In this document: piece by piece, positions 1-64,000 of the stretch | Position numbering within the stretch: the stretch's first letter is position 1 | Layout of the letters: every line of letters begins with the position of its first letter | Origin: a virus | IMG/VR virus record: IMGVR_UViG_3300002141_000156 | Location: 1 to 64,000 of that record | Strand: one strand, 5' to 3' | DNA: 64,000 bases | The notes under the pieces: generated by a model | Seen by the model: only the letters and a program-made list of their open reading frames with translations | The model's database searches: none | What the model was told of the DNA's origin: nothing | Program-made: the position numbers and the translations under genes

Positions 1-144
1 CAAGGACCACAAGGTTCTACTGGAGCACAGGGTACTCAAGGACCACAAGGTTCTACTGGAGCACAGGGTACTCAAGGACCACAAGGTTCTACTGGAGCAC
101 AGGGTACTCAAGGACCACAAGGTTCTACTGGAGCACAGGGTACT
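1..144 (+). repeat. Four perfect 36-bp tandem repeats (collagen-like)
   Basis: Positions 1-36, 37-72, 73-108 and 109-144 are identical, and a diverging fifth copy begins at 145. The period is twelve codons, so copy number can change without breaking the frame. The array probably continues to the left of the window. Confidence 0.95.
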
Positions 145-402
145 CAAGGACCTCAAGGTAGTGGAACTGTCACAAACGTAACCGCAACCTTACCAATAAC
201 ATCAAGCGGAGGTGTAATACCTGACATTTCAACTTCAATGAACTCAAGTAGATTAATTGGTAGGTATACTGCAGGCTCTGGCGTAATGGAGGAGATTAAA
301 ATTGGTACAAATTTATCACTTAGTACAAATATTTTAAATGCTTCAACAGCTAATACCGTTTCTGCAGCAACAAATCTATTTAACTATTATAATTTTACAT
401 AA
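1..402 (+). CDS. Collagen-like tail fibre/structural protein, C-terminal part
   Basis: Open reading frame entering from the left edge in frame 1 and ending with TAA at 400-402, so the 5' part is missing. The first 48 codons are four perfect copies of a 12-residue unit, [12 protein letters not shown], a Gly-X-Y collagen-like pattern. About 85 residues of Ser/Thr/Asn-rich sequence follow, typical of the tip of a trimeric phage fibre. Collagen-like triplets in phages usually form trimeric rods in tail or head fibres. The neighbours downstream are beta-rich structural proteins, which fits an adhesion or fibre cluster. The exact fibre type cannot be told from this fragment. Confidence 0.75.
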
Positions 403-403
403 G

Positions 404-586
404 ATGATGACATACCTAGCTCCAGACGGATATATAATTAAAAGCAAAGACAGTCCACCAATTTACACTTGTGCTTGTGAAGACATGCATGATGGAACAT
501 ATGAAAGTTTTGAAACCACATTTGCTCCAACTGAAATAGGTATTCAACTATTACAATTTCATATAAAAACAAACATAAAAACATGA
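404..586 (+). CDS. Small hypothetical protein, paralogue of next gene
   Basis: 60-residue product starting at the ATGATG just after the fibre stop. An in-frame ATG further upstream at 338 lies inside the fibre gene and is rejected. The protein begins MMTYLAPDG and has a CAC cysteine pair near residue 25, followed by DGTYESFETT and TEIGIQ. The same blocks occur in the next gene, so the two arose by tandem duplication. It sits between fibre-type genes and overlaps the next start by 4 nt. Function is not recognised; the Cys-X-Cys pair could bind a metal, but that is only a guess. Confidence 0.6.
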   Translation: MMTYLAPDGYIIKSKDSPPIYTCACEDMHDGTYESFETTFAPTEIGIQLLQFHIKTNIKT

Positions 587-837
587 TGACTTACACAGCC
601 CCAGATGGGCACATAATAGAATCTTTACCTTACCCACAAGAAGTCCTTTACGCATGTCCGTGTGAAGGAATAGTTGATGGTAAATATGAATCTTTAGAGA
701 CAACAGGGGCAGCAACAAATATAGGAATTCAGCAAATCAAGATTACAAGAATGGTTGAAAATAACACTATGAACTTATCAATCATAATGAGTTCTGATGC
801 AGAGCTGATTGATTATCAAAATAACAACACAATATAA
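583..837 (+). CDS. Small hypothetical protein, paralogue of previous gene
   Basis: 84-residue product overlapping the previous stop (ATGA) and overlapping the next start by one base. It begins MMTYTAPDG, then CPC, DGKYESLETT and TNIGIQ, matching the preceding protein, with a longer divergent C-terminus of about 24 residues. The tight overlaps suggest translational coupling within the fibre-region operon. Function unknown. Confidence 0.6.
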   Translation: MMTYTAPDGHIIESLPYPQEVLYACPCEGIVDGKYESLETTGAATNIGIQQIKITRMVENNTMNLSIIMSSDAELIDYQNNNTI

Positions 838-1253
838 TGGCAGCAAACATCACACCAATATTTGTCCTTCAAGGAAACACCAAACCAGCAAGAATTGCAG
901 CAGCAAACACAGCAGCTGATGGATCAGGCACATTAGTAACTTTAATAACTGCAGGAGCAGATGGTGCTAGAGTAGATGGAGTACGATTTAGAAGTACAGA
1001 AGTATTTGCAACAAGTACTGCAAATGTGCACAGAATATTTCTTTCTGACACTGCTGGAACCAATGATAGACTTATAGGGGAAGTAGCAACAGCAACAGCA
1101 ACAAGAACTGCCACTGCTGTAGGTGCTACTTCAATTTTTACCTTTGATCAACCAATTATTATGTTGAGTGGCCAAATTATGTCTGTCAATCAATGTAATT
1201 ATGCTGGCACGCAAGATCAATTTGACGCATGTCCATTCGCAGGAGACTATTAA
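837..1253 (+). CDS. Putative small virion (decoration/adhesin-type) protein
   Basis: 138 residues, Ala/Thr-rich and beta-prone, no signal peptide. The pattern of an N-terminal MAANITPIF, then AANTAADGSGT, ITAGADGARVDGVR and a later HRIFLSD resembles a family of small phage structural proteins encoded near tail fibres. That match is from memory of the family pattern. Its start overlaps the stop of the previous gene by one base and the next gene follows after 3 nt, so it is in the same operon. Role on the particle is inferred from context. Confidence 0.6.
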   Translation: MAANITPIFVLQGNTKPARIAAANTAADGSGTLVTLITAGADGARVDGVRFRSTEVFATSTANVHRIFLSDTAGTNDRLIGEVATATATRTATAVGATSIFTFDQPIIMLSGQIMSVNQCNYAGTQDQFDACPFAGDY

Positions 1254-1256
1254 ACA

Positions 1257-2672
1257 ATGGCAGTTAGAACAATAGCAGCTGGAGGAGGTAATTGGAATGC
1301 TACTGCAACGTGGATGGAAGGCATAGTGCCTATTGCTGGTGACACTGTATTTGCAGCTGTCACCTCAGGTCAATTAACTGTCAATGTTGCCTCTGCTTGC
1401 ACATCCATAAATTTTACAAATTACACAAACACATTAACCATGAATGCTACTTTAAGCGTTGGTGGTAGTGTTACACTTGTTGCTGCAATGACTATAACAG
1501 GTACAGGAATACTCAGTATTACTGCAGCTGCAACAATGACATCAAACGGAAAAACATGGACAGGTGCATTAACTTTGTTTGGTGGATCACATTCATTTGG
1601 AGATAATTGGACTGTCACAGGTCTTTTAACCACAACAACAAATACAACTCTTAACAACAATAGCATAACCTGTAATGGAGGAATAAGAGTTAATGGAGGT
1701 ACAACAGTTGGATCTTGTATTATAAAACTTGGTGGTGGTACATGGTCAGCCAGGTCGATAACATCTGCTATTAGAAATCCATTTCAGTTTGTCGGTGATT
1801 GTACTGTTTCAGGACAGGTGGCTTTTTACAATAATACAATGACATGGGTTTCAGGAGCCATTACAACAACTGGTTCGCAATTATTTATTCAGGCTGCTGC
1901 TACTACCTTAAACACATCAGGTATGACATGGTTTAATGTTCGTTTTACCAGTGCAGTAACACATACTTTAACATCAAATCTTAATTTATCAAGTAATTTA
2001 GTTCTTGGATCAACAACCGGTACCACAACAATAAATGGAAATACAATAAATGTTGGTAATGGTATTACAATGGGAGGCACTACTACAATAATAACTGGAA
2101 CTACAAACATTAAAATAACAGGAGGAACTATTGCTGGAATATCTACTACTCAATTAAGAAATAATCTTGAAATAGCAGGAGATGTAACAATATCTAATTC
2201 AGCAGACTTTCGCTATAACACAGGTACCTTAACATACACTTCTGGAAAAGTTACAACTACAGGAAGTACTTTATTAATAGCACTAGCAACAACCCTAATA
2301 AACATGGATAAGATAGCATGGAATATAGTGAATGTGACTGCAGGTGTAACTTTAACCATGAATAAATTTTTTAGTGGAAGTCCAAAACAAAAAACAACAA
2401 TGCGGTCTGTTACATCAGGTACAGCCTATACAATTACTTTTCAAGACACTTTTGAAAAAACAGCAAAATTTGTAAAAGTATCAGACTGTAGTTTAACAAG
2501 AAAAGGACAATTACTCATGTTAACTCCTAACTCAGATAAAGGAGGCAACTCTGGCATTAGATACATAAACCAATCACCAAATGGCATAGCTAAAAATTCT
2601 CCATCAGTTGTAGATCCTATTACATATCCATCATTTGGATTAGTTGCAGATCCTTGTTTTATTTCACTTTGA
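1257..2672 (+). CDS. Beta-helix-like structural/adhesin protein
   Basis: 471 residues dominated by short repeating Thr/Gly/Asn-rich strands (TITGTG, SITAAA, TMTSNG, TWTG and similar) from about residue 60 to 360, as in beta-solenoid tail spikes and adhesins. The C-terminal 100 residues are less repetitive. No catalytic motif is obvious. It is the last gene before the endolysin, and a late-type promoter lies at its stop codon. Likely a fibre tip or receptor-binding virion protein; the specific role is inferred. Confidence 0.6.
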   Translation: MAVRTIAAGGGNWNATATWMEGIVPIAGDTVFAAVTSGQLTVNVASACTSINFTNYTNTLTMNATLSVGGSVTLVAAMTITGTGILSITAAATMTSNGKTWTGALTLFGGSHSFGDNWTVTGLLTTTTNTTLNNNSITCNGGIRVNGGTTVGSCIIKLGGGTWSARSITSAIRNPFQFVGDCTVSGQVAFYNNTMTWVSGAITTTGSQLFIQAAATTLNTSGMTWFNVRFTSAVTHTLTSNLNLSSNLVLGSTTGTTTINGNTINVGNGITMGGTTTIITGTTNIKITGGTIAGISTTQLRNNLEIAGDVTISNSADFRYNTGTLTYTSGKVTTTGSTLLIALATTLINMDKIAWNIVNVTAGVTLTMNKFFSGSPKQKTTMRSVTSGTAYTITFQDTFEKTAKFVKVSDCSLTRKGQLLMLTPNSDKGGNSGIRYINQSPNGIAKNSPSVVDPITYPSFGLVADPCFISL

Positions 2673-2680
2673 TAAATAAA
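2672..2680 (+). promoter_or_regulatory. Late-type promoter (TAAATA)
   Basis: GATAAATAA, 24 nt before the endolysin ATG. It matches the T4 late -10 element (TATAAATA) and recurs before other late genes in this window. The motif is read directly; the function is inferred. Confidence 0.5.
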
Positions 2681-2704
2681 CCCATGAATTAAAAAAAATA
2701 AAGT

Positions 2705-3373
2705 ATGATGACACAAAAAATACAAATCAAAGAACACTTCATGGACAAGGCACAGTACCTTGTTGGTAGTGGAAAAAAAGAATGGATATTCCTGCACCAC
2801 ACAGCAGGATGGGATAATCCATTTGGAACTATTGATGGATGGAATAAAGATACGAGGGGACAGATAGCAACGGAATTTGTGTTAGGTGGTGAAAACATTA
2901 AGAAAAAAGAACATATTCACGATGGGGTAATTGCACAGGCATTTCCATCAGGAAATTACGGCTGGCATCTTGGTACTGGAAATAGCCTAATGCACAGAAA
3001 TTCAGTAGGCATTGAGATATGTTCCTTTGGTCAGGTTGTGAAGGGAAAGAACTATGTCAACATTGCTGTACCGGAGGAGCAGACAGTAAAACTCGATAAA
3101 GCATTTCGCGGATTTCAGCACTGGCACAGGTATTCTGACAAGCAGTTAGAGAGCCTAAAAGAGTTGATTCTGTTTATTGCCAACAGAGATAGTATAGACC
3201 CAAGAAAAGGACTGGTTGAATTAATAAAAGAAAAAGGTGCAGAGGCGTTTAATGTTATGGATGTAGCTATGTGTTCAAAAAAACCGGGAATGTGGACTCA
3301 CACAAACGTTTTGAAGGGAAAAGTTGACTGCAGTCCACAACAGAACTTGATAGATATGTTATTAAGTTTATAA
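2705..3373 (+). CDS. N-acetylmuramoyl-L-alanine amidase endolysin
   Basis: 222 residues of the Amidase_2/PGRP (T7 lysozyme) fold, which cleaves the bond between N-acetylmuramate and L-alanine in peptidoglycan. The zinc ligands expected for the family are visible: His31 or His32 in HHTAG, His199 in THTNV and Cys209 in VDCSP; the GWHLG segment also fits. There is no signal peptide or cell-wall-binding repeat, so export would need a holin, which I do not see here. A late-type promoter precedes it, fitting late lysis expression. It is the last rightward gene before a convergent leftward block. Confidence 0.85.
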   Translation: MMTQKIQIKEHFMDKAQYLVGSGKKEWIFLHHTAGWDNPFGTIDGWNKDTRGQIATEFVLGGENIKKKEHIHDGVIAQAFPSGNYGWHLGTGNSLMHRNSVGIEICSFGQVVKGKNYVNIAVPEEQTVKLDKAFRGFQHWHRYSDKQLESLKELILFIANRDSIDPRKGLVELIKEKGAEAFNVMDVAMCSKKPGMWTHTNVLKGKVDCSPQQNLIDMLLSL

Positions 3374-3392
3374 AAATAGGTGTATGCTATGC

Positions 3393-4469
3393 CTAGCTCG
3401 TAGAAAGTTCATTAAATCTAATATTAAGAGCAGCAGCATATTGTTCACGGATTTTTGCAAAACACGGCCATAGGATCTCTGCATGTTTAGTCCAAGTATT
3501 TGTGCCAAATCTCTGAATATAAAGCATTTCGTCAATATGATGGATACGACTAGCCAAGAACATTCTAATCATTATATCATAATCATCTGCCCATACAAGA
3601 TTGCGATATCCTCCAATTTCTTTTAAGACCGTTGCTCTAAATGCACGTACGTGATTTGGACAGATTGGCATATTATTGATTACCCAGTCTTCGCCATATT
3701 CCAATTTACATTTTCCCATTACATTATTTGCCACACCTTCTTTTAAAGTTAGACCATTCCATTTAGTATCACGATATTTCCAGTATTCTGCAGAGTAGGT
3801 ATGTGAGTTAGCGGTATACTGCCACCATTCAGCGCAATTTGAATAAACCATCCCGACTTCCGGTCGAGCTTCAAATTCTTCTTGAATTCTAGCTAGCGCA
3901 TTCAGCGTTAAAAAATCGTCATGGTCTAGTTCAACTAAATATTTTCCACGGCAGAGTGAAGTGGCGGCTCCTTTTAAATAACCAATACGTCCAACCTTTG
4001 GAAATTTAAAGATTCTGATTCTAGGATCTTGTAACATCTCTAGAAGAGCAACAGTATCATCTTGTGAACCATCATCTACTATAACCCATTCCCAATTTTG
4101 CAAAGTTTGTAATTGAACACTTGCAGCAGTTTGAAGAATGAACTCTCGCGAATTATGAGTCGGCGTAAAAATAGAAATAAGTTCAGCATCTGATGCCGTA
4201 TATCCATAATACACATTCTGTACTGCAATTAATAATTCATCTGTCGTTGGAACTATATCAAGATGAATCCAGCGCCGCCTAAAGAAACTAGGTAAAGTAT
4301 TTAGATAGCCCCAGTCTTTTTCACCAACCGTCACAATAGCATCCCATTCCTGTTTACAAAGAAGGCGGCGAAGTGCATCACTAGTTTGAGCAATTGAAAC
4401 CCTTAATGGCGAATCGGTATATTTTTCGGAAAGATCAGGTGATGTGCCATATACTAATACTGAGTACAT
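3393..4469 (-). CDS. Family 2 glycosyltransferase
   Basis: 358 residues. From about residue 97 it is a GT-A domain: SIFTPTHNS at the nucleotide-sugar site, VDDGS (131-135) and the metal-binding DHDD (182-185) as the DXD motif, and WADDYDIMI near the acceptor site. The first 95 residues are an extra domain I do not recognise. GT2 enzymes transfer a sugar from a nucleotide donor. In phages they may decorate DNA, virion proteins or host glycans, and nothing here decides which. It is transcribed toward the endolysin and lies just downstream of gp46. Confidence 0.8.
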   Translation of the reverse strand: MYSVLVYGTSPDLSEKYTDSPLRVSIAQTSDALRRLLCKQEWDAIVTVGEKDWGYLNTLPSFFRRRWIHLDIVPTTDELLIAVQNVYYGYTASDAELISIFTPTHNSREFILQTAASVQLQTLQNWEWVIVDDGSQDDTVALLEMLQDPRIRIFKFPKVGRIGYLKGAATSLCRGKYLVELDHDDFLTLNALARIQEEFEARPEVGMVYSNCAEWWQYTANSHTYSAEYWKYRDTKWNGLTLKEGVANNVMGKCKLEYGEDWVINNMPICPNHVRAFRATVLKEIGGYRNLVWADDYDIMIRMFLASRIHHIDEMLYIQRFGTNTWTKHAEILWPCFAKIREQYAAALNIRFNELSTS

Positions 4470-4484
4470 TATGTTTAAATTATT

Positions 4485-6158
4485 TTAGTGACCAATTTTA
4501 GTGATTTGCATCTCTGAAAAGTGGTCTTGTGTTTTTACAAATATTTTAGAAGTAAAAAATTCTTCAGGTAGGGATTCATGTGATACTACAAAAATAGTCA
4601 TATTGTATTTTTGTGAGTATTCTTTAAGTATTTCAATTGCCTTATATACATTATTCTTGTCAAGAGAACTAAATATCTCATCTAGGAATAGAATATTCAT
4701 TTTGCCGTGTTTCATCTTAATAATCTCAATAAAAGCAAGTAGAACAATCAAGTTCATCTTTTTACGCTGACCGCTGGAGAGACTCTCTGGCGAAATTTCC
4801 ATTCCAAGATAAGCAATTGTTGGATTGAATTCATTATCAAATTGAAATTGAAACTTAAATTCTAGTTTTTCAGATATTTCCTGAATCCTAGAATTTAGTG
4901 TTGGAATTATCTTATCAATTAAAGTCTTCTTAATTCCAGAGTCAGATAATAATTCGTCTAAAATATTAAAAAGATTGAGTTCTTGACCTTTATTTGTTGC
5001 AGTAGCTGAATCTGTTTCAATTTCTGATTGAATTGATGAGATAATTGTTTCAATTGAACCAGTTTCATCAGATTCTAGTAAAGTCGCAGTTTTCTGTAAT
5101 TCTGTTTCAAGAACCTGAAGGTCAGCAGCAATCTTATAATACTCTGACTTTGAATTATTTTGGTCATTAATATAAGTATTTAGAGTCTCAGTCATATCAG
5201 AAAAAGATTTTCTAAGTATTGGAAGTTTCTCTTCAAGTAATTTTTTCTTAGCTGTAATAATATCCTTAGTCTTAATTGATGAATTTGTAGTTAAGTCATT
5301 TAGACAATGTGGACACCGATTCTTCTGATAAAGATCAGCTTTTTCTGCAAGATCAGTAATTGATGTTTTGATTGTACTCAGTTCATCGCGTACTCCATTT
5401 AAACTTTTTTGAAAGTCGTCAACTCTGGTCTTTAACCCAGAATATGATGATTTAATAGTGTTTAGATCTTCTTTTTTAGTTTCAATCTTGGTTCTTAAAT
5501 TATCTGATTGTGATTCTTTCTTTTTAGTTAATCGATCTTTAAGTTGTGTAAGTTGATCGATTGAAGTATTTAAAGTAAATGCGTTTTTACTGATCTGTGA
5601 ATTCAGAATCTCAAGATCCTTTTTACTCTGTTTTAGGTCCTCTTTTACAACGGCTCGCATATCAGTTAAGATATCGATTCCAAAAATTCGGTCGACTATT
5701 TTTCGCTTATCAGACTGACTTAAGTTAACAAATGATTTAAAATCATCGAATGATAAACTAATAGTATTACAAAATACCGAAAATGGTATTCTGGCAAGTT
5801 CCTCTTCAATAAATTCATCGACTTTTCTCTTATCTGGTAAATTGAATGGTGCTCCATTTATTTTAATATCACTAAAGTTTGGATCGATGCCGCGATCGAC
5901 ATCAACTGTATCTCCAGAATTAGTAATAAATTTAATATTTGTGTAGGCATTTCGATTAATCCAATTTGGAATATCTTTCATCTTACGAATCGCAGATTTT
6001 CCATAAATAGCGATCGTTAGCGCTTCTTTAATTGCCGATTTTCCAGCACCATTTTCTCCTTCGACTAGAATAAGCTGTGGCTCATCACTAAATTTAAAAG
6101 TTTGCAAAAGGTTGCCATACGACAGGATATTTTTATATGAAAATTCTAATAATTTCAT
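4485..6158 (-). CDS. 46: SbcC/Rad50-like recombination nuclease subunit (gp46)
   Basis: 557-residue SMC-like ATPase. It shows Walker A GENGAGKS (34-41), a long coiled coil interrupted by the Rad50 zinc hook CPHC (282-285), signature SSGQ (461-464), Walker B with ILFLDE (489-494) and the switch histidine in VVSHES (His527). With gp47 it forms the Mre11/Rad50-type complex that resects DNA ends for recombination-dependent replication in T4-type phages. Its ATG overlaps the stop of the upstream gp47 gene by 4 nt, so the two are translationally coupled. Length is close to T4 gp46. Confidence 0.93.
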   Translation of the reverse strand: MKLLEFSYKNILSYGNLLQTFKFSDEPQLILVEGENGAGKSAIKEALTIAIYGKSAIRKMKDIPNWINRNAYTNIKFITNSGDTVDVDRGIDPNFSDIKINGAPFNLPDKRKVDEFIEEELARIPFSVFCNTISLSFDDFKSFVNLSQSDKRKIVDRIFGIDILTDMRAVVKEDLKQSKKDLEILNSQISKNAFTLNTSIDQLTQLKDRLTKKKESQSDNLRTKIETKKEDLNTIKSSYSGLKTRVDDFQKSLNGVRDELSTIKTSITDLAEKADLYQKNRCPHCLNDLTTNSSIKTKDIITAKKKLLEEKLPILRKSFSDMTETLNTYINDQNNSKSEYYKIAADLQVLETELQKTATLLESDETGSIETIISSIQSEIETDSATATNKGQELNLFNILDELLSDSGIKKTLIDKIIPTLNSRIQEISEKLEFKFQFQFDNEFNPTIAYLGMEISPESLSSGQRKKMNLIVLLAFIEIIKMKHGKMNILFLDEIFSSLDKNNVYKAIEILKEYSQKYNMTIFVVSHESLPEEFFTSKIFVKTQDHFSEMQITKIGH

Positions 6159-7270
6159 TGTTCGTAACTTTTATTGTTCTTTAAATCGTCATATATTTTC
6201 TTAAAACTATCAACGACTTGTGTAGAGATATCTGGTGCATAATTTGCTTCCTTAATTTTTGCATCAAGTATTGTGAAAATATTATATTCGTAATTTGAAT
6301 CGGTTTCAATATCACTCTTACTTTGTAATTGGTCGAGAGTATATGAAAAGAATTCAAGACGCCGACAACCTGCATCTTTAATAAGTTCCGTAAATTTGGT
6401 TATTGGAAATCGTAATGAAAATGAAGATTCTATTGTAACATCAACAAAGTTATTCTTTACCAGGTCTCGTAGTTGTTGAGTATTGAAATTTAGAAGATCG
6501 GTAATATCAAACTTTAGGTGGCGAGGAGAAACCGTATTTTCAATAAATTTTTCAATAATTGTGTCTTCTGAATCTGCATAAAGTACATAGAAACCCTTGG
6601 TGTTACCTCTATCGCCTCTATCCATTTCATAAGGTGTTCCTACATAAAGAACATTGTTTTTATCTTGGCGAATATGTATGTGTCCTGAATAGACGCGCTT
6701 AAATGACTTTAAATCATCACTATCTAGTCCATGAGTAAGTTTTGTTGCTCTATTCAAAGAAAATCCCTGAACATCAGCATGGCAGAAAATATAGTCGGCC
6801 GCTGAATTAACGCGAACCGCCTCTTTCAATTCAGCAACGTTTTCTATCCAAGGAAGAATTAAAAATTTATGAGAATTAATTTGAAGTATTTCAGGAGTCT
6901 CAAAGATATGAAAGTTTGGGTACATTATATCATAACCCTTTAGAGAGTGAACATCGATTCGATCTTTATAATAGACATCATGGTTTCCCAAAAAGAAATA
7001 GACACCCCGCTTAAATTTTTGACAGAGTTGTCGAGCGATTTCTTGAGAAATATCTTGAATTCGAACATTTGTTGATTCCCGAACATGATTCCAATCACCA
7101 GTCTGAACTAGGATATCTCGGTCTGGGTCAAATCCTTCTTCATCAACCCTCTTTAAGAAAAAATCAAGAAGAAAGTCGGTCTGAATATCAGACCATTCGA
7201 CAGAGTTGTTTCGTACGCCTAGATGCAGATCGCCAAGAACAAATATCTTACGTATATTTTCTAATATCAT
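6155..7270 (-). CDS. 47: SbcD/Mre11-like nuclease subunit (gp47)
   Basis: 371-residue calcineurin-type metallophosphoesterase with the Mre11 motif series: GDLHLG (13-18), GDWNH (58-62), GNHD (95-98), FCHAD near residue 162 and SGHIH near 196. These bind two metals in the active site. A C-terminal domain of about 130 residues would carry the gp46-binding region. It partners the adjacent gp46 in DNA end resection and has a 4-nt ATGA overlap on both sides. Full length for the family. Confidence 0.93.
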   Translation of the reverse strand: MILENIRKIFVLGDLHLGVRNNSVEWSDIQTDFLLDFFLKRVDEEGFDPDRDILVQTGDWNHVRESTNVRIQDISQEIARQLCQKFKRGVYFFLGNHDVYYKDRIDVHSLKGYDIMYPNFHIFETPEILQINSHKFLILPWIENVAELKEAVRVNSAADYIFCHADVQGFSLNRATKLTHGLDSDDLKSFKRVYSGHIHIRQDKNNVLYVGTPYEMDRGDRGNTKGFYVLYADSEDTIIEKFIENTVSPRHLKFDITDLLNFNTQQLRDLVKNNFVDVTIESSFSLRFPITKFTELIKDAGCRRLEFFSYTLDQLQSKSDIETDSNYEYNIFTILDAKIKEANYAPDISTQVVDSFKKIYDDLKNNKSYEQ

Positions 7271-7494
7271 CCTTGATCTGCAAGTTTATCAATGTCAATT
7301 ATTTGAGCAAGACTTTCTAGCTTATCAAGAACATCAACTGTCTCTTGAGCAGTAGAAAAAGAATAAGTAATTGGTAAGATTGAATTCGCATCATAAAATG
7401 TGATATCAGTCGAAGCGGTCTGCAGTATTCTATAAACCTGTTCAAGATTAATATAGTCTGCACCAATTGTGTGTGTTAGTTTAATCCAAATCAT
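7267..7494 (-). CDS. Small hypothetical protein
   Basis: 75 residues starting MIWIKLTHTIG, with alternating beta-type segments and an acidic helical C-terminus. The first half resembles small FlbD-like phage proteins (a WIKLT strand, a YINLEQV segment, then a later strand), but this is weak. Overlaps of 4 nt with gp47 and 1 nt with the gene upstream place it firmly in the replication operon. Function unknown. Confidence 0.55.
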   Translation of the reverse strand: MIWIKLTHTIGADYINLEQVYRILQTASTDITFYDANSILPITYSFSTAQETVDVLDKLESLAQIIDIDKLADQG

Positions 7495-8105
7495 TAGTGT
7501 ATTCTTTTTTTATGCATTTTTCCTTCAAGGAATTTATATTTCTTATTTAGCTCAGTTAGAAGTAGCTCCTGAATTTCTGTTTCAAAAGTATCAAACAATT
7601 TCTTATACTCAATTGATGTAATTGAAGAAATTACTTCAAGTATATAAATTGGACTAAAAAACATGGCAACATCTGTTTTTAATTCAATTTTTGTGTTTAT
7701 ATGATTAAAAATAAAGTTTATATCATCTTTTGACAATTTTGGCTTTACAATAAATGGATTAGGCGAAGCTCGCTTAAGGATCTTAGTAATATGTGGGTCG
7801 TTTTGTAAGAATGAGAAAATTGTATCAAGGATTATACGTATTTCAAGCTGTTCTTCATAATTATAGATATCACGTAAATATGCATCTGAATATGAAGAAT
7901 TCACTGATATTCCACGAGAAAGAGAATATTCTTCTGTCTCAGGTAAACCATCTCCGCTATTATACCGATTATTAAATATTTTATCCTCACGGACAATTGC
8001 AATATTTACTGAGTCAACTTCAGGCTCAGTCTCAGGTTCAGTGTCATCAAAGTGACTTAATTCTTCTTCTTCTTCTTCTAATTCTTCATTTTCATCGACG
8101 ATCAT
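7494..8105 (-). CDS. Hypothetical protein with acidic N-terminus
   Basis: 203 residues. The first 35 are strongly acidic (runs of Glu), then comes a linker, and from about residue 80 a mainly helical domain with a basic C-terminus (KMHKKRIH). No motif is recognised. It lies directly downstream of the helicase gene and upstream of gp47, so a replication accessory role such as helicase loading is possible by position only. Confidence 0.55.
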   Translation of the reverse strand: MIVDENEELEEEEEELSHFDDTEPETEPEVDSVNIAIVREDKIFNNRYNSGDGLPETEEYSLSRGISVNSSYSDAYLRDIYNYEEQLEIRIILDTIFSFLQNDPHITKILKRASPNPFIVKPKLSKDDINFIFNHINTKIELKTDVAMFFSPIYILEVISSITSIEYKKLFDTFETEIQELLLTELNKKYKFLEGKMHKKRIH

Positions 8106-8121
8106 TTATGGTTTAATTATT

Positions 8122-9603
8122 TTATAGTGAATTAAAGAGAGCATCATATTCATCTTCAATCACCGGCTTTGCAGAAATTGCATCTTCTGACTTGATTTCT
8201 GAGTATTCATTACGTAATTGGTCTTCTAATTTATTTGCTTCATCATCATCACTATAGAATTCACTATTCATTCCAGACTCTTCGGATAATCTAAAATAGT
8301 CTTTGACCATTGTGTAAAATTTATAGCTTTCTTCATATCCATTATCACGATTTGCAATTGCTTTAATTTTCATTCGACTTTCTAATGGGCTTCGCATTAA
8401 TCCAAATAAGGAATCAACCGTATGAATAAGACCAAATGATTCAGCAACGGATTCCATTCCCAAGTCAAAGTTACCAACATCTTCACGTTTTACTTGAGTC
8501 GCACTAATAATACACCATTCATTTCTCATTGCAACTCCACGAAGTTCTTCAGAAATTGCTTTGATTTTTTCATATAGACCATTTTGATCTTTAAGTGGTC
8601 GCATCAAATTAAGATAATCAACAACAATCACTCTAAACTTTTTATTATGTCTGTTTTCAAGACGTAGAAAATGGTTTTCTATATCAATTGCAGTTGCACC
8701 GCCAGTCGAAAATTCCATTAAGTGAAGATCTCCCTTTAGCTGACCCGAGTCACGCATTGCAATTATTTTATCTTGAACAAGTTTTGCGGCAGCAGCATCT
8801 GTAATTCCAGCGTAATCATCAGATCGAATATTTAAGATATTTGAACCTATGCGTTTCATATATGATCTAGCAGAAAGCTCAACTGTTACTAATCCAGTAG
8901 TATTTCCAATCTGAAACGATCGGGCGGCAATATTTCCAAGAACCATTGATTTACCAACCTTTGGTCGACCTTGAAAAACAACCAGTGTTTTTGGATTCCA
9001 GCCGCCACCTAATACTTTATCAAAAAACTGAAATCCAGTCGGACTGCCGTTTTTAGGTAATTGTACATGGGCTAAATGGTCAAAGAAATTTAAGCCAGTA
9101 TCTCCGCTTGAAAAATTAACAGCAAGTTTACTGCTAATATCGTTTCTTACTTTCTCAGAAATCTTATCAATATTTTCAGGATCAATTGATGTAGTCTTTA
9201 AGTAAGTGAGAAGATCAAATACAGTAAGATTAAGATTTCTAAGTAATATGAAAGATCTGACATATTTGTAAAGATAGTCATAATTATATTCGCGTAAATT
9301 AAACGCATAAAGTTCATCAAATTCTTCATCTTCAATTGAGGTGTGTGTTAATTCTAAATAACTTTTTAATTCTTTACGATTTGGTATTTTTTCATATTCT
9401 CTAAAAAATTTAAGAGCAAGTTTAAATGATTCATTTCGAGCATCTTCATTGAAGTAGCTTGGTCGAACCATTACAATTAATTCTTCTCGACGTAGTGAAT
9501 CATGATTCTTTGGTTTTGATTCATTACTTTCGTTGTCTTCATTTAGAATGAAGTTCCACACCATTTTTTCGAGTGAATCAATATTTTCGGTAAAATCAAT
9601 CAT
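8122..9603 (-). CDS. 41: Replicative DNA helicase, DnaB/gp41 family
   Basis: 493 residues. The N-terminal 170 residues are helical. A RecA-fold motor follows, with Walker A GRPKVGKS (212-219), Walker B VIVVDY (325-330) and the family motif around SATQVKRED. As in T4 gp41 it would form a hexamer that unwinds DNA 5' to 3' at the fork. The last ten residues, DEYDALFNSL, are almost identical to the tail of the ssDNA-binding protein encoded at 22098-23126, which is unusual (see findings). Its start overlaps the next upstream gene by 4 nt. Confidence 0.92.
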   Translation of the reverse strand: MIDFTENIDSLEKMVWNFILNEDNESNESKPKNHDSLRREELIVMVRPSYFNEDARNESFKLALKFFREYEKIPNRKELKSYLELTHTSIEDEEFDELYAFNLREYNYDYLYKYVRSFILLRNLNLTVFDLLTYLKTTSIDPENIDKISEKVRNDISSKLAVNFSSGDTGLNFFDHLAHVQLPKNGSPTGFQFFDKVLGGGWNPKTLVVFQGRPKVGKSMVLGNIAARSFQIGNTTGLVTVELSARSYMKRIGSNILNIRSDDYAGITDAAAAKLVQDKIIAMRDSGQLKGDLHLMEFSTGGATAIDIENHFLRLENRHNKKFRVIVVDYLNLMRPLKDQNGLYEKIKAISEELRGVAMRNEWCIISATQVKREDVGNFDLGMESVAESFGLIHTVDSLFGLMRSPLESRMKIKAIANRDNGYEESYKFYTMVKDYFRLSEESGMNSEFYSDDDEANKLEDQLRNEYSEIKSEDAISAKPVIEDEYDALFNSL

Positions 9604-9929
9604 TGTATTATATAAAAGTGAGTTAGTCCATTTTGTGTAATATACATAGTTTCACCATCCACCCTAAGATTTTCCGATAAAATTAAGCTCTTTATTCTTT
9701 TAACTAGATTTTGCTTAAAGGTTTCATCATTTAGCCTATCACCAAACACATATTTTAATGATTTTGACGAAAACTTTAGATTTTCAATAGTTAACTGCTT
9801 TTGTTTTATCTCAATAACCTTAATTATGTATTGGATTATGTCAAAGAGGATTGCAAGATCATCTTGTAAAACATCATCGGCATGAACATTAAGATAATAC
9901 TTTATTGGAAGATCAGAGCGCAGTTTCAT
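9600..9929 (-). CDS. Hypothetical protein, possible winged-helix fold
   Basis: 109 residues, helical, ending in a VDGETMYITQNGLTHFYII stretch that looks like the wing and last strand of a winged-helix domain. It overlaps the end of the UvsX C-half gene by 17 nt and the helicase start by 4 nt. Only one ATG is available near the start. Its place between UvsX and helicase suggests a replication or recombination accessory, but no function is recognised. Confidence 0.5.
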   Translation of the reverse strand: MKLRSDLPIKYYLNVHADDVLQDDLAILFDIIQYIIKVIEIKQKQLTIENLKFSSKSLKYVFGDRLNDETFKQNLVKRIKSLILSENLRVDGETMYITQNGLTHFYIIQ

Positions 9930-10608
9930 CGTCTTTTAAATTTTCAAGTTCATCATTTTCTAATTCGTCAATTCCATCTTGCGTCTCTGGAAATTTAAAA
10001 GTAGGCTTGATAATATTCTCATCAAGGTCATGTAATACAGTATCTGTGAATAATTTAGCAGAGAAAAAATCTCTAACCGGAACCTCATCACCATTATGAC
10101 GAATGATATAATTTTTTGCCTGTATGCTAGGCTTTACATACCAAACTTCTCCGCTTACTTCAAATTTATGGCATTTTGTTTGGTCTTCTGGCTTAAGCTT
10201 TGAAAATTCCTTTTCAGTTAATTTAGAACCACGAACAACTCCGCAATTTTCCCAATTAACGAATTGTTCAAGACCAACATATGGATTCATGCCTTTATGG
10301 AAAGAAATATGGAATTCAATATCTAGTGGTTTAGCTAATCGGTTCTTTCTAGTCTTAGAACGAACAATAATTCCAGTAGTAGTTTTAGCCTCATCGCGTA
10401 GTGTACCTTTACTTAGCATTAAGATAATTGATGCTGAGAATTCAGGACCTCCACCACCAGACATACCTTTTGGAGTATATTGATCCATTGAATTATGGGA
10501 GACAACGGTGTTTGATAGAATGTAGTGGTGGACATCCTTAACTTGTATATCATATACTTTTTCAGAATTGTCAATGGTTTTAACTGATTTAATTTTTATT
10601 TTATTCAT
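9913..10608 (-). CDS. uvsX: UvsX/RecA recombinase C-terminal half with split-intein C-segment
   Basis: 231 residues from the ATG at 10608. A longer reading from 10644 runs into the endonuclease gene and is rejected. Residues 1-39 are the C-terminal intein segment: VYDIQV strand, HHYILSN, then VVSHN with the His-Asn pair needed for Asn cyclisation. Ser40 is the +1 nucleophile. From there SMDQYTPKG and SGGGGPEF continue UvsX through the L2 loop to an acidic C-terminus. The 192-residue extein joined to the 206-residue N-half gives about 398 residues, close to T4 UvsX (391). The start overlaps the endonuclease stop by 8 nt. Confidence 0.9.
   Translation of the reverse strand: MNKIKIKSVKTIDNSEKVYDIQVKDVHHYILSNTVVSHNSMDQYTPKGMSGGGGPEFSASIILMLSKGTLRDEAKTTTGIIVRSKTRKNRLAKPLDIEFHISFHKGMNPYVGLEQFVNWENCGVVRGSKLTEKEFSKLKPEDQTKCHKFEVSGEVWYVKPSIQAKNYIIRHNGDEVPVRDFFSAKLFTDTVLHDLDENIIKPTFKFPETQDGIDELENDELENLKDDETAL
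10492..10608 (-). other. Split intein, C-terminal segment
   Basis: 39 codons, similar in size to the C-segments of natural split inteins such as gp41-1. It carries block F (VYDIQV to HHYIL) and block G (VVSHN then Ser). The cleavage point lies between Asn39 and Ser40, at 10491/10492. Confidence 0.9.
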
Positions 10609-11653
10609 AGCGTTTAAATAATATAGTATTTTTTTGTATATCAACTATTGCATAAATGAAGTTGATTCCTTTTTCTTTTACTGACTTTCTCTTATTTGGA
10701 TCAGCAAACTTATAAGTATAACTTGACTTAACTTCAATTACTAAATTTTTGGACTCAATATAGAAATCTGGTATGTATCTATGTTGCTTGCCGGTTTGAA
10801 TATATGTACAACCTATTTTTTGATACGATGCATACCCTATAGTTATTTCAGATTCATTAAACTTAGTTAATAAGTAATCGAGAAAAGTTGGTTCATAGCC
10901 TAATAAGTTAACTATTTTGCCACTAGGTAATATATATTTTTTGTACTTAAATTGTAGATGATATTCATTGAAAAACTTTTCTAAAAATTCATCATTTTGC
11001 ATGTGACTCGACACACCATATTTCTTAAGACATGTTTCTTTTATTTTATCTTTAGTTGCTTGTGTATGCATCACATTGTCAACACCATACTTTTCCAAGC
11101 AAGTCTGCTTACGTGCTTCTAGAGCTTGTTTAGAGCGTGCTTTATTTCCTTTTGAAACTTTTTCCTTAATTAATGAATTTTTATTCGGATTGTCATATCC
11201 GTAATTTAAAATGAAAGTTTCTATAACTTTTTTCCTACCTTCAATTGAATGAAGATTTGAAATATGTCCACCTCTCTCTAAATTTGTAGCTTCACGCTTT
11301 CTACGAATTTCAAGTTTCTCATCGTCCGTCCTTTTAGAAAAAGCTTTGACTAAAGAGGCTGACCTCTTTGCTTGCACTTCAGTTAATCCATTATTGAAAT
11401 CAGCTGCACATTTTTTGTTACAGAATTCAATTCGAATTTTTGGCAACGGTGTTCCACATTGCTTGCACTTAATTTGTTCAATCAATCTAGTTCGAATGTG
11501 AAACAATCGGAATGGAACATCTGAGCTTTCTGGAAGAAATGAAGTTTGTGAAATTATAAAATCATAGAATTCACGGTCCTTTCTAATTGCTTTGGATAAA
11601 GAAGCTAACGCTAAATTTGATGCTGCCATAATTCTTTGTAAAAAATCGTGCAT
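10601..11653 (-). CDS. Free-standing Vsr-like homing endonuclease
   Basis: 350 residues lying between the two UvsX halves. Features in order: a zinc-binding module with Cys63, Cys66, Cys78 and Cys82; a basic linker; two LEKYGV/LKKYGV NUMOD-like DNA-binding repeats around 186-222; and a C-terminal nuclease domain with YIPDFYIE then LVIEVKSS (Asp296, Glu307, Lys309), a Vsr/PD-(D/E)XK arrangement. This matches the endonuclease type reported at fractured phage genes with split inteins. It presumably cuts uninterrupted uvsX near the insertion site to spread the arrangement. An AGGAC ribosome site and a late-type promoter precede it, unlike the flanking genes. Confidence 0.85.
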   Translation of the reverse strand: MHDFLQRIMAASNLALASLSKAIRKDREFYDFIISQTSFLPESSDVPFRLFHIRTRLIEQIKCKQCGTPLPKIRIEFCNKKCAADFNNGLTEVQAKRSASLVKAFSKRTDDEKLEIRRKREATNLERGGHISNLHSIEGRKKVIETFILNYGYDNPNKNSLIKEKVSKGNKARSKQALEARKQTCLEKYGVDNVMHTQATKDKIKETCLKKYGVSSHMQNDEFLEKFFNEYHLQFKYKKYILPSGKIVNLLGYEPTFLDYLLTKFNESEITIGYASYQKIGCTYIQTGKQHRYIPDFYIESKNLVIEVKSSYTYKFADPNKRKSVKEKGINFIYAIVDIQKNTILFKRYE

Positions 11654-11665
11654 GTCCTTTTATTT

Positions 11666-11674
11666 TTATTTATC
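11666..11674 (-). promoter_or_regulatory. Late-type promoter for homing endonuclease
   Basis: GATAAATAA read leftward, in the 40-nt gap between the UvsX N-half and the endonuclease, with 12 nt to the ATG. The spacing is shorter than at the other late sites (20-25 nt), so confidence is lower. Confidence 0.4.
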
Positions 11675-11693
11675 ATAGATACGCAAGCATTTT

Positions 11694-12590
11694 TTATTTA
11701 CATATAATTTCAGATCCTTCGACTAAGTCAATTGCTTCGATCCAATGCTCTTCATTTGACCAATCATCTCCAACTAAGAACTTATGATTTGGCGTGCATT
11801 TAATAATCGTATCATCTTCTAATACGATTTCGATTAATTTTGCACAATCGTATTGAAATATGTTTTCAATCGGTTTTAATCCATCTAACGTTTCAACAAA
11901 TTGCCCCACCTCAACCTCAGAAATTTTAAGTTCACCATGATCTGTTAGAATCTTATGATCTCCTAAAATGCAGGCGTAAGTATGATTCGTGAAAATAAAT
12001 GGAACTTTAAGATTTGAAAGCTCAAGAGTAAAAGATTTGAATAGAGACCTCATCTCTTTAGAACGAAGACCCATATCTGCTGCATTTTTACCAGCATCCA
12101 TATCGCGTTTGCTCTTATCAGTATCTAACATACCTACTGAGTCGACAAATATTGCTGGTTTCAAACCTGGATTTTCTCGCATGGTTTCAATAAAGTCATT
12201 GATGAAAAATTTAACATCACTGATTAAACCCATACGTAAATATTTTAATCTGGCAAGATCTACTCCAAATTTTGTGTAGTCTGAACTATCAATTGCACCT
12301 TCGGTGTCAATATAGAAGACCATATAGTCTTTCTTTTGTAATTCACGAACTGCATTTAAACATAAGAAGGTTTTACCAGAGCCCGAGTCTCCAGCAATAC
12401 CAATACTTCGAGTATTTGGATAACCTCCGAAAACTGATCCGGACATTTGTGCATTTAATAGGTAGTTGCCGGTTGGGATATAATCATCGATATCTGAGAA
12501 TCCCATTAGTGTAATTTTGGTTTTTACTTTCTTTTCAAGCAAATCATTGAATTTGTTGAATGCTGAAAGTGCATCTTTTGCGCTTGCCAT
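11694..12590 (-). CDS. uvsX: UvsX/RecA recombinase N-terminal half with split-intein N-segment
   Basis: 298 residues. Residues 1-206 are the N-terminal part of a UvsX/RecA strand-exchange ATPase: Walker A GDSGSGKT (68-75), YIDTEGA (93-99) with the catalytic Glu region, Walker B AIFVDS (146-151), ending in FTNHTYA. Cys207 begins the intein: CILGDHKILT (block A), then IEIVLEDD and TPNHKFLV (block B, Thr266 and His269), ending after 92 intein residues with a stop. UvsX forms filaments on ssDNA and catalyses strand invasion in T4-type recombination-dependent replication. Without splicing this half lacks the L2 region and the C-terminus. Confidence 0.92.
   Translation of the reverse strand: MASAKDALSAFNKFNDLLEKKVKTKITLMGFSDIDDYIPTGNYLLNAQMSGSVFGGYPNTRSIGIAGDSGSGKTFLCLNAVRELQKKDYMVFYIDTEGAIDSSDYTKFGVDLARLKYLRMGLISDVKFFINDFIETMRENPGLKPAIFVDSVGMLDTDKSKRDMDAGKNAADMGLRSKEMRSLFKSFTLELSNLKVPFIFTNHTYACILGDHKILTDHGELKISEVEVGQFVETLDGLKPIENIFQYDCAKLIEIVLEDDTIIKCTPNHKFLVGDDWSNEEHWIEAIDLVEGSEIICK
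11697..11972 (-). other. Split intein, N-terminal segment
   Basis: 92 codons starting at the TGC for Cys207 of the UvsX N-half. Hint-domain block A (Cys1, ILGDHKI) and block B (TPNH) are both intact, so splicing activity is expected. Together with the 39-residue C-segment it forms a mini-intein of about 131 residues. Confidence 0.9.
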
Positions 12591-12637
12591 AGACAGTATT
12601 TTTATTAATCTTCTACTTTATGATGAAGCAAAAGTTC

Positions 12638-13204
12638 TTATTCTGAAAAATAAGAAAGTAATAATAGTGAACAGGAAAGTGCAATAGAATCTGATACTTC
12701 GCCTTTTAATAAGCGATTGAATCTCACCTTTTCAATTGATTGGATATTTGCGTTTGGATTGAAACCGGCTACTGAGAAGCCAGATGGATCTTTCATATAG
12801 TTACTTAAATTAATTCCATAACATCGATATTCCTTAGAAAAAGGAACGCCGTGCTTTACTTTACCTAAAAAGTAAATGTCATTAATATCAGTATCAGAAA
12901 GTCCAAGTTCATTATGAGCACAGTCTTCGACTGCATTATAATATGAATCAAATTTATTTTTATCAAATGTATCTGTGATGCAGGTAAAATCAACGCCGCC
13001 GAGTAAGTGGTCTTTGTATTTTGCAAGATAGATATTTTTGACTTGATCGTGTTCGTTTAAATCAAATGGAAGAATACAGATAGACTCCTCAGAACAGGCA
13101 AGTCTTCTAAATTTTCCACCATTACTAGAAAAAGAATACATCGAATATTTACCATCCGTGTATTCTTGCTTCTTGTCAAAACTTGTATTATCTTCGTGAT
13201 TCAT
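12638..13204 (-). CDS. Hypothetical protein, degenerate Nudix-like
   Basis: 188 residues. The order of elements resembles a Nudix domain: ICILPFDL strand, YLAKYKDHLLGG, then a helix with AVEDCAHNELGL in the place of the Nudix box RExxEExG, and DIYFLGKV after it. The catalytic Arg-Glu and Glu-Glu pairs are not preserved, so hydrolase activity is doubtful. The C-terminus is hydrophobic. It lies just upstream of the UvsX N-half in the replication operon and overlaps the preceding gene by 17 nt. Confidence 0.5.
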   Translation of the reverse strand: MNHEDNTSFDKKQEYTDGKYSMYSFSSNGGKFRRLACSEESICILPFDLNEHDQVKNIYLAKYKDHLLGGVDFTCITDTFDKNKFDSYYNAVEDCAHNELGLSDTDINDIYFLGKVKHGVPFSKEYRCYGINLSNYMKDPSGFSVAGFNPNANIQSIEKVRFNRLLKGEVSDSIALSCSLLLLSYFSE

Positions 13205-13841
13205 CTACTTCGGTTAAATTTATTGTAGGTTTATTCTCTCGCTTAATAATTACTGGCGGGGCTAGTACTGAGTGCATAGAGTCTTTAACTACTTGTTTAT
13301 TTATCATCCCATGCAAGTATTCGGCAAGTTCAGATAAAAACTTATCTTTATCTTCCGCACTTGTATACATCAACTTAAGTAGCTTTCTATCTGGCAACTT
13401 AACTGTTAAGTTGACAGATATTTGTGACTCTTCAGAATTAAACATAGCAAACATATTTGGTTTTGGAGTAGTTTGCTGTTCGATTACAGGTTGTTGCATT
13501 TGAGGTTGATTAAAAGTAGGGCCTGCACTGACTACTGGCTGCTGCACAGTATGTTGCGCAGTCGGCTGTGCAGGCTTTTGTATCTTTGCTCCACTAATTG
13601 ATTCAACTTCTGAACGACTTAATGGTTCCATGTCACCATGTAACATCAGTAAGTCCGAATTTAATCGAGAACTATCGATTTTTGAACCATCATCAAATGT
13701 TACCATGAAGCGAGCGCCAAACGGTTGAACATCTCGACATTTTACACATTTTCCCAAAAGTTCAGGGCGGTCAGTTTTTATCCATTGGAATTTCTGACCT
13801 GTAAAATTCTCCTTTAATGAAATTAATTTTTCAGTGTCCAT
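13188..13841 (-). CDS. Hypothetical protein with SH3-like N-domain and Pro/Gln linker
   Basis: 217 residues from the ATG at 13841. A longer reading from 13970 overlaps the preceding gene and is rejected. Residues 1-75 contain GKCVKCRDVQPFG, FMVTFDDGSKID and look like a small beta-barrel. Residues about 90-140 are a Pro/Gln-rich linker. The C-terminal part has a beta strand NLTVKLPDR and a helical region. No enzyme motif is seen. It is part of the polymerase-uvsX operon; a protein-protein adaptor role is possible. Confidence 0.5.
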   Translation of the reverse strand: MDTEKLISLKENFTGQKFQWIKTDRPELLGKCVKCRDVQPFGARFMVTFDDGSKIDSSRLNSDLLMLHGDMEPLSRSEVESISGAKIQKPAQPTAQHTVQQPVVSAGPTFNQPQMQQPVIEQQTTPKPNMFAMFNSEESQISVNLTVKLPDRKLLKLMYTSAEDKDKFLSELAEYLHGMINKQVVKDSMHSVLAPPVIIKRENKPTINLTEVDESRR

Positions 13842-13863
13842 TTTATTATTCTTTTTTATAGCA

Positions 13864-14115
13864 TTATACCAGCTCCGACATAGTTGAAGCATTTTTATTT
13901 TTTTCAATTTCAGTAAGATATTCTTCATTAAGTGTAATATCGTGGGTTGAAGTACTTGTTTTTGCGTCATATAGTGGTATAATAGTGACTGCCGACTTTT
14001 TATGGTATTCAGTTATTTTTTTACGAATTATTCTAACGTTACCGGGAGTCAAATTATTGCGAGTTGCATCAAGGACACCTTCGAGCCAGTTAATGAATTG
14101 TTCAGGAGTTTCCAT
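13864..14115 (-). CDS. Small conserved phage protein
   Basis: 83 residues beginning METPEQFINWLEGVLD, followed by LTPGNVRIIRKKI. This resembles a small helical family common in phages of Bacteroidota and Proteobacteria (pattern PEQFxxWLxGxLD). Function is not known. It follows the gene upstream after 2 nt. Confidence 0.55.
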   Translation of the reverse strand: METPEQFINWLEGVLDATRNNLTPGNVRIIRKKITEYHKKSAVTIIPLYDAKTSTSTHDITLNEEYLTEIEKNKNASTMSELV

Positions 14116-14117
14116 AT

Positions 14118-14414
14118 TTATTGTGGATTATTTTTAGAGTGTAGTTCAGCGAAATATTTAGCTTCGACTTCTGCTTTGTCAAGCAGAAGAGCTGTGACTT
14201 CTTCACGAGTGAGTTTAATTAAGTCAGCAATTTCAATATCTGTTGCATTAATTGCATTTAGAACTGAAAATGCAACATCACTTAATTCATTGGTTCGATA
14301 TGTAAGTATATGGTATTCTGCCCCAAGTTTTTGATCGAGATCAAGATAAACTTGGTGTAGTGATTCAGCGGCAGCTGCTGCTGGAAACCCGACGATAAAT
14401 ATTGGTTTTGCCAT
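14118..14414 (-). CDS. Small hypothetical protein
   Basis: 98 residues, soluble and helical. It starts MAKPIFIVGFP, which looks like a first beta strand, but no P-loop follows. Its ATG comes directly after the TAG stop of the truncated DNA polymerase. It has no family B polymerase motifs, so it is not the missing polymerase half. Function unknown. Confidence 0.5.
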   Translation of the reverse strand: MAKPIFIVGFPAAAAAESLHQVYLDLDQKLGAEYHILTYRTNELSDVAFSVLNAINATDIEIADLIKLTREEVTALLLDKAEVEAKYFAELHSKNNPQ

Positions 14415-15839
14415 CTATAGTGAATTTTTTAGTTTTTTTATTTGACCTTGAGTACCAATACGTTCATTGTATAATCGGGTCAAGATTGTTCGAGCCGCAG
14501 AATCATTATCTGATGAAAATAGAGTATCGTTCTTGGTATGTATTTCACCACCTTTTAGTCGAACCTGATCACGCTTACCTAAGTAAGTATCTGGTGAAAT
14601 ATTAAACTGAATTTGAATATTTGGGTACATTGATGAAAAATCATAACATGCAATAGCATTATAGTGACCTGGAGTTGGTTTTTTAACATATGCTCCTTCA
14701 TATGTTGCAGTATTATCCTTTTGTTCTCCCCATGGAAGTTTCATCATTTTAAGATTCTTATTTAAGAACTCACGACACATTAGGATTTCAGCAACATACA
14801 CTGGACTAAATACTTTATTTACTTCGACTTGTGCAACGTTTGCAATTGAATATGCAACATCTAATAGCGAAAGCTTATCTTCAATTAACTTAACTAGAAC
14901 AACATCCACTACGTTATAGAGAGTAAATAAATATGTGTCTTTTTGGAATGCCAAGAATGATGGATAATCATGCTTGAGTTTATTTGCACCAAGCACAATA
15001 CCTGCAATATAATCCAATTTGTAATTTTCAACAACTTTATATGGTTTAAGTTTTTCAAACACTTGCATATAATCTAGAACTCCAAGGTGAGCAGGTATCT
15101 TATTTTTAGAAATAAGGGTACGAGACGGAAGATTAAGAGTAGTATCAATCTTCATGTTCTTACCGCGATTCATCAAATACTTCCAGTCAAAGTCAGTTAC
15201 ATTCCACCCAGTAACAAAAGATAGCTTCGGTACAATTTGATGGAAATAAAAGTTTAGAAGCTCAGTTTCAGTTTGGAAGAATTTATATTTGATTTTAAAA
15301 TCTTGCTGAAATAGAGCAGCATCTTGTGGGCGCAGTGGCTTTATTTTTCTAAAATAATCATTTACGTCTTTTTCCATACGTATTATATCATCAGCTGAAA
15401 GTCCAGCAGGATCGTCATCGTTATGTAAAATGGAAAGAATATATGTTACGTTATCTTCGTTACAGAATGAAATTAGTCCAACTGGCATTCTTGCACGTTC
15501 AGGATCAGGAAATGAATCATCAATTAATTTAATCTCAATATCAAGATATGTCTTCTTTGGAAAGTTGTCAAAATTATAGACAATTTCAAGTTCTTCAGCA
15601 GAAAGTTTCTCTTGCACTAATTCCTGAATTCGAAACTGAGTCATATATCTACCCTCAGTTGGACTCTTCTTCACATATTTGCCATCCCAATTTTTGGTGG
15701 CAGTTTTTGTTTTAGATTCAACCCAATTAAAGAGTTCATGATCGACTAATCTCTTTCTAATGAATTCGATTTTTCCTGCTTGATTATAGTAGGAAATAGC
15801 TAAGGTATTATCAGTAAGTACTTCTGCTCCAATTATCAT
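14415..15839 (-). CDS. 43: Family B DNA polymerase, N-terminal half (exonuclease and motif A)
   Basis: 474 residues, about half of T4 gp43 (898). The proofreading domain is complete: Exo I LDIE (Asp100, Glu102), Exo II GWNVTDFD (Asn213, Asp218), Exo III YNVVD (Tyr308, Asp312). Polymerase motif A is present as YDFSSMYP (Asp400). The protein stops at residue 474, after the LYNER helix, so motif B (KxxxNSxYG) and motif C (YGDTDS) are absent. No downstream gene in the window supplies them. It is probably one part of a split polymerase, as known in some T4-type phages, with the other part elsewhere in the genome. Confidence 0.88.
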   Translation of the reverse strand: MIIGAEVLTDNTLAISYYNQAGKIEFIRKRLVDHELFNWVESKTKTATKNWDGKYVKKSPTEGRYMTQFRIQELVQEKLSAEELEIVYNFDNFPKKTYLDIEIKLIDDSFPDPERARMPVGLISFCNEDNVTYILSILHNDDDPAGLSADDIIRMEKDVNDYFRKIKPLRPQDAALFQQDFKIKYKFFQTETELLNFYFHQIVPKLSFVTGWNVTDFDWKYLMNRGKNMKIDTTLNLPSRTLISKNKIPAHLGVLDYMQVFEKLKPYKVVENYKLDYIAGIVLGANKLKHDYPSFLAFQKDTYLFTLYNVVDVVLVKLIEDKLSLLDVAYSIANVAQVEVNKVFSPVYVAEILMCREFLNKNLKMMKLPWGEQKDNTATYEGAYVKKPTPGHYNAIACYDFSSMYPNIQIQFNISPDTYLGKRDQVRLKGGEIHTKNDTLFSSDNDSAARTILTRLYNERIGTQGQIKKLKNSL

Positions 15840-15840
15840 C

Positions 15841-16068
15841 TTATGACTTTGGTTTAAATATTTCGTTTACATTACCACATTTTGCACAAGCAATTACCTG
15901 GATAGGAACAATTGAATCTTGGGCACCTCCTGTTAAAAACTTAGATACTCGTTTAATCATCATCATCTCTTCAAAAACGGTGTGCTGGCATGCCTCACAT
16001 TCAATATATGGTGCATCTTCAAGTTTAATGTTTAATTTTGGAGCTTCTCCTCCTGGTACCATGTCCAT
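15841..16068 (-). CDS. Small zinc-ribbon protein
   Basis: 75 residues with two CxxC pairs, CEAC near residue 24 and CAKC near residue 61, spaced as in rubredoxin-like zinc ribbons. The part between them (IKRVSKFLTG to VPIQVIAC) is beta-prone. Similar short zinc-ribbon proteins occur in T4-type phage replication regions, without known function. It sits directly upstream of the polymerase gene. Confidence 0.6.
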   Translation of the reverse strand: MDMVPGGEAPKLNIKLEDAPYIECEACQHTVFEEMMMIKRVSKFLTGGAQDSIVPIQVIACAKCGNVNEIFKPKS

Positions 16069-16085
16069 ATTTATGATTTTTTTAA

Positions 16086-16520
16086 TTAATATAATCCAGT
16101 TGACCCAAATCCGCCTTCTCCTCGTTCACTTATTTCAGGATAAAGTTCCTCTAATTGAACTTCTTCGACTTCTTCATAGTTCATTTTAAGCAAAACCATC
16201 TGAAGAAGCTTTTGGCCTGGAATAATTATTATACTAAGATCTGTTGGATTAAATAAATGTAAACTCAGTTCTCCTTGATAATCTTCATCGATTACACAAG
16301 CACCAACGTCCAATCCACCTAAAGCTACTCCTGACTTATTGAATGCAATTAGCGCGTATCCTTCAGGCACCCGTACCTTGATTCCAGATAGGATTCGAAT
16401 TGACTTGCCTGGAAAGACTGTGACTTCTTCAAAATTATTTGGAACATAGAAATCAATACCAGCAGCTTTAGAAGTGCCCCGAGTTGGTGTTTTTACGTCT
16501 TTAACTTTAGATATTTTCAT
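16086..16520 (-). CDS. dut: dUTP diphosphatase (dUTPase)
   Basis: 144 residues with all five trimeric dUTPase motifs: AAGIDFY (19-25), NKSGVA (61-66), G-ACVIDEDYQGE (73-84), PGQKLLQ (101-107) and RGEGGFGSTG (133-142). It hydrolyses dUTP to dUMP, limiting uracil incorporation and feeding thymidylate synthesis. It is the first gene of the leftward replication block, with a TATAAT box just upstream. Full length; sequence looks functional. Confidence 0.95.
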   Translation of the reverse strand: MKISKVKDVKTPTRGTSKAAGIDFYVPNNFEEVTVFPGKSIRILSGIKVRVPEGYALIAFNKSGVALGGLDVGACVIDEDYQGELSLHLFNPTDLSIIIIPGQKLLQMVLLKMNYEEVEEVQLEELYPEISERGEGGFGSTGLY

Positions 16521-16547
16521 ATGTACTTACAAAATAATATTTAATCT

Positions 16548-16553
16548 ATTATA
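16548..16553 (-). promoter_or_regulatory. Possible -10 box for the replication operon
   Basis: TATAAT read leftward, 27 nt before the dUTPase start, in the divergent gap with the sheath gene. A good -35 is not apparent. Confidence 0.35.
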
Positions 16554-16616
16554 CTTAAGCTAAGTCTCATGGATCTTTATTTTTAGTATTTTTTTCGATT
16601 TATTAAAATCTGTATG

Positions 16617-16625
16617 GATAAATAA
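16617..16625 (+). promoter_or_regulatory. Late-type promoter for tail sheath
   Basis: GATAAATAA, 20 nt before the sheath ATG, identical to the site before the endolysin. Confidence 0.55.
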
Positions 16626-16645
16626 TTAAAAATATCTGCATAGAA

Positions 16646-19594
16646 ATGGCCGAACAAAGCATCAACCTAAATAATTTTCTGTCAAGTGGTGTTTATACTA
16701 TCGAAATTGACCAAAGCGAAAACATAGTACTTCCTCTTACCACAGGTAGACTAGTAGTGGGATCTAGCCGAGTTGGCCCATTCAACACTGTAGTTTTGGT
16801 CAGCGACATTAGAACACTAAGAGCAGTGTATGGCGAAATAGACCCAAAATTAGAAAAAGCTGGTAGTTTCTTCCATAGAACACTTGAAGTTGCTCTTAGA
16901 GAAGGTCCAGTATTTGCACTAAATGTAATTCCGCTTGACTCAAACGAAGACACCCAATTAAATCAGGACCAAGCGTATTTCACAACCTTCAACACTGAAG
17001 CTGCATCAAACAATAACGATCAAACAACTGTACTTGACCAGTACCCAATCGTTGAATTCTTCAATAGACGACGATTATGGTTTGCTGATTCTACTCAACT
17101 TAATCGCTCTAAAAATCTAGCTTTACAGGATGATTTTGTAACTAATCCTGGTGGATTTGGAACAAGTTCAATTACATCTAATAAAGTGTTGTCATTTGTA
17201 AACTTAGGAAACTCAAATGTGACTATTTGGGTTAGAAAAGCAGCTGTTGCTGGATTTGACGTAACTGCAAAAGAATGGTATTCTACCATTGCTGGATCAG
17301 ATATCGAATTTCCGACATTCCTTCACAAGGATGATTTTATCTCTGATTATTTTGTTGAAGTAATCGTAGTTAATGGCGACTGGACAAACTACTTAAAACT
17401 TGCAAAAGACCCAATTTATAAACAATTTTTTGATGAATCTGGATTGAAATCTTCAAAATCTGCAGATTTCTTTGCACTTCGTGAAATTAAAGTAATCGGC
17501 AGAACAGTTGGAACTTTAATTCCTGATTTCAAAGATCAACGTGGATTAACAGTATCAATCGATCGTCTAGTAAATAGACTATTTCCAACTACTGGACTTA
17601 TGTGTGCACTTGACGTTGAGAAATTAGACTTAATTGACTTAACGGAAGGAACATTTACTGATCAAGACGTTCATACTCACCGGGTGGATATGGTTGGTCA
17701 AGGATATGATGACTTAAACTTAGATGACGTATATGCAGCGGATGATGGAGGATTTAATCCTGATACTACAGCTGCTGATTTTACTCCATTAATTGATGTA
17801 TTAAGTTATTCTAGCCCAGCAGATTCTGAACTTATTTTTAAAATTACAGATGCTGATTCAGAAACTAACTTTAATGCTGGTACGGTAAACAGTAACCCAG
17901 TTGCAATAGGAGATTTATATGAAATTACTCCACTTGTTGGAGATACGTATCTTGCTGCAATGCAAGGAAGTACCTTATATAAGGCATATATAAAAGGATT
18001 CTTAAGAAATGGAGATATTGTTACAGATGGTATTAATAATTATTATGTAAAAGTTATTGATACTTTAACAAACGGAATTATTCCATATATTAAATTTGTT
18101 ACATATCAAGATATTTCTCTGATTAACCAAGACAATATTAATTCATATGTGGTAAGTGGTGATACTTATATCAAAGTCATTTTAGAAAATGGTGCTGATT
18201 TTAAACATACCTTTGATTTAACTACTGATTTCCTTGACTATACTATTTTACAACCTAACAAATTAATATTAGGAATTAACCTTGTAAATAAAGCGCTAGT
18301 TGATGAATTCCTTAAAGTAAACCAATATATTAAGGCAAAAACAACTAGTGGAAGAATTAGATTAGTTAAAATTATTTCTATTACTTCTACGACTGGGTTA
18401 AGTCCAGCTACTTTAGAGTACACAATTACGACAATGGTGCCGAGCACCGACGAAGTAATTGGATTAGATACGACCGGCGACACACTTCAAGTTTACAAAG
18501 GTATTTACAATTTTGTACCTACGTTAAAAGGACAATATGTAAGAGGATTTAAGATTAAGGATACGTCACTTCCTAATGGAACAGGAGATCGACAAAGCTC
18601 AATCTTATCGTACTTATTTACTGACACATCAATTCCACAAACTCTTGCAAATGGCGAAGTTGTAGACTTTAGATATGTTGTTGATACATATGAAGGTGAG
18701 ATTTCAAATAATTCTAAATATTACTTATCTAAACTTGCTGCAATGAATGGTCAAGCTATGGCGATCTTAAATTCACCATCAATTCAACAATTCGAAAGAT
18801 CAGTTGATCCAAGCTTTATCGATACAACAAACAAACTAGTTTCAGCAAGACTTATTGCAGCAGGTGGAGATCTTGCATTGAACCCAAGTCAATTGTTTAA
18901 ATTTGCAGAAGAAGATGTAAATGGAGTTCCATTATCTTCTTACTCAATGTTTAACTTTCCAAACTTTATTGTAAGAAGCGGAAGTAAAAACATCTCAGTT
19001 CCACCAGCTGGATATATTTCTAACCTATATGTTAGAAAATTCAAGAATGGTACACCATTCTTAATTGTTGCCGGAGGTAAACGTGGAGCAATTAATGATA
19101 TTGATGTAGTTGGACTTGAATATGATTTAACGGATGATGACAGAAATTTCTTAGAGCCAATTGGTCATAACCTAATTGTTAAGCGCCGAGGATTTGGTAT
19201 CTTGTTGTTCTCAAACAATACTGCATACCAACGAATTAACTCAGCGTTGAATAACGCTCACGTTCGTGATAACTTATCTACTATCGAAAACGATATTGAG
19301 AAGATACTTTTCAACTTCTTATTTGATTTTAACGATGAGATTACAAGAATGAGAGTTAAGACCATTGTTCAAAACTATTTAGATGCTGTTGTTTCAGCAC
19401 GAGGATTAAGTTCTTATACAATTACATTTGATTCATCAAACAATACGAATGAGGTGATTTCAGCAAATACTGCAATTATTGATATTAAAGTAGACTTCCC
19501 ACGCGGAATCCACAAATTTATCAATCGAATTACGATCACTCGAGTTGGAGGTTCATTAAGTTCCGAATCTACTGGATTTATTCCAAGCTTCTAA
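16646..19594 (+). CDS. 18: Tail sheath protein (gp18-like)
   Basis: 982 residues, longer than T4 gp18 (659). The N-terminus (FLSSGVYTIEID, VGSSRVGPFN) and C-terminal domain (about 740-982: PPAGYISN, RRGFGILLFSN, HVRDNLSTIENDI and the IDIKVDFPRGIHKFI strand) are those of contractile sheath subunits. The extra length lies in the middle (about 330-640) as inserted beta-rich domains that would face outward. It polymerises around the tail tube and contracts on infection. It is an isolated rightward transcription unit with its own late-type promoter and a strong terminator. Confidence 0.9.
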   Translation: MAEQSINLNNFLSSGVYTIEIDQSENIVLPLTTGRLVVGSSRVGPFNTVVLVSDIRTLRAVYGEIDPKLEKAGSFFHRTLEVALREGPVFALNVIPLDSNEDTQLNQDQAYFTTFNTEAASNNNDQTTVLDQYPIVEFFNRRRLWFADSTQLNRSKNLALQDDFVTNPGGFGTSSITSNKVLSFVNLGNSNVTIWVRKAAVAGFDVTAKEWYSTIAGSDIEFPTFLHKDDFISDYFVEVIVVNGDWTNYLKLAKDPIYKQFFDESGLKSSKSADFFALREIKVIGRTVGTLIPDFKDQRGLTVSIDRLVNRLFPTTGLMCALDVEKLDLIDLTEGTFTDQDVHTHRVDMVGQGYDDLNLDDVYAADDGGFNPDTTAADFTPLIDVLSYSSPADSELIFKITDADSETNFNAGTVNSNPVAIGDLYEITPLVGDTYLAAMQGSTLYKAYIKGFLRNGDIVTDGINNYYVKVIDTLTNGIIPYIKFVTYQDISLINQDNINSYVVSGDTYIKVILENGADFKHTFDLTTDFLDYTILQPNKLILGINLVNKALVDEFLKVNQYIKAKTTSGRIRLVKIISITSTTGLSPATLEYTITTMVPSTDEVIGLDTTGDTLQVYKGIYNFVPTLKGQYVRGFKIKDTSLPNGTGDRQSSILSYLFTDTSIPQTLANGEVVDFRYVVDTYEGEISNNSKYYLSKLAAMNGQAMAILNSPSIQQFERSVDPSFIDTTNKLVSARLIAAGGDLALNPSQLFKFAEEDVNGVPLSSYSMFNFPNFIVRSGSKNISVPPAGYISNLYVRKFKNGTPFLIVAGGKRGAINDIDVVGLEYDLTDDDRNFLEPIGHNLIVKRRGFGILLFSNNTAYQRINSALNNAHVRDNLSTIENDIEKILFNFLFDFNDEITRMRVKTIVQNYLDAVVSARGLSSYTITFDSSNNTNEVISANTAIIDIKVDFPRGIHKFINRITITRVGGSLSSESTGFIPSF

Positions 19595-19611
19595 TACTGA
19601 CGTCTAATAAC

Positions 19612-19644
19612 AAAAAAGGAGAAGATTTTATCTTCTCCTTTTTT
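19612..19644. terminator. Bidirectional hairpin terminator
   Basis: Perfect inverted repeat, AAAAAAGGAGAAGAT paired with ATCTTCTCCTTTTTT around a 3-nt loop. A-tract and T-tract flank it, so it can end both the rightward sheath transcript and the convergent leftward operon. Confidence 0.9.
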
Positions 19645-19927
19645 ATTTAAGAGTGTCAGCTAGAGACGGTTCGATATTGGGATGAATTATTAAACTATCC
19701 GGAGATGCCGTTTTTCTTTTTGGTTTAAGAGTAGGATGTTCTATCCAAATAGTATCATGAATGATCTTTGGTATAGGCGGCTGAATCGTAATTTGAATAA
19801 CTTTTTTTTCTTTGGTCGGAACATCTACTGATGTCATAATTCCAACAATGATTGAAATTATGATAATTCCTAGTGGAAGACCAATAATTGTAATTCCTGT
19901 ATAAAACAAAGCATCAGATGGGCGCAC
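19643..19927 (-). CDS. Small single-pass membrane protein
   Basis: 94 residues with one hydrophobic segment at about 8-33 (GITIIGLPLG and IIIISIIVGI), then a Pro/Lys-rich tail. The topology (short N-terminus, long hydrophilic tail) would suit a lysis or envelope factor, but no family is recognised. It overlaps the gene upstream by 14 nt and is the last gene of its operon, ending in the shared terminator. Confidence 0.55.
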   Translation of the reverse strand: MRPSDALFYTGITIIGLPLGIIIISIIVGIMTSVDVPTKEKKVIQITIQPPIPKIIHDTIWIEHPTLKPKRKTASPDSLIIHPNIEPSLADTLK

Positions 19928-20327
19928 TAGTTAGAGTTTTATAGATGTTACTTAATGAATGCTTTACATTTGATCTGATTTCAGTCTCCATAGCATCTCT
20001 ACGCTTTTCAACTTCAATATCGAATATATTTACAAGTAGTTGTTGCGTTTTTCCCCAAACAATAATATTGTAACTATATGTATGGTTAACAATTGTTATT
20101 TGATCTAATTGAATAATCACAAAGAGTTGGCTATCTTCTGCCTTGATATATCGTTTACCTGAAATTGGAGAGATTAAGAGAATACTATCTGCTTTAGAAA
20201 TTAATGCCTTACATACAGCAATACATTCTTTTTCATAGTCGCTAGGTTCTCTAGTATCTTTTGGTGTAAGTAATCGCAACCATTTAATTGCAAGGAACTG
20301 AAGACTTCGTCTAATTTTGTGTTTCAT
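19914..20327 (-). CDS. Hypothetical protein
   Basis: 137 residues from the ATG at 20327, which follows the GroES stop directly. An ATG five codons earlier overlaps GroES. The N-terminus is basic and amphipathic (MKHKIRRS, KWLRLLTPK). The middle has alternating beta strands. No domain is recognised. It belongs to the GroES/FEN operon. Confidence 0.5.
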   Translation of the reverse strand: MKHKIRRSLQFLAIKWLRLLTPKDTREPSDYEKECIAVCKALISKADSILLISPISGKRYIKAEDSQLFVIIQLDQITIVNHTYSYNIIVWGKTQQLLVNIFDIEVEKRRDAMETEIRSNVKHSLSNIYKTLTSAPI

Positions 20328-20328
20328 A

Positions 20329-20628
20329 TTATTCAAATTCATCTAGACGAATTTCAGATTCATCATCTAAAATTGCAATAACTTCATTTGACATAATTAT
20401 GTAATGTGGCTCACCTTTGTAGTTGAGTTCAAGTCCAGCATACCGATTATGCAAGATAAGATCCCCTGGTTTTACTAGCATTGGATTATTAATTGAACCG
20501 TCTCCGCATGAAATAACAGTACCGACATTTGGTCGCTTTACCGCTTTCTCAGGCAACATAATTCCGCCTTGAGTTTTGGTTTCTTTTCCCTTTGGTTTAA
20601 CTAGGATTCTCTCGTATACTGGTTTCAT
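20329..20628 (-). CDS. groES: GroES-like co-chaperonin
   Basis: 99 residues of the Cpn10 fold: MKPVYERILVKP, the mobile loop around KETKTQGGIMLP (16-27) that docks on GroEL, GTVISCGDG, KPGDLILHNRYAG and a final strand. T4 gp31 has the same role with a diverged sequence; this one is much closer to bacterial GroES. A GroEL is encoded about 10 kb away at 30704-32350, so the phage carries both parts. It overlaps the FEN-like gene upstream by 4 nt. Confidence 0.93.
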   Translation of the reverse strand: MKPVYERILVKPKGKETKTQGGIMLPEKAVKRPNVGTVISCGDGSINNPMLVKPGDLILHNRYAGLELNYKGEPHYIIMSNEVIAILDDESEIRLDEFE

Positions 20629-21764
20629 AATGTAGATAAATTATTTTTAAGAGCTATAAATTCTTTTAAATGGAATTTTAGCGGGTGATATTCTTTAAAG
20701 AACGACACTAGGACGTCTTGGATTTCATCTGGGAAAACTTTAGTAGCTAGACGTATTATCTTAATATTAAAAAGTAAATGGTCTCTAAGTTCCTTAATTT
20801 TATCCTGATCAGCTAGCTTGTTTATTATACTAATTTCTTCTAATACTGTTAAAATAAATTCTTCATTTAAGTCATCTAATAGTGAAATTAGTGATTCTCC
20901 AAACCTTGACTGAAGAGATTCAATAACTTTGGTGGCTTTTGCCGGTGAAATATTCGTAATCTTTGGAATATTATCGGACTTATCACCTAATAAAATCTTA
21001 GTCAAAACTTCATGTGAAAGATCAACTGGATGCTCGACATAATCTTTATTAAGAAACGACTTGATGATTTTATCAGTTGATGTTCCAGCAATATGTGCAT
21101 CATTTAATGAAAAGAAATCGTCAACTTCTTCATCTGCCATTTCTGGAATAAGAGTCGGCGGCACAAATATCTTTTTTGTTTTACTCATTTGTTTTGGAAC
21201 GATAAGTAGCACGTTCTTGTTTGGTATTCCAACTAGTTGTTTTAAGTCCTGATCTACTGAATACACCAAGATATCTTGAGATAATTTTTCACATAGATAT
21301 GCGATTATATCGTCACCCTCAGTCCCTTTAAATCGATAATGGTTTACTCCACATTTTTCATTTAGTGCAGGAATGATCACCTGTTGAAAATAATCAAAAA
21401 ATAGATAGTGATGGTCATCATATTTTCGGTTTCCTTTGTACTTAAATTCTACTGGAGCAGAAGTAGTTGTAAATGTTGACTTTTCAAAAAAGGAATTGGT
21501 ATATTCCTTTCTCCAGCTTTTTGAATCAAACACAAAATGCACGCTACCGAGAGATGTCCCGATAGGTGCAATTAGTGAATTTAAGTAGGTAAAACTAAAG
21601 TTTCTAAATGAAACTCGAATATGCTCCTTAAGCATGAAACCACCATCATTAAATAAATCGTTGACATAGTATGCATCAGCAGTGCGCTTGTCCTTCATTG
21701 CAAGCGATTTAGTTACGCTAATTGCAACATTTATAAAGGCATTTCCATCAACTATTAAATCCAT
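20625..21764 (-). CDS. rnh: 5'-3' exonuclease/flap endonuclease (T4 RNase H type)
   Basis: 379 residues with the FEN series of metal-binding acidic motifs: IVDGNAF (4-10), FVFDSKSWRKE (77-87), EGDDIIAYL (149-157), VDQDLKQL (170-177) and LGDKSDNIP near 267. These nucleases remove RNA primers and 5' flaps from lagging-strand fragments. It is longer than T4 RNase H (305), with inserts around residues 195-245. It lies between GroES and the ssDNA-binding protein operon genes, consistent with a role at the fork. Confidence 0.88.
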   Translation of the reverse strand: MDLIVDGNAFINVAISVTKSLAMKDKRTADAYYVNDLFNDGGFMLKEHIRVSFRNFSFTYLNSLIAPIGTSLGSVHFVFDSKSWRKEYTNSFFEKSTFTTTSAPVEFKYKGNRKYDDHHYLFFDYFQQVIIPALNEKCGVNHYRFKGTEGDDIIAYLCEKLSQDILVYSVDQDLKQLVGIPNKNVLLIVPKQMSKTKKIFVPPTLIPEMADEEVDDFFSLNDAHIAGTSTDKIIKSFLNKDYVEHPVDLSHEVLTKILLGDKSDNIPKITNISPAKATKVIESLQSRFGESLISLLDDLNEEFILTVLEEISIINKLADQDKIKELRDHLLFNIKIIRLATKVFPDEIQDVLVSFFKEYHPLKFHLKEFIALKNNLSTL

Positions 21765-21765
21765 A

Positions 21766-22083
21766 TTATTCTGGTTTTATGGGGTCATTACTCTCTTGTA
21801 CTGGTTTAGAATTTTTACGGATTGTCCGAACTGCATTTGCCATAACTTCAGATTCCAAAATAGTGAATGAGCCTTTTGCTTGAGCAAAATTTGCAGATGC
21901 GATTAAAACAAATAGTGCTTGACTAAGATTCATATTGTGAATGAAATTTTCATACGATTCATCATCCCTATAAGATATAGTACCAAATAATAGATTGGCT
22001 TTTAACTGTTCATCACTCAGTTGGTTGTTTTCAACCTCTGGTGTTGATTCGGGCTTATATTCAAATTCTTGTACTTTTGACAT
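21766..22083 (-). CDS. Hypothetical protein
   Basis: 105 residues with acidic termini and a helical centre (NMNLSQALFVLIASANFAQ). No motif is recognised. It lies between the ssDNA-binding protein and FEN-like genes with 1-14 nt gaps, so it is co-transcribed with replication genes. Confidence 0.5.
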   Translation of the reverse strand: MSKVQEFEYKPESTPEVENNQLSDEQLKANLLFGTISYRDDESYENFIHNMNLSQALFVLIASANFAQAKGSFTILESEVMANAVRTIRKNSKPVQESNDPIKPE

Positions 22084-22097
22084 TTATTCTGATTTTT

Positions 22098-23126
22098 TTA
22101 TAGGTCTTTAAATAGAGCATCATATTCATCAGCTTCTGCTGTTGCAGCAGTTGCAGAAGGAGCAGAAGAGCGCTGTGAATTATCGGACGGAGTAGATACA
22201 CTTGTTCCAAAATCTAAGTCTTCTTTAGTCGATGATGTTGGGTTATTTGACTTAATTGGTCGCATTTTTCCACGAACTAAAGCATTCATTTTCTGGTCTT
22301 TGCTCTTTTCAAGAATCATGTCCAAAATAGGTCTTTGTGGAATAGCGGCAAGAATTGCTTCTGCTACTTTTTCAAAGGTTTCTTCTGCCCAGTCTTGGTG
22401 GTAATACTCATCCATTTTTGGAGTATTCTTCAATAAGAACTCATTAACCAATTTAATTGATTTTTCTTCGTTCTTAACTTGAACCAATTTATCACCAATT
22501 TTAAAGATAAATGGAGTTACTTCGTCCATGAATTTACATTTTGACCAGTCTCTGAAATCTTTGGTCTTTTTACCAACAATACATAAGAAGTCCTTTCCTT
22601 CAAGTAAATGGTAAGGATTGATTTTCTTAATTCCTTCAAGTCCTTCTAATTCTTCAGGATGCATTTGCGCTTCAATCACTTGATCGATTTGATTTCTGAA
22701 TTTAAAGATTTTAATTGTTCCTTCAAGGTCAGCGCGTTGTGGGTCTTTTTTGACGTATACCGCTGAGTGATGTGTGTACCATCTTGAGAAATTTCTTCCA
22801 ATTTCTTCAACTACTTCTGGTTCTTCTTTTTTAAGAGAACGTAGAACTGATTCAATTGTCCAAAGAATAGATGGTTGTCCAGTATTTGATGGACAATCAA
22901 TTATTAATGACTCTTTAGTTAATGGATTCCAAAACTTAGCAGAATACTTGGTATACTTACTTTTCGTTTTGTCGAAAATATAAGGAACATACCTAAATAC
23001 TGATTTGTAGGAACCATTGTGTGCATTTGGATCCGGATCGTAAACGTTCGGATCAGTCTTTTTTGTTTTTTGTGCATTCTTTCCTTTTGAGAATGCATCC
23101 TCAGGTAGATCAAAAAAATCTGTCAT
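22098..23126 (-). CDS. 32: Single-stranded DNA-binding protein (gp32-like)
   Basis: 342 residues with T4 gp32 architecture: a basic N-terminal arm (KGKNAQKTKK), a DNA-binding core (about 35-250) rich in aromatic and basic residues (FRYVPYIF, KYSAKFWNP, SRWYTHHSAVYVKKD), a Ser/Thr/Ala-rich linker and an acidic tail. No zinc-binding Cys/His set like that of T4 gp32 is evident. It coats ssDNA during replication and recombination and recruits partners through its tail. The tail ends DEYDALFKDL, nearly the same as the helicase tail. Moderate certainty on gp32 orthology, high on an SSB role. Confidence 0.82.
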   Translation of the reverse strand: MTDFFDLPEDAFSKGKNAQKTKKTDPNVYDPDPNAHNGSYKSVFRYVPYIFDKTKSKYTKYSAKFWNPLTKESLIIDCPSNTGQPSILWTIESVLRSLKKEEPEVVEEIGRNFSRWYTHHSAVYVKKDPQRADLEGTIKIFKFRNQIDQVIEAQMHPEELEGLEGIKKINPYHLLEGKDFLCIVGKKTKDFRDWSKCKFMDEVTPFIFKIGDKLVQVKNEEKSIKLVNEFLLKNTPKMDEYYHQDWAEETFEKVAEAILAAIPQRPILDMILEKSKDQKMNALVRGKMRPIKSNNPTSSTKEDLDFGTSVSTPSDNSQRSSAPSATAATAEADEYDALFKDL

Positions 23127-23197
23127 AGTGTGTATATTTTATATGTTTATTTGAAATTCTTGTACTAGCTATTTGATATAAGTTTTAGTTTAGACAA

Positions 23198-23224
23198 AAA
23201 AATGCCTCAAAATGAGGCATTTTT
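23198..23224 (-). terminator. Hairpin terminator after Hc1-like gene
   Basis: 12-bp stem with ATGCCTCA and TGAGGCAT at its core, extended by A/T pairs, AAA loop. Located just downstream of the leftward Hc1-like gene and before the ssDNA-binding protein gene. Confidence 0.85.
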
Positions 23225-23243
23225 AAAAATTTAAGATAACTTC

Positions 23244-23513
23244 TTATTTTGTTTTTGATTCTTCAATCAATTTTTCACGAAGTGCTTTTGCAGACACTTG
23301 GATAATTGTCATCTGTGCTTTAACTGCAGGATGCTTAATTGATTTTCTAATGTCTTGCATTTTCTTTTTTAAGCGATTTCCAGCACTACGTATACTCTTT
23401 CCATAGTACTTCTGAGAATCTTCTTCAGCGGAAGCAAGAATTGTGTTAATTGGATCAAAGATTGCAGATTGTGCAGCCGCTACTTCTTCCTTTAATTTTT
23501 CAAACTGATTCAT
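23244..23513 (-). CDS. Histone H1-like Hc1-type DNA-binding protein
   Basis: 89 residues, Lys-rich and helical. The segment QKYYGKSIRSAGNRLKKKM followed by QDIRKSI matches the pattern of Bacteroidota histone-like Hc1 proteins (FYxKGxxAAGxRxRKxMQxLxxxxxxIR). Those proteins bind DNA and influence nucleoid compaction. Here it forms its own short unit with a terminator behind it. It could bind phage DNA or disturb the host nucleoid. The family match is by pattern only. Confidence 0.65.
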   Translation of the reverse strand: MNQFEKLKEEVAAAQSAIFDPINTILASAEEDSQKYYGKSIRSAGNRLKKKMQDIRKSIKHPAVKAQMTIIQVSAKALREKLIEESKTK

Positions 23514-23557
23514 ATTGATAATTTTTGATATCTTATACTCAGCTGGCTAGCTTAGTT

Positions 23558-24307
23558 TTATAGCGAATTCACTATTTTATCAACTTTATTAGAAAAAGTT
23601 GCGTCTGGGTAACGACCTAGGGCATATTTTACCCATGTTTCAAGTACAATTTGATATTCATCAGCGGTTATGTACTTAGATTGTACAAATGGCTGTAAAT
23701 AATCAGCAAATACATAATCTAGTGGAGTTTCAAGATATTGTGACCGAGCATACATGCCCTCAACCATTGACTCAACCTCATCGTTAAGTAAAAAATACTT
23801 ATAGTTCTTCTTTGCGGCACCGCGAGTCTTAGAATCTGATGGGTTTTCAGTAAATGGGTCTTTTTGAATTCCAACTTGATCGACATGGTTAAGTTCATGT
23901 GTCAAAATATCGATTATTCTAGCGTGCAGCATCTCATATAATCCAGGCTCGGCCTTTGGATTCATAATAAGAGTTATAATTATTTCAGGAATCATTAAAT
24001 CGCCACTATTGACTTTGGTATTTGCGTCAATACAATACCCATGCTTAGAATAATTAAGTTGCTCCCATGGTAAATTCTTAAAGTGTTCATCTGATTTAAC
24101 AGTTAATGTAGAATCTCTTCGTAATTCAAGTTTTAAATCAAATGAAAATGGCTCTCTAAATTCCATACCACCAAATGTCTCATAGTGATCTGACTCTTGG
24201 CCATGAGCAGCGCGTATCTTTTTAATTAGCTTTTGAGCAAGATCTTTAATAAAATCTTGTTTGAAGTCATCTGACTCGTTTATAAAAGAGGTGAATGATT
24301 TAAGCAC
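23558..24307 (-). CDS. Zincin metallopeptidase with capsid-targeting-like N-terminus
   Basis: 249 residues. HELNH (137-141) in the hydrophobic context DILTHELNHVDQ is a zinc-binding HExxH motif, and NDEVES/MVEGMY (176-185) offers glutamates for the third ligand. The N-terminus, MLKSFTSFINES, closely parallels the T4 internal-protein capsid-targeting sequence (MKTYQEFIAEA), with INE before Ser matching the prohead-protease rule (Leu/Ile)-x-Glu. This suggests a protease packaged in the head and injected. It follows the 24307-24798 gene with a 1-nt overlap under a late-type promoter. Zincin assignment is fairly firm; packaging is inferred. Confidence 0.7.
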   Translation of the reverse strand: MLKSFTSFINESDDFKQDFIKDLAQKLIKKIRAAHGQESDHYETFGGMEFREPFSFDLKLELRRDSTLTVKSDEHFKNLPWEQLNYSKHGYCIDANTKVNSGDLMIPEIIITLIMNPKAEPGLYEMLHARIIDILTHELNHVDQVGIQKDPFTENPSDSKTRGAAKKNYKYFLLNDEVESMVEGMYARSQYLETPLDYVFADYLQPFVQSKYITADEYQIVLETWVKYALGRYPDATFSNKVDKIVNSL

Positions 24308-24798
24308 TATTTCTTATGTTTTATAAAGGTGACTTTCATGTCATCTGTTGTAGGCGAGCCGTCTTTTGTGAAGATGATTTGAATCTCTGGTTCACGAGTT
24401 CCAAAAATATTTGATGAAACTGCATTTTTTAACTTTTCAATAAATGGTAAATCATCGTCTCCAATATTTACTTTGTCTCCAGTTACGATATTTACTATAT
24501 TTGTACGACGGAGTTCAAGAACAGTATCTGAAATCTTATTTTTACTAGTAGACTGTATGTTTTTATCTGCCCACTCTTTAATTTCTTCAGGAGTAACCGA
24601 ATATGATGGAAAATCAACTGCCATGCTACCATCTGGGTATTTTCGTTTACGAATATTATCGCTATCTGCATCATCAATAAAGATAAAATGTAAGTGCTGT
24701 GCTTTCTTTGGAGCTGCAGAAGCTTCCATTCCTGGCATAGCTGCTGCCATGTCCTGTTCAAAAAGAAAGCTATAAAATCCTTTAATATGTTTCTTCAT
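24307..24798 (-). CDS. Putative head-packaged protein, partner of zincin gene
   Basis: 163 residues, no known domain. It begins MKKHIKGFYSFLFEQD, where F-x-x-F-L-F-E resembles a capsid-targeting peptide ending in a (Leu/Ile)-x-Glu prohead-protease site. A Met/Ala/Pro-rich linker follows, then an alpha/beta domain from about residue 35 (HLHFIFIDDADSDN). It is the first gene of a two-gene late unit with the zincin. Role unknown; an internal or ejected protein is the leading guess. Confidence 0.55.
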   Translation of the reverse strand: MKKHIKGFYSFLFEQDMAAAMPGMEASAAPKKAQHLHFIFIDDADSDNIRKRKYPDGSMAVDFPSYSVTPEEIKEWADKNIQSTSKNKISDTVLELRRTNIVNIVTGDKVNIGDDDLPFIEKLKNAVSSNIFGTREPEIQIIFTKDGSPTTDDMKVTFIKHKK

Positions 24799-24822
24799 AG
24801 TTAGTTAATATTTACGTTCTAT

Positions 24823-24832
24823 ATTATTTATC
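24823..24832 (-). promoter_or_regulatory. Late-type promoter for the zincin operon
   Basis: GATAAATAAT read leftward, 24 nt before the start at 24798, and immediately beyond the terminator of the S1-like gene. Confidence 0.55.
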
Positions 24833-24838
24833 TAAATA

Positions 24839-24870
24839 AAAAAGCAGCAATATTAATATTGCTGCTTTTT
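24839..24870. terminator. Palindromic hairpin terminator
   Basis: Perfect 32-nt palindrome centred on TTAA at 24854/24855, with core GCAGCAATA and flanking A and T tracts. It ends the leftward S1-like transcript. Confidence 0.9.
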
Positions 24871-24891
24871 AGATTACTACTATATTTGGCA

Positions 24892-26076
24892 CTATTGAAC
24901 AAGTTCAGCAGATTCAACAAATTCAAATTTAAGTCTCTTATTGATTGGATCAACTTTGAAAACTTTAACTAATGGATATCTGGTTAGATTTTTTTCAAGA
25001 TCCTTACGTCTTAGTGAAACTTCAAAGTTTTCGCCATCGATATCAATTGAAATTGAGCTCTTGTTATCACTTACGCTGTAATTAAAGCAGTGATTTTCAG
25101 TTCGATTACGAAGAGATTGCCATTGCAGTTTATCATTGCTTACCTGATCTTTATTTAAGGTAAGAACAACACGATATTGTGTTCCCTTAGTCGTTACGTC
25201 CTTTACATACACATTAAGTTTATCACCAGACTTCATAGTTTTACAAATTTCATCGTAATTTTTGAACTCAGATTTATGGACAAGTCCAGTATAATATCCT
25301 TCAAATTCTACAAATACTCCAAACTCATATGGGCGATTTGTTAGAGTTCCTACATACTCTTTATCAAAGTGTAGTTCGCTAATCATTGTTGGCATAGAGT
25401 TAGTAACATATTTCTTATATGAAAGAATGAATAGGTTATTTGACGCATCATAATTATCAACCATCACAGTAAGTGTCTTGCCAAGCAATTCACTAAAGTC
25501 GCGCACAACATTTGCAGCAGCATGTGATCCAGGAATGAAACAGGCAATCTCATTTTTGTAGATTGCAAGATATCCACCTTTGATTAATTTGGTTATTTTA
25601 ACATCAAACCAAGTATTATCCTTAAGGTGATTAAACAACTCCTGTTTATATGAGATAGAAAGTGCTTTCTTTTCAGAAGCAAAAAATTCTCCATATCCAG
25701 ATGATTTGTACACAATAACTAGGAACGTGCGCTGTTGTTCGTTTGTCACTAATGTTTCCAAAGGTTTTGAGTATTCTTTAAAAGGAATAGTAACCGTGCA
25801 TTTAGTATTTACTTCTTCTGCAAGAATATTATTATCTGTATATGAAATATTTTTTGCAGTTACTGTATAGACTGTGCCCTCTACTAAATCTTTGCCCATA
25901 AGCGTACGGCCACTAGATTTATCATACGCGATCATTGCATCATATAGCTCTTGAGCATAGTCTTCTTTACAGAAAACTTTAACACGATTGCGTTTATCTT
26001 CTTCAGTTAATTTTATGGAAGTATTGTACTTTCCGGTGTTTTGAAAGATGCTATCATCTATTAATTGTTCAGTCAT
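24892..26076 (-). CDS. S1-repeat RNA-binding protein (ribosomal protein S1-like)
   Basis: 394 residues with two clear S1 (OB-fold) repeats: about 153-223 (TWFDVKITKLIKGGYLA to LFILSYKKY) and 238-307 (KEYVGTLTNRPYEFGVFVEF to VVLTL). A probable weaker one lies at 63-130. The N-terminal 60 and C-terminal 80 residues are not recognised. Tandem S1 repeats bind single-stranded RNA, as in ribosomal protein S1. In a phage whose genes mostly lack Shine-Dalgarno sites this could steer ribosomes to phage mRNA. It is a single-gene unit with a promoter-like box and a strong terminator. Confidence 0.78.
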   Translation of the reverse strand: MTEQLIDDSIFQNTGKYNTSIKLTEEDKRNRVKVFCKEDYAQELYDAMIAYDKSSGRTLMGKDLVEGTVYTVTAKNISYTDNNILAEEVNTKCTVTIPFKEYSKPLETLVTNEQQRTFLVIVYKSSGYGEFFASEKKALSISYKQELFNHLKDNTWFDVKITKLIKGGYLAIYKNEIACFIPGSHAAANVVRDFSELLGKTLTVMVDNYDASNNLFILSYKKYVTNSMPTMISELHFDKEYVGTLTNRPYEFGVFVEFEGYYTGLVHKSEFKNYDEICKTMKSGDKLNVYVKDVTTKGTQYRVVLTLNKDQVSNDKLQWQSLRNRTENHCFNYSVSDNKSSISIDIDGENFEVSLRRKDLEKNLTRYPLVKVFKVDPINKRLKFEFVESAELVQ

Positions 26077-26091
26077 ATTTTGGTTGTTGAT

Positions 26092-26106
26092 ATTAAATTA
26101 TACACC
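26092..26106 (-). promoter_or_regulatory. Candidate early/middle promoter
   Basis: Leftward GGTGTATAATTTAAT, 15 nt before the S1-like gene. It agrees at 14 of 15 positions with the box at 43777-43791. It includes a perfect TATAAT; no good -35 is seen. Confidence 0.4.
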
Positions 26107-26122
26107 TGAAGTATATAATGGT

Positions 26123-29100
26123 TTAGATAAATGATCTAAAAAAGCCTAATTTATCTGCTGCATTTGAAATAAATTCATCTACAAATAATAGGAACAGTAT
26201 ATTTTTCATAGTTAATCGCTCCCAAGGTGGAAGATCGTCTTGCACAAGTAATGGATGTAATGATCGTAGCGCAAAGGTTGCTGCTCGAACGTCCTGTGTA
26301 GAAATAGCACCAGATGCAGTATCAACCTTTGGTATTTTAAGAGATGGTAACATTGAATCAACTGCGCCAGCTCCAGCAATAAGTAATGCTGGTAGTGGAG
26401 AATTTGCAATTGGGCCAAGGGCTTGTGCTAATACTTTTGCACCTGCAGAAACTGAATCTGTGTCAATTATTTGTAGTGTTGCAGATTTAGGTATCTGCTT
26501 CTTAAGATTAGTAATTGCGATATGGATTCCCTCTGCTGCTGGGCCGTATGGCGGAAGTTTGAATTGTATTGATTCAAGAAGATTTAAGTTTGTTCCTTTT
26601 AATCCCTTTGCTATCTTTAAGATATTATAAAAAGGTTCAAGTAATTTTTCAACTTCATCGAATTTAAGATCAACAAAATTCTTAAGAACTGCTAATAAGT
26701 CTCCAGGATTAATATTTAAGAAATCAAGATCTAGGGTCTGAAAATTTGGCAAGATATCTTTCTTTGTATTTACAATAACATTCCCTGAACTAAATGCCGA
26801 GGATGTTGTTGTAGGGGATGATGATTTTGGTGAGTATATTCCACCGGAAATTGCAGACTTCTGTGAAGTATTAGGTTCACAGTTTATAATTGATATGTTC
26901 TTATCTAAAATTGAGGTATTACGAATTACTGCCTTTGCACCGGCTTTAATTTTTCCGGATAATACTTGTGGAGTAGATGCTGCCGGTTTTGCAGCGCTAC
27001 GAAAAGGGTCTGGCAGACTGTTCTCAAGATAGGTCAATAATAAATTGGCCAGCGGTTTCTTTAATAGATTTAAGTCGACTGTCAGGTTCAATGGCAAGGC
27101 CGGTTGGGCGCCCAGGTTGGGCGCCTTTATCTCAAATAAAGAAGATAATATCCCAGAAAAAGATTTAGCTAGGGTTAAGAGGTTAATATCTGGTAACGGT
27201 ATCTCAAGATTTGCTGGAATACTCTTTTTAATTAAACTTAAATATGCTGTTGAAATATCCCTAGCTGAAATTTTAGGTTTTCCACCAAATAACACTTTAA
27301 GATTCTGCACAGACATTCCATTAATATAGCTATTCATTAGACTCTTTGCAGAATTGAATATTGGTACTGCTGGACTAATTCCTAGTGCCAGCTTAAATTC
27401 TTTTTTCTTACAACATGGAGAGAATGGATTAAAATCTATACTAATTTGACTAAGTGTTGCAATAACTGCCGGAGTTAGTGCCAGTGCCTGCTTTACCCGC
27501 TCATTTTCAAAAGCATCAGATAATCCAACTTGTGCTTTTTCTAGGTCTTTGCGAAGTTTTGCACGCTTTGCTGGATCCTTTTCAGTTTTTACTTTTTCCT
27601 TAGCTGCATCGACTTTCTTTTTTGCGCTATCTGCAGTTGTTGAGGTTGACTTTCCGCTAACCGCATCGGTCACGACCTTTGTTATATCTTTTAAAATGTT
27701 TCGAGCCTTATCTGGTTCATTATTAAGATCAATTGTTTCGTCTTGTGAAAGTGATTTATTTACTGCGGTTTTTATTTTATCTTTACTTTTAGCTAATTGA
27801 ATTGCAAGTAGTTTTTGAACCTTTGAATCATCCTTGGAAAAGAATTGTGTTTTATAGATACTTGAAAATTCATTAATATGACTTAAAAATTCGACAATTG
27901 CATTTAATTTTGGATCAACAGTTGACGAATCTTTAGGTAAGGTAATCTTTGGAAATTTAATACGATCAAAATATGCCATTAAGTCTGATTTGATTGCATC
28001 GCGCTTATCGCTTAGACTAATTCCATCAGTGCTTAATTCACCTCGGATACGAGCTGCTTTTGAATCATCGCCATCAACTAACGCTTTTTTAAGATCCGCT
28101 AATAATTTATCTTGTCGAGTAGTTATTTTATTTTTAATACTATTTGATTTACCAAGAGCGGGCTTTCCAAGATCATCAATACGATTTAATATTGAACGCT
28201 TAGCATCTTCAATTATATCCTTTACTGAGTCTACCTTATCTACTATTTTTGCTAATTTTTCAGCATCACTTAGGTGTTCAGTTGCACTTGCAAGATTTTT
28301 CTTTTCACGAGCAACTTTTAATTTTCGAATGACATTACCATTTTTATTAGCAGCAGACTCTGCTGCACCAAGAATATTTTTTTGTTGCTGCAATTGTAGT
28401 TTCTCTTTTGCTGACAGCATATGATTTACACCAAGCGAAGCTTCTTGTGCAAGACGTGCGGCTTTTGCTTTAATCGCGAGAAGACTTGCAGGTACTTGGA
28501 TTCCCGGCTTAATTGATGTGTCTTCTCCAGTATATCCAAATTTCTTAGATGGCCCCTTTACTGTTAGAATATGCTGCTTAAACCCACTGCTAGATACTAA
28601 AAATACCACCGGTGAAATAAAGATTCCATTTACTGTTAAAAAAATCACAATATTTCCAAGTGGAGTTGAAATTGCAACTAATGGAATCCACATAATTGGT
28701 AGCGGAATCTTAACAAGTCCACCAGGATAAGGAATTGTTAATCCGACTGGCCAATATCTAAGTTTTGTGAACTCTGGGATATTAGGTAGAGGTAATAATC
28801 CAACAAGTGTTGCAATCTTTGCAAACTCTACCCAATAACAGATTTGATTTTGGTTTGGCAGAGTCGGGTCGCATCCATTAATGCTATTTACAAAAAATGG
28901 ATCAGTTCCAAGCATTGCTTTTGCACCACCGCAATCTGCATTTGGGTCATCCTCAACTGGAGTATCAAAACACTCTGGACTCTTTTCCTTTAGAAGATTT
29001 TTGATCTTCTGTGGAGTCGGTTTTAGAGCATCAAGTTTTTGAGTTATTCTAGAAATTTCAGAATCTAAATCAGCTAGACCTTGTAAAAATTCAGCATTTT

Positions 29101-30607
29101 GTCGGTTAACTGTGTCTAGTGCACTTGTGAGTGCTGTACTTTCTCCTGGAAGATATTTGTTAACTCTGCCTACTGCCAGAAGGAGTTGTATTTCCTTTCT
29201 TGCAATAGTTTGCATGGTTAAACGTATAATATTTTGTGCAGGTTCAATTACTTGGGCATGTCTCTCAAGTTTACGTTTTTCAAATCGAGCATCAAACTCT
29301 GTATAAAAATTCTGGACAGAGTCTATATTTTGAATATAATATTCTGCTTCACCTTCACGTTTTTTCTCAGAACCAGTACCTCTTAATTTTGGGTCAACTA
29401 GATTAACATTTGATGTAAGCCCGCGCTCTTCAATTGAAAAGAAATTATTGATTGGGTCTTTAAATAGGTTGTAATATTGTGTGTAGATTCGGCCAGTCGG
29501 TAGAACATCTCCAGATATTTCAAATTGTCTTAAAGAAAAATATGGTGCATCTTGAAAAAATGAATGCTTGACAAGTAATGGACTTGCTTGAATTAATTGA
29601 TCTTGCGTTTCAGTATATGGATCGCCAGTTTTTTTATTAAACTTCTCCCTTTGGGTTCGAATTGAGTGTAAATTGGTAAAGTTAATGTCAAATTTAAAAT
29701 AAGTTTGCTCAATTGCCTGTTTAATACTAGTTGGTTTGCCTGCAATAAAATTAGTAGTGATACAACTTGAGTATGCCTCAAATTGAGTATTTATATTAGC
29801 AACATCTGAGTGCGTAATAAAATTATCAAATAAATTTCCAATATATGTTACAAAACTCGTATTATCATAATTATCTTCTGTTAGATAACCTGAAAGTGCA
29901 ATATAATACTCATTACTGAAAATTGCAAAACTATTACTTGTAGTTTTAAGTGTTTCTTCTTGAATATCAATATTTGAAAGATTAGTCTCTATGCTTTTCT
30001 CAATTATATCACTAGTTGATACCGCTTGATCATATAGTGCCTTATCAGCGTCCAATAAGGATGTAGCATATGCGTCAGCAAGAACGAAAATCAGTTCCGT
30101 TATTTGTGAAAGATCAGTATTTAATTTAGCATCACGATCTTGAAGGCGGCGTAGTTCAATTAGTAATGGCTCAAATATTCCAAGTATTCGAGCTACTTCT
30201 TTTGCACGCTCATCAAAGTAATATGAAATTGGTGCATAATTATCACGATATTCAAGTAATTTATCTAGCAGTATTTTATGCTGATTATAAATGTCAATTT
30301 GTTTTTCAATTATCTTATTTGTTTCTTCAACATTATCAATACACTTTTGCACACCACGTTGAGCATCACCGGTTGGAATATTGATACCGGCAATATCGAT
30401 TGGTGGAAGTAGGTTTGGAACAGCAAGGTCATCACATGGAGCCTCAGTAGTATCAAATAATATATTTGTTTCGCCAAGAGGTTCACATAATGAACTGTTT
30501 AGCAGATCACTAAGTTCAGCTGAAGTAAATTTACGCTTAACTTCGGCCGGAGTTATACCAAGCACATTTGCAACTTCATTAATTAACAGGTCTAATACAG
30601 AGGACAC
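26123..30607 (-). CDS. Giant late protein, putative virion component
   Basis: 1494 residues with a GTG start at 30607, chosen because no in-frame ATG lies closer to the promoter. The N-terminal 230 residues are helical. Further coiled-coil stretches occur at about 440-540 and 700-1000, rich in Lys/Ala/Asp. A hydrophobic, Pro-rich section around 590-670 (PLPIMWIPLVAIS, IVIFLTVNGIFI) could be membrane-active. The C-terminal third is Pro/Leu-rich. This mix recalls tape-measure or ejected virion proteins, but no family is recognised. It is a single-gene unit behind a late-type promoter. Confidence 0.6.
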   Translation of the reverse strand: MSSVLDLLINEVANVLGITPAEVKRKFTSAELSDLLNSSLCEPLGETNILFDTTEAPCDDLAVPNLLPPIDIAGINIPTGDAQRGVQKCIDNVEETNKIIEKQIDIYNQHKILLDKLLEYRDNYAPISYYFDERAKEVARILGIFEPLLIELRRLQDRDAKLNTDLSQITELIFVLADAYATSLLDADKALYDQAVSTSDIIEKSIETNLSNIDIQEETLKTTSNSFAIFSNEYYIALSGYLTEDNYDNTSFVTYIGNLFDNFITHSDVANINTQFEAYSSCITTNFIAGKPTSIKQAIEQTYFKFDINFTNLHSIRTQREKFNKKTGDPYTETQDQLIQASPLLVKHSFFQDAPYFSLRQFEISGDVLPTGRIYTQYYNLFKDPINNFFSIEERGLTSNVNLVDPKLRGTGSEKKREGEAEYYIQNIDSVQNFYTEFDARFEKRKLERHAQVIEPAQNIIRLTMQTIARKEIQLLLAVGRVNKYLPGESTALTSALDTVNRQNAEFLQGLADLDSEISRITQKLDALKPTPQKIKNLLKEKSPECFDTPVEDDPNADCGGAKAMLGTDPFFVNSINGCDPTLPNQNQICYWVEFAKIATLVGLLPLPNIPEFTKLRYWPVGLTIPYPGGLVKIPLPIMWIPLVAISTPLGNIVIFLTVNGIFISPVVFLVSSSGFKQHILTVKGPSKKFGYTGEDTSIKPGIQVPASLLAIKAKAARLAQEASLGVNHMLSAKEKLQLQQQKNILGAAESAANKNGNVIRKLKVAREKKNLASATEHLSDAEKLAKIVDKVDSVKDIIEDAKRSILNRIDDLGKPALGKSNSIKNKITTRQDKLLADLKKALVDGDDSKAARIRGELSTDGISLSDKRDAIKSDLMAYFDRIKFPKITLPKDSSTVDPKLNAIVEFLSHINEFSSIYKTQFFSKDDSKVQKLLAIQLAKSKDKIKTAVNKSLSQDETIDLNNEPDKARNILKDITKVVTDAVSGKSTSTTADSAKKKVDAAKEKVKTEKDPAKRAKLRKDLEKAQVGLSDAFENERVKQALALTPAVIATLSQISIDFNPFSPCCKKKEFKLALGISPAVPIFNSAKSLMNSYINGMSVQNLKVLFGGKPKISARDISTAYLSLIKKSIPANLEIPLPDINLLTLAKSFSGILSSLFEIKAPNLGAQPALPLNLTVDLNLLKKPLANLLLTYLENSLPDPFRSAAKPAASTPQVLSGKIKAGAKAVIRNTSILDKNISIINCEPNTSQKSAISGGIYSPKSSSPTTTSSAFSSGNVIVNTKKDILPNFQTLDLDFLNINPGDLLAVLKNFVDLKFDEVEKLLEPFYNILKIAKGLKGTNLNLLESIQFKLPPYGPAAEGIHIAITNLKKQIPKSATLQIIDTDSVSAGAKVLAQALGPIANSPLPALLIAGAGAVDSMLPSLKIPKVDTASGAISTQDVRAATFALRSLHPLLVQDDLPPWERLTMKNILFLLFVDEFISNAADKLGFFRSFI

Positions 30608-30632
30608 AGAAATATAGTTATTTTATCTACTA

Positions 30633-30642
30633 TTATTTATTA
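30633..30642 (-). promoter_or_regulatory. Late-type promoter for the 1494-residue protein
   Basis: TAATAAATAA read leftward, 25 nt before the GTG start; the same ten bases occur at 44897 and 48022. Confidence 0.55.
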
Positions 30643-30648
30643 AACTAA

Positions 30649-30675
30649 AAAGAGACTGCACTGGGCAGTCTCTTT
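30649..30675 (-). terminator. Hairpin terminator after GroEL
   Basis: 11-bp stem, AAAGAGACTGC paired with GCAGTCTCTTT, 5-nt loop, followed leftward by a T run. It separates the GroEL operon from the next late promoter. Confidence 0.88.
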
Positions 30676-30703
30676 GATTAAAGTTGACATAGAAATGGCC
30701 AGA

Positions 30704-33111
<2,408 letters not shown>

Positions 33112-33113
33112 TA

Positions 33114-33866
33114 TCAGGGCATTTGTAACTGATAGTCTTCTACTACAGTCAACCCTGATAGTTTTAAAATTACTTGAGCAACTGCAAGAACATCCTTTTG
33201 ACAATATTCAGTGATTCGTTGGATATCTCGTTCTTTCCAAAATACATCACCGACTTCATCTCCACGAATATCATCCTTTGGTGTTTCTAAACCAAGTGAA
33301 GTAGCTAGGAGTTCTAATGAACTGAAGCCCTCTTGCCATGCACCAAAACTCCAAATTTCGGAAGTATCAATAAGTGGCATTTCCCAAGGTTTTAAATTAG
33401 TTAATTGTAATCCTTTTGGTAATGGCGTACTTGCCATGATTAATCGCTTACACATCATTGGAACATCAAATCGTTTGATATTATGTCCAGTAAATTTATA
33501 TGCAGCAAATTTAGTGAATACTGTGCTGATGCCACTAAGAACGTCGGCTTCATCAAATGAAGAATAACTCTTGATAATTAATGATGGTACTTGGCCAAGA
33601 ATTGGATCTTCGCTGAAAGTGACGCGACCAAATGATGCGCAGACAATTCTGCTAAATTCAGGAGTAAGAGCAGCTTTTGCTTCATATAACTGCTCATCGC
33701 TCATTTCTTTATTTTCATCGAATCTAGAACGAAGATAATTACATCGTTTGCTCCATAGGTCAGCCATTCTTGGATTTGCAGCATTTAATCCATCTAATGT
33801 TGGAAAAGTAGATGCTGTCTCCAGGTCAAAAAAGACCATTTTTTGTATTTCAGCGAGTGTGTACAT
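33114..33866 (-). CDS. DnaQ-like 3'-5' exonuclease
   Basis: 250 residues of the DEDD exonuclease fold: Exo I FFDLET (12-17), Exo II GHNIKRFD near 127, and Exo III YCQKDV near 224 (DEDDy-type Tyr before the last Asp). It hydrolyses 3' ends of DNA or RNA. The phage polymerase half already has its own proofreading site, so this is a separate activity. First gene of the exonuclease-nuclease-GroEL operon. Confidence 0.82.
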   Translation of the reverse strand: MYTLAEIQKMVFFDLETASTFPTLDGLNAANPRMADLWSKRCNYLRSRFDENKEMSDEQLYEAKAALTPEFSRIVCASFGRVTFSEDPILGQVPSLIIKSYSSFDEADVLSGISTVFTKFAAYKFTGHNIKRFDVPMMCKRLIMASTPLPKGLQLTNLKPWEMPLIDTSEIWSFGAWQEGFSSLELLATSLGLETPKDDIRGDEVGDVFWKERDIQRITEYCQKDVLAVAQVILKLSGLTVVEDYQLQMP

Positions 33867-33961
33867 ATATTATTAAGGTTTAAAGAGTATAATGGGTATA
33901 TCTATACGTAATATTATTAAATTATCCAGCGCTTACTAGAGTAATTAGATTACCGGATATT

Positions 33962-34183
33962 TCATTTATTTGCTTTGTATTTTGATAATTTATAAATATT
34001 GATTATTATACATAGACTGTTCATAATTATTATAGGATTAGAATGTATTAAAATTCCATATAAAACAAAAAGTACACAAGCTATAGTATTTACGATTCTT
34101 AATGTGATAATATTTGTGAATAATATTGAAATTAGTACTACAATCATTGCAAAGTACCCAAATATTTCGATTAAATTAGTCAT
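33962..34183 (-). CDS. Small multi-pass membrane protein, YgjV-like
   Basis: 73 residues from the ATG at 34183; a longer reading from 34243 overlaps the upstream gene. Three hydrophobic segments fill the protein (IFGYFAMIVVLISILF, VNTIACVLFVLYGILI and MNSLCIIINIY). The pattern resembles small YgjV-type membrane proteins. The start overlaps the upstream stop by 8 nt. Function unknown. Confidence 0.5.
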   Translation of the reverse strand: MTNLIEIFGYFAMIVVLISILFTNIITLRIVNTIACVLFVLYGILIHSNPIIIMNSLCIIINIYKLSKYKANK

Positions 34184-34376
34184 TGTCTGATTCCTTCTCC
34201 TTCTTAAAATCTCCAGCGGCATCACAATTTGCTGGATATCCATGTTTTCGAATATTCCAATATCGTAAGGTACGATTATACATTTTAACTATGAATTGAA
34301 GCGGAAGTCCAATAAGAATAACGACGCCGAGCCAAGTCCAAAAATCTCTAAAAATAAAATTTAATATTTCGACCAT
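34176..34376 (-). CDS. Small membrane protein
   Basis: 66 residues with one membrane segment (WLGVVILIGLPLQFIV) and a charged C-terminal tail. It overlaps the next gene by 8 nt, suggesting the two membrane proteins are made together. No family is recognised. Confidence 0.5.
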   Translation of the reverse strand: MVEILNFIFRDFWTWLGVVILIGLPLQFIVKMYNRTLRYWNIRKHGYPANCDAAGDFKKEKESDND

Positions 34377-34393
34377 ATGTAGTTGTGTAATTA

Positions 34394-34879
34394 CTAAGTT
34401 TTTTTATTTGTATTTAGTTTTTTTTCAATATAATCTGCAATAATTACGACAGATTCGTCGTCTATACATAAGTGATCATTTCCATTTATTTTAAGAGAAA
34501 AATCTCCATCGCTTGGATCAAGCACAATATCAGTAAGTGATATAATTGGATTATGTTTCCTTGCACGACGTTCCTCCATTTTAATTAGCATCTCTTGAAC
34601 TCCAGTATTTTTTCCCCAATTCTTTCGATCTGATGAGGTATGATTGTAATAGTGTGTTGATGTTTGAGTATTATCATGGATAGTAATGTTTAATTTACTC
34701 CAATCTTCAATTTTATCCCAGTTATTTAAGACAAATAATTTTGCACAAGCTCCAATGTTTTCAAGTGCAGCAATATGCTTTTGATATTCACTATAGAATT
34801 CGTTATCGACAAATATGCGAGACCTCCGATATCCTTCTGTAAAAACTGGGGTAAATAATTCTCCAAATATCTGTCCCAT
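34394..34879 (-). CDS. Hypothetical protein
   Basis: 161 residues from the ATG at 34879, directly after the previous stop. The longer in-frame reading is rejected because it lies inside the upstream gene. Soluble, mixed alpha/beta, with a C-terminal DPSDGDFSLKINGNDHLCIDD beta region. No motif is recognised. Confidence 0.5.
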   Translation of the reverse strand: MGQIFGELFTPVFTEGYRRSRIFVDNEFYSEYQKHIAALENIGACAKLFVLNNWDKIEDWSKLNITIHDNTQTSTHYYNHTSSDRKNWGKNTGVQEMLIKMEERRARKHNPIISLTDIVLDPSDGDFSLKINGNDHLCIDDESVVIIADYIEKKLNTNKKT

Positions 34880-34880
34880 A

Positions 34881-35300
34881 TTACTCAGCGATTGATATTG
34901 AGTTAGTTTTACGATATTCTTGTTCTTTTGCATACATCTGATTTGCAAAACTCTCTCCTATTCCTCGCTCGATGTTATATGCAATACACGCAGCAAGCCA
35001 ATTATCATTCATTTGGCTCATCGGTACCCAAGTAAGAGGCTGTGCTCCATCTTTACCGCGACCACCACGACAGTAATTCTCACGAATAACTTCAAATGGT
35101 GCATCATCATAAATTGTTAATTCTTGATGTGGAGCAGTCACCTGAACAGATCTGCGCAAATAATCCATTCCGCCGTCTACCATATAAATCAACCCATTTT
35201 TATCTGTGTATTCTACATAATCATGTCGATGCATTGATTTTAAAAGTGTACCATCTGGGGTACGAATTTGATTTATTATTATTTGTTTTTCATTTTCCAT
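34881..35300 (-). CDS. Conserved phage protein of unknown function
   Basis: 139 residues. The motifs TPDGTLLKSMHRHDYVEY, YMVDGGMDYLRR, FEVIRENYCRGGRGKDG and WLAACIAYN form a well-known conserved phage protein pattern, function unproven. It is the first gene of a three- or four-gene leftward unit. Confidence 0.6.
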   Translation of the reverse strand: MENEKQIIINQIRTPDGTLLKSMHRHDYVEYTDKNGLIYMVDGGMDYLRRSVQVTAPHQELTIYDDAPFEVIRENYCRGGRGKDGAQPLTWVPMSQMNDNWLAACIAYNIERGIGESFANQMYAKEQEYRKTNSISIAE

Positions 35301-35374
35301 GGTATTATTATACTACTAAAAAATATTTTATTTCACTTCTTTAATCAAATAGCATTAACCAAAAGTTAATAATA

Positions 35375-35800
35375 TTAGTGTGCACGATCAGTAATTTTTT
35401 CATAAGTTTTTTGTTTTAATTTAACCGCTTCTTGAATTAAAGGGTGCTTTTGAATGTGTTGCTTATGCTTAGTCGGCTGCTTTGTTTCAAAATAAGGAAG
35501 CAGCTTCTTATATAATTGTTCAATCTCTTCAATTGTAAGATTTGCTTTCTTGGCATTAATATCGATTGTACATGCAACTACATTACCTTCAATATAACCC
35601 TTTTTGGAATCGATACGATCCACACTGAAAGCTAATTTACCCTCATCTTCAAATACCGCTTCTGTATAGAAGCAATTTGTTCTTAAGAGCAATGATTTGA
35701 CCGTTTCAAATGAAAGGTCAAATTCAATGCCTCGACTTGTTGCACTCTGTTGAAGATTAATCATCTTCTTTGCGACTTCTATGTCTGGAATTTTCTTCAT
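35375..35800 (-). CDS. Putative HNH-type endonuclease or relic
   Basis: 141 residues. The centre, TNCFYTEAVF then FSVDRIDSKKGYIEGNV, follows the layout of phage HNH proteins in which DRID..KGY..GN is the core. Only one Cys of the usual zinc pair is seen and the first catalytic His is not evident. It may be inactive or a diverged family member. It overlaps the upstream gene by one base. Confidence 0.5.
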   Translation of the reverse strand: MKKIPDIEVAKKMINLQQSATSRGIEFDLSFETVKSLLLRTNCFYTEAVFEDEGKLAFSVDRIDSKKGYIEGNVVACTIDINAKKANLTIEEIEQLYKKLLPYFETKQPTKHKQHIQKHPLIQEAVKLKQKTYEKITDRAH

Positions 35801-36321
35801 TATTGTTTATAGAATATGTTTGTGTATTTTGTTTTTAAAATAAGTTTATAATAATCAATTGTTTCTTTTCTACCGTCTGAGTGATGTTTTTTCCAGGTTT
35901 GAGGAAATTCCTTAATACCTTGTTCTATTCTTTCTTTTTTTGACTTGGTTTTATCTGTATCGTGTTCATAATATAACCATGCTTCCCAATAGTTCGATGG
36001 ATGTTCTACATTAACAATCACTGCTATTTGCCATTTAAAAAAAACAAATGATAAAACTGGTGACCATTCATGTCGATAGTCAGTGTCAGTCCACTTTGTT
36101 TTCCAACCAAGTCCACAGTAACTAAATCCTATTTTCTTAGGAACAGCTGTCATATATCCTGGTTTTTCTTTACTTTTAATCCATTTTCTAGGAAAAAAAT
36201 ATGGAACCCCAACTGCAATTTTACCACAGTAAAATTTTAATTGAAATGGCTTAAATGGTGAGAATAATGCTTTTATAAAAAGAAGCTCACGTAACTTATA
36301 TTTTAGTGTTGATATTTTCAT
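35800..36321 (-). CDS. Conserved phage protein, GLGWKTKW family
   Basis: 173 residues rich in aromatic residues. Conserved-looking blocks are PYFFPRKWIKS, IGFSYCGLGWKTKW, YRHEWSPVLSFVFF and the C-terminal DYYKLILKTKYTN. I recall this as a widespread protein of large phages of Bacteroidota, with no known function. The sequence before its ATG, ACAAAAGTT, is the same as before the 36846 start. Confidence 0.55.
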   Translation of the reverse strand: MKISTLKYKLRELLFIKALFSPFKPFQLKFYCGKIAVGVPYFFPRKWIKSKEKPGYMTAVPKKIGFSYCGLGWKTKWTDTDYRHEWSPVLSFVFFKWQIAVIVNVEHPSNYWEAWLYYEHDTDKTKSKKERIEQGIKEFPQTWKKHHSDGRKETIDYYKLILKTKYTNIFYKQ

Positions 36322-36349
36322 AACTTTTGTTTTTAGATAAGTATTAGTA

Positions 36350-36502
36350 CTACTTTTTCTTATTGGGTATTATATTACTCTTCTTATGATCGCTTAACCA
36401 TTTTGCTTGGTCCCGTGCTTCTTGTAGGGTAACTGGTTTTTGCTTGGATAATTGTTCCATTCCTAACTTAGCTCTTTCTGTAAAGGTTATATTATACTTC
36501 AT
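36350..36502 (-). CDS. Small hypothetical protein (50 residues)
   Basis: ATG at 36502, stop TAG at 36350. The product starts MKYNITFTERAKLGMEQLSK, is basic and helical, and ends in NKKK. It fills an otherwise empty gap 14 nt after the previous gene. Purines (GCGGGGGAA) precede the ATG. No homologue is recognised. Confidence 0.5.
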   Translation of the reverse strand: MKYNITFTERAKLGMEQLSKQKPVTLQEARDQAKWLSDHKKSNIIPNKKK

Positions 36503-36516
36503 TAGTTCCCCCGCAT

Positions 36517-36846
36517 TTAAAAGTTTAACGTAATGGTTACTGACATTATTAATGCCCCAGATATAATTGCGGCCATTCTACTTTGTGATTCCCATATCTT
36601 TTGTTTTTCCCAATGTCCTTGTTGTCCATAAAAGGTTGATGAATTGCTTACATTGTCTGCAACCCATTTCTTTTCTGGAGTAGTTAATATTCCCGCTACA
36701 ATAAAGACTCCACCAGCAATTGCTCCTAACACAGTTGGGCTGATTTGCAGTTTATAATTTGTTTCTTTGTTAAAGGATTGTCCCTTTACATTTGTAAAAC
36801 TTAGTAAGCTACTTACTAGTAATACCATTGTGATTGTTTTTTTCAT
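36517..36846 (-). CDS. Small exported/membrane protein
   Basis: 109 residues with a signal peptide (MKKTITMVLLVSSLLSFTNVKG, cleavage likely near residue 22) and two further hydrophobic segments (TVLGAIAGGVFIVAGILT, MAAIISGALIMSVTITL). Similar small proteins recur in phages of Bacteroidota. It would sit in the inner membrane. Function unknown. Confidence 0.55.
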   Translation of the reverse strand: MKKTITMVLLVSSLLSFTNVKGQSFNKETNYKLQISPTVLGAIAGGVFIVAGILTTPEKKWVADNVSNSSTFYGQQGHWEKQKIWESQSRMAAIISGALIMSVTITLNF

Positions 36847-36898
36847 AACTTTTGTTTTATTGATATTAAGATAAGATATTCTTTTGTTATTACCAAAT

Positions 36899-37723
36899 TT
36901 AATTTAATCTTTTTAATACATCATTAATGCGCAAAACCATTTCAATTGCAACAGGTGCTGACATTAGCGCTATAAGAAAATTGTTTACATATGAGTATAC
37001 AGTTACCACACTACCTATTGTAATATTTTTTGTAGTAGTGATTAATAGTATAATGGATAGTAGTAAAAACACATACTTAATAGAGCTTACTAGAAACCAA
37101 TTCTTACCTTGTATAGTCGATTGACATATTTCTATCTTTCTTCTTCTATTAAAGAAAGATTCAGAACTTGCATATCCATTTTCAATAGACCTTGCTTTTG
37201 TTTCATAATGATTATTTGATATGTTAATGCCTTGTTTTATTTTTTTATAAAGTATAAATACTGCACTTATAATAAAAATAATCGCAAAGCTGATTAATAC
37301 ACCAACTTGCCAATTCTCTGAAAATATAAAAATAAGCGAACCAACTATGGTCACAATTGTTGCAATATAATAATGTACGTAACCTTCTAGAACATTAATA
37401 ATTTCATGCGTCATATCTGTTCTGGCTATCTTAGTTGAAACATCAACATTATCTTTCTTAAGAAATTTTAATGCTATATTCTTATAAATGTTAGTGTATA
37501 CTTTTGTATCATAAACCATTCGTTTGTAATTGAAAAAGTTTGATACAAAATAGGAAAGACCTAAAAGCACCATCCAATACCAATTACCAACAATTAATCC
37601 ATCAATACTTTTTCCAAGTAAGAATGGAGTCGATAATATAGAAAGCTCAGTGAGCAACATAAACACATATATCCATGTTAATTGATACTTGTATTGTTTA
37701 AATATAACAATAAGTTTATTCAT
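36899..37723 (-). CDS. ABC-transporter transmembrane domain without ATPase
   Basis: 274 residues from the ATG at 37723, which overlaps the ferredoxin stop (ATGAATAA) by 8 nt. A longer reading from 37840 is out of frame inside the ferredoxin gene and is rejected. Six membrane helices are visible, spaced as in ABC exporters: about 14-38, 47-63, 117-135, 139-160, 215-238 and 243-270. Long cytosolic loops with coupling-helix-like segments lie between them. No nucleotide-binding domain is encoded here or beside it. It may borrow a host ATPase subunit or poison a host exporter. Confidence 0.7.
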   Translation of the reverse strand: MNKLIVIFKQYKYQLTWIYVFMLLTELSILSTPFLLGKSIDGLIVGNWYWMVLLGLSYFVSNFFNYKRMVYDTKVYTNIYKNIALKFLKKDNVDVSTKIARTDMTHEIINVLEGYVHYYIATIVTIVGSLIFIFSENWQVGVLISFAIIFIISAVFILYKKIKQGINISNNHYETKARSIENGYASSESFFNRRRKIEICQSTIQGKNWFLVSSIKYVFLLLSIILLITTTKNITIGSVVTVYSYVNNFLIALMSAPVAIEMVLRINDVLKRLN

Positions 37724-38024
37724 ACTCTTGTCCAAAAAATTTATAATTCTTGTGTACGGATTCTTCATCACCGGCTGCAATTGCAGTGTCTTCATCTTCA
37801 TAAATTGCGTCTGGTGGGCATTCTGTAATGCATGCTCCACAGTCTATGCATGTGCTTGGATCAATGTATAATTGTCCTCCTGGGAAAGCACTTCTGCCTT
37901 GTTTTTCAACTTCAGTACCAGATCCTTCAATGTTAATTGGTCCATGAATACAATCCACCGGACATACATTTACACATGCTGTGTCCATACAATCCACACA
38001 AGCTTTTCCTATAATGTAACTCAT
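37716..38024 (-). CDS. Two-cluster ferredoxin (FdxA-like)
   Basis: 102 residues with two 4Fe-4S motifs: Cys9-x2-Cys12-x4-Cys17-x3-Cys21-Pro, with an extra Cys25, and Cys59-x2-Cys62-x2-Cys65-x3-Cys69-Pro. The N-terminus MSYIIGKACVDC and the loop before the second motif follow bacterial FdxA ferredoxins, with an insert at 30-50. It carries electrons at low potential and would be an auxiliary metabolic gene. Its stop overlaps the ABC membrane-domain start, so the two are co-translated. Confidence 0.85.
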   Translation of the reverse strand: MSYIIGKACVDCMDTACVNVCPVDCIHGPINIEGSGTEVEKQGRSAFPGGQLYIDPSTCIDCGACITECPPDAIYEDEDTAIAAGDEESVHKNYKFFGQEYE

Positions 38025-38030
38025 AATTTA

Positions 38031-38345
38031 TTAGTTTTTAAAGTATTTATTTTTAATTAAGTAGTTGTAAGTTCCCTTTAGGTCTTTACATATCTCTTTA
38101 CCATTGTCATCTGCTGTCATATCTTTCTTTGGCTTACCTGATATGCCGTCCTTCTCATATAGGTACCAGTTCAGCCAATCTTCTCCATGTTCTGTTAGTA
38201 TTTGTGACCACAGTAAATGAATTATTGTGTCTGTCTGTGAAAACAACTCAACAAAGTCAATTCCTAAATCATGGAGTTTGTCCAATTTCTTTGAATGAGC
38301 AATTTGTAAATCAATAATTTTTTTAAATTCTGTGTATGTGGTCAT
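38031..38345 (-). CDS. Conserved phage protein of unknown function
   Basis: 104 residues. The pattern TEFKKIIDLQ, LGIDFVELF, DWLNWYLYEKDG and GKEICKDLKGTYNYL matches a small acidic protein family frequent in phages. No activity is known. Its start overlaps the upstream stop. Confidence 0.55.
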   Translation of the reverse strand: MTTYTEFKKIIDLQIAHSKKLDKLHDLGIDFVELFSQTDTIIHLLWSQILTEHGEDWLNWYLYEKDGISGKPKKDMTADDNGKEICKDLKGTYNYLIKNKYFKN

Positions 38346-38653
38346 TATTTTATAGTTGTTAGTTCGTAAGTTGAATTTTGTGTTTGAAATTTAGTGTATC
38401 CTTCTTTTTGATCTACTATCTCAGTAATTGCTGTTGTAAGCCAAGTGTAATTAAATCTTGGGTCTAATATCAAAGACCTTCCTATCTGAGCATCATCATA
38501 AGATTCTTTTGCAGTCCCGTCTTCATTCCATTCAACATATTGAACTTGGTATGCTGTGCGAGTTAAACCATCGTTTAATCTTTTTAATGTGTACTTTGCT
38601 TTTGGTTCTTCTCTTGGAACAACCATATTGGCATCATATTTGTTAGTTTTCAT
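38345..38653 (-). CDS. Hypothetical protein
   Basis: 102 residues, mostly beta-prone (YTLKRLNDGLTRTAYQVQYV, YTKFQTQNSTYELTTI). No motif is recognised. Part of the same leftward chain, with 1-nt and 15-nt junctions. Confidence 0.45.
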   Translation of the reverse strand: MKTNKYDANMVVPREEPKAKYTLKRLNDGLTRTAYQVQYVEWNEDGTAKESYDDAQIGRSLILDPRFNYTWLTTAITEIVDQKEGYTKFQTQNSTYELTTIK

Positions 38654-38668
38654 AGCTTGTTTTTTAGA

Positions 38669-39145
38669 TTAGTCCCACCACTTGTCTATGTTAGTTGCAA
38701 GGTACAAGTAAGCATCTGCTTTGTCTTTAGCATATTCTTCTCTTGCCTTTGCTAATTTAGCAGTAAATTCTTTTTTATATTTTGCTTCATCTTTTGGTGT
38801 TTTGACAAATTCTCTATCAAATAGTATTTCATGACAATGCTCACCATACTTCTCTGTTCTCATTATTCCTTTTCCCCATTTCTTATCTAACTCCTTATGT
38901 GCTGGTTGTTCATAATGCTCCCAACAATCTCTTGTGCGTTTCAATTTACTAATAGCTATTTCTATTTCATCAGCCGTCTCCCAGCTGTTAGCAAGATGAG
39001 TATCTTTAGATAAAAAGAAATCTCTTTGATGTTCTAACTTTTTAATTAAAATGTCTAGTGTAAATTCACTGTCCCAATCTTGGTCATTCCAAATGACTGG
39101 AAACCATCTAATTAAATTTTTAATTTTGCTTATTGTTGTTTTCAT
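38669..39145 (-). CDS. Conserved phage protein, DWDxxF-type
   Basis: 158 residues, helical and charged. IWNDQDWDSEFTLDILIKKL, then HLANSWETADEIEIAISKLKR, follow a family found in many phages (DxDW..LLxxLxxKLxxM, then AxxIxxAIxLLxR). Function unknown. A Lys/Ala-rich helix ends the protein. Confidence 0.5.
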   Translation of the reverse strand: MKTTISKIKNLIRWFPVIWNDQDWDSEFTLDILIKKLEHQRDFFLSKDTHLANSWETADEIEIAISKLKRTRDCWEHYEQPAHKELDKKWGKGIMRTEKYGEHCHEILFDREFVKTPKDEAKYKKEFTAKLAKAREEYAKDKADAYLYLATNIDKWWD

Positions 39146-39150
39146 AGTTT

Positions 39151-39420
39151 CTATCTGTTTAAGTAAATTGTGTCTCCAATTGTAAATTTCAATGAAGCAT
39201 TAAATGATGGATGTGGGATTACTATTAAACATCCACAAGGAGTAAGATATCCAATAGCTTTAGTATCATTATAAATTATTTGTTCTACAATACATGGTTT
39301 GTTTTTGTTTTCAGGCAGTGTGTAAATGTATTCATACTGCTCACAAGTATTCCAACTTGGTGCAGTCTGATATTGTCTACAGCTTACCATTAATATTAAT
39401 GCAACTATGTATTTTTTCAT
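39151..39420 (-). CDS. Small lipoprotein-like exported protein
   Basis: 89 residues. The N-terminus MKKYIVALILMVSC is a lipoprotein signal peptide with Cys14 as the lipidation site. The mature part is beta-prone and has Cys residues that could form disulfides (NTCEQ, KPCIVE, TPCGC). Possibly an envelope protein affecting the host surface; unproven. It overlaps the gene upstream by 4 nt. Confidence 0.5.
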   Translation of the reverse strand: MKKYIVALILMVSCRQYQTAPSWNTCEQYEYIYTLPENKNKPCIVEQIIYNDTKAIGYLTPCGCLIVIPHPSFNASLKFTIGDTIYLNR

Positions 39421-39629
39421 GGTTGTAGTGAATAATCTATCGCCATTATAAAGTCTCTGTTTGGGTCTCCAATTTCACCATTAGTTTGTATTAATGATGA
39501 TACTACCCAATTGGCCATTTCTTTGTTTATAGCAATGCATATTAGTTTGGTTTGAGATATTTCTCCTACGTCAGGATCTGTGTCTTGAAACCACACTTGG
39601 TACCTATTAGTATCTATCGGTTCAGTCAT
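39417..39629 (-). CDS. Small hypothetical protein
   Basis: 70 residues, soluble, with YQVWFQDTDPD and a LICIAINKEMANWVVSSL helix. No motif is recognised. Overlaps of 4 and 8 nt with its neighbours support a real coupled gene. Confidence 0.45.
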   Translation of the reverse strand: MTEPIDTNRYQVWFQDTDPDVGEISQTKLICIAINKEMANWVVSSLIQTNGEIGDPNRDFIMAIDYSLQP

Positions 39630-39846
39630 TTGATGGTGTTTGTTTACTTATTAATGGCAATGCAGTCGGTATTATGAGTCGGATTGTGTCTCCCTCATTG
39701 TATTTTGAGTAAGTGTAAAGTGTTCCACCAGTGATTATCTTTTCATGTGAATTAGATAGGTCCTTTACTTCATACGTGTAACCATTTGATTCTGTCTGGC
39801 AACATAGTACTAAAAATAATTTGATTGTTGTTATTGTAGTATACAT
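39622..39846 (-). CDS. Small exported hypothetical protein
   Basis: 74 residues with a hydrophobic N-terminus ending in a Cys pair (IKLFLVLCC), a possible lipoprotein or signal anchor, then beta-prone sequence (YTYEVKDLS, GDTIRLIIP). It resembles in layout the 39151-39420 product, so both may go to the envelope. Confidence 0.45.
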   Translation of the reverse strand: MYTTITTIKLFLVLCCQTESNGYTYEVKDLSNSHEKIITGGTLYTYSKYNEGDTIRLIIPTALPLISKQTPSND

Positions 39847-39849
39847 ATT

Positions 39850-40047
39850 TTATTTTTTAAATGTTTCGTTATAGTATTGTTCTGATGTCATATTACCTTC
39901 ACTTGTAACACCTTTTGCCCAAGAGTTCATAATTTGCTCCCTCTCCATTTCTTTTGCTTGTTCAAATAATTTTTCAAAACTTACACCTTCATTTCTCCAA
40001 TGTGTGTGTAGTTGTATTGCTAACCATTCTACTACTGTTTGTTTCAT
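39850..40047 (-). CDS. Small MKQTxVEWL-family protein (copy A)
   Basis: 65 residues: MKQTVVEWLAIQL, FEQAKEMEREQIMNSWAKG, SEQYYNETF. This family (KQTAVEWL, AKxMEKEQI, QYYNETF) is, in my recollection, very common in phages of Bacteroidota. Three members lie within 3 kb here. Function is unknown. It starts one base after the next member's stop. Confidence 0.55.
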   Translation of the reverse strand: MKQTVVEWLAIQLHTHWRNEGVSFEKLFEQAKEMEREQIMNSWAKGVTSEGNMTSEQYYNETFKK

Positions 40048-40048
40048 A

Positions 40049-40315
40049 TTAGTTTTGTTTGTTTTTAATATAATTTACTAAACCATCTAATCCTGATGAT
40101 ATTTCAGCTTCATAGTGAAATGGTTTATTGCAGTTGGGTAATTCTTTATCTTTATATTCTTTAATTAGTAATAAAAAAGCATTAACTATCTGCTCCTTCT
40201 CCATTGCTTTGGCATGTTGAACAATATCTTTAATTATATCCCATTTATCCATTGGAATAAAATCTATCTTTTGATTTAGTTCATTAACGAGCCATTCAAC
40301 TGCTGTTTGTTTCAT
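40049..40315 (-). CDS. Small MKQTxVEWL-family protein (copy B)
   Basis: 88 residues: MKQTAVEWLVNEL, then IVQHAKAMEKEQIVNAF, as in copy A, but with a different C-terminus (KPFHYEAEISSGLDGLVNYI) in place of the QYYNETF end. Its own 3' end, AAACAAAACTAAT, runs into the ATG of copy A. Confidence 0.55.
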   Translation of the reverse strand: MKQTAVEWLVNELNQKIDFIPMDKWDIIKDIVQHAKAMEKEQIVNAFLLLIKEYKDKELPNCNKPFHYEAEISSGLDGLVNYIKNKQN

Positions 40316-40316
40316 A

Positions 40317-40604
40317 TTAGTCTTGTTTGTTTAGTGAGTTGATAAATACTTTTAAATTATCCTCTGCATGAGTTCTATTTTCAGAAACTTGATTAAATGG
40401 CACTTTCATAATTCCACTAATGTAGCAGTAAGTATCAAAAGCAAATTTAATCATATCTTCCTCTGTGTATTTCTTATCAGCCATATCGTGTAATAATTTA
40501 TGTATGGTTTCAACCTTATCACTCACTTCCCAACAAAGTGATTCTATACATTGAGCATCTGTTTTGTTTGGGAACGCTTCTTTATACTTTTTATATCTTT
40601 CCAT
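40317..40604 (-). CDS. Hypothetical protein
   Basis: 95 residues, helical, no known motif (YKEAFPNKTDAQCIESLCWE, ADKKYTEEDMIKFAFDTY). It ends NKQD, encoded by AAACAAGAC before TAAT and the next ATG. The same junction recurs at several genes here. Confidence 0.5.
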   Translation of the reverse strand: MERYKKYKEAFPNKTDAQCIESLCWEVSDKVETIHKLLHDMADKKYTEEDMIKFAFDTYCYISGIMKVPFNQVSENRTHAEDNLKVFINSLNKQD

Positions 40605-40637
40605 TAGTCTTGTTTGTTTAGTGATTATATGTTGATT

Positions 40638-40805
40638 TTAATCTGGTAATTTATCCCAGTTGCCTGAAACTAAGTGCCAAGTAAAAAGACCTATGGTGTC
40701 TAACCAACCTATATTCTTATTCTCCCATAGCCAAATCCAAGTTCCCACAATTAGTGGGACTGGAAAGATTGCTAAACCTATAATTATTCTAAATGTCTGT
40801 TTCAT
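40638..40805 (-). CDS. Small membrane protein (55 residues)
   Basis: ATG at 40805 overlaps the stop of the upstream phosphoesterase gene (ATGA); stop TAA at 40638. One hydrophobic segment, FRIIIGLAIFPVPLIVGTW, then a Trp-rich tail (WIWLWENK, GWLDTIGLFTWHLVSGNWD). It fills what would otherwise be a gap of about 200 nt. No family is recognised. Confidence 0.6.
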   Translation of the reverse strand: MKQTFRIIIGLAIFPVPLIVGTWIWLWENKNIGWLDTIGLFTWHLVSGNWDKLPD

Positions 40806-41482
40806 ATTTCAAATGTATTTCCGTGACTGCTTAATTTTCCAAACTTACCATCAGTTACTACACTTCCATTACTGTAAATTGTATCGTGGTTTGACAGTTT
40901 CATTGTTCCAGCATTGATGATGTCTTCATTGTTGTGAATGTGTCCAAACAAGCATAGTTTAGGATTTAAAAGATACACGCGTTTTCTTAATGCCTCATCT
41001 CCACAAAATTCTATATAATTTAACTGGTGATAAGCCAAGTCTAATATTCCTTTAGGTGGTCCATGTACAACCACAATGTCAACATCATCTGGAATTTCTT
41101 TCCATATGTCATGTAAAGCACTTCTCTTCTTGTTAAATGCCCATCCTTGACCAAATGAAGGTGTAAATGGAGAGCCCCATATTTTTAAACCCTCTACTTC
41201 AGCATAGTCATTTTCTAAGTAGACAATTCCATTTTTCATGAAGTCAATTTTTGTAACAAGATTTCTTTCAATGCATAAATCATGGTTTCCAGCAACAAAT
41301 ACTTTGTGCTTGATAGGCAGTGAACCAAACCAGGAGATAAAGTTTAACATTTCTTGTTCACTTGCATAAGGGTCTCTTGGATTAGTTGCATCACCACTAT
41401 GAATTACCATATCTATTCCTTCAGGTACTTTTAACAGTCCGTGGTAGGTGTGGGTGTCACTTATGTGCCAAATTTTGATCAT
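40802..41482 (-). CDS. Calcineurin-like metallophosphoesterase
   Basis: 226 residues with the two-metal site motifs in order: HISDTH (6-11), SGDAT (29-33), AGNHD (64-68), VVVHGPP near 142 and FGHIHNN near 180. It is a single-domain family whose substrates include phosphodiesters, nucleotides or phosphoproteins; the substrate is not evident. It differs from gp47 in lacking a C-terminal domain and partner. It begins a short leftward unit with the 55-residue membrane protein. Confidence 0.82.
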   Translation of the reverse strand: MIKIWHISDTHTYHGLLKVPEGIDMVIHSGDATNPRDPYASEQEMLNFISWFGSLPIKHKVFVAGNHDLCIERNLVTKIDFMKNGIVYLENDYAEVEGLKIWGSPFTPSFGQGWAFNKKRSALHDIWKEIPDDVDIVVVHGPPKGILDLAYHQLNYIEFCGDEALRKRVYLLNPKLCLFGHIHNNEDIINAGTMKLSNHDTIYSNGSVVTDGKFGKLSSHGNTFEI

Positions 41483-41514
41483 TGTCTAACTATATAATAA
41501 ATTATTTTGTAATA

Positions 41515-41889
41515 CTAATAATTCAACCACTTATTCTCTATTAATGTTCCTATAAACACTGTTAGTTGTGCAATTTCAGACTTGTTAAGCATGTCAGATA
41601 CCTCAGCTAATGCCTCTTTGTCACCGTCAAACACCAGCTTCATCCATTCATTACTGTCCCAATGTTCAAATTCTTTTGTAATTTTGTTTGTGTATTTAAT
41701 GTCAACACTACTCTTAAAAAAGATTTCATTGTTGTAATCTGTGTACATTCGAGATGCTTCAAACATACATTGGTCTAGTTCAAGAAGACATTGTTGAGTG
41801 TAAAGTAAATCTTGTGGTTCTGTCTGTGCTGGTATTTCTTCTTTAACATACCAAGTTCCATTTATTTGTATTCTGTCTTCTGCTTTCAT
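41515..41889 (-). CDS. Hypothetical protein
   Basis: 124 residues. It starts MKAEDRIQINGTWYVKEEI, a beta-hairpin layout often seen at the start of small phage proteins, and has a helical C-terminal half (DKEALAEVSDML, IAQLTVFIGTLI). No motif is recognised. Overlaps the upstream gene by 4 nt. Confidence 0.5.
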   Translation of the reverse strand: MKAEDRIQINGTWYVKEEIPAQTEPQDLLYTQQCLLELDQCMFEASRMYTDYNNEIFFKSSVDIKYTNKITKEFEHWDSNEWMKLVFDGDKEALAEVSDMLNKSEIAQLTVFIGTLIENKWLNY

Positions 41890-42428
41890 AGTTTTTCTAT
41901 TTCTTTTTTAACTTCAGTCCAATAGTCATATCTTATCATTAAGTCTTGACTATATAGTATTTTTTTAATTTCGTCAACCATAACTAAGACACACTGCTTA
42001 GCTTCATTATAATCTAGTGACTTAACTTTAATTTGATAATCAACAATTAACTCAGATGCTCTTTCTCTTGGTAATGTATTCCAGTCTTCAGTGTGTTCAT
42101 AAGCTCCATCAGGACCAATTTGAAAATCATCTGAAACATATGGTTCATTTTCCAAACCATCCATTAAAGTTACGTCCCAATCTTTTAATTCAGCTTCTTC
42201 AGGTGTAAGTATCTTAGCGTATTTAGGAAAGTGATCAGGTCCGCTGTTATCATAATCAGTGACTATTTCAAAATCTACTACTAATCCTTCATTCGAGTCA
42301 TACAACTTTAGTCCATCTATATTGCCATTGTCTACTAATGGTAGTGAGTTTTGATTTTTGTTTATACCTGTCCCTTCATCATAAATTACTATCCATCCTT
42401 GTTCTGTTTTATGCAGTGTTCCTTTCAT
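41886..42428 (-). CDS. Conserved phage protein, MKGTLxKTEQGW family
   Basis: 180 residues from the ATG at 42428 after TAAT; a longer reading lies in the upstream gene. The start, MKGTLHKTEQGWIVIYDEG, and a SLPLVDNG segment resemble a small protein family of phages of Bacteroidota. The C-terminal half is helical (ERASELIVDYQIKVKSL). Function unknown. Confidence 0.55.
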   Translation of the reverse strand: MKGTLHKTEQGWIVIYDEGTGINKNQNSLPLVDNGNIDGLKLYDSNEGLVVDFEIVTDYDNSGPDHFPKYAKILTPEEAELKDWDVTLMDGLENEPYVSDDFQIGPDGAYEHTEDWNTLPRERASELIVDYQIKVKSLDYNEAKQCVLVMVDEIKKILYSQDLMIRYDYWTEVKKEIEKL

Positions 42429-42429
42429 A

Positions 42430-42672
42430 TTAGTCTTGTTTAAATGTTTGATTGTAATAATCTTCTGGTGTTTCATTAAACCGTGATATATCTCCTTTTA
42501 TAAAAGCATCTTCAATTTGTTGCTTCTCCATTGCTTTGGCTTGGTGGAATATATTTTTTTCTCCAAATAGTTTGTCTTGTGCTCCTTTCATAGCGTACGC
42601 TCCATCTTCTTCAAAGTAAGACATTATCTGAGTTATCTCTTTTTCTAAAAATTCTACTGATGTTTTTTTCAT
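42430..42672 (-). CDS. Small MKQTxVEWL-family protein (copy C)
   Basis: 80 residues: MKKTSVEFLEKEI, FHQAKAMEKQQIEDAFIKG, PEDYYNQTF, aligning with copies A and B but with a short insert before the middle block. It begins directly at the UvdE stop. Confidence 0.55.
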   Translation of the reverse strand: MKKTSVEFLEKEITQIMSYFEEDGAYAMKGAQDKLFGEKNIFHQAKAMEKQQIEDAFIKGDISRFNETPEDYYNQTFKQD

Positions 42673-43577
42673 TAGGTTTGTGTGTTTAGTTTAATATAGT
42701 GAAACAGTGCAAGATCTTTAGCTTTTGCCTCGATTTCGCAATCAAATTCAAATCCATAATCTGGAATAGTCTCATATATATAATCAGCATGAGAACGATT
42801 AATAACTGATGCATCCTCGTGAACCGCTTTTGAACTTGAGAAATGATGTAACGGAGTATGCCCATGCCAAGTAGTAGCCGCAAGTTTTGCAGCAGCCTCA
42901 CCAGATAAGTCATTTGTACAAAAAGTATGATGAAAATGGTCAAATGTAATTGGGCACCCAACTTTCATATAAATTCCGTGATATAGATCAACAACACCAT
43001 ATTGGCTTGCCTTATCATCATTTTCAACAACAAGTCGAGCACGAGTAGTGGGGGTAAGTTTTGTAAAATTATCGCAGAATCGTGCAAGTGCCGAGTGTTT
43101 ATCGCCATATGAACCGCCAACATGAATATTAATTGGAAAACTAGGATCTGCAGGAAGTCCCATAAGATCCATGATACGGGAATGCTGATCGAGATCATAA
43201 ATAGTTTTAGTAACAATAGATTCAGTTGGGGAAGCAAGTACATCAAATTGTCCAGGATGAAATGAAAGACGCATTCCATGAAATTTGACAAATGTGCCGA
43301 TTTGGGTAAGAGCCTCACGAAGTGTGCTAAAATTAGGAAGATCCTCAAATCGATATTCGCTCATCCATGGAAATATATCACTTGACATGCGATAGACTTG
43401 AATATTATTTGCTAGATTCCACTCTAGGATTTTACATAAGTCACGAATATTGGATTCAGCTAATTCGGCTGCTCGAGGAAGACCATGTTCTAACCATGTC
43501 TTTTTTATCATACCGCGATTAGTGGTGATAGCTTGATCTTTTAAAGTAAGATTAATGCAACAGTATCCGAGTCTCAT
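42672..43577 (-). CDS. uvsE: UV damage endonuclease (UvdE/UvsE)
   Basis: 301 residues, a TIM-barrel metal enzyme that nicks 5' of UV photoproducts. Family motifs: RLGYCCIN at the start, YRMSSD (62-67), SFHPGQFD (105-112), NIHVGGSYGDK (150-160), VVENDD (183-188) and FDHFHH (212-217), which supply the metal ligands. The length matches bacterial UvsE. It is the first gene of the long leftward accessory block, next to the divergent control region. T4 uses DenV instead, so this is an alternative repair route. Confidence 0.93.
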   Translation of the reverse strand: MRLGYCCINLTLKDQAITTNRGMIKKTWLEHGLPRAAELAESNIRDLCKILEWNLANNIQVYRMSSDIFPWMSEYRFEDLPNFSTLREALTQIGTFVKFHGMRLSFHPGQFDVLASPTESIVTKTIYDLDQHSRIMDLMGLPADPSFPINIHVGGSYGDKHSALARFCDNFTKLTPTTRARLVVENDDKASQYGVVDLYHGIYMKVGCPITFDHFHHTFCTNDLSGEAAAKLAATTWHGHTPLHHFSSSKAVHEDASVINRSHADYIYETIPDYGFEFDCEIEAKAKDLALFHYIKLNTQT

Positions 43578-43815
43578 AAAGTTATGATACTACACTTTTC
43601 TTCTTTTTTAAAATTTCATTCGGGTGCGGGGGTAGTACTAAAGTACTTCTATAGTAATTATTAAAGAAAGAATAAAGACTAGCTAGTACTCCCGCCCACT
43701 AACCCTTTTCTACTAGGGAAAAAGGAATGGTTTTAATAAAATATATAAATTTATGTTGAAACTATTTATGCACATGGGTGTATAACTTAATTAGGATCAA
43801 AATAATTAATCATGA
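43578..43815. promoter_or_regulatory. Divergent control region with AGTACT repeats and GC-rich patch
   Basis: 238 nt between the leftward UvdE and the rightward RuvC-like gene, with no gene of its own. It holds a GC-rich run (CGGGTGCGGGGG at 43621), unusual in this AT-rich sequence. Three copies of AGTACT lie at 43634, 43642 and 43685. An imperfect inverted repeat pairs GGGGGTAGTACTA with TAGTACTCCCGCCC. A rightward TATAAC box follows. Likely a control region; an origin is possible. Confidence 0.5.
43777..43791 (+). promoter_or_regulatory. Candidate early/middle promoter
   Basis: GGTGTATAACTTAAT, 24 nt before the GTG of the RuvC-like gene, nearly the same as the leftward box at 26092-26106. 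TTGAAA lies 19 nt upstream of the TATAAC. Confidence 0.4.
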
Positions 43816-44478
43816 GTGGTAATCATAAGTATCGATTTTTCAATATTATATCCAGGAGTATGCATCTGTCGAGACTTTAAAGACTTTAAATGGCTAGCAG
43901 TAGTCAATACCAAAGTCAGAAAAAAGGACGAAGCCCATTTTGACTGGATCAATTCATACTACCCAAACCTAAAGATCTTACGAACTACTTCAAAAAGAAG
44001 AAAGGACGAACTATATCACATCACAGAAAGAATCAAGCTTGATAACTATCTAGAGCTAATTGAGATTCTAATTTCAGCAATCAAAGAAGAAGTAAAAGAC
44101 GAGCAAGATGTTATAGTATGTCTTGAAGGCATCTCTTTTGGTTCTAGCGGAAATTCACTAGTTGATATTTCACAGTCAACTGGTATCTTAAAACACCAAT
44201 TAGTAACCCAAATCCTTAATAATAAAACTGATAGGTTTTTCATCTTCAGTCCAAGCGAACTTAAAAATGCAATTGGCTGCAAAGGTAATGCAAACAAGCA
44301 TGACGTACTTGCAAAATTTAAAAGTGACCCAATTATCGAATCAGTAAAGGATTCAGACCTATACAAGTTATTAAATACTGAAGATTGGGTAATCGACGGA
44401 GAAAAGATCCTATCTCCAATCATAGACATGACTGATGCCTACTTAGGTGTTGCAAAAATATATGGGCTTTCAAAATAA
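43816..44478 (+). CDS. RuvC-like Holliday-junction resolvase
   Basis: 220 residues with a GTG start. The ATG four bases earlier is in another frame and closes quickly. RNase H-fold features: IISIDFS with Asp7, CLEGISFGSSG with Glu104, QSTGILKHQL, GNANKHDVL and the C-terminal acidic pair in IDMTDAYL (Asp204, Asp207). Phage RuvC-like enzymes cut branched DNA before packaging, the task of endonuclease VII in T4. It is followed within 9 nt by the gp55-like sigma gene. Confidence 0.78.
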   Translation: MVIISIDFSILYPGVCICRDFKDFKWLAVVNTKVRKKDEAHFDWINSYYPNLKILRTTSKRRKDELYHITERIKLDNYLELIEILISAIKEEVKDEQDVIVCLEGISFGSSGNSLVDISQSTGILKHQLVTQILNNKTDRFFIFSPSELKNAIGCKGNANKHDVLAKFKSDPIIESVKDSDLYKLLNTEDWVIDGEKILSPIIDMTDAYLGVAKIYGLSK

Positions 44479-44487
44479 TCAATAGAT

Positions 44488-44886
44488 ATGACTAGAAAGA
44501 AACGTGGTGACATACACTATATTAACAATAAAGATTTTACTCGATCAATTATTGAAAGTAAGACAGTGGATGTGCTAACTCCATTTGCAATCGATTGCTT
44601 TATCTCATTAGCAAATCGCGCAGTAAATCGTCTCTATTTTCAAGACTCTCGCGATCGCGAGGACTGTATTCAATCCGCAATTCTTGACTGTTTAAAATAT
44701 TGGAGAAGTTTTGATGAGACAAAGTCAAAGAATCCAAACGCGTTTGCATATTTTACCCAAATATGCAAAAATGGGTATGCAAAAGAGTGGAAAAAGATCC
44801 ATAAGAAGACTGGACTTGATAAAGATGAGCCGCTTGAATTTATTTCATTGGGGTATGGCGGAGAAAGTTCAATTTACAGCATTTAG
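44488..44886 (+). CDS. 55: Late-transcription sigma factor (gp55-like)
   Basis: 132 residues, shorter than T4 gp55 (185). The central part, SRDREDCIQSAILDCLKY then WRSFDETKSKNPNAFAYF and TQICKNGYAKEWKKIHKK (about 54-107), is the sigma region-2-like pattern of T4-type gp55: acidic helix, FD..KS.NPFAYFTQI, then a basic helix. It would direct host RNA polymerase to TAAATA late promoters, which occur before late genes in this window, one only 11 nt past its own stop. The match is by pattern. Confidence 0.8.
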   Translation: MTRKKRGDIHYINNKDFTRSIIESKTVDVLTPFAIDCFISLANRAVNRLYFQDSRDREDCIQSAILDCLKYWRSFDETKSKNPNAFAYFTQICKNGYAKEWKKIHKKTGLDKDEPLEFISLGYGGESSIYSI

Positions 44887-44896
44887 TATCAACGTG

Positions 44897-44906
44897 TAAT
44901 AAATAA
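44897..44906 (+). promoter_or_regulatory. Late-type promoter for structural operon
   Basis: TAATAAATAA, 22 nt before the ATG of the 1029-residue protein and right after the gp55-like gene. Confidence 0.55.
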
Positions 44907-44928
44907 TATAAATTCCTTTATTTTTTAA

Positions 44929-47900
44929 ATGGTAATTAGCAATCTTAACTTCTTTGATAAGCTGGGTCAAAATTTAAACCTTCAGTTAAATGCAACAACT
45001 AGTGTGTGGGAAGGAAAGATCTATTTCAAGGGAATATCGACTTACTTATTCGATAATGAGAACTTATTTATGCTTGAGGTGGTTGGACCAGACTATAAAT
45101 TTCCTGTATTATCACCAAACCAGAGCATTTCCTTTGAATGGACAAATAATAAAAACCGCGATCAGTTTTTTCTCTATGATGTAGTTAAAGATCTTGAACT
45201 TGACGAAAATTTTATTAGTAAAGTCGAAAGTAAAGTAATTAGGTACTCAGATATTGATCAGTCAAACAGCTTAGCTCCGCTAGACATAAAGATTCCGCTA
45301 CAAGTAAATATTGCATTCAGCCCAACCGATGAAATAATATTCGAAAGAACACTTTCGATCTACCTAAATGATATAACCAAGACAAAGATTGCTGAGCTCT
45401 ATTTTTATGGTGAAGGAATTGAAGAAGAAAAAAGATTTAGTGATTGGGCAACGAATTTCGGCATTAAATTCTTAAAGGAGGACGCCAATATCCTAAAGGA
45501 TTACGATATCAAGGAAGCTTTTCCTAATTTAGAAGCTTTAAATAGTATTCGAAAGCAATTACTTGTAAATAAAGATCAAATTTATCCATATATTGGAACT
45601 TACCGCGGACTTGTTAACTTTATAAATATACTCGGGTACAGGGACACACTTCAAGTAAAAGAATATTGGACTAATATTAACCGTACGTCATCGTATTTCA
45701 ATAAGATGCTAATGGTTGACCTTTCTGATTATTTAGATGATGGAAAGATTGATACTCTTGACCTAACTGATAAAAATAGTGGAATCCGAGGCGGTTCTCA
45801 ATTTAAAAAGACTGAATTCTTAGCAATTGTATACCAGTTTACTGTGGCAACTGATACTTATGACGATGATGGAGTTCCAATAGTTGTTGAAACTACTGAG
45901 TTTACCGTAAATGAGATCTTCTACAAGCTAAACTTACTAAATGCTAAGCTTAAAAATGAATTTTTACCAATAAACGTAAAAATCAAAGATATTATTGGCG
46001 AATTCATCTACTTTCAAAAGATGACAATCGGTAATTGGAATGATTCAACTCAAATCTTTGACTACGATCTTAATGACCCGGCTGAAATTATCGCATATCC
46101 GGGCCAAGACGTAAATTTAACCCTACGTGCAATTGATCCACTATATCGCCAAGCAAGTACAAACGGCTTTGACCTAGGAATTGGTCGAATTAATGAGTCT
46201 GCAAAGAATCCATTCGAATTTGGACAAAGATACCTTACCCATGCAGATAATGCAGCAGTAATTGAATATATTGAGACATTTTATAACGAAATTAGGACGC
46301 AACGCTTTCCAAATCTACGTAGTAGACTAACTTGGGAATTTGGAGATGATCCACAGCGTATAATTGGAGCACCAGTCGTACTTTCTATCGATTTAGGTAG
46401 ATTTACGATCGATAATTTACGTGGAGTAAAACTTGAAGACCTAGATGCAATAAATATTGGAATAGATCCACACTGGACGCTTGAAAATATTGATTTTAAG
46501 AATTATTATGAAGTTAATTGGAGAATTACCAAAGAGTCTCCAAATCCATATAATTTTGAACATCGTGGGAAAATAGTTGACCTCTATGAAATTGGCCATG
46601 TTCTACCATACGCTGGAAAATATCGAATTACAATAGAACTATATGACTTCTATGGTCATGTCAGTGTATTTAGTCGATTTGTTACTGTGCAGGACGACAT
46701 GAAACCTGAAATAATTGGTTTTGCTAGATTAGAGGACAAATTTGAATATTCTGTCTCAAATCTAACAAATGTTCAACTCCAAGATTTTGGAGCGTCTCCG
46801 CTTTACTATCCTAAAGTTAATGTTCTAAACAATGAAGACGCTGCTGTAAAAATCGATATCTATAAGAACTTATTAGAGTGGATTTCATTCTACAAGAATA
46901 GATATGGTATGGGTCAAAATATATATGACGCTGAACTATATAATACTAGCACAAATACGTATATCCCATATCAGGATCCAGCACAAAACCATCCAAAGAA
47001 ATCATATTGGGGACTTGGCGATGGCGATACTCCAATTACACTAAATGATTTTAGCGGAATGCAAATTGATGAACTATATTGGTTACGACTAACTGATCTT
47101 ATATACTTGGATGATTTTGAGGCGGGTTTTTATATGCGTAATCCTAAACCTGGAGACAAAATTAGAATGTCTCTATTTTCAGATTATATACTTCCACCTT
47201 TTACTACACTAGAAGACCTTGTACAAATTTTAAACGATAGTGATCACCCTGGAGTTAAATTGTTTAATTATGAAATAATTAATGGCCGGCACTCAGACTA
47301 CCAATATATTATCCATGCTCAAGCAGAGTATCTAAGTAAAGAAATGTATCACATGCTTGCTTATCCAGGAGGAGGTAGTCCAAGTCCAAGCCCAATATTT
47401 AGCCCAAGTCCAGGTGGCGGTTCAGGTTTCCGTGGTGATGAATACACCTTCTTCTTACCGAAAAAAGTATTTTCAAAACCAGCAATTGATTATCTTGCTT
47501 CACTTTCACCAGTATTTGATGTAGAGACGATGTTTTTACACGCAAAAACAAGTGATGTTTTATCTGGTGCTGTGCAGGATCCTAGTTTCTGGCAAGATAC
47601 TCACTATTGGAGATTTAATAATGATGTTCAGACTGGATATCTGCCAACCACCATTGACCAGAATGCATTTAATATTACTGACATTAAACTCTATGAAGAA
47701 ACATTTGCTGTTCCTGAAAATGGAATTATCTTCTTTGTAATCAATAACCTAGATGGTAAGAATGATTTTATCTGGAAATTAAAAAATACAAACACTGGGG
47801 AAGAAATAATAAGAGTTAAATCTGTCCCATTCTTTATTTGGAAATTTAAAGATCTTGGAGATTTTACACTAAGTTGTGATGTGTTCGATAATCGAAACAC

Positions 47901-48018
47901 TCAGTATACAAATGAGATTCAAAACCTTATTCGGGTTCTTGATAGAAAACAATACACTAAAGAGACTGAAACTCGATTAAACGATCGAAAACGTCTCTTA
48001 TTAAAGAGTCGAGCATAA
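44929..48018 (+). CDS. Large putative baseplate/tail structural protein
   Basis: 1029 residues, about the size of T4 gp7 (1032), though no direct similarity can be claimed. The segment about 185-245 (DYDIKEAFPNLEAL, YIGTYRGLVNFINILGY) resembles the connector part of P2 gpI/baseplate wedge-type proteins. A Pro/Ser/Gly hinge (GGGSPSPSP and similar) near 810-830 separates it from a C-terminal beta-rich domain. It opens the long rightward structural operon under a late-type promoter. Confidence 0.6.
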   Translation: MVISNLNFFDKLGQNLNLQLNATTSVWEGKIYFKGISTYLFDNENLFMLEVVGPDYKFPVLSPNQSISFEWTNNKNRDQFFLYDVVKDLELDENFISKVESKVIRYSDIDQSNSLAPLDIKIPLQVNIAFSPTDEIIFERTLSIYLNDITKTKIAELYFYGEGIEEEKRFSDWATNFGIKFLKEDANILKDYDIKEAFPNLEALNSIRKQLLVNKDQIYPYIGTYRGLVNFINILGYRDTLQVKEYWTNINRTSSYFNKMLMVDLSDYLDDGKIDTLDLTDKNSGIRGGSQFKKTEFLAIVYQFTVATDTYDDDGVPIVVETTEFTVNEIFYKLNLLNAKLKNEFLPINVKIKDIIGEFIYFQKMTIGNWNDSTQIFDYDLNDPAEIIAYPGQDVNLTLRAIDPLYRQASTNGFDLGIGRINESAKNPFEFGQRYLTHADNAAVIEYIETFYNEIRTQRFPNLRSRLTWEFGDDPQRIIGAPVVLSIDLGRFTIDNLRGVKLEDLDAINIGIDPHWTLENIDFKNYYEVNWRITKESPNPYNFEHRGKIVDLYEIGHVLPYAGKYRITIELYDFYGHVSVFSRFVTVQDDMKPEIIGFARLEDKFEYSVSNLTNVQLQDFGASPLYYPKVNVLNNEDAAVKIDIYKNLLEWISFYKNRYGMGQNIYDAELYNTSTNTYIPYQDPAQNHPKKSYWGLGDGDTPITLNDFSGMQIDELYWLRLTDLIYLDDFEAGFYMRNPKPGDKIRMSLFSDYILPPFTTLEDLVQILNDSDHPGVKLFNYEIINGRHSDYQYIIHAQAEYLSKEMYHMLAYPGGGSPSPSPIFSPSPGGGSGFRGDEYTFFLPKKVFSKPAIDYLASLSPVFDVETMFLHAKTSDVLSGAVQDPSFWQDTHYWRFNNDVQTGYLPTTIDQNAFNITDIKLYEETFAVPENGIIFFVINNLDGKNDFIWKLKNTNTGEEIIRVKSVPFFIWKFKDLGDFTLSCDVFDNRNTQYTNEIQNLIRVLDRKQYTKETETRLNDRKRLLLKSRA

Positions 48019-48021
48019 AAT

Positions 48022-48031
48022 TAATAAATAA
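48022..48031 (+). promoter_or_regulatory. Late-type promoter within structural operon
   Basis: TAATAAATAA, 20 nt before the ATG at 48052, ten bases identical to the site at 44897. Confidence 0.5.
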
Positions 48032-48051
48032 AATAAAATAATTCAAAGAAC

Positions 48052-49023
48052 ATGGCATTTACACCTGTTTCGTTACCGATTCAAGAAATTCTCTTAACAA
48101 ATTTTGTTACAGATATTGCGTCTATTAGCAATGCAAATAGTTTGCTGCTTAAGGACAAATTAGAGGACGTGGTTAACCTATTAGAAATTGACTTGACGGC
48201 TATATCGATTGGTACAGACACCGCAATTAATTCAATTAAGACAAAAAATGTTATTATCCAGGAAACTGGCTTGATTTTCCAAACTGGAACTCCAAATCAG
48301 ATTATTGCACGACTTGAAAAAAATTCAAGCACACAGTCAGTATTTACAGTTGATAAAATCAATGTTAATATTGATATTGATACAGATTCAATTGTTGCAA
48401 ACTCAGTGACGGTAAATGATGCTTTAATATCAAATGGTCCTACCCTACTGACAAGTTCTCTGGAATTTAGTGCACAATTAATAGAATCAAAAGAAACAGT
48501 TACTGCAACCCTAACTAACACTGGGCCTATCGCTGAAGCTCGAATCACATTAACTAGTGGATCAAAGAAAAATATCCTAGTTAAGCTTAGCGCAGTTACT
48601 TCACCAAATTTAAACCATGTATATGACGGAGTTAGTGCATTTGCTGGAGGTATCACAAAATTTGTTTTATATGTTGACTTTGATGCCGTGAATCCACCAG
48701 CACAAAATAGTACATTTACAATTTCATTTGTTGACATTGTTGAAAATATTACATCAACAAGTATTTTAACTGCGGTTAATGGAAATAACATGCCGGTTGT
48801 TATTAGCGGTGGTCAAAATCTAAGCGCTCTTCCCACGCCGGTTCCAATATACCTACACGATGGCACATATGATATAGGTGTTAATCCAATAAGCACAAAC
48901 CCAATATTAAATAGTAATATCATATCTTATTATGGAAACAATGCGACATTCCTTTATATTCTTGATGAGAATACAGACGATCGTCTAATTGTTACAAGTA
49001 CAGTAGGAATGGAATTCTTTTAA
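48052..49023 (+). CDS. Putative tail/baseplate structural protein
   Basis: 323 residues. The N-terminal 60 are helical; the rest is beta-rich with many Thr, Asn and Ile (VNIDIDTDSIVANSVTV, FTISFVDIVENITSTS). No known domain. It lies between large structural genes in the same late operon. A weaker TATAAAAA box lies just after its stop, before the next gene. Confidence 0.55.
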   Translation: MAFTPVSLPIQEILLTNFVTDIASISNANSLLLKDKLEDVVNLLEIDLTAISIGTDTAINSIKTKNVIIQETGLIFQTGTPNQIIARLEKNSSTQSVFTVDKINVNIDIDTDSIVANSVTVNDALISNGPTLLTSSLEFSAQLIESKETVTATLTNTGPIAEARITLTSGSKKNILVKLSAVTSPNLNHVYDGVSAFAGGITKFVLYVDFDAVNPPAQNSTFTISFVDIVENITSTSILTAVNGNNMPVVISGGQNLSALPTPVPIYLHDGTYDIGVNPISTNPILNSNIISYYGNNATFLYILDENTDDRLIVTSTVGMEFF

Positions 49024-49046
49024 TCTATAAAAAATCAATAGTCTAG

Positions 49047-51149
49047 ATGGCAGTTACCCCATTAATTAAACCAGTACAAAATAAGAAGGGTATTTTCTAT
49101 AACTTTCAAAGTGCTCTAGAAGACATCAATGTTACGATAAGTAACAGTGAAACTGCTGTGCGCTTCTCAAAGTTTGCCCTATTAAGAATACCAGAAATTG
49201 GTACTCCAAATACTCTTGCCACAGACAATAAAATTCAATTTTTAGCTCAAGGTGAGTCCAATATGATTGATGGAATCCATGTTGATGCAAATATTAATCT
49301 TGCAGAAAGCTTTCAGAACTATGCGCTTAACTTTGAAGCACTACTATTAAGCAGACCTCAATATAAAAGAGAAGAAAAGTTAACAGTTGGTGAGCGTGTA
49401 TTCTGGAAATGGCTAAAAGAGCTTGGAGCAATTCGTTTTCAAAATGCAAATGCACTCGAGAAAAATACAACAGCTCTAGGTACTGAAGCTAGATTTGTTG
49501 AAAAGCCAGAAACTAACTCAACATATAATCGTGTAGTAAAATATATTGCAGATATCGATGTTGTCAATTCATTAAAATCAAAAGACAATTCATATACTGA
49601 GGTTTATATCCATGTTCCAACAAATGTAGGAACTACTCCACATGTTCTCTTTAAGTCGATTACTGATGCAAATTACTTTCCAAACATGACTGTTGCAAAC
49701 AATGCAGCAGATCCGTTAAATATTGAATACTTATCGGGTAGAAAGTACAATGAAACCCATCCATTTGGACTTTCAATAAAGGCTTCATATGACTTAGATG
49801 ATGCAAGTGTTCTTGCTCAAATTAAAGATACTATTGCTGGAACATACGCTCCAGGAAATTGGTTTACTCAAACTATACGAAATTCATATTACACAGATAA
49901 TTACAATACAACTAGTGCATATAATGTTGCGGCAGATAAAGTAATTTCTAAACAATTTGGATTACGCACCGTTGAATATTTACGAACAAGCTTAGATGGT
50001 ATTTCATTAGATTTTGATCTAGCTAACTATAAGCTTGCTAGTGAGAATCCAGAAATAAAAGTATTTTCTCAATTTAACGACTATATTGCAAATAGAGATT
50101 TTGAATTTAATGCGATCCTAATTTATTATGATACCTATGACCCAAACAATTTAGATTCAAATGGAGTACCGCTAGATATCAGAACTAATTTATATGGAGT
50201 CCTATTTTTAGATAGAATACAACAGAGCGGTCTTGAATTCCAAATCCCAGTGATTCAAAAATTCAAGCCAGATCCACTAAATAAGATCAACGGTAATGCT
50301 TTTGCATTTAAGATGAACCTTAAATTAGACACTTCAATTGAAGATGTTCTAATCGAGCGTTCAATTAATGACTATTCAACCTTCTCATTAGAATTATTTA
50401 CAGATGTGTTAACACAATTCAAGCAATTACAGACAAAATATAACGATAAGTTATTGGAGCTTGACCAATTGAGTCAGAGTGTAGAAGGATTAAAGGACTT
50501 GCTAATTAATACAGAAGATCAAAATGAATTAAAAATTCGTATTACTAATCTTGAAACTGCTCTTGCTGCAAATTCCGCTATTTTTGATAATACAAATAGT
50601 ATGATGCAACTAATTACTAGTGTTAATCAAAGAGTTGATAGCATACTTACTGGAACCTCAAATATTACTATTTCTTATGCATTAGACACAGTTCGTCCAG
50701 GAGAAGGAATTATAATTGACCGTCGAACTCCAAATAGAATTCAAATCGCAAACGGCAATCAGCAGTATAATATATCAAACATGTCAATTACGAATATTTT
50801 TACAAATAATGTGGTTGAGTTAGGTACCTTTACAAATTATGTTGCTCATACAAATAGCGGTAACCAAATTGTTCTAACTCGAGACCTTCAAATTTTCATA
50901 AATGACACAACTACTGCTTGGAAAAAAGGTCAAAGTTTACGATTAGTGATAGATGATGAATTAGTAACTAGTGTATATAATATTAAAATATATACTGATG
51001 CAACAAATAAAATGAATTTAGGTGAATATGGCGTTTCAATTGCTATTTTAAACGATCTTGATTTCTTACCATCTGGTAATAAACCAATTTTTGATATTAT
51101 TTGTACTGATGATGCCTTGCTCACATTCAGAATTGATAAAATAAGATAA
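49047..51149 (+). CDS. Putative tail/baseplate structural protein
   Basis: 700 residues, mostly beta-rich (about 1-450), with a short coiled coil at about 455-515 (FKQLQTKYNDKLLELDQL, LKIRITNLETALAA) and a C-terminal beta domain. Such a layout fits a trimeric or connector-type tail component. No family is recognised. The role is inferred from the structural operon. Confidence 0.55.
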   Translation: MAVTPLIKPVQNKKGIFYNFQSALEDINVTISNSETAVRFSKFALLRIPEIGTPNTLATDNKIQFLAQGESNMIDGIHVDANINLAESFQNYALNFEALLLSRPQYKREEKLTVGERVFWKWLKELGAIRFQNANALEKNTTALGTEARFVEKPETNSTYNRVVKYIADIDVVNSLKSKDNSYTEVYIHVPTNVGTTPHVLFKSITDANYFPNMTVANNAADPLNIEYLSGRKYNETHPFGLSIKASYDLDDASVLAQIKDTIAGTYAPGNWFTQTIRNSYYTDNYNTTSAYNVAADKVISKQFGLRTVEYLRTSLDGISLDFDLANYKLASENPEIKVFSQFNDYIANRDFEFNAILIYYDTYDPNNLDSNGVPLDIRTNLYGVLFLDRIQQSGLEFQIPVIQKFKPDPLNKINGNAFAFKMNLKLDTSIEDVLIERSINDYSTFSLELFTDVLTQFKQLQTKYNDKLLELDQLSQSVEGLKDLLINTEDQNELKIRITNLETALAANSAIFDNTNSMMQLITSVNQRVDSILTGTSNITISYALDTVRPGEGIIIDRRTPNRIQIANGNQQYNISNMSITNIFTNNVVELGTFTNYVAHTNSGNQIVLTRDLQIFINDTTTAWKKGQSLRLVIDDELVTSVYNIKIYTDATNKMNLGEYGVSIAILNDLDFLPSGNKPIFDIICTDDALLTFRIDKIR

Positions 51150-51157
51150 TACACTAA

Positions 51158-54100
51158 ATGGAAGTCAAACATACACTATCCGATGTTTTAAAAAGACTCG
51201 TTGTTGATATCGACAACATGAATAGCTTTCTGTACAGTTTACAGAATATTCTTGAATCAAAATCAGAAAACGTAAATGTTAACCAAACTAAAAATGATGG
51301 TTCAATATACTCAATTAATGTTCCATCCTTCGGTTATTTAAAAGGAAAGATCGAAGATATTGATACTCGATTTGAGACCCTGCTTTCAACAAATAGCGAT
51401 GTTATTGGAATTAAATCAGCAAATGGCGAAGTTCGAAAATTTGAATTAAAGAAAACTTCTCAACTTTTACAAGAATTAGAAAGTGTTCAAAACTTAGCAC
51501 TGACTCTACCTACTGAATTTGGGGTTAAAAATAACTGGTTCTTTGAATCATTCTTAAATCCATTATTATATGTGAACTTAGATATTTCAGACATTTTGAC
51601 TGACGATATTGATAGCTTTGTAGTAAAGAGGCTTATTGTAAATGCAGTAAACAATGATGATATTTCTGCCTTCTTTGACACAAACTATAAAGGCAAAAAT
51701 AATATTAATTATGATGCTTTAAAAACAGATTTAGAAACAAATTCAATTGATTATTTTGAAGATGATAATGTAGTAGATGTTCAAATTGCAATAAATCGAT
51801 TTAAAGGATCATTTGATGTACTTCGTTTTCTTGAAGAAACCGTAGACCAGACATTAACTGATCAAACTGTTGCTGTTGTTCGTCGTCGCTATAAAATTAA
51901 TACTTTAAACTATACAGATGTTCTTTCTGGTGTTAAAAATAGTAAGCTCTTATCAGAAGGAGATATCTTAATCACTAATAATGATTCAGAATATAAAGTA
52001 GTGACTGTCAATAAAACAGATACTGAAGTCGTTCTTGAAAGAATCTTTGGAATTGATCCAATTACACTTGGTGCAAGTATTCTTAGAATAAAACCAGCAC
52101 CATATCGTGCTCCTGAATTACAAGTTAATGTAGGATTCAATGAGCGTCAAATTGTATTCATTCGCCCAATTAGCAAGGCTAAAAATTTAACAATCGATGA
52201 TTATTCAAATGGAGTCGCCGTTTATACAAATGACTTAACTATTCCATTACCGGACAATACTACTGCAACCTTAGCAAATTACTATACAAATTTTGTTGCT
52301 GATTTTGGATTAATTCTCCTTAATATGGCAAAGGAGCGTAAGTTGCCTGCGATTATTGCAAATACACCAAATACTCCAACGTTATCTGCTGCAAACTTTG
52401 CAGTTGTTCAAACAGATCAACATATTCAAGACGATAAAAACGTAACTCAGGTTAAAAATACAATTAAAGAAAAAGCTACAACTGAGAAGGAGATTCAGGA
52501 ATTAAACAAGAAGATTGATGATATTAAAGCAAATATCACAACTACTGCAAAAACTGATCAGGAAGCAAAACGTCTTAAAAAACAATTAACTGAGGTTCAG
52601 AAGACTAGAGATGAAAAAACAGTTAGTTTATCTACCGTTGTTACTAACCTTACTCTTCAGATCTCAACGACTCCACAATTTATTGTTCCTAAAAAATACA
52701 GCGTTCGCGGATTCTGGCAAATTCCTGATCCAGTTAAGTCAACATATGGTGACCAGGCAGTAGTCCAGTTTAAATATCGATATCGTTATTTAAGTCAAGC
52801 TGGAAATCAGCCAACTGCTCAGCAATATACATTTGTTGAAACTGATGGAACTAAGCGGTCTGCTTCATTTTCTCCATGGACAGAAAAATTATCTAAACCT
52901 AGAACTAAAAGCTTAGATACTACAACTGGTTTATATACATGGGACGTTGAAAACGTATCAGATTCAGATGTAGTAAACTCAAATCAATTAGATATTACAA
53001 TTCGTACGGGAGAAATTGTAGAAATACAAGTCAAATCTCTTTCTGAAGCTGGATGGCCAGACAACGCTGCCGAATCTGACTGGTCAAATTCAGTACAGAT
53101 ACCTTTTCCAGAAAGCGTATCATCCGAGGAAGAATCGTCAGTTCTTACTCAAAAGGCATTTGCTGATAAGACTAAAATCGACTTTGAAAAAAGCCTAATT
53201 GCTAGAGGACTTGATACTCACCTTGCAAATCAATTTACAACTGGTGAGAAATTCTTTGCCCACTTAGCCGAGGATATTTCTAGTGGATTTTACACAACTC
53301 AAGGTGCTGTAATTAATCTTTATGAACAATTAAAATCGATTAAAACTACACTAGATAGCGTACAACAGTCAATTTCACTAGACTCTGGGGTAATTAAAGT
53401 AAGTATTATTGATTCTTCTGGAAACACAACCGATATTTCAAATGGAGATACAATTAATCTTTTTGCTGGATATTATCGCGATCTTATTAAAGACACAACC
53501 GGTGGAACTACTGTTTATAATGAAGGACGTATTATTACAAAACAATACGTTATTTCAATTCAAAATATCTCGGCCACTACTCTTGAATTAATGTCATTCC
53601 TATTTGGTGGAATTGATGAAACGGCAACAACCTCTGATCCAGTTGCCAATCCAGATAGTGATTATCACCTAAATCGCCGATACGACCTAGTTCCAGTTGG
53701 AGTAAACAAGAACGTTGCTCCAATTATTGGTAATGTTAAACAAATTGCAAGTCAGCAATCAACACAAGTTAAGAGTCAATGGTTAACAAGTCGTATCCGA
53801 AATTATGGACTTTCGGAAGAAGTCTATGCTCCAAGCACACCAGCAGTGGACTTATTACCCTACTATTCTGCCGGATATGACTATACCCTTGGAACAACTG
53901 TTGGAACTACTCTAAATGTTCCAGTAAATTGGGCACATTATTTACCATTCGATCCTCAATATTCACCATATGGTTCGGTAAATAGCAAAGTATGGAATGG
54001 CACAACTAATGCTAGCGCAAATGGTGTTGGTGGAGGAACGCTAACCGAATTTTGTATTAGCAAAGATCATCCTAGTATCAAAACTATATGTTCTGCAAGT

Positions 54101-54739
54101 TTTCCACATCCTGGTTCTGGAAATATGTCAAGTGTCTTTAGGCCGGAGTTTGCCTCAGCAGTACCGACTACCGTTGATGCAACTGCTCCACAAAAAACCC
54201 TACCCTTTGCCCATGCAATACATTTTGAAACATCTGTACAGGATGATCTTAATGCATTTGGCATAAAATATTATAAACAAGCAACTCGAATTGCTCCAGC
54301 AACTCCTACTGATAATACTACATTGGAGGATAATCAATATCCTGTCAAATTAGGATTTACTCCAAATGATGAATACTTAATCGGTAAATATACCTGTGGT
54401 GCATACTTATACCTTTTCCCACAGGATTACGAATCAGTATCAGTACAAGGAAATTTCCCAGCAAGATCAGTAAGTCAAGTAAAGGTTGGTTCTGAGAATG
54501 CATTTAATATTCCGGTTCTATTCCAATTCAGATGCTCTGATAAATTAGGATTTGTTGGTGGTTTTAGAACCACTAGTACATTAAACAATATAAAATATCA
54601 GAAGAAGATTGGCCTTGATATTAATGTTAAAAACGACGTTCCTTTTTCGTTTGACCTTGAGGTAAGCGCGCAATATACTAAAGAAACATCACTAGATGCT
54701 CCACTAGTTCAAGGAAAAGGAAAAATTAGCACATTCTAA
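51158..54739 (+). CDS. Large putative tail/baseplate protein with coiled coil and Fn3-like domain
   Basis: 1193 residues. It starts with a helical part (LSDVLKRLVVDIDNMNSFL). A Lys/Glu-rich coiled coil occupies about 425-490 (KEIQELNKKIDDIKANI, AKRLKKQLTEVQ). An Fn3-like segment lies at about 510-650, ending in KSLSEAGWPDNAAESDWSN. The C-terminus is beta-rich. Fn3-like domains are common on phage surfaces and often bind sugars. No enzymatic motif is seen. It is one base-scale gap from its neighbours in the late operon. Confidence 0.55.
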   Translation: MEVKHTLSDVLKRLVVDIDNMNSFLYSLQNILESKSENVNVNQTKNDGSIYSINVPSFGYLKGKIEDIDTRFETLLSTNSDVIGIKSANGEVRKFELKKTSQLLQELESVQNLALTLPTEFGVKNNWFFESFLNPLLYVNLDISDILTDDIDSFVVKRLIVNAVNNDDISAFFDTNYKGKNNINYDALKTDLETNSIDYFEDDNVVDVQIAINRFKGSFDVLRFLEETVDQTLTDQTVAVVRRRYKINTLNYTDVLSGVKNSKLLSEGDILITNNDSEYKVVTVNKTDTEVVLERIFGIDPITLGASILRIKPAPYRAPELQVNVGFNERQIVFIRPISKAKNLTIDDYSNGVAVYTNDLTIPLPDNTTATLANYYTNFVADFGLILLNMAKERKLPAIIANTPNTPTLSAANFAVVQTDQHIQDDKNVTQVKNTIKEKATTEKEIQELNKKIDDIKANITTTAKTDQEAKRLKKQLTEVQKTRDEKTVSLSTVVTNLTLQISTTPQFIVPKKYSVRGFWQIPDPVKSTYGDQAVVQFKYRYRYLSQAGNQPTAQQYTFVETDGTKRSASFSPWTEKLSKPRTKSLDTTTGLYTWDVENVSDSDVVNSNQLDITIRTGEIVEIQVKSLSEAGWPDNAAESDWSNSVQIPFPESVSSEEESSVLTQKAFADKTKIDFEKSLIARGLDTHLANQFTTGEKFFAHLAEDISSGFYTTQGAVINLYEQLKSIKTTLDSVQQSISLDSGVIKVSIIDSSGNTTDISNGDTINLFAGYYRDLIKDTTGGTTVYNEGRIITKQYVISIQNISATTLELMSFLFGGIDETATTSDPVANPDSDYHLNRRYDLVPVGVNKNVAPIIGNVKQIASQQSTQVKSQWLTSRIRNYGLSEEVYAPSTPAVDLLPYYSAGYDYTLGTTVGTTLNVPVNWAHYLPFDPQYSPYGSVNSKVWNGTTNASANGVGGGTLTEFCISKDHPSIKTICSASFPHPGSGNMSSVFRPEFASAVPTTVDATAPQKTLPFAHAIHFETSVQDDLNAFGIKYYKQATRIAPATPTDNTTLEDNQYPVKLGFTPNDEYLIGKYTCGAYLYLFPQDYESVSVQGNFPARSVSQVKVGSENAFNIPVLFQFRCSDKLGFVGGFRTTSTLNNIKYQKKIGLDINVKNDVPFSFDLEVSAQYTKETSLDAPLVQGKGKISTF

Positions 54740-54743
54740 ATAG

Positions 54744-57700
54744 ATGGCAAAAGACTTAATATACACTAAACCGCTTAGTGCAGATTCAAGCTTCCAGCTG
54801 GTTAGAACTAACCCAAAATTAACCGGCAACGTTAAGATAACAATTAATGAAGCCGGAGATATGTGGTTAGATTCAATCAAAGCGAATCTTGAACTTGCAA
54901 AAGATGATTATTCACGGTTCCCAATAGACACTACCCAGTCACTGGCCGGAAATATGTATAAATTCTTTAAAAATGGTGAAACGCCAAACGAGATTATTTT
55001 TGGTTTAACAGAAAAAGTTGAAACTACTAAAACATCAAAGGATTTTAAAGATCAATATGATTTTTCTAATTATTTTAGTGGAATAAAATATTTTCCATCC
55101 AATAAGTATGATGAGCGACTTTCATATTTTGCTCCACTATATCTTAAACCGGAGATACCTAATTATTTTGTCATTTTAAAAATTAAGGATCCTTTAAATT
55201 CAAAAATAGATCTTTCAAAACAAAATTTTGAAACCGGGCAATCTAAATCAGAGTTTATTATCGACTTATTTAAGACTGCGACAATTATTAAAACCTTTGA
55301 CTTGAGTGAAAACTCAAAACCAGGCAAGTATATTCGTTCATATATTAATAGTACTAATTTTCCAGTAAGTCCACTAAGTGTATCATTTAGTGAAGACAAT
55401 TTTACTATGTGGAACGGAATTGTTGTTGGCTCTGGTATTCTTGGAAGTAAAGGAGAATTATTATACGATCAATACAAACAGTCAACTCCTCTAAAATTCT
55501 TTGAGGAAAATATTACTGGTGGATTTGAACGTAATGGTGTTATTTTTCCAAATATTCTAAATCTTGATTTTATATTCACAGATGATACTTCTGATAATTA
55601 TGAATTTAATCGATATTTAGGATTATATGTTGATACTTTAGAGTTATCAAAATTAGACATTGACTTGGCTCGACTTTATGATGAGCGTAGAACTTGGCCA
55701 AATACTCCACTTACTAATAAATTATATCTTGAATCAGATGATACTACTATAGTTCAATCAAATTCAGCCGGTGTTGTTATTCCATATAACAATATTGATT
55801 TTAACATGGCTGAATTTGAAGATATTTTTTCAGATTCAGAATCTCTATATTTTAATTATCTAACCGATCGCGATGGTAAATTACACTTACCTAAGCTAGA
55901 GCAGCCATATGCTGTTAATTATTCAGAAAAAGTATTTATTGAATTAACTTGTGATGGAACAACTGCAACAGCAATATCAAATATCCCACATGGATTTAAT
56001 ACGGATGATCTTGTTCAAATTACAGATACTTTAACTGGGTTAACTGGAAGTTATTTTGTCACTAAGATATCAGATAGTCAGTTTACTTATTTGAATACAA
56101 CTTCGACTCTACTAGTTTTTGGTTTTGCAGCAAAGGATATTGGAGCCGGTGTATTAACGCTAAGTGATGCAAAATTTGATTTTGCTCGACTATTCGGTCC
56201 ATCACATGACCTGTTTTTACAAGACACTGGATTCGCTAGTCAATCTGCTGGGTTCTCCCATTCCGTTATTACAATTAACTCAAATCTTGGCCAATTAGAC
56301 GAAATTCGATTGTATCATCCAAATGGAACAAATGTTGACACTAATGGAAAATATGACTATTATACTGCCGCTGTTGGATATTCACTAACTCCTAATCCTG
56401 GAGATTTTTATTCATATATTGATTATGATAATGTTGTTGGACATGATGTATTCTATTTTAATGCAGTCGGTCTAAAAAATGAAATTGCAAAAGCACTTGC
56501 CGGTGCAATTAATATTACGCGTAATCGTACATTCACTGCATATGCATTTAATGAATATGTTTTTATCAAGTGTAATGTTGCTGGAGAGTTTGATCAGATT
56601 CATCAATTATCATTTAGCTCACCTACTGCACAATACTCAGTTATTGATCTAGATGAAACTAGCGGGACCACTCTTGTTGGGACAATGTTCCAATTTAATG
56701 GAGGTTCTAAAGTTACAGGCAATCGTCTGATTGTCGATCGTGAACACATGGACAAGATTAATCAGGAGATTAATAATATCCTAATTAAAACAGGGGCCGG
56801 CTGGTCAAAGATTAAGAAAACTTCAGGATATATTGATTTAGTAACTGAAGAAAATTCGGTTACTGAGACTAAAATAACCTCTGCTCTTTCTGCATATTTC
56901 AATAAGTGCGCAATTGTTTTAGAAGACGCTGAGGCACCAAGCATTGCCTACACTGAATTTATTATGCGTAAAAAATTTAGACCGGCATTTGGACTACTTT
57001 CGCTATTTCCAATCAAAGATATTAGTTTTGATTTCTATAGCAGTGACTACTTAAATTTCCCAGAAATAGATTTTTACCAATATTATTACATACCTGAAGG
57101 ACTTGCGTTATTAACACCAAAGAGAGATTCCGCAGACGTAAAGTATACTCGATACTCTGTAATTAATAATGGAACTGCAAAAATTGAAGATCCTGCAACT
57201 CAAGCTACCTCAACAACAAGTATACTATTATCTAGTTTAATTGTTGGTGGTTCTATTACGCTTAATGTTGGAACCCTTGTGACATATGGATTTGACACTG
57301 GTTCCCAGGATCATTTACAACAGGTTAAAATAGAATACGATGCTGACAATTATTTTATTGCACAAGTTGACACACCTGTAGGGTATGACTCATTAACTGG
57401 CAATCTATCACTAATCGTACTTAGCCTGAAGTCAAATATACTGACTAGTTTATCTTCTTGGAATATCTATCAAGTTGCTTTGCCCGGAACTCAGAGTGAT
57501 CCTATCATAGAATTTACGGTGACTCAGCCGTGTCACTATTCAAATTATATAGGCGCCCCAATTATATCACAAACCACAAAATTTACCCTCGGTGATGTAA
57601 CTATGTGCCCAATTAAAGATGAAAACTCTGAGTTGCGCAATTTTGCAGGTTTCTCAATTTTAAAGGATCCAACTAAAGTTGTTGCGGCAGATGCCTCTGA

Positions 57701-60350
57701 CGAATATACAATAAAAACAAAATATGTAAATGGATTAACACAAACGGAATATGATTTCTATAAAGAAAATGAAAGTATTGATTTTGCACTACGTTCAAAA
57801 ATTATTCCATATATTACAAAATGGGGAATAAAAAATGGACTTGATTCTAGAGATAATCCCTATCGATTAAATACAGAAATTGTATTTGGTAGAAATAATT
57901 TTTCACCAGACCATACTGATCGTTCACAAAACCCAAATAATTTTACCCATGAATGGTTCTATATTGAGAGTCGATTTAACTATTTAGATACGCTAGAGAC
58001 AGCTAAGCAGAATAATTACTATTTTGACAAGCCACTAGATATCACAAAATTACTTAGTGACCCAAATTATTTTATTGAATATTTTACATATACTCCAAAA
58101 TTTGGAACAGATGTAAATGGAGAGGACTTAGATGTTGCACCTACTCAATTTAGATACTCAGAAGTATTTAAGAATATTGCAGGACAATACGAAGCTTTTT
58201 TCAAAGGATTTAAGTTAATATTCAATAATGTAAATAATTCAACAGTGTTTGGAGCAGACGGTAAGCCTGCGGTAAATGACTCTACTTCTAGATTTGATGA
58301 TTATAAATTTAGCTGCGTCTTAAAACCAGTAAAAGAAGATTTCTTTAATCGAGATCAGCCGCCAATCCGATTTAGATTTATTGAGCATACTGACTATAAA
58401 TTTATAACCCTAGTTATTGAGCTTGCAATTGGGTCAATTGATCAAATTAATTCATTTTGGAAACAATTGGGTTCACCGACTGGACTATCCAGTGCAGACC
58501 CATTAGTTGTTCCAGTTAGTGAAAAATTTTATACAGAGCCAGATCCATCCTTTGGTACAGATCTTCCATTTGAGACAATATATGGAGATTATCGAATTCA
58601 ATTTGAACAAGTAGATGGTGTTGATGTATCAAACTTAAATCATACTCTACTCTATTCTCTAAAGAATAAAAAATATAATTCTAGACTTGATAATTTCTCA
58701 AATATAAAATTATCATCACAACTTGCAATTTCAGTTGCTGGTACAAATGGCGTTAACTTTGTTGGCAGTACGCCAGATTCAGGAACAATTAGATCACAAG
58801 AGATTGCAAGCATTTCAAATTATCCGGAATCACCAGTAGATGAATTTACACCAACCAGTAACTTAGGGTTAGTTTCAATGCGTGACTCTTTATCTGGACT
58901 ATTTTATATTATTGACCAGACAGATTCAGCATCTATTGCACTAAACTCAAATCCAATAGATCTTGCAAGCGATAATAGTTTTAATTTTAGTCTTGATGAT
59001 ATTCCATTGGTAAATCTAAGTTTAGTAACTCCAATTGTCTTATCGCCGTTTACCTCAATTTTCCTAAATTTACCATTACCTTCTGGATTTACCACAGTTA
59101 TCAAAAATCGTTTCACTTTCTTTGTGATTGGTGGAGGTAAAAATTATTTTGAAAAGCTATTACAAAAACTATCTTTTTCTAAATTTAAACAATATCTAAA
59201 TACTCTTGACCCAATTATTGAATTTGAATCATATTCACTAGATATAAATGGAGTAAGTCAATTATCTACTGATCCTAAATTCTATTTAGAGATTCCAGAT
59301 GTAGCAACTGTTGAAAATATTAGTCAAATTATTATTAACTCAGATATTGATGTGCCACCTCAATTCTCATTTAATAATGAAATCGGATATCAATATGAAC
59401 AAGCAAAATTGAATAATGTTATTGAGCTAAATCGTTATCCTGGTGGATATGAGCCAATTACACAAGACGTATTGTATTGCAAATCGAATTTTAAATTCTT
59501 TAAGAATAAAATAAATGATCTACCGTTGAGTAATACTCGATTAAATACACAAATCGATAATCTATTAACGATCACTAATTTTAATCATATCAAAGTAGCT
59601 AACACCAAGATACTTGATCTTGAATCTGATCCTGCGTATCTTCCAATTTATCCAAAAATTGGTGAAGTCGCAATTGGTCAAGCTCCACATTTTCTACTAA
59701 ATAGTAACTGGGATTGGGGATTCCATCACCGATATTCTAATAAAACTGAATATTCTGCAGCATCTGGTGCAGTTCGAGTAGAAGAAGATGAAAATTTCCT
59801 AGGTAAAATATTAACTGTTCCTGAAACAATATACCTTACTCAGTTCAATATGGTGATGCTAACCGATAACCAAAAGCTATCTGAGGTTGATCTTACTCAA
59901 ATTGAAATTGTTGCAAAGGAGGGAACCGCAAGTCTTGATGGATTTATTAATTTAAACAACGCAATCACTAGTTATCTTATTGCTGATGGAATCGAACAGA
60001 AATTCAATGATTACCTAGTAAATTCAAGTGAGTTTATTGGAAATTATACCACGATTAAAGAATATGTTAAGGATTATATAAAATTAAATATTCTTAAATT
60101 ATACAATACTGACACCCTTGAATTCTTTAGTAAAAGAAATGCGAGCCTTTTTTCAACAACTCAAGTACAAAATTCAAATCCAATTTCATTTGTATTCTTA
60201 GATGATACTCAGCGTAAAGCTTTAGGTTACTCAGAATTCAAAAATGTGCAAATAAATAAAACAGACAGATTAATATTAAGCTTCAGCATACCAAAATCAA
60301 CGGCAGCTGGACAAGATATCAGTCCGAAGATAAAAATTAAATTCATCTAA
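54744..60350 (+). CDS. Giant tail/baseplate-associated protein
   Basis: 1868 residues, the largest in the window. It is beta-rich throughout, with many short aromatic strands and no repeats or known motif seen by eye. The N-terminus (MAKDLIYTKPLSADSSFQLVRTNPK) suggests a conserved docking segment. Its position between the 1193-residue protein and the collagen/collar fibre suggests a baseplate hub, wedge or fibre-network protein. Junctions are 4 nt and 2 nt, so expression is coupled. Confidence 0.5.
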   Translation: MAKDLIYTKPLSADSSFQLVRTNPKLTGNVKITINEAGDMWLDSIKANLELAKDDYSRFPIDTTQSLAGNMYKFFKNGETPNEIIFGLTEKVETTKTSKDFKDQYDFSNYFSGIKYFPSNKYDERLSYFAPLYLKPEIPNYFVILKIKDPLNSKIDLSKQNFETGQSKSEFIIDLFKTATIIKTFDLSENSKPGKYIRSYINSTNFPVSPLSVSFSEDNFTMWNGIVVGSGILGSKGELLYDQYKQSTPLKFFEENITGGFERNGVIFPNILNLDFIFTDDTSDNYEFNRYLGLYVDTLELSKLDIDLARLYDERRTWPNTPLTNKLYLESDDTTIVQSNSAGVVIPYNNIDFNMAEFEDIFSDSESLYFNYLTDRDGKLHLPKLEQPYAVNYSEKVFIELTCDGTTATAISNIPHGFNTDDLVQITDTLTGLTGSYFVTKISDSQFTYLNTTSTLLVFGFAAKDIGAGVLTLSDAKFDFARLFGPSHDLFLQDTGFASQSAGFSHSVITINSNLGQLDEIRLYHPNGTNVDTNGKYDYYTAAVGYSLTPNPGDFYSYIDYDNVVGHDVFYFNAVGLKNEIAKALAGAINITRNRTFTAYAFNEYVFIKCNVAGEFDQIHQLSFSSPTAQYSVIDLDETSGTTLVGTMFQFNGGSKVTGNRLIVDREHMDKINQEINNILIKTGAGWSKIKKTSGYIDLVTEENSVTETKITSALSAYFNKCAIVLEDAEAPSIAYTEFIMRKKFRPAFGLLSLFPIKDISFDFYSSDYLNFPEIDFYQYYYIPEGLALLTPKRDSADVKYTRYSVINNGTAKIEDPATQATSTTSILLSSLIVGGSITLNVGTLVTYGFDTGSQDHLQQVKIEYDADNYFIAQVDTPVGYDSLTGNLSLIVLSLKSNILTSLSSWNIYQVALPGTQSDPIIEFTVTQPCHYSNYIGAPIISQTTKFTLGDVTMCPIKDENSELRNFAGFSILKDPTKVVAADASDEYTIKTKYVNGLTQTEYDFYKENESIDFALRSKIIPYITKWGIKNGLDSRDNPYRLNTEIVFGRNNFSPDHTDRSQNPNNFTHEWFYIESRFNYLDTLETAKQNNYYFDKPLDITKLLSDPNYFIEYFTYTPKFGTDVNGEDLDVAPTQFRYSEVFKNIAGQYEAFFKGFKLIFNNVNNSTVFGADGKPAVNDSTSRFDDYKFSCVLKPVKEDFFNRDQPPIRFRFIEHTDYKFITLVIELAIGSIDQINSFWKQLGSPTGLSSADPLVVPVSEKFYTEPDPSFGTDLPFETIYGDYRIQFEQVDGVDVSNLNHTLLYSLKNKKYNSRLDNFSNIKLSSQLAISVAGTNGVNFVGSTPDSGTIRSQEIASISNYPESPVDEFTPTSNLGLVSMRDSLSGLFYIIDQTDSASIALNSNPIDLASDNSFNFSLDDIPLVNLSLVTPIVLSPFTSIFLNLPLPSGFTTVIKNRFTFFVIGGGKNYFEKLLQKLSFSKFKQYLNTLDPIIEFESYSLDINGVSQLSTDPKFYLEIPDVATVENISQIIINSDIDVPPQFSFNNEIGYQYEQAKLNNVIELNRYPGGYEPITQDVLYCKSNFKFFKNKINDLPLSNTRLNTQIDNLLTITNFNHIKVANTKILDLESDPAYLPIYPKIGEVAIGQAPHFLLNSNWDWGFHHRYSNKTEYSAASGAVRVEEDENFLGKILTVPETIYLTQFNMVMLTDNQKLSEVDLTQIEIVAKEGTASLDGFINLNNAITSYLIADGIEQKFNDYLVNSSEFIGNYTTIKEYVKDYIKLNILKLYNTDTLEFFSKRNASLFSTTQVQNSNPISFVFLDDTQRKALGYSEFKNVQINKTDRLILSFSIPKSTAAGQDISPKIKIKFI

Positions 60351-60352
60351 AG

Positions 60353-63300
60353 ATGCCAATTCGAATTAATTTAAAGGAACTCTTTCCAGCAGATGCTCAG
60401 GAAATTTCAATTGACAAAATAAACTTCAACTTTAATAAGTTATTAGAGTTAGGTATTGGAGAGCAGGGATTACGAGGCTTCCTTGGTAATCAAGGCTCGG
60501 CTGGTCCAGGCGGTATTCAGGGTCCAACTGGAACTCGAGGAACTATTTGGTTTGTCGGCTCCGGTAATCCTACCCTGGTTGATGATCCAAATAGCCCAGA
60601 AGATTTATTACCTGGCGATTTGTATTTAGATGCAGTATCCTTTTCAGTATGGCAATGGGATGGAACCTCCTGGAACTTCTTATTTAATTTAACTGTAATT
60701 ATTAATAATTACCTAACTGCGTCGCCTTCCCCATTCACTAGAGGATTAGGAATTGGTTCTCCAAACGATGATCGATTTATTCTATTCAATCACCGGTCAG
60801 ACAATATAACTGACGTAACTCTTGGTGGAGTTGGCGGAAATATCGCAAATAATGATATACTCTTCTTAAATAACTTTGATGAAGATACCATGGCTGCACT
60901 AATTCCTCCAGGATTTACATATGGTCCTGCAGAAACACCAGTTCTGTCACAAATTGATACCGAGACTCTCTATAATTCACTATTTTCAATCTATGTGGAC
61001 CACAGATTTAGCACAATCGGCCGCTATCACCTAGAATTAGGTGATCTATATGAAGATGCTGCCGTTCCTGATCCAAATCCAATCTTAACCACGGTTTATG
61101 AAAACTATAAGATGCGATATGTTCGAGTAATTCCACCAAGTGGAGTATATGCAGATCACTACAATATTGCACAATTTTCACTTGATATACCAGATGGAGC
61201 CGGGGCACTTAATCGCGATTTTAGTGGAGTATTTGAATTTACCACACCAAACTATAATGCAGTAGATTCAATAACTGAATCAGCTCACGTATATATTGGT
61301 TCGAAATATGGTCTCGATGAAATTATTACTACTGCTGGGTCAAATTTAGCAGACGGTATCCTATTTTATTCAGGAAATGGTGGAATAACTGGTGCAAATA
61401 TTGGACTTGCTAAAAACTACGAAATTACAAATCTTCCACCTGAGACAGGCTACGTACTGAACGATCCAGCAACACAGTCGTACTTTATGTTAACTCCTGC
61501 CGCCGGTCTTGCTGGGATCTACCTAAATGATAGTGTTTTACAAAATAGTGGAAATATTATTCAATTAGCAACGACTGAGCCTCGCATAGTTGATACTGAG
61601 TGGGCCGCACAAAATTCGCCAACCTCTTTTCTAGGCAATATGGGAATTGCTCGAGACGGAAACATGATTTATACTGTTTCGGGAAACCTAGATCCAATCG
61701 ATCTAGCCACGGGAGCCGGTTATTTTAATAAGTTTACGATAGAGAATCCAAATAACCCAATTTCAGAAGTTTCTCTTAAGCACTTTGGACAAACATATAG
61801 CTCAAGTGCTTCGCCGGTAAGTTGCGCTGACTCATATGGTGGTGCCGGCAGACCAATTGGAGCGGGTGCAGCAGATATTGCAATCGCTGGAAAATATATG
61901 TATATTGTACATAGTCAAAACAACGCCTATACTCTAAATGCTAGCAGTAGCGGCAACCAGTGGTATCGAACATATTTTCAAATATGCGAACTTGATGATT
62001 ACTATGAGACTGCTCCCCGTCGAATTGCTAGATTTGGATACGCTGCAGATGATGATTATCCAGCATTAAATAGTTTATATCGTGTACAAATTGTTGCTAA
62101 TCATGCAGTAGTTGCATCAAATGCGCTGGATCATATTGATCTCGCCACGTTTAATTTGCAATCACTTGGCGGAGTAGCAACAATTAATATTGTAGACCCC
62201 GACAATTTATCTATATCAGATTCAGCGGTCCCAGAATTATTTGAAACTCCAAGTGCAATTGGGATATATGTAGATAATGCAATATTGGATATGGATATTG
62301 TTGATGATAAGGTTATTACTCTAACCTGGCAACAAAATGCTGGACCCGAATCTGTTCTGACTGATTATCAAGTAAGAGTTGATGTATTTAGTTTAAATAG
62401 TAATTCCGGCGACATTGCGTGGAGCGGACTCGGCCAATCAAACGTTGCTTCTGAACTGGCGATGAATCGTGCTGCATATGACGCGAAATCTAAACATGGT
62501 GCGATTGTTGCAAATAAAAAATATATTTATGCTGGATATGAAGATACTGTAACAATATTTGATCTAGCCTGGCCAACGCCTGCCGGCGACCCATTCGGTT
62601 TTGATCCAAACGATCCATGTCGAAATGTCTATGGTAAAATAACAGACTTGGTTTTAAGTTGTGGTGGCGGCGGAGGTGTTGCTATTGAGTTTAACATATA
62701 TGACATGGAACAGCTAGGAAATAGTTTATATGTTCTAGCAGTTGATTCAACTGGGACTACTTCATATGTATTTAAAGTTGATGTTTCTGGTGGATTAGAT
62801 ACAACGACTGATACCTGGTCAGCAGGCAGCCCACCGACTCAAGTATATTGTAAGGATTTAGAGCAACTGGCTTCAAGATTCTTAGTTGTTGGAAAGCATA
62901 TTTATGCTGCACTACATACTGATGACGCAGAGGAGAAGCCATCGCTACTTGCCGTTGATTTTGATGGAATTTATACCGGCGGTGCACATATCGAATCACT
63001 ACGTGCAGATCAGCTTGATGTGACTCAAGCTGCAAATATTGGAGGTGCACTAAACGTTAGCGGATCCCTGGAAGTCGGCGGTAGTGTATTTGCTAATGGT
63101 CGCTTTGCTGGACAAGGAGCTACGCCGATTGGCATGGTTACACCTTTTGCTGGAACCACTGCACCGAATGGCTGGTTATTATGTGATGGGGCAGCAAAGA
63201 GTAGAACTACTTACTCTGAATTATTTGCTGTAATTGGATTCGATTATGAATTTCCAGCACCAGGTCCAACTACCTTTACCGTACCTGATTTAAAACAGCG

Positions 63301-63430
63301 TGTTCCTGTAGGATATGACGCAACGCTTCCTCCATTTGATGTGATTGGCGATGTAATAGCCATGCATCTTACAGGACCTGACGCTCCAGAATTCATGGTT
63401 ATGAATTATATTATATACGCTGGAGTTTAA
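60353..63430 (+). CDS. Tail fibre with collagen-like stem, beta-propeller-like middle and tail-collar domain
   Basis: 1025 residues. Residues 1-40 form a helical attachment segment (INLKELFPADAQEISID). About 37-66 are collagen-like Gly-X-Y triplets. About 420-880 show repeated blade-like units (IAIAGKYMYIVHSQ, VVDDKVITLTW, GAIVANKKYIYAGYEDTV, LVVGKHIYAALH) as in beta-propellers. The C-terminal part has a phage tail-collar domain (IGMVTPFAGTTAPNGWLLCDG, YSELFAVIG, VPDLKQRVPVG), as in T4 gp12 short tail fibres. This is likely a host-recognition fibre and closes the late structural operon. Confidence 0.78.
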   Translation: MPIRINLKELFPADAQEISIDKINFNFNKLLELGIGEQGLRGFLGNQGSAGPGGIQGPTGTRGTIWFVGSGNPTLVDDPNSPEDLLPGDLYLDAVSFSVWQWDGTSWNFLFNLTVIINNYLTASPSPFTRGLGIGSPNDDRFILFNHRSDNITDVTLGGVGGNIANNDILFLNNFDEDTMAALIPPGFTYGPAETPVLSQIDTETLYNSLFSIYVDHRFSTIGRYHLELGDLYEDAAVPDPNPILTTVYENYKMRYVRVIPPSGVYADHYNIAQFSLDIPDGAGALNRDFSGVFEFTTPNYNAVDSITESAHVYIGSKYGLDEIITTAGSNLADGILFYSGNGGITGANIGLAKNYEITNLPPETGYVLNDPATQSYFMLTPAAGLAGIYLNDSVLQNSGNIIQLATTEPRIVDTEWAAQNSPTSFLGNMGIARDGNMIYTVSGNLDPIDLATGAGYFNKFTIENPNNPISEVSLKHFGQTYSSSASPVSCADSYGGAGRPIGAGAADIAIAGKYMYIVHSQNNAYTLNASSSGNQWYRTYFQICELDDYYETAPRRIARFGYAADDDYPALNSLYRVQIVANHAVVASNALDHIDLATFNLQSLGGVATINIVDPDNLSISDSAVPELFETPSAIGIYVDNAILDMDIVDDKVITLTWQQNAGPESVLTDYQVRVDVFSLNSNSGDIAWSGLGQSNVASELAMNRAAYDAKSKHGAIVANKKYIYAGYEDTVTIFDLAWPTPAGDPFGFDPNDPCRNVYGKITDLVLSCGGGGGVAIEFNIYDMEQLGNSLYVLAVDSTGTTSYVFKVDVSGGLDTTTDTWSAGSPPTQVYCKDLEQLASRFLVVGKHIYAALHTDDAEEKPSLLAVDFDGIYTGGAHIESLRADQLDVTQAANIGGALNVSGSLEVGGSVFANGRFAGQGATPIGMVTPFAGTTAPNGWLLCDGAAKSRTTYSELFAVIGFDYEFPAPGPTTFTVPDLKQRVPVGYDATLPPFDVIGDVIAMHLTGPDAPEFMVMNYIIYAGV

Positions 63431-63436
63431 CCTACG

Positions 63437-64000
63437 TTATATAAGCGTACCGGTTCCCTGATCAGTAACTTTTGCGGCCAGCTTTCTAAAAAGATCGCGG
63501 CCACCCTTATGTATACGAGGTTCAAAGAATCTCAACACATCCATTAGGCCTGCAGAGTTCTTAAGTTTAAGAATTTTAGGGTCAACCGTTGCAATGTCTT
63601 GCTGCACAGAGTCAACATATACATTTACAAAAAATTCACCGAATTTTGTATCAATATATTCAACGAATTTGCGATCTTCGATTTCGGAAAGGATAATTTC
63701 ATAATACTCTTCTGGATAAAATTCCATCGCACGTTGTGCCCATAGATATCCACTATGTCCATGTAATTCTTCTTGGCTTTTAAATTTACTACGTTCACCA
63801 GCAATTGCCTTTATTTCAGTTGGTGTTAAGACATAAAGAAGATCAAAAAACAGTTTTAGCGCAGGAGATTTCATCAAGTATGGATATGCCTCTGCAGCAT
63901 ACTGGGTCGTCATACCAAGACGATAGTCTTTAAAGAAATTTGGATCTTTATAATCATTGTATGCATGCATCAATTCATGATTTAAAATATCGTCCAAATA
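63437..64000 (-). CDS. HExxH metallopeptidase-like protein, 5' end outside window
   Basis: About 188 visible codons on the minus strand. A TTG at 63997 could serve as start, but the frame remains open to the window edge, so the gene probably continues. DILNHELMHAYND holds an HExxH zinc-binding motif in the same context as the zincin at 23558-24307 (DILTHELNHVDQ). The rest is helical and ends in GRDLFRKLAAKVTDQG. It converges on the tail-fibre gene with only 6 nt between them. Whether it has a capsid-targeting N-terminus cannot be seen. Confidence 0.6.
   Translation of the reverse strand, partial: YLDDILNHELMHAYNDYKDPNFFKDYRLGMTTQYAAEAYPYLMKSPALKLFFDLLYVLTPTEIKAIAGERSKFKSQEELHGHSGYLWAQRAMEFYPEEYYEIILSEIEDRKFVEYIDTKFGEFFVNVYVDSVQQDIATVDPKILKLKNSAGLMDVLRFFEPRIHKGGRDLFRKLAAKVTDQGTGTLI

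Follow-up and report, generated by a model that had tools for sequence, protein, structure and literature searches.

A late gene pair of a probable T4-like phage encodes a putative zincin metalloprotease and a partner with leaders of the T4 capsid-targeting form

A late two-gene unit in a virus record of IMG/VR encodes a zincin-like protein, termed here zincin A, and a smaller partner, and both proteins begin with a short leader that probably directs them into the phage head. The window that we analysed is a 64,000-nucleotide stretch (positions 1-64,000) of the record IMGVR_UViG_3300002141_000156, which in full comprises 131 kb and 168 proteins. The overall reading that we lean towards is a late, coupled unit of head cargo that is loaded through a repeat-like leader, cut and probably ejected, where docking, cleavage, ejection, catalysis and the target are all what we infer from the data. 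Each leader would dock in the prohead core by resembling the repeats of a protease-scaffold fusion ([FY]xx[FY][ILV]xE, with a 14-residue period), a gp21-type protease would then cut it after Ile/Leu-x-Glu, leaving the partner and zincin A free inside the head, and both would probably leave the head together with the DNA. Early in infection, zincin A would act on some protein as a minimal metalloprotease (HExxH and a downstream Glu), and the partner, whose leader is never lost, probably holds or escorts it.

The gene of zincin A lies on the minus strand at 23558-24307, encodes 249 amino acids from a GTG start and overlaps the stop codon of the partner gene by one base (TAGTG), which would make the two genes translationally coupled. 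The partner (24307-24798, minus strand; 163 amino acids, ATG start) consists in its AF2 model of a leader helix, a disordered Pro/Ala-rich linker (residues ~19-31) and a folded domain. Both open reading frames, each with its Phe-rich leader and Ile/Leu-x-Glu site, had been put forward in the original prediction and were confirmed from the sequence. The zincin A leader MLKSFTSFINE (24275-24307, minus strand) is predicted to be cut after Glu11, before Ser12, and carries the positions F5-F8-I9-E11; the partner leader MKKHIKGFYSFLFE, followed by Q (24757-24798, minus strand), has F8-F11-L12-E14 and a predicted cut after Glu14. A protein search followed by a profile search recovered zincin A in 48 IMG/VR loci, and the partner is encoded directly upstream wherever the locus extends far enough for it to be seen. 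In two relatives (L179 and L180), the pair sits in a small island of other leader-bearing genes (MLNFNQFINES and similar).

In the T4 internal protein IPIII, targeting depends on residues 4 and 7 and processing on residues 8 and 10 (PMC9026906), and further cargo carrying the capsid-targeting sequence is known in T4 (PMC9026906; PMC3012670). The IPIII N-terminus MKTYQEFIAE places these as Y4-F7-I8-E10, exactly the spacing found in zincin A and the partner, so that the proposed T4 internal-protein form of the leaders is upheld. Exchange of the IPIII Glu for Asp prevents processing and leaves targeting intact. Of 30 aligned relatives, 28 retain all four key positions of the zincin A leader; it is absent from the diverged relatives L003 and G014, degenerate in L054 and lost or unclear in G021. 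The partner leader is kept in 30/30 with an invariant Glu14, and is present also in G014 and G021. Conservation among the aligned relatives is 0.70 for the leader columns versus 0.49 for the linker that follows. The strict motif [FY]xx[FYW][ILV]xE[ASGNQKD], which was tightened and fixed after looking at the sequences, occurs within the first 26 residues of 12 of the 168 proteins and in 0 of 1,330 internal windows (Fisher p = 2.8e-12), and a looser motif in 13/168 N-termini versus 11/1,036 internal windows (p = 3e-6) and in 1 of 291 shadow ORFs. In a T4 control scan covering 150 of 169 kb, the loose motif picked IPII, IPIII and gp61.1 together with one false match, gp31, and missed IPI. The leader motif is found at N-termini far beyond chance, and every sequence test available supports the leaders as T4-type capsid-targeting sequences. 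One could still take them for generic amphipathic helices that make membrane or protein contacts and have no part in head targeting, given that the case for targeting comes from sequence and that short motifs recur by chance at the internal background rate. We find this highly improbable: the cleavage Glu, for which an amphipathic helix has no need, is invariant or nearly so, the contrast between N-termini and internal windows is as strong as given above, and matching repeats are found in the protease-scaffold fusion. The role that we assign to the leader, very probably, is head targeting.

The presence of a gp21-like protease had been suggested as a check, and it gave a positive result outside the record and a negative one within it: the S77 (gp21-type) family PF03420 is encoded by 6 of the 8 relative records tested and by Flavobacterium phage immuto, and is absent from the window's record. 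The record also holds neither gp20 nor gp23, and it is colinear with the relative G001 at ~76-200 kb, where gp20, gp21 and gp23 lie elsewhere (12-57 kb); the record is thus a fragment missing the head-gene part, which explains the absence of the protease. In G001 and G002, the S77 protease is followed by a gp23-type capsid gene (PF07068, E 2.2e-34 in G001; by similarity in G002). The protease of the relatives is the N-terminal part of a ~660-aa protein whose scaffold-like C-terminal part contains ~11 tandem 14-residue repeats, for example YSEYIKENLNNSIK. Leader-motif matches number 6-11 per protein in 58/58 full-length fusions, and no other protein of G001 and G002 has more than two; the fusions of the megaphages L107 and L108 (642 and 735 kb) carry 11-14 near-perfect YSEYIAE repeats. 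With a matrix derived from the repeats, four N-terminal leaders rank 1, 2, 4 and 5 among the 40,226 heptapeptides of the window's record; the leaders of zincin A and the partner fall outside the top 40, so that the link to the repeats is carried by the leader family collectively.

That the scaffold-protease of the relatives carries the leader motif as tandem repeats suggests that cargo may gain entry to the prohead by imitating a repeat of the scaffold. We know of no settled account of how the ten-residue tag of T4 recognises the prohead core, to which these repeats would suggest a simple answer. The S77 protease is probably the enzyme that cuts the leader, and head packaging with leader removal is a prediction that the sequences support well. 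A broader proposal, which we regard as evenly balanced, is that in a lineage reaching the largest known phage genomes the head core is a protease fused to leader-like repeats, and that a range of enzymes, among them zincins, an ADP-ribosyltransferase and a Nudix enzyme, is loaded by a single repeat copy each. If true, the list of head cargo would be readable from the genome. The leader motif also offers a rule by which head cargo may be predicted from sequence in uncultured phages and mega-phages. Within the partial literature coverage of this work, we found neither a zincin bearing a T4-type leader nor the repeat-bearing fusion described.

Of the 12 proteins in the strict-motif set, two have an HExxH site, one is a Nudix enzyme and one an ADP-ribosyltransferase. 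Beside zincin A, the second HExxH protein is zincin B (321 aa, HELMH, leader MLKNFNQFINEA), encoded on the minus strand at 63437-64000 of the window, with the whole gene at 63437-64402 of the record. The ADP-ribosyltransferase belongs to the ART-PolyVal family PF18760 (G000:C1:123428-124009, minus strand), starts with MSIKSFSQWLVES and is an Alt-like candidate, T4 Alt being an ADP-ribosyltransferase. Zincin C, the third HExxH protein, carries a leader of variant form in which Glu-Ala is invariant across six aligned sequences, and short N-terminal leaders of related form are carried by its relatives in 642- and 635-kb megaphages; all three HExxH ORFs of the record therefore have a leader of some form. 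A grouping of zincins A, B and C into one family was considered and dropped, as the profile comparison was weak. Apart from this set, a second leader form was seen on the endolysin-like proteins L007:15177-16730 (NYKNWKRLYEA) and L009:345-1124 (YYAWTRINEQ), and also at L008:4209-6362 and L008:8691-10112. It resembles the gp23 N-terminus of the relatives (WKPVLES) and is possibly a W-type head leader.

The late expression claimed for the unit is well grounded in consensus evidence. A late-type promoter element, GATAAATA (24825-24832, minus strand), is placed 34 nt ahead of the ATG of the partner and directly after GCAGCAATATTAATATTGCTGC (24844-24865), a terminator-like hairpin with a T-run that separates the unit from an S1-domain gene; relatives have hairpins at the equivalent site. 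The element is conserved ahead of the partner gene in distant relatives, where the AGATAAATAATA-type sequence recurs, and sites similar to AGATAAATAATA occur before the genes of the tail sheath and baseplate. This conservation, together with the similar sites before sheath and baseplate genes, is what supports late expression. A scan for sigma-70 promoters gave nothing useful.

The HExxH site reported earlier for zincin A is indeed clear (HELNH, residues 137-141; 23885-23899, minus strand) and is lost in none of the relatives, with H137, E138 and H141 invariant in the alignment of 30 sequences. Equally invariant is Glu177 (23777-23779, minus strand), which lies in a helix (175-192) after the HExxH in the AF2 model, has an equivalent in the distant immuto protein and is likely the third, acidic zinc ligand. 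The structural check suggested for zincin A was answered in part: the model is confident (pLDDT 86.6, pTM 0.85; the leader poorly ordered) and places the HExxH helix and the Glu helix in the order expected of a zincin, and the PDB fold search returned no significant match. The same search with the partner model gave none either, no credible Pfam or PHROG family was obtained for either protein, none of the Pfam peptidase families matched zincin A at the curated cut-off, and a match in a viral library is just a close relative of unknown function. Zincin A is probably an active metalloprotease. The roles might also be reversed, with the partner as the real cargo or head protein and zincin A as a processing enzyme or pseudoenzyme that is carried along with it or acts on it. 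The two genes are tightly coupled, and the partner keeps its leader in 30/30 and also in G014 and G021, where zincin A has no clear one; that said, zincin A has its own leader with the four key positions in 28/30 and an invariant H-E-H with Glu177, and we consider this reversal improbable.

The distribution of the pair was surveyed in 18 contigs that were chosen by the protease fusion, not by the zincin. Zincin A is present in 7 of the 18, exactly those with a whole gp32 gene; an eighth gp32 match is cut by the contig end, and the pair is thus found in 7/7 records with a complete gp32. Zincin A and its partner are near-core, unlike the sporadic zincins B (1/12) and C (0/12, from a search without a positive control). 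Near-core status is as compatible with a structural or maturation role as with takeover; it weakens the case for a variable anti-defence weapon and leaves room for a role in maturation. Zincin A would, on the latter account, be a second head-maturation protease, brought in by its leader and its partner, that trims core or shell proteins, and there would be no injected effector. The presence of the pair in 7/7 records with a complete gp32 and its synteny are what one expects of an assembly gene, and a zincin conserved in group 1 jumbo phages has been proposed to act in maturation (PMC7824862). However, zincin A sits in the gp32/replication cluster away from the head genes, its sister cargo with the leader (ART, Nudix) resembles takeover enzymes, and the S77 protease with its cleavage sites could already explain head processing, so that we hold a maturation role to be unlikely. 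Ejection of zincin A and the partner into the host is what we consider moderately probable; a specifically anti-defence function for zincin A is doubtful.

Among known systems, the closest are the T4 internal proteins IPI-IPIII and Alt, which share with the present unit the short leader, its four key positions, the Ile/Leu-x-Glu site and the late-type promoter, as well as a T4-type capsid with an S77 protease (here in the relatives) and an ADP-ribosyltransferase among the leader-bearing proteins. Unlike in T4, there are at least 12 leader-bearing genes here, and the leader matches the tandem repeat of the relatives' protease-scaffold fusion. Zincins are, to our knowledge, not found among the internal proteins of T4. 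The head proteins of SPN3US and phiKZ likewise have N-terminal propeptides cut after Glu, and group 1 jumbo phages have the zincin proposed for maturation (PMC7824862, PMC10052503); the present leaders differ in their T4-type Ile/Leu-x-Glu site and short length of 11-14 residues, and the jumbo zincins are likened by description.

Zincin-like metallopeptidase (MPTase) domains in phage polyvalent proteins have been proposed to be delivered to the host (PMC5512222). They resemble zincin A in the HExxH with a Glu in the next helix and in their predicted delivery by phages (PMC5512222), but zincin A is a stand-alone protein of 249 aa with a T4-type leader and no Pfam peptidase match, and it has neither the multidomain chain nor the known MPTase family by which polyvalent proteins are recognised. 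The original prediction of a new kind of injected takeover or anti-defence tool must be narrowed accordingly: an injected phage zincin was already proposed with the polyvalent proteins, and a near-core pair fits an anti-defence weapon less well. Our finding points to proteases as phage-delivered enzymes. The immuto relative of zincin A is a 907-aa multidomain protein, as polyvalent proteins are (L004:5724-8447, annotated as NadR), that has nucleotidyltransferase-like and NadR-like parts together with two HExxH segments, and looks like a polyvalent protein itself. Immuto was set aside as a full model of the present system, its zincin part lying inside this long protein and such leaders being found in 0/228 of its proteins.

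The phage is T4-like and its host probably belongs to Bacteroidota, because immuto, the one isolate in which a relative of zincin A could be detected, is a Flavobacterium phage and because phages of Prevotella and Tenacibaculum rank among the nearer matches to the S77 protease. A search of bacterial genomes for a clue to the host found no relative, and a search among phages gave no near-DNA match. A uvsX-like recombinase gene is present in two pieces (9913-10644 and 11694-12590, minus strand), both of which match a single gene of G001; between them, in the region 9913-12590 (minus strand), lies a homing-endonuclease-like ORF (10601-11653), likely an intron or insertion. The DNA polymerase has just 474 aa (14415-15839, minus strand) and a 3'-5' exonuclease-like ORF lies separately at 33114-33866 (minus strand); the polymerase is possibly split.
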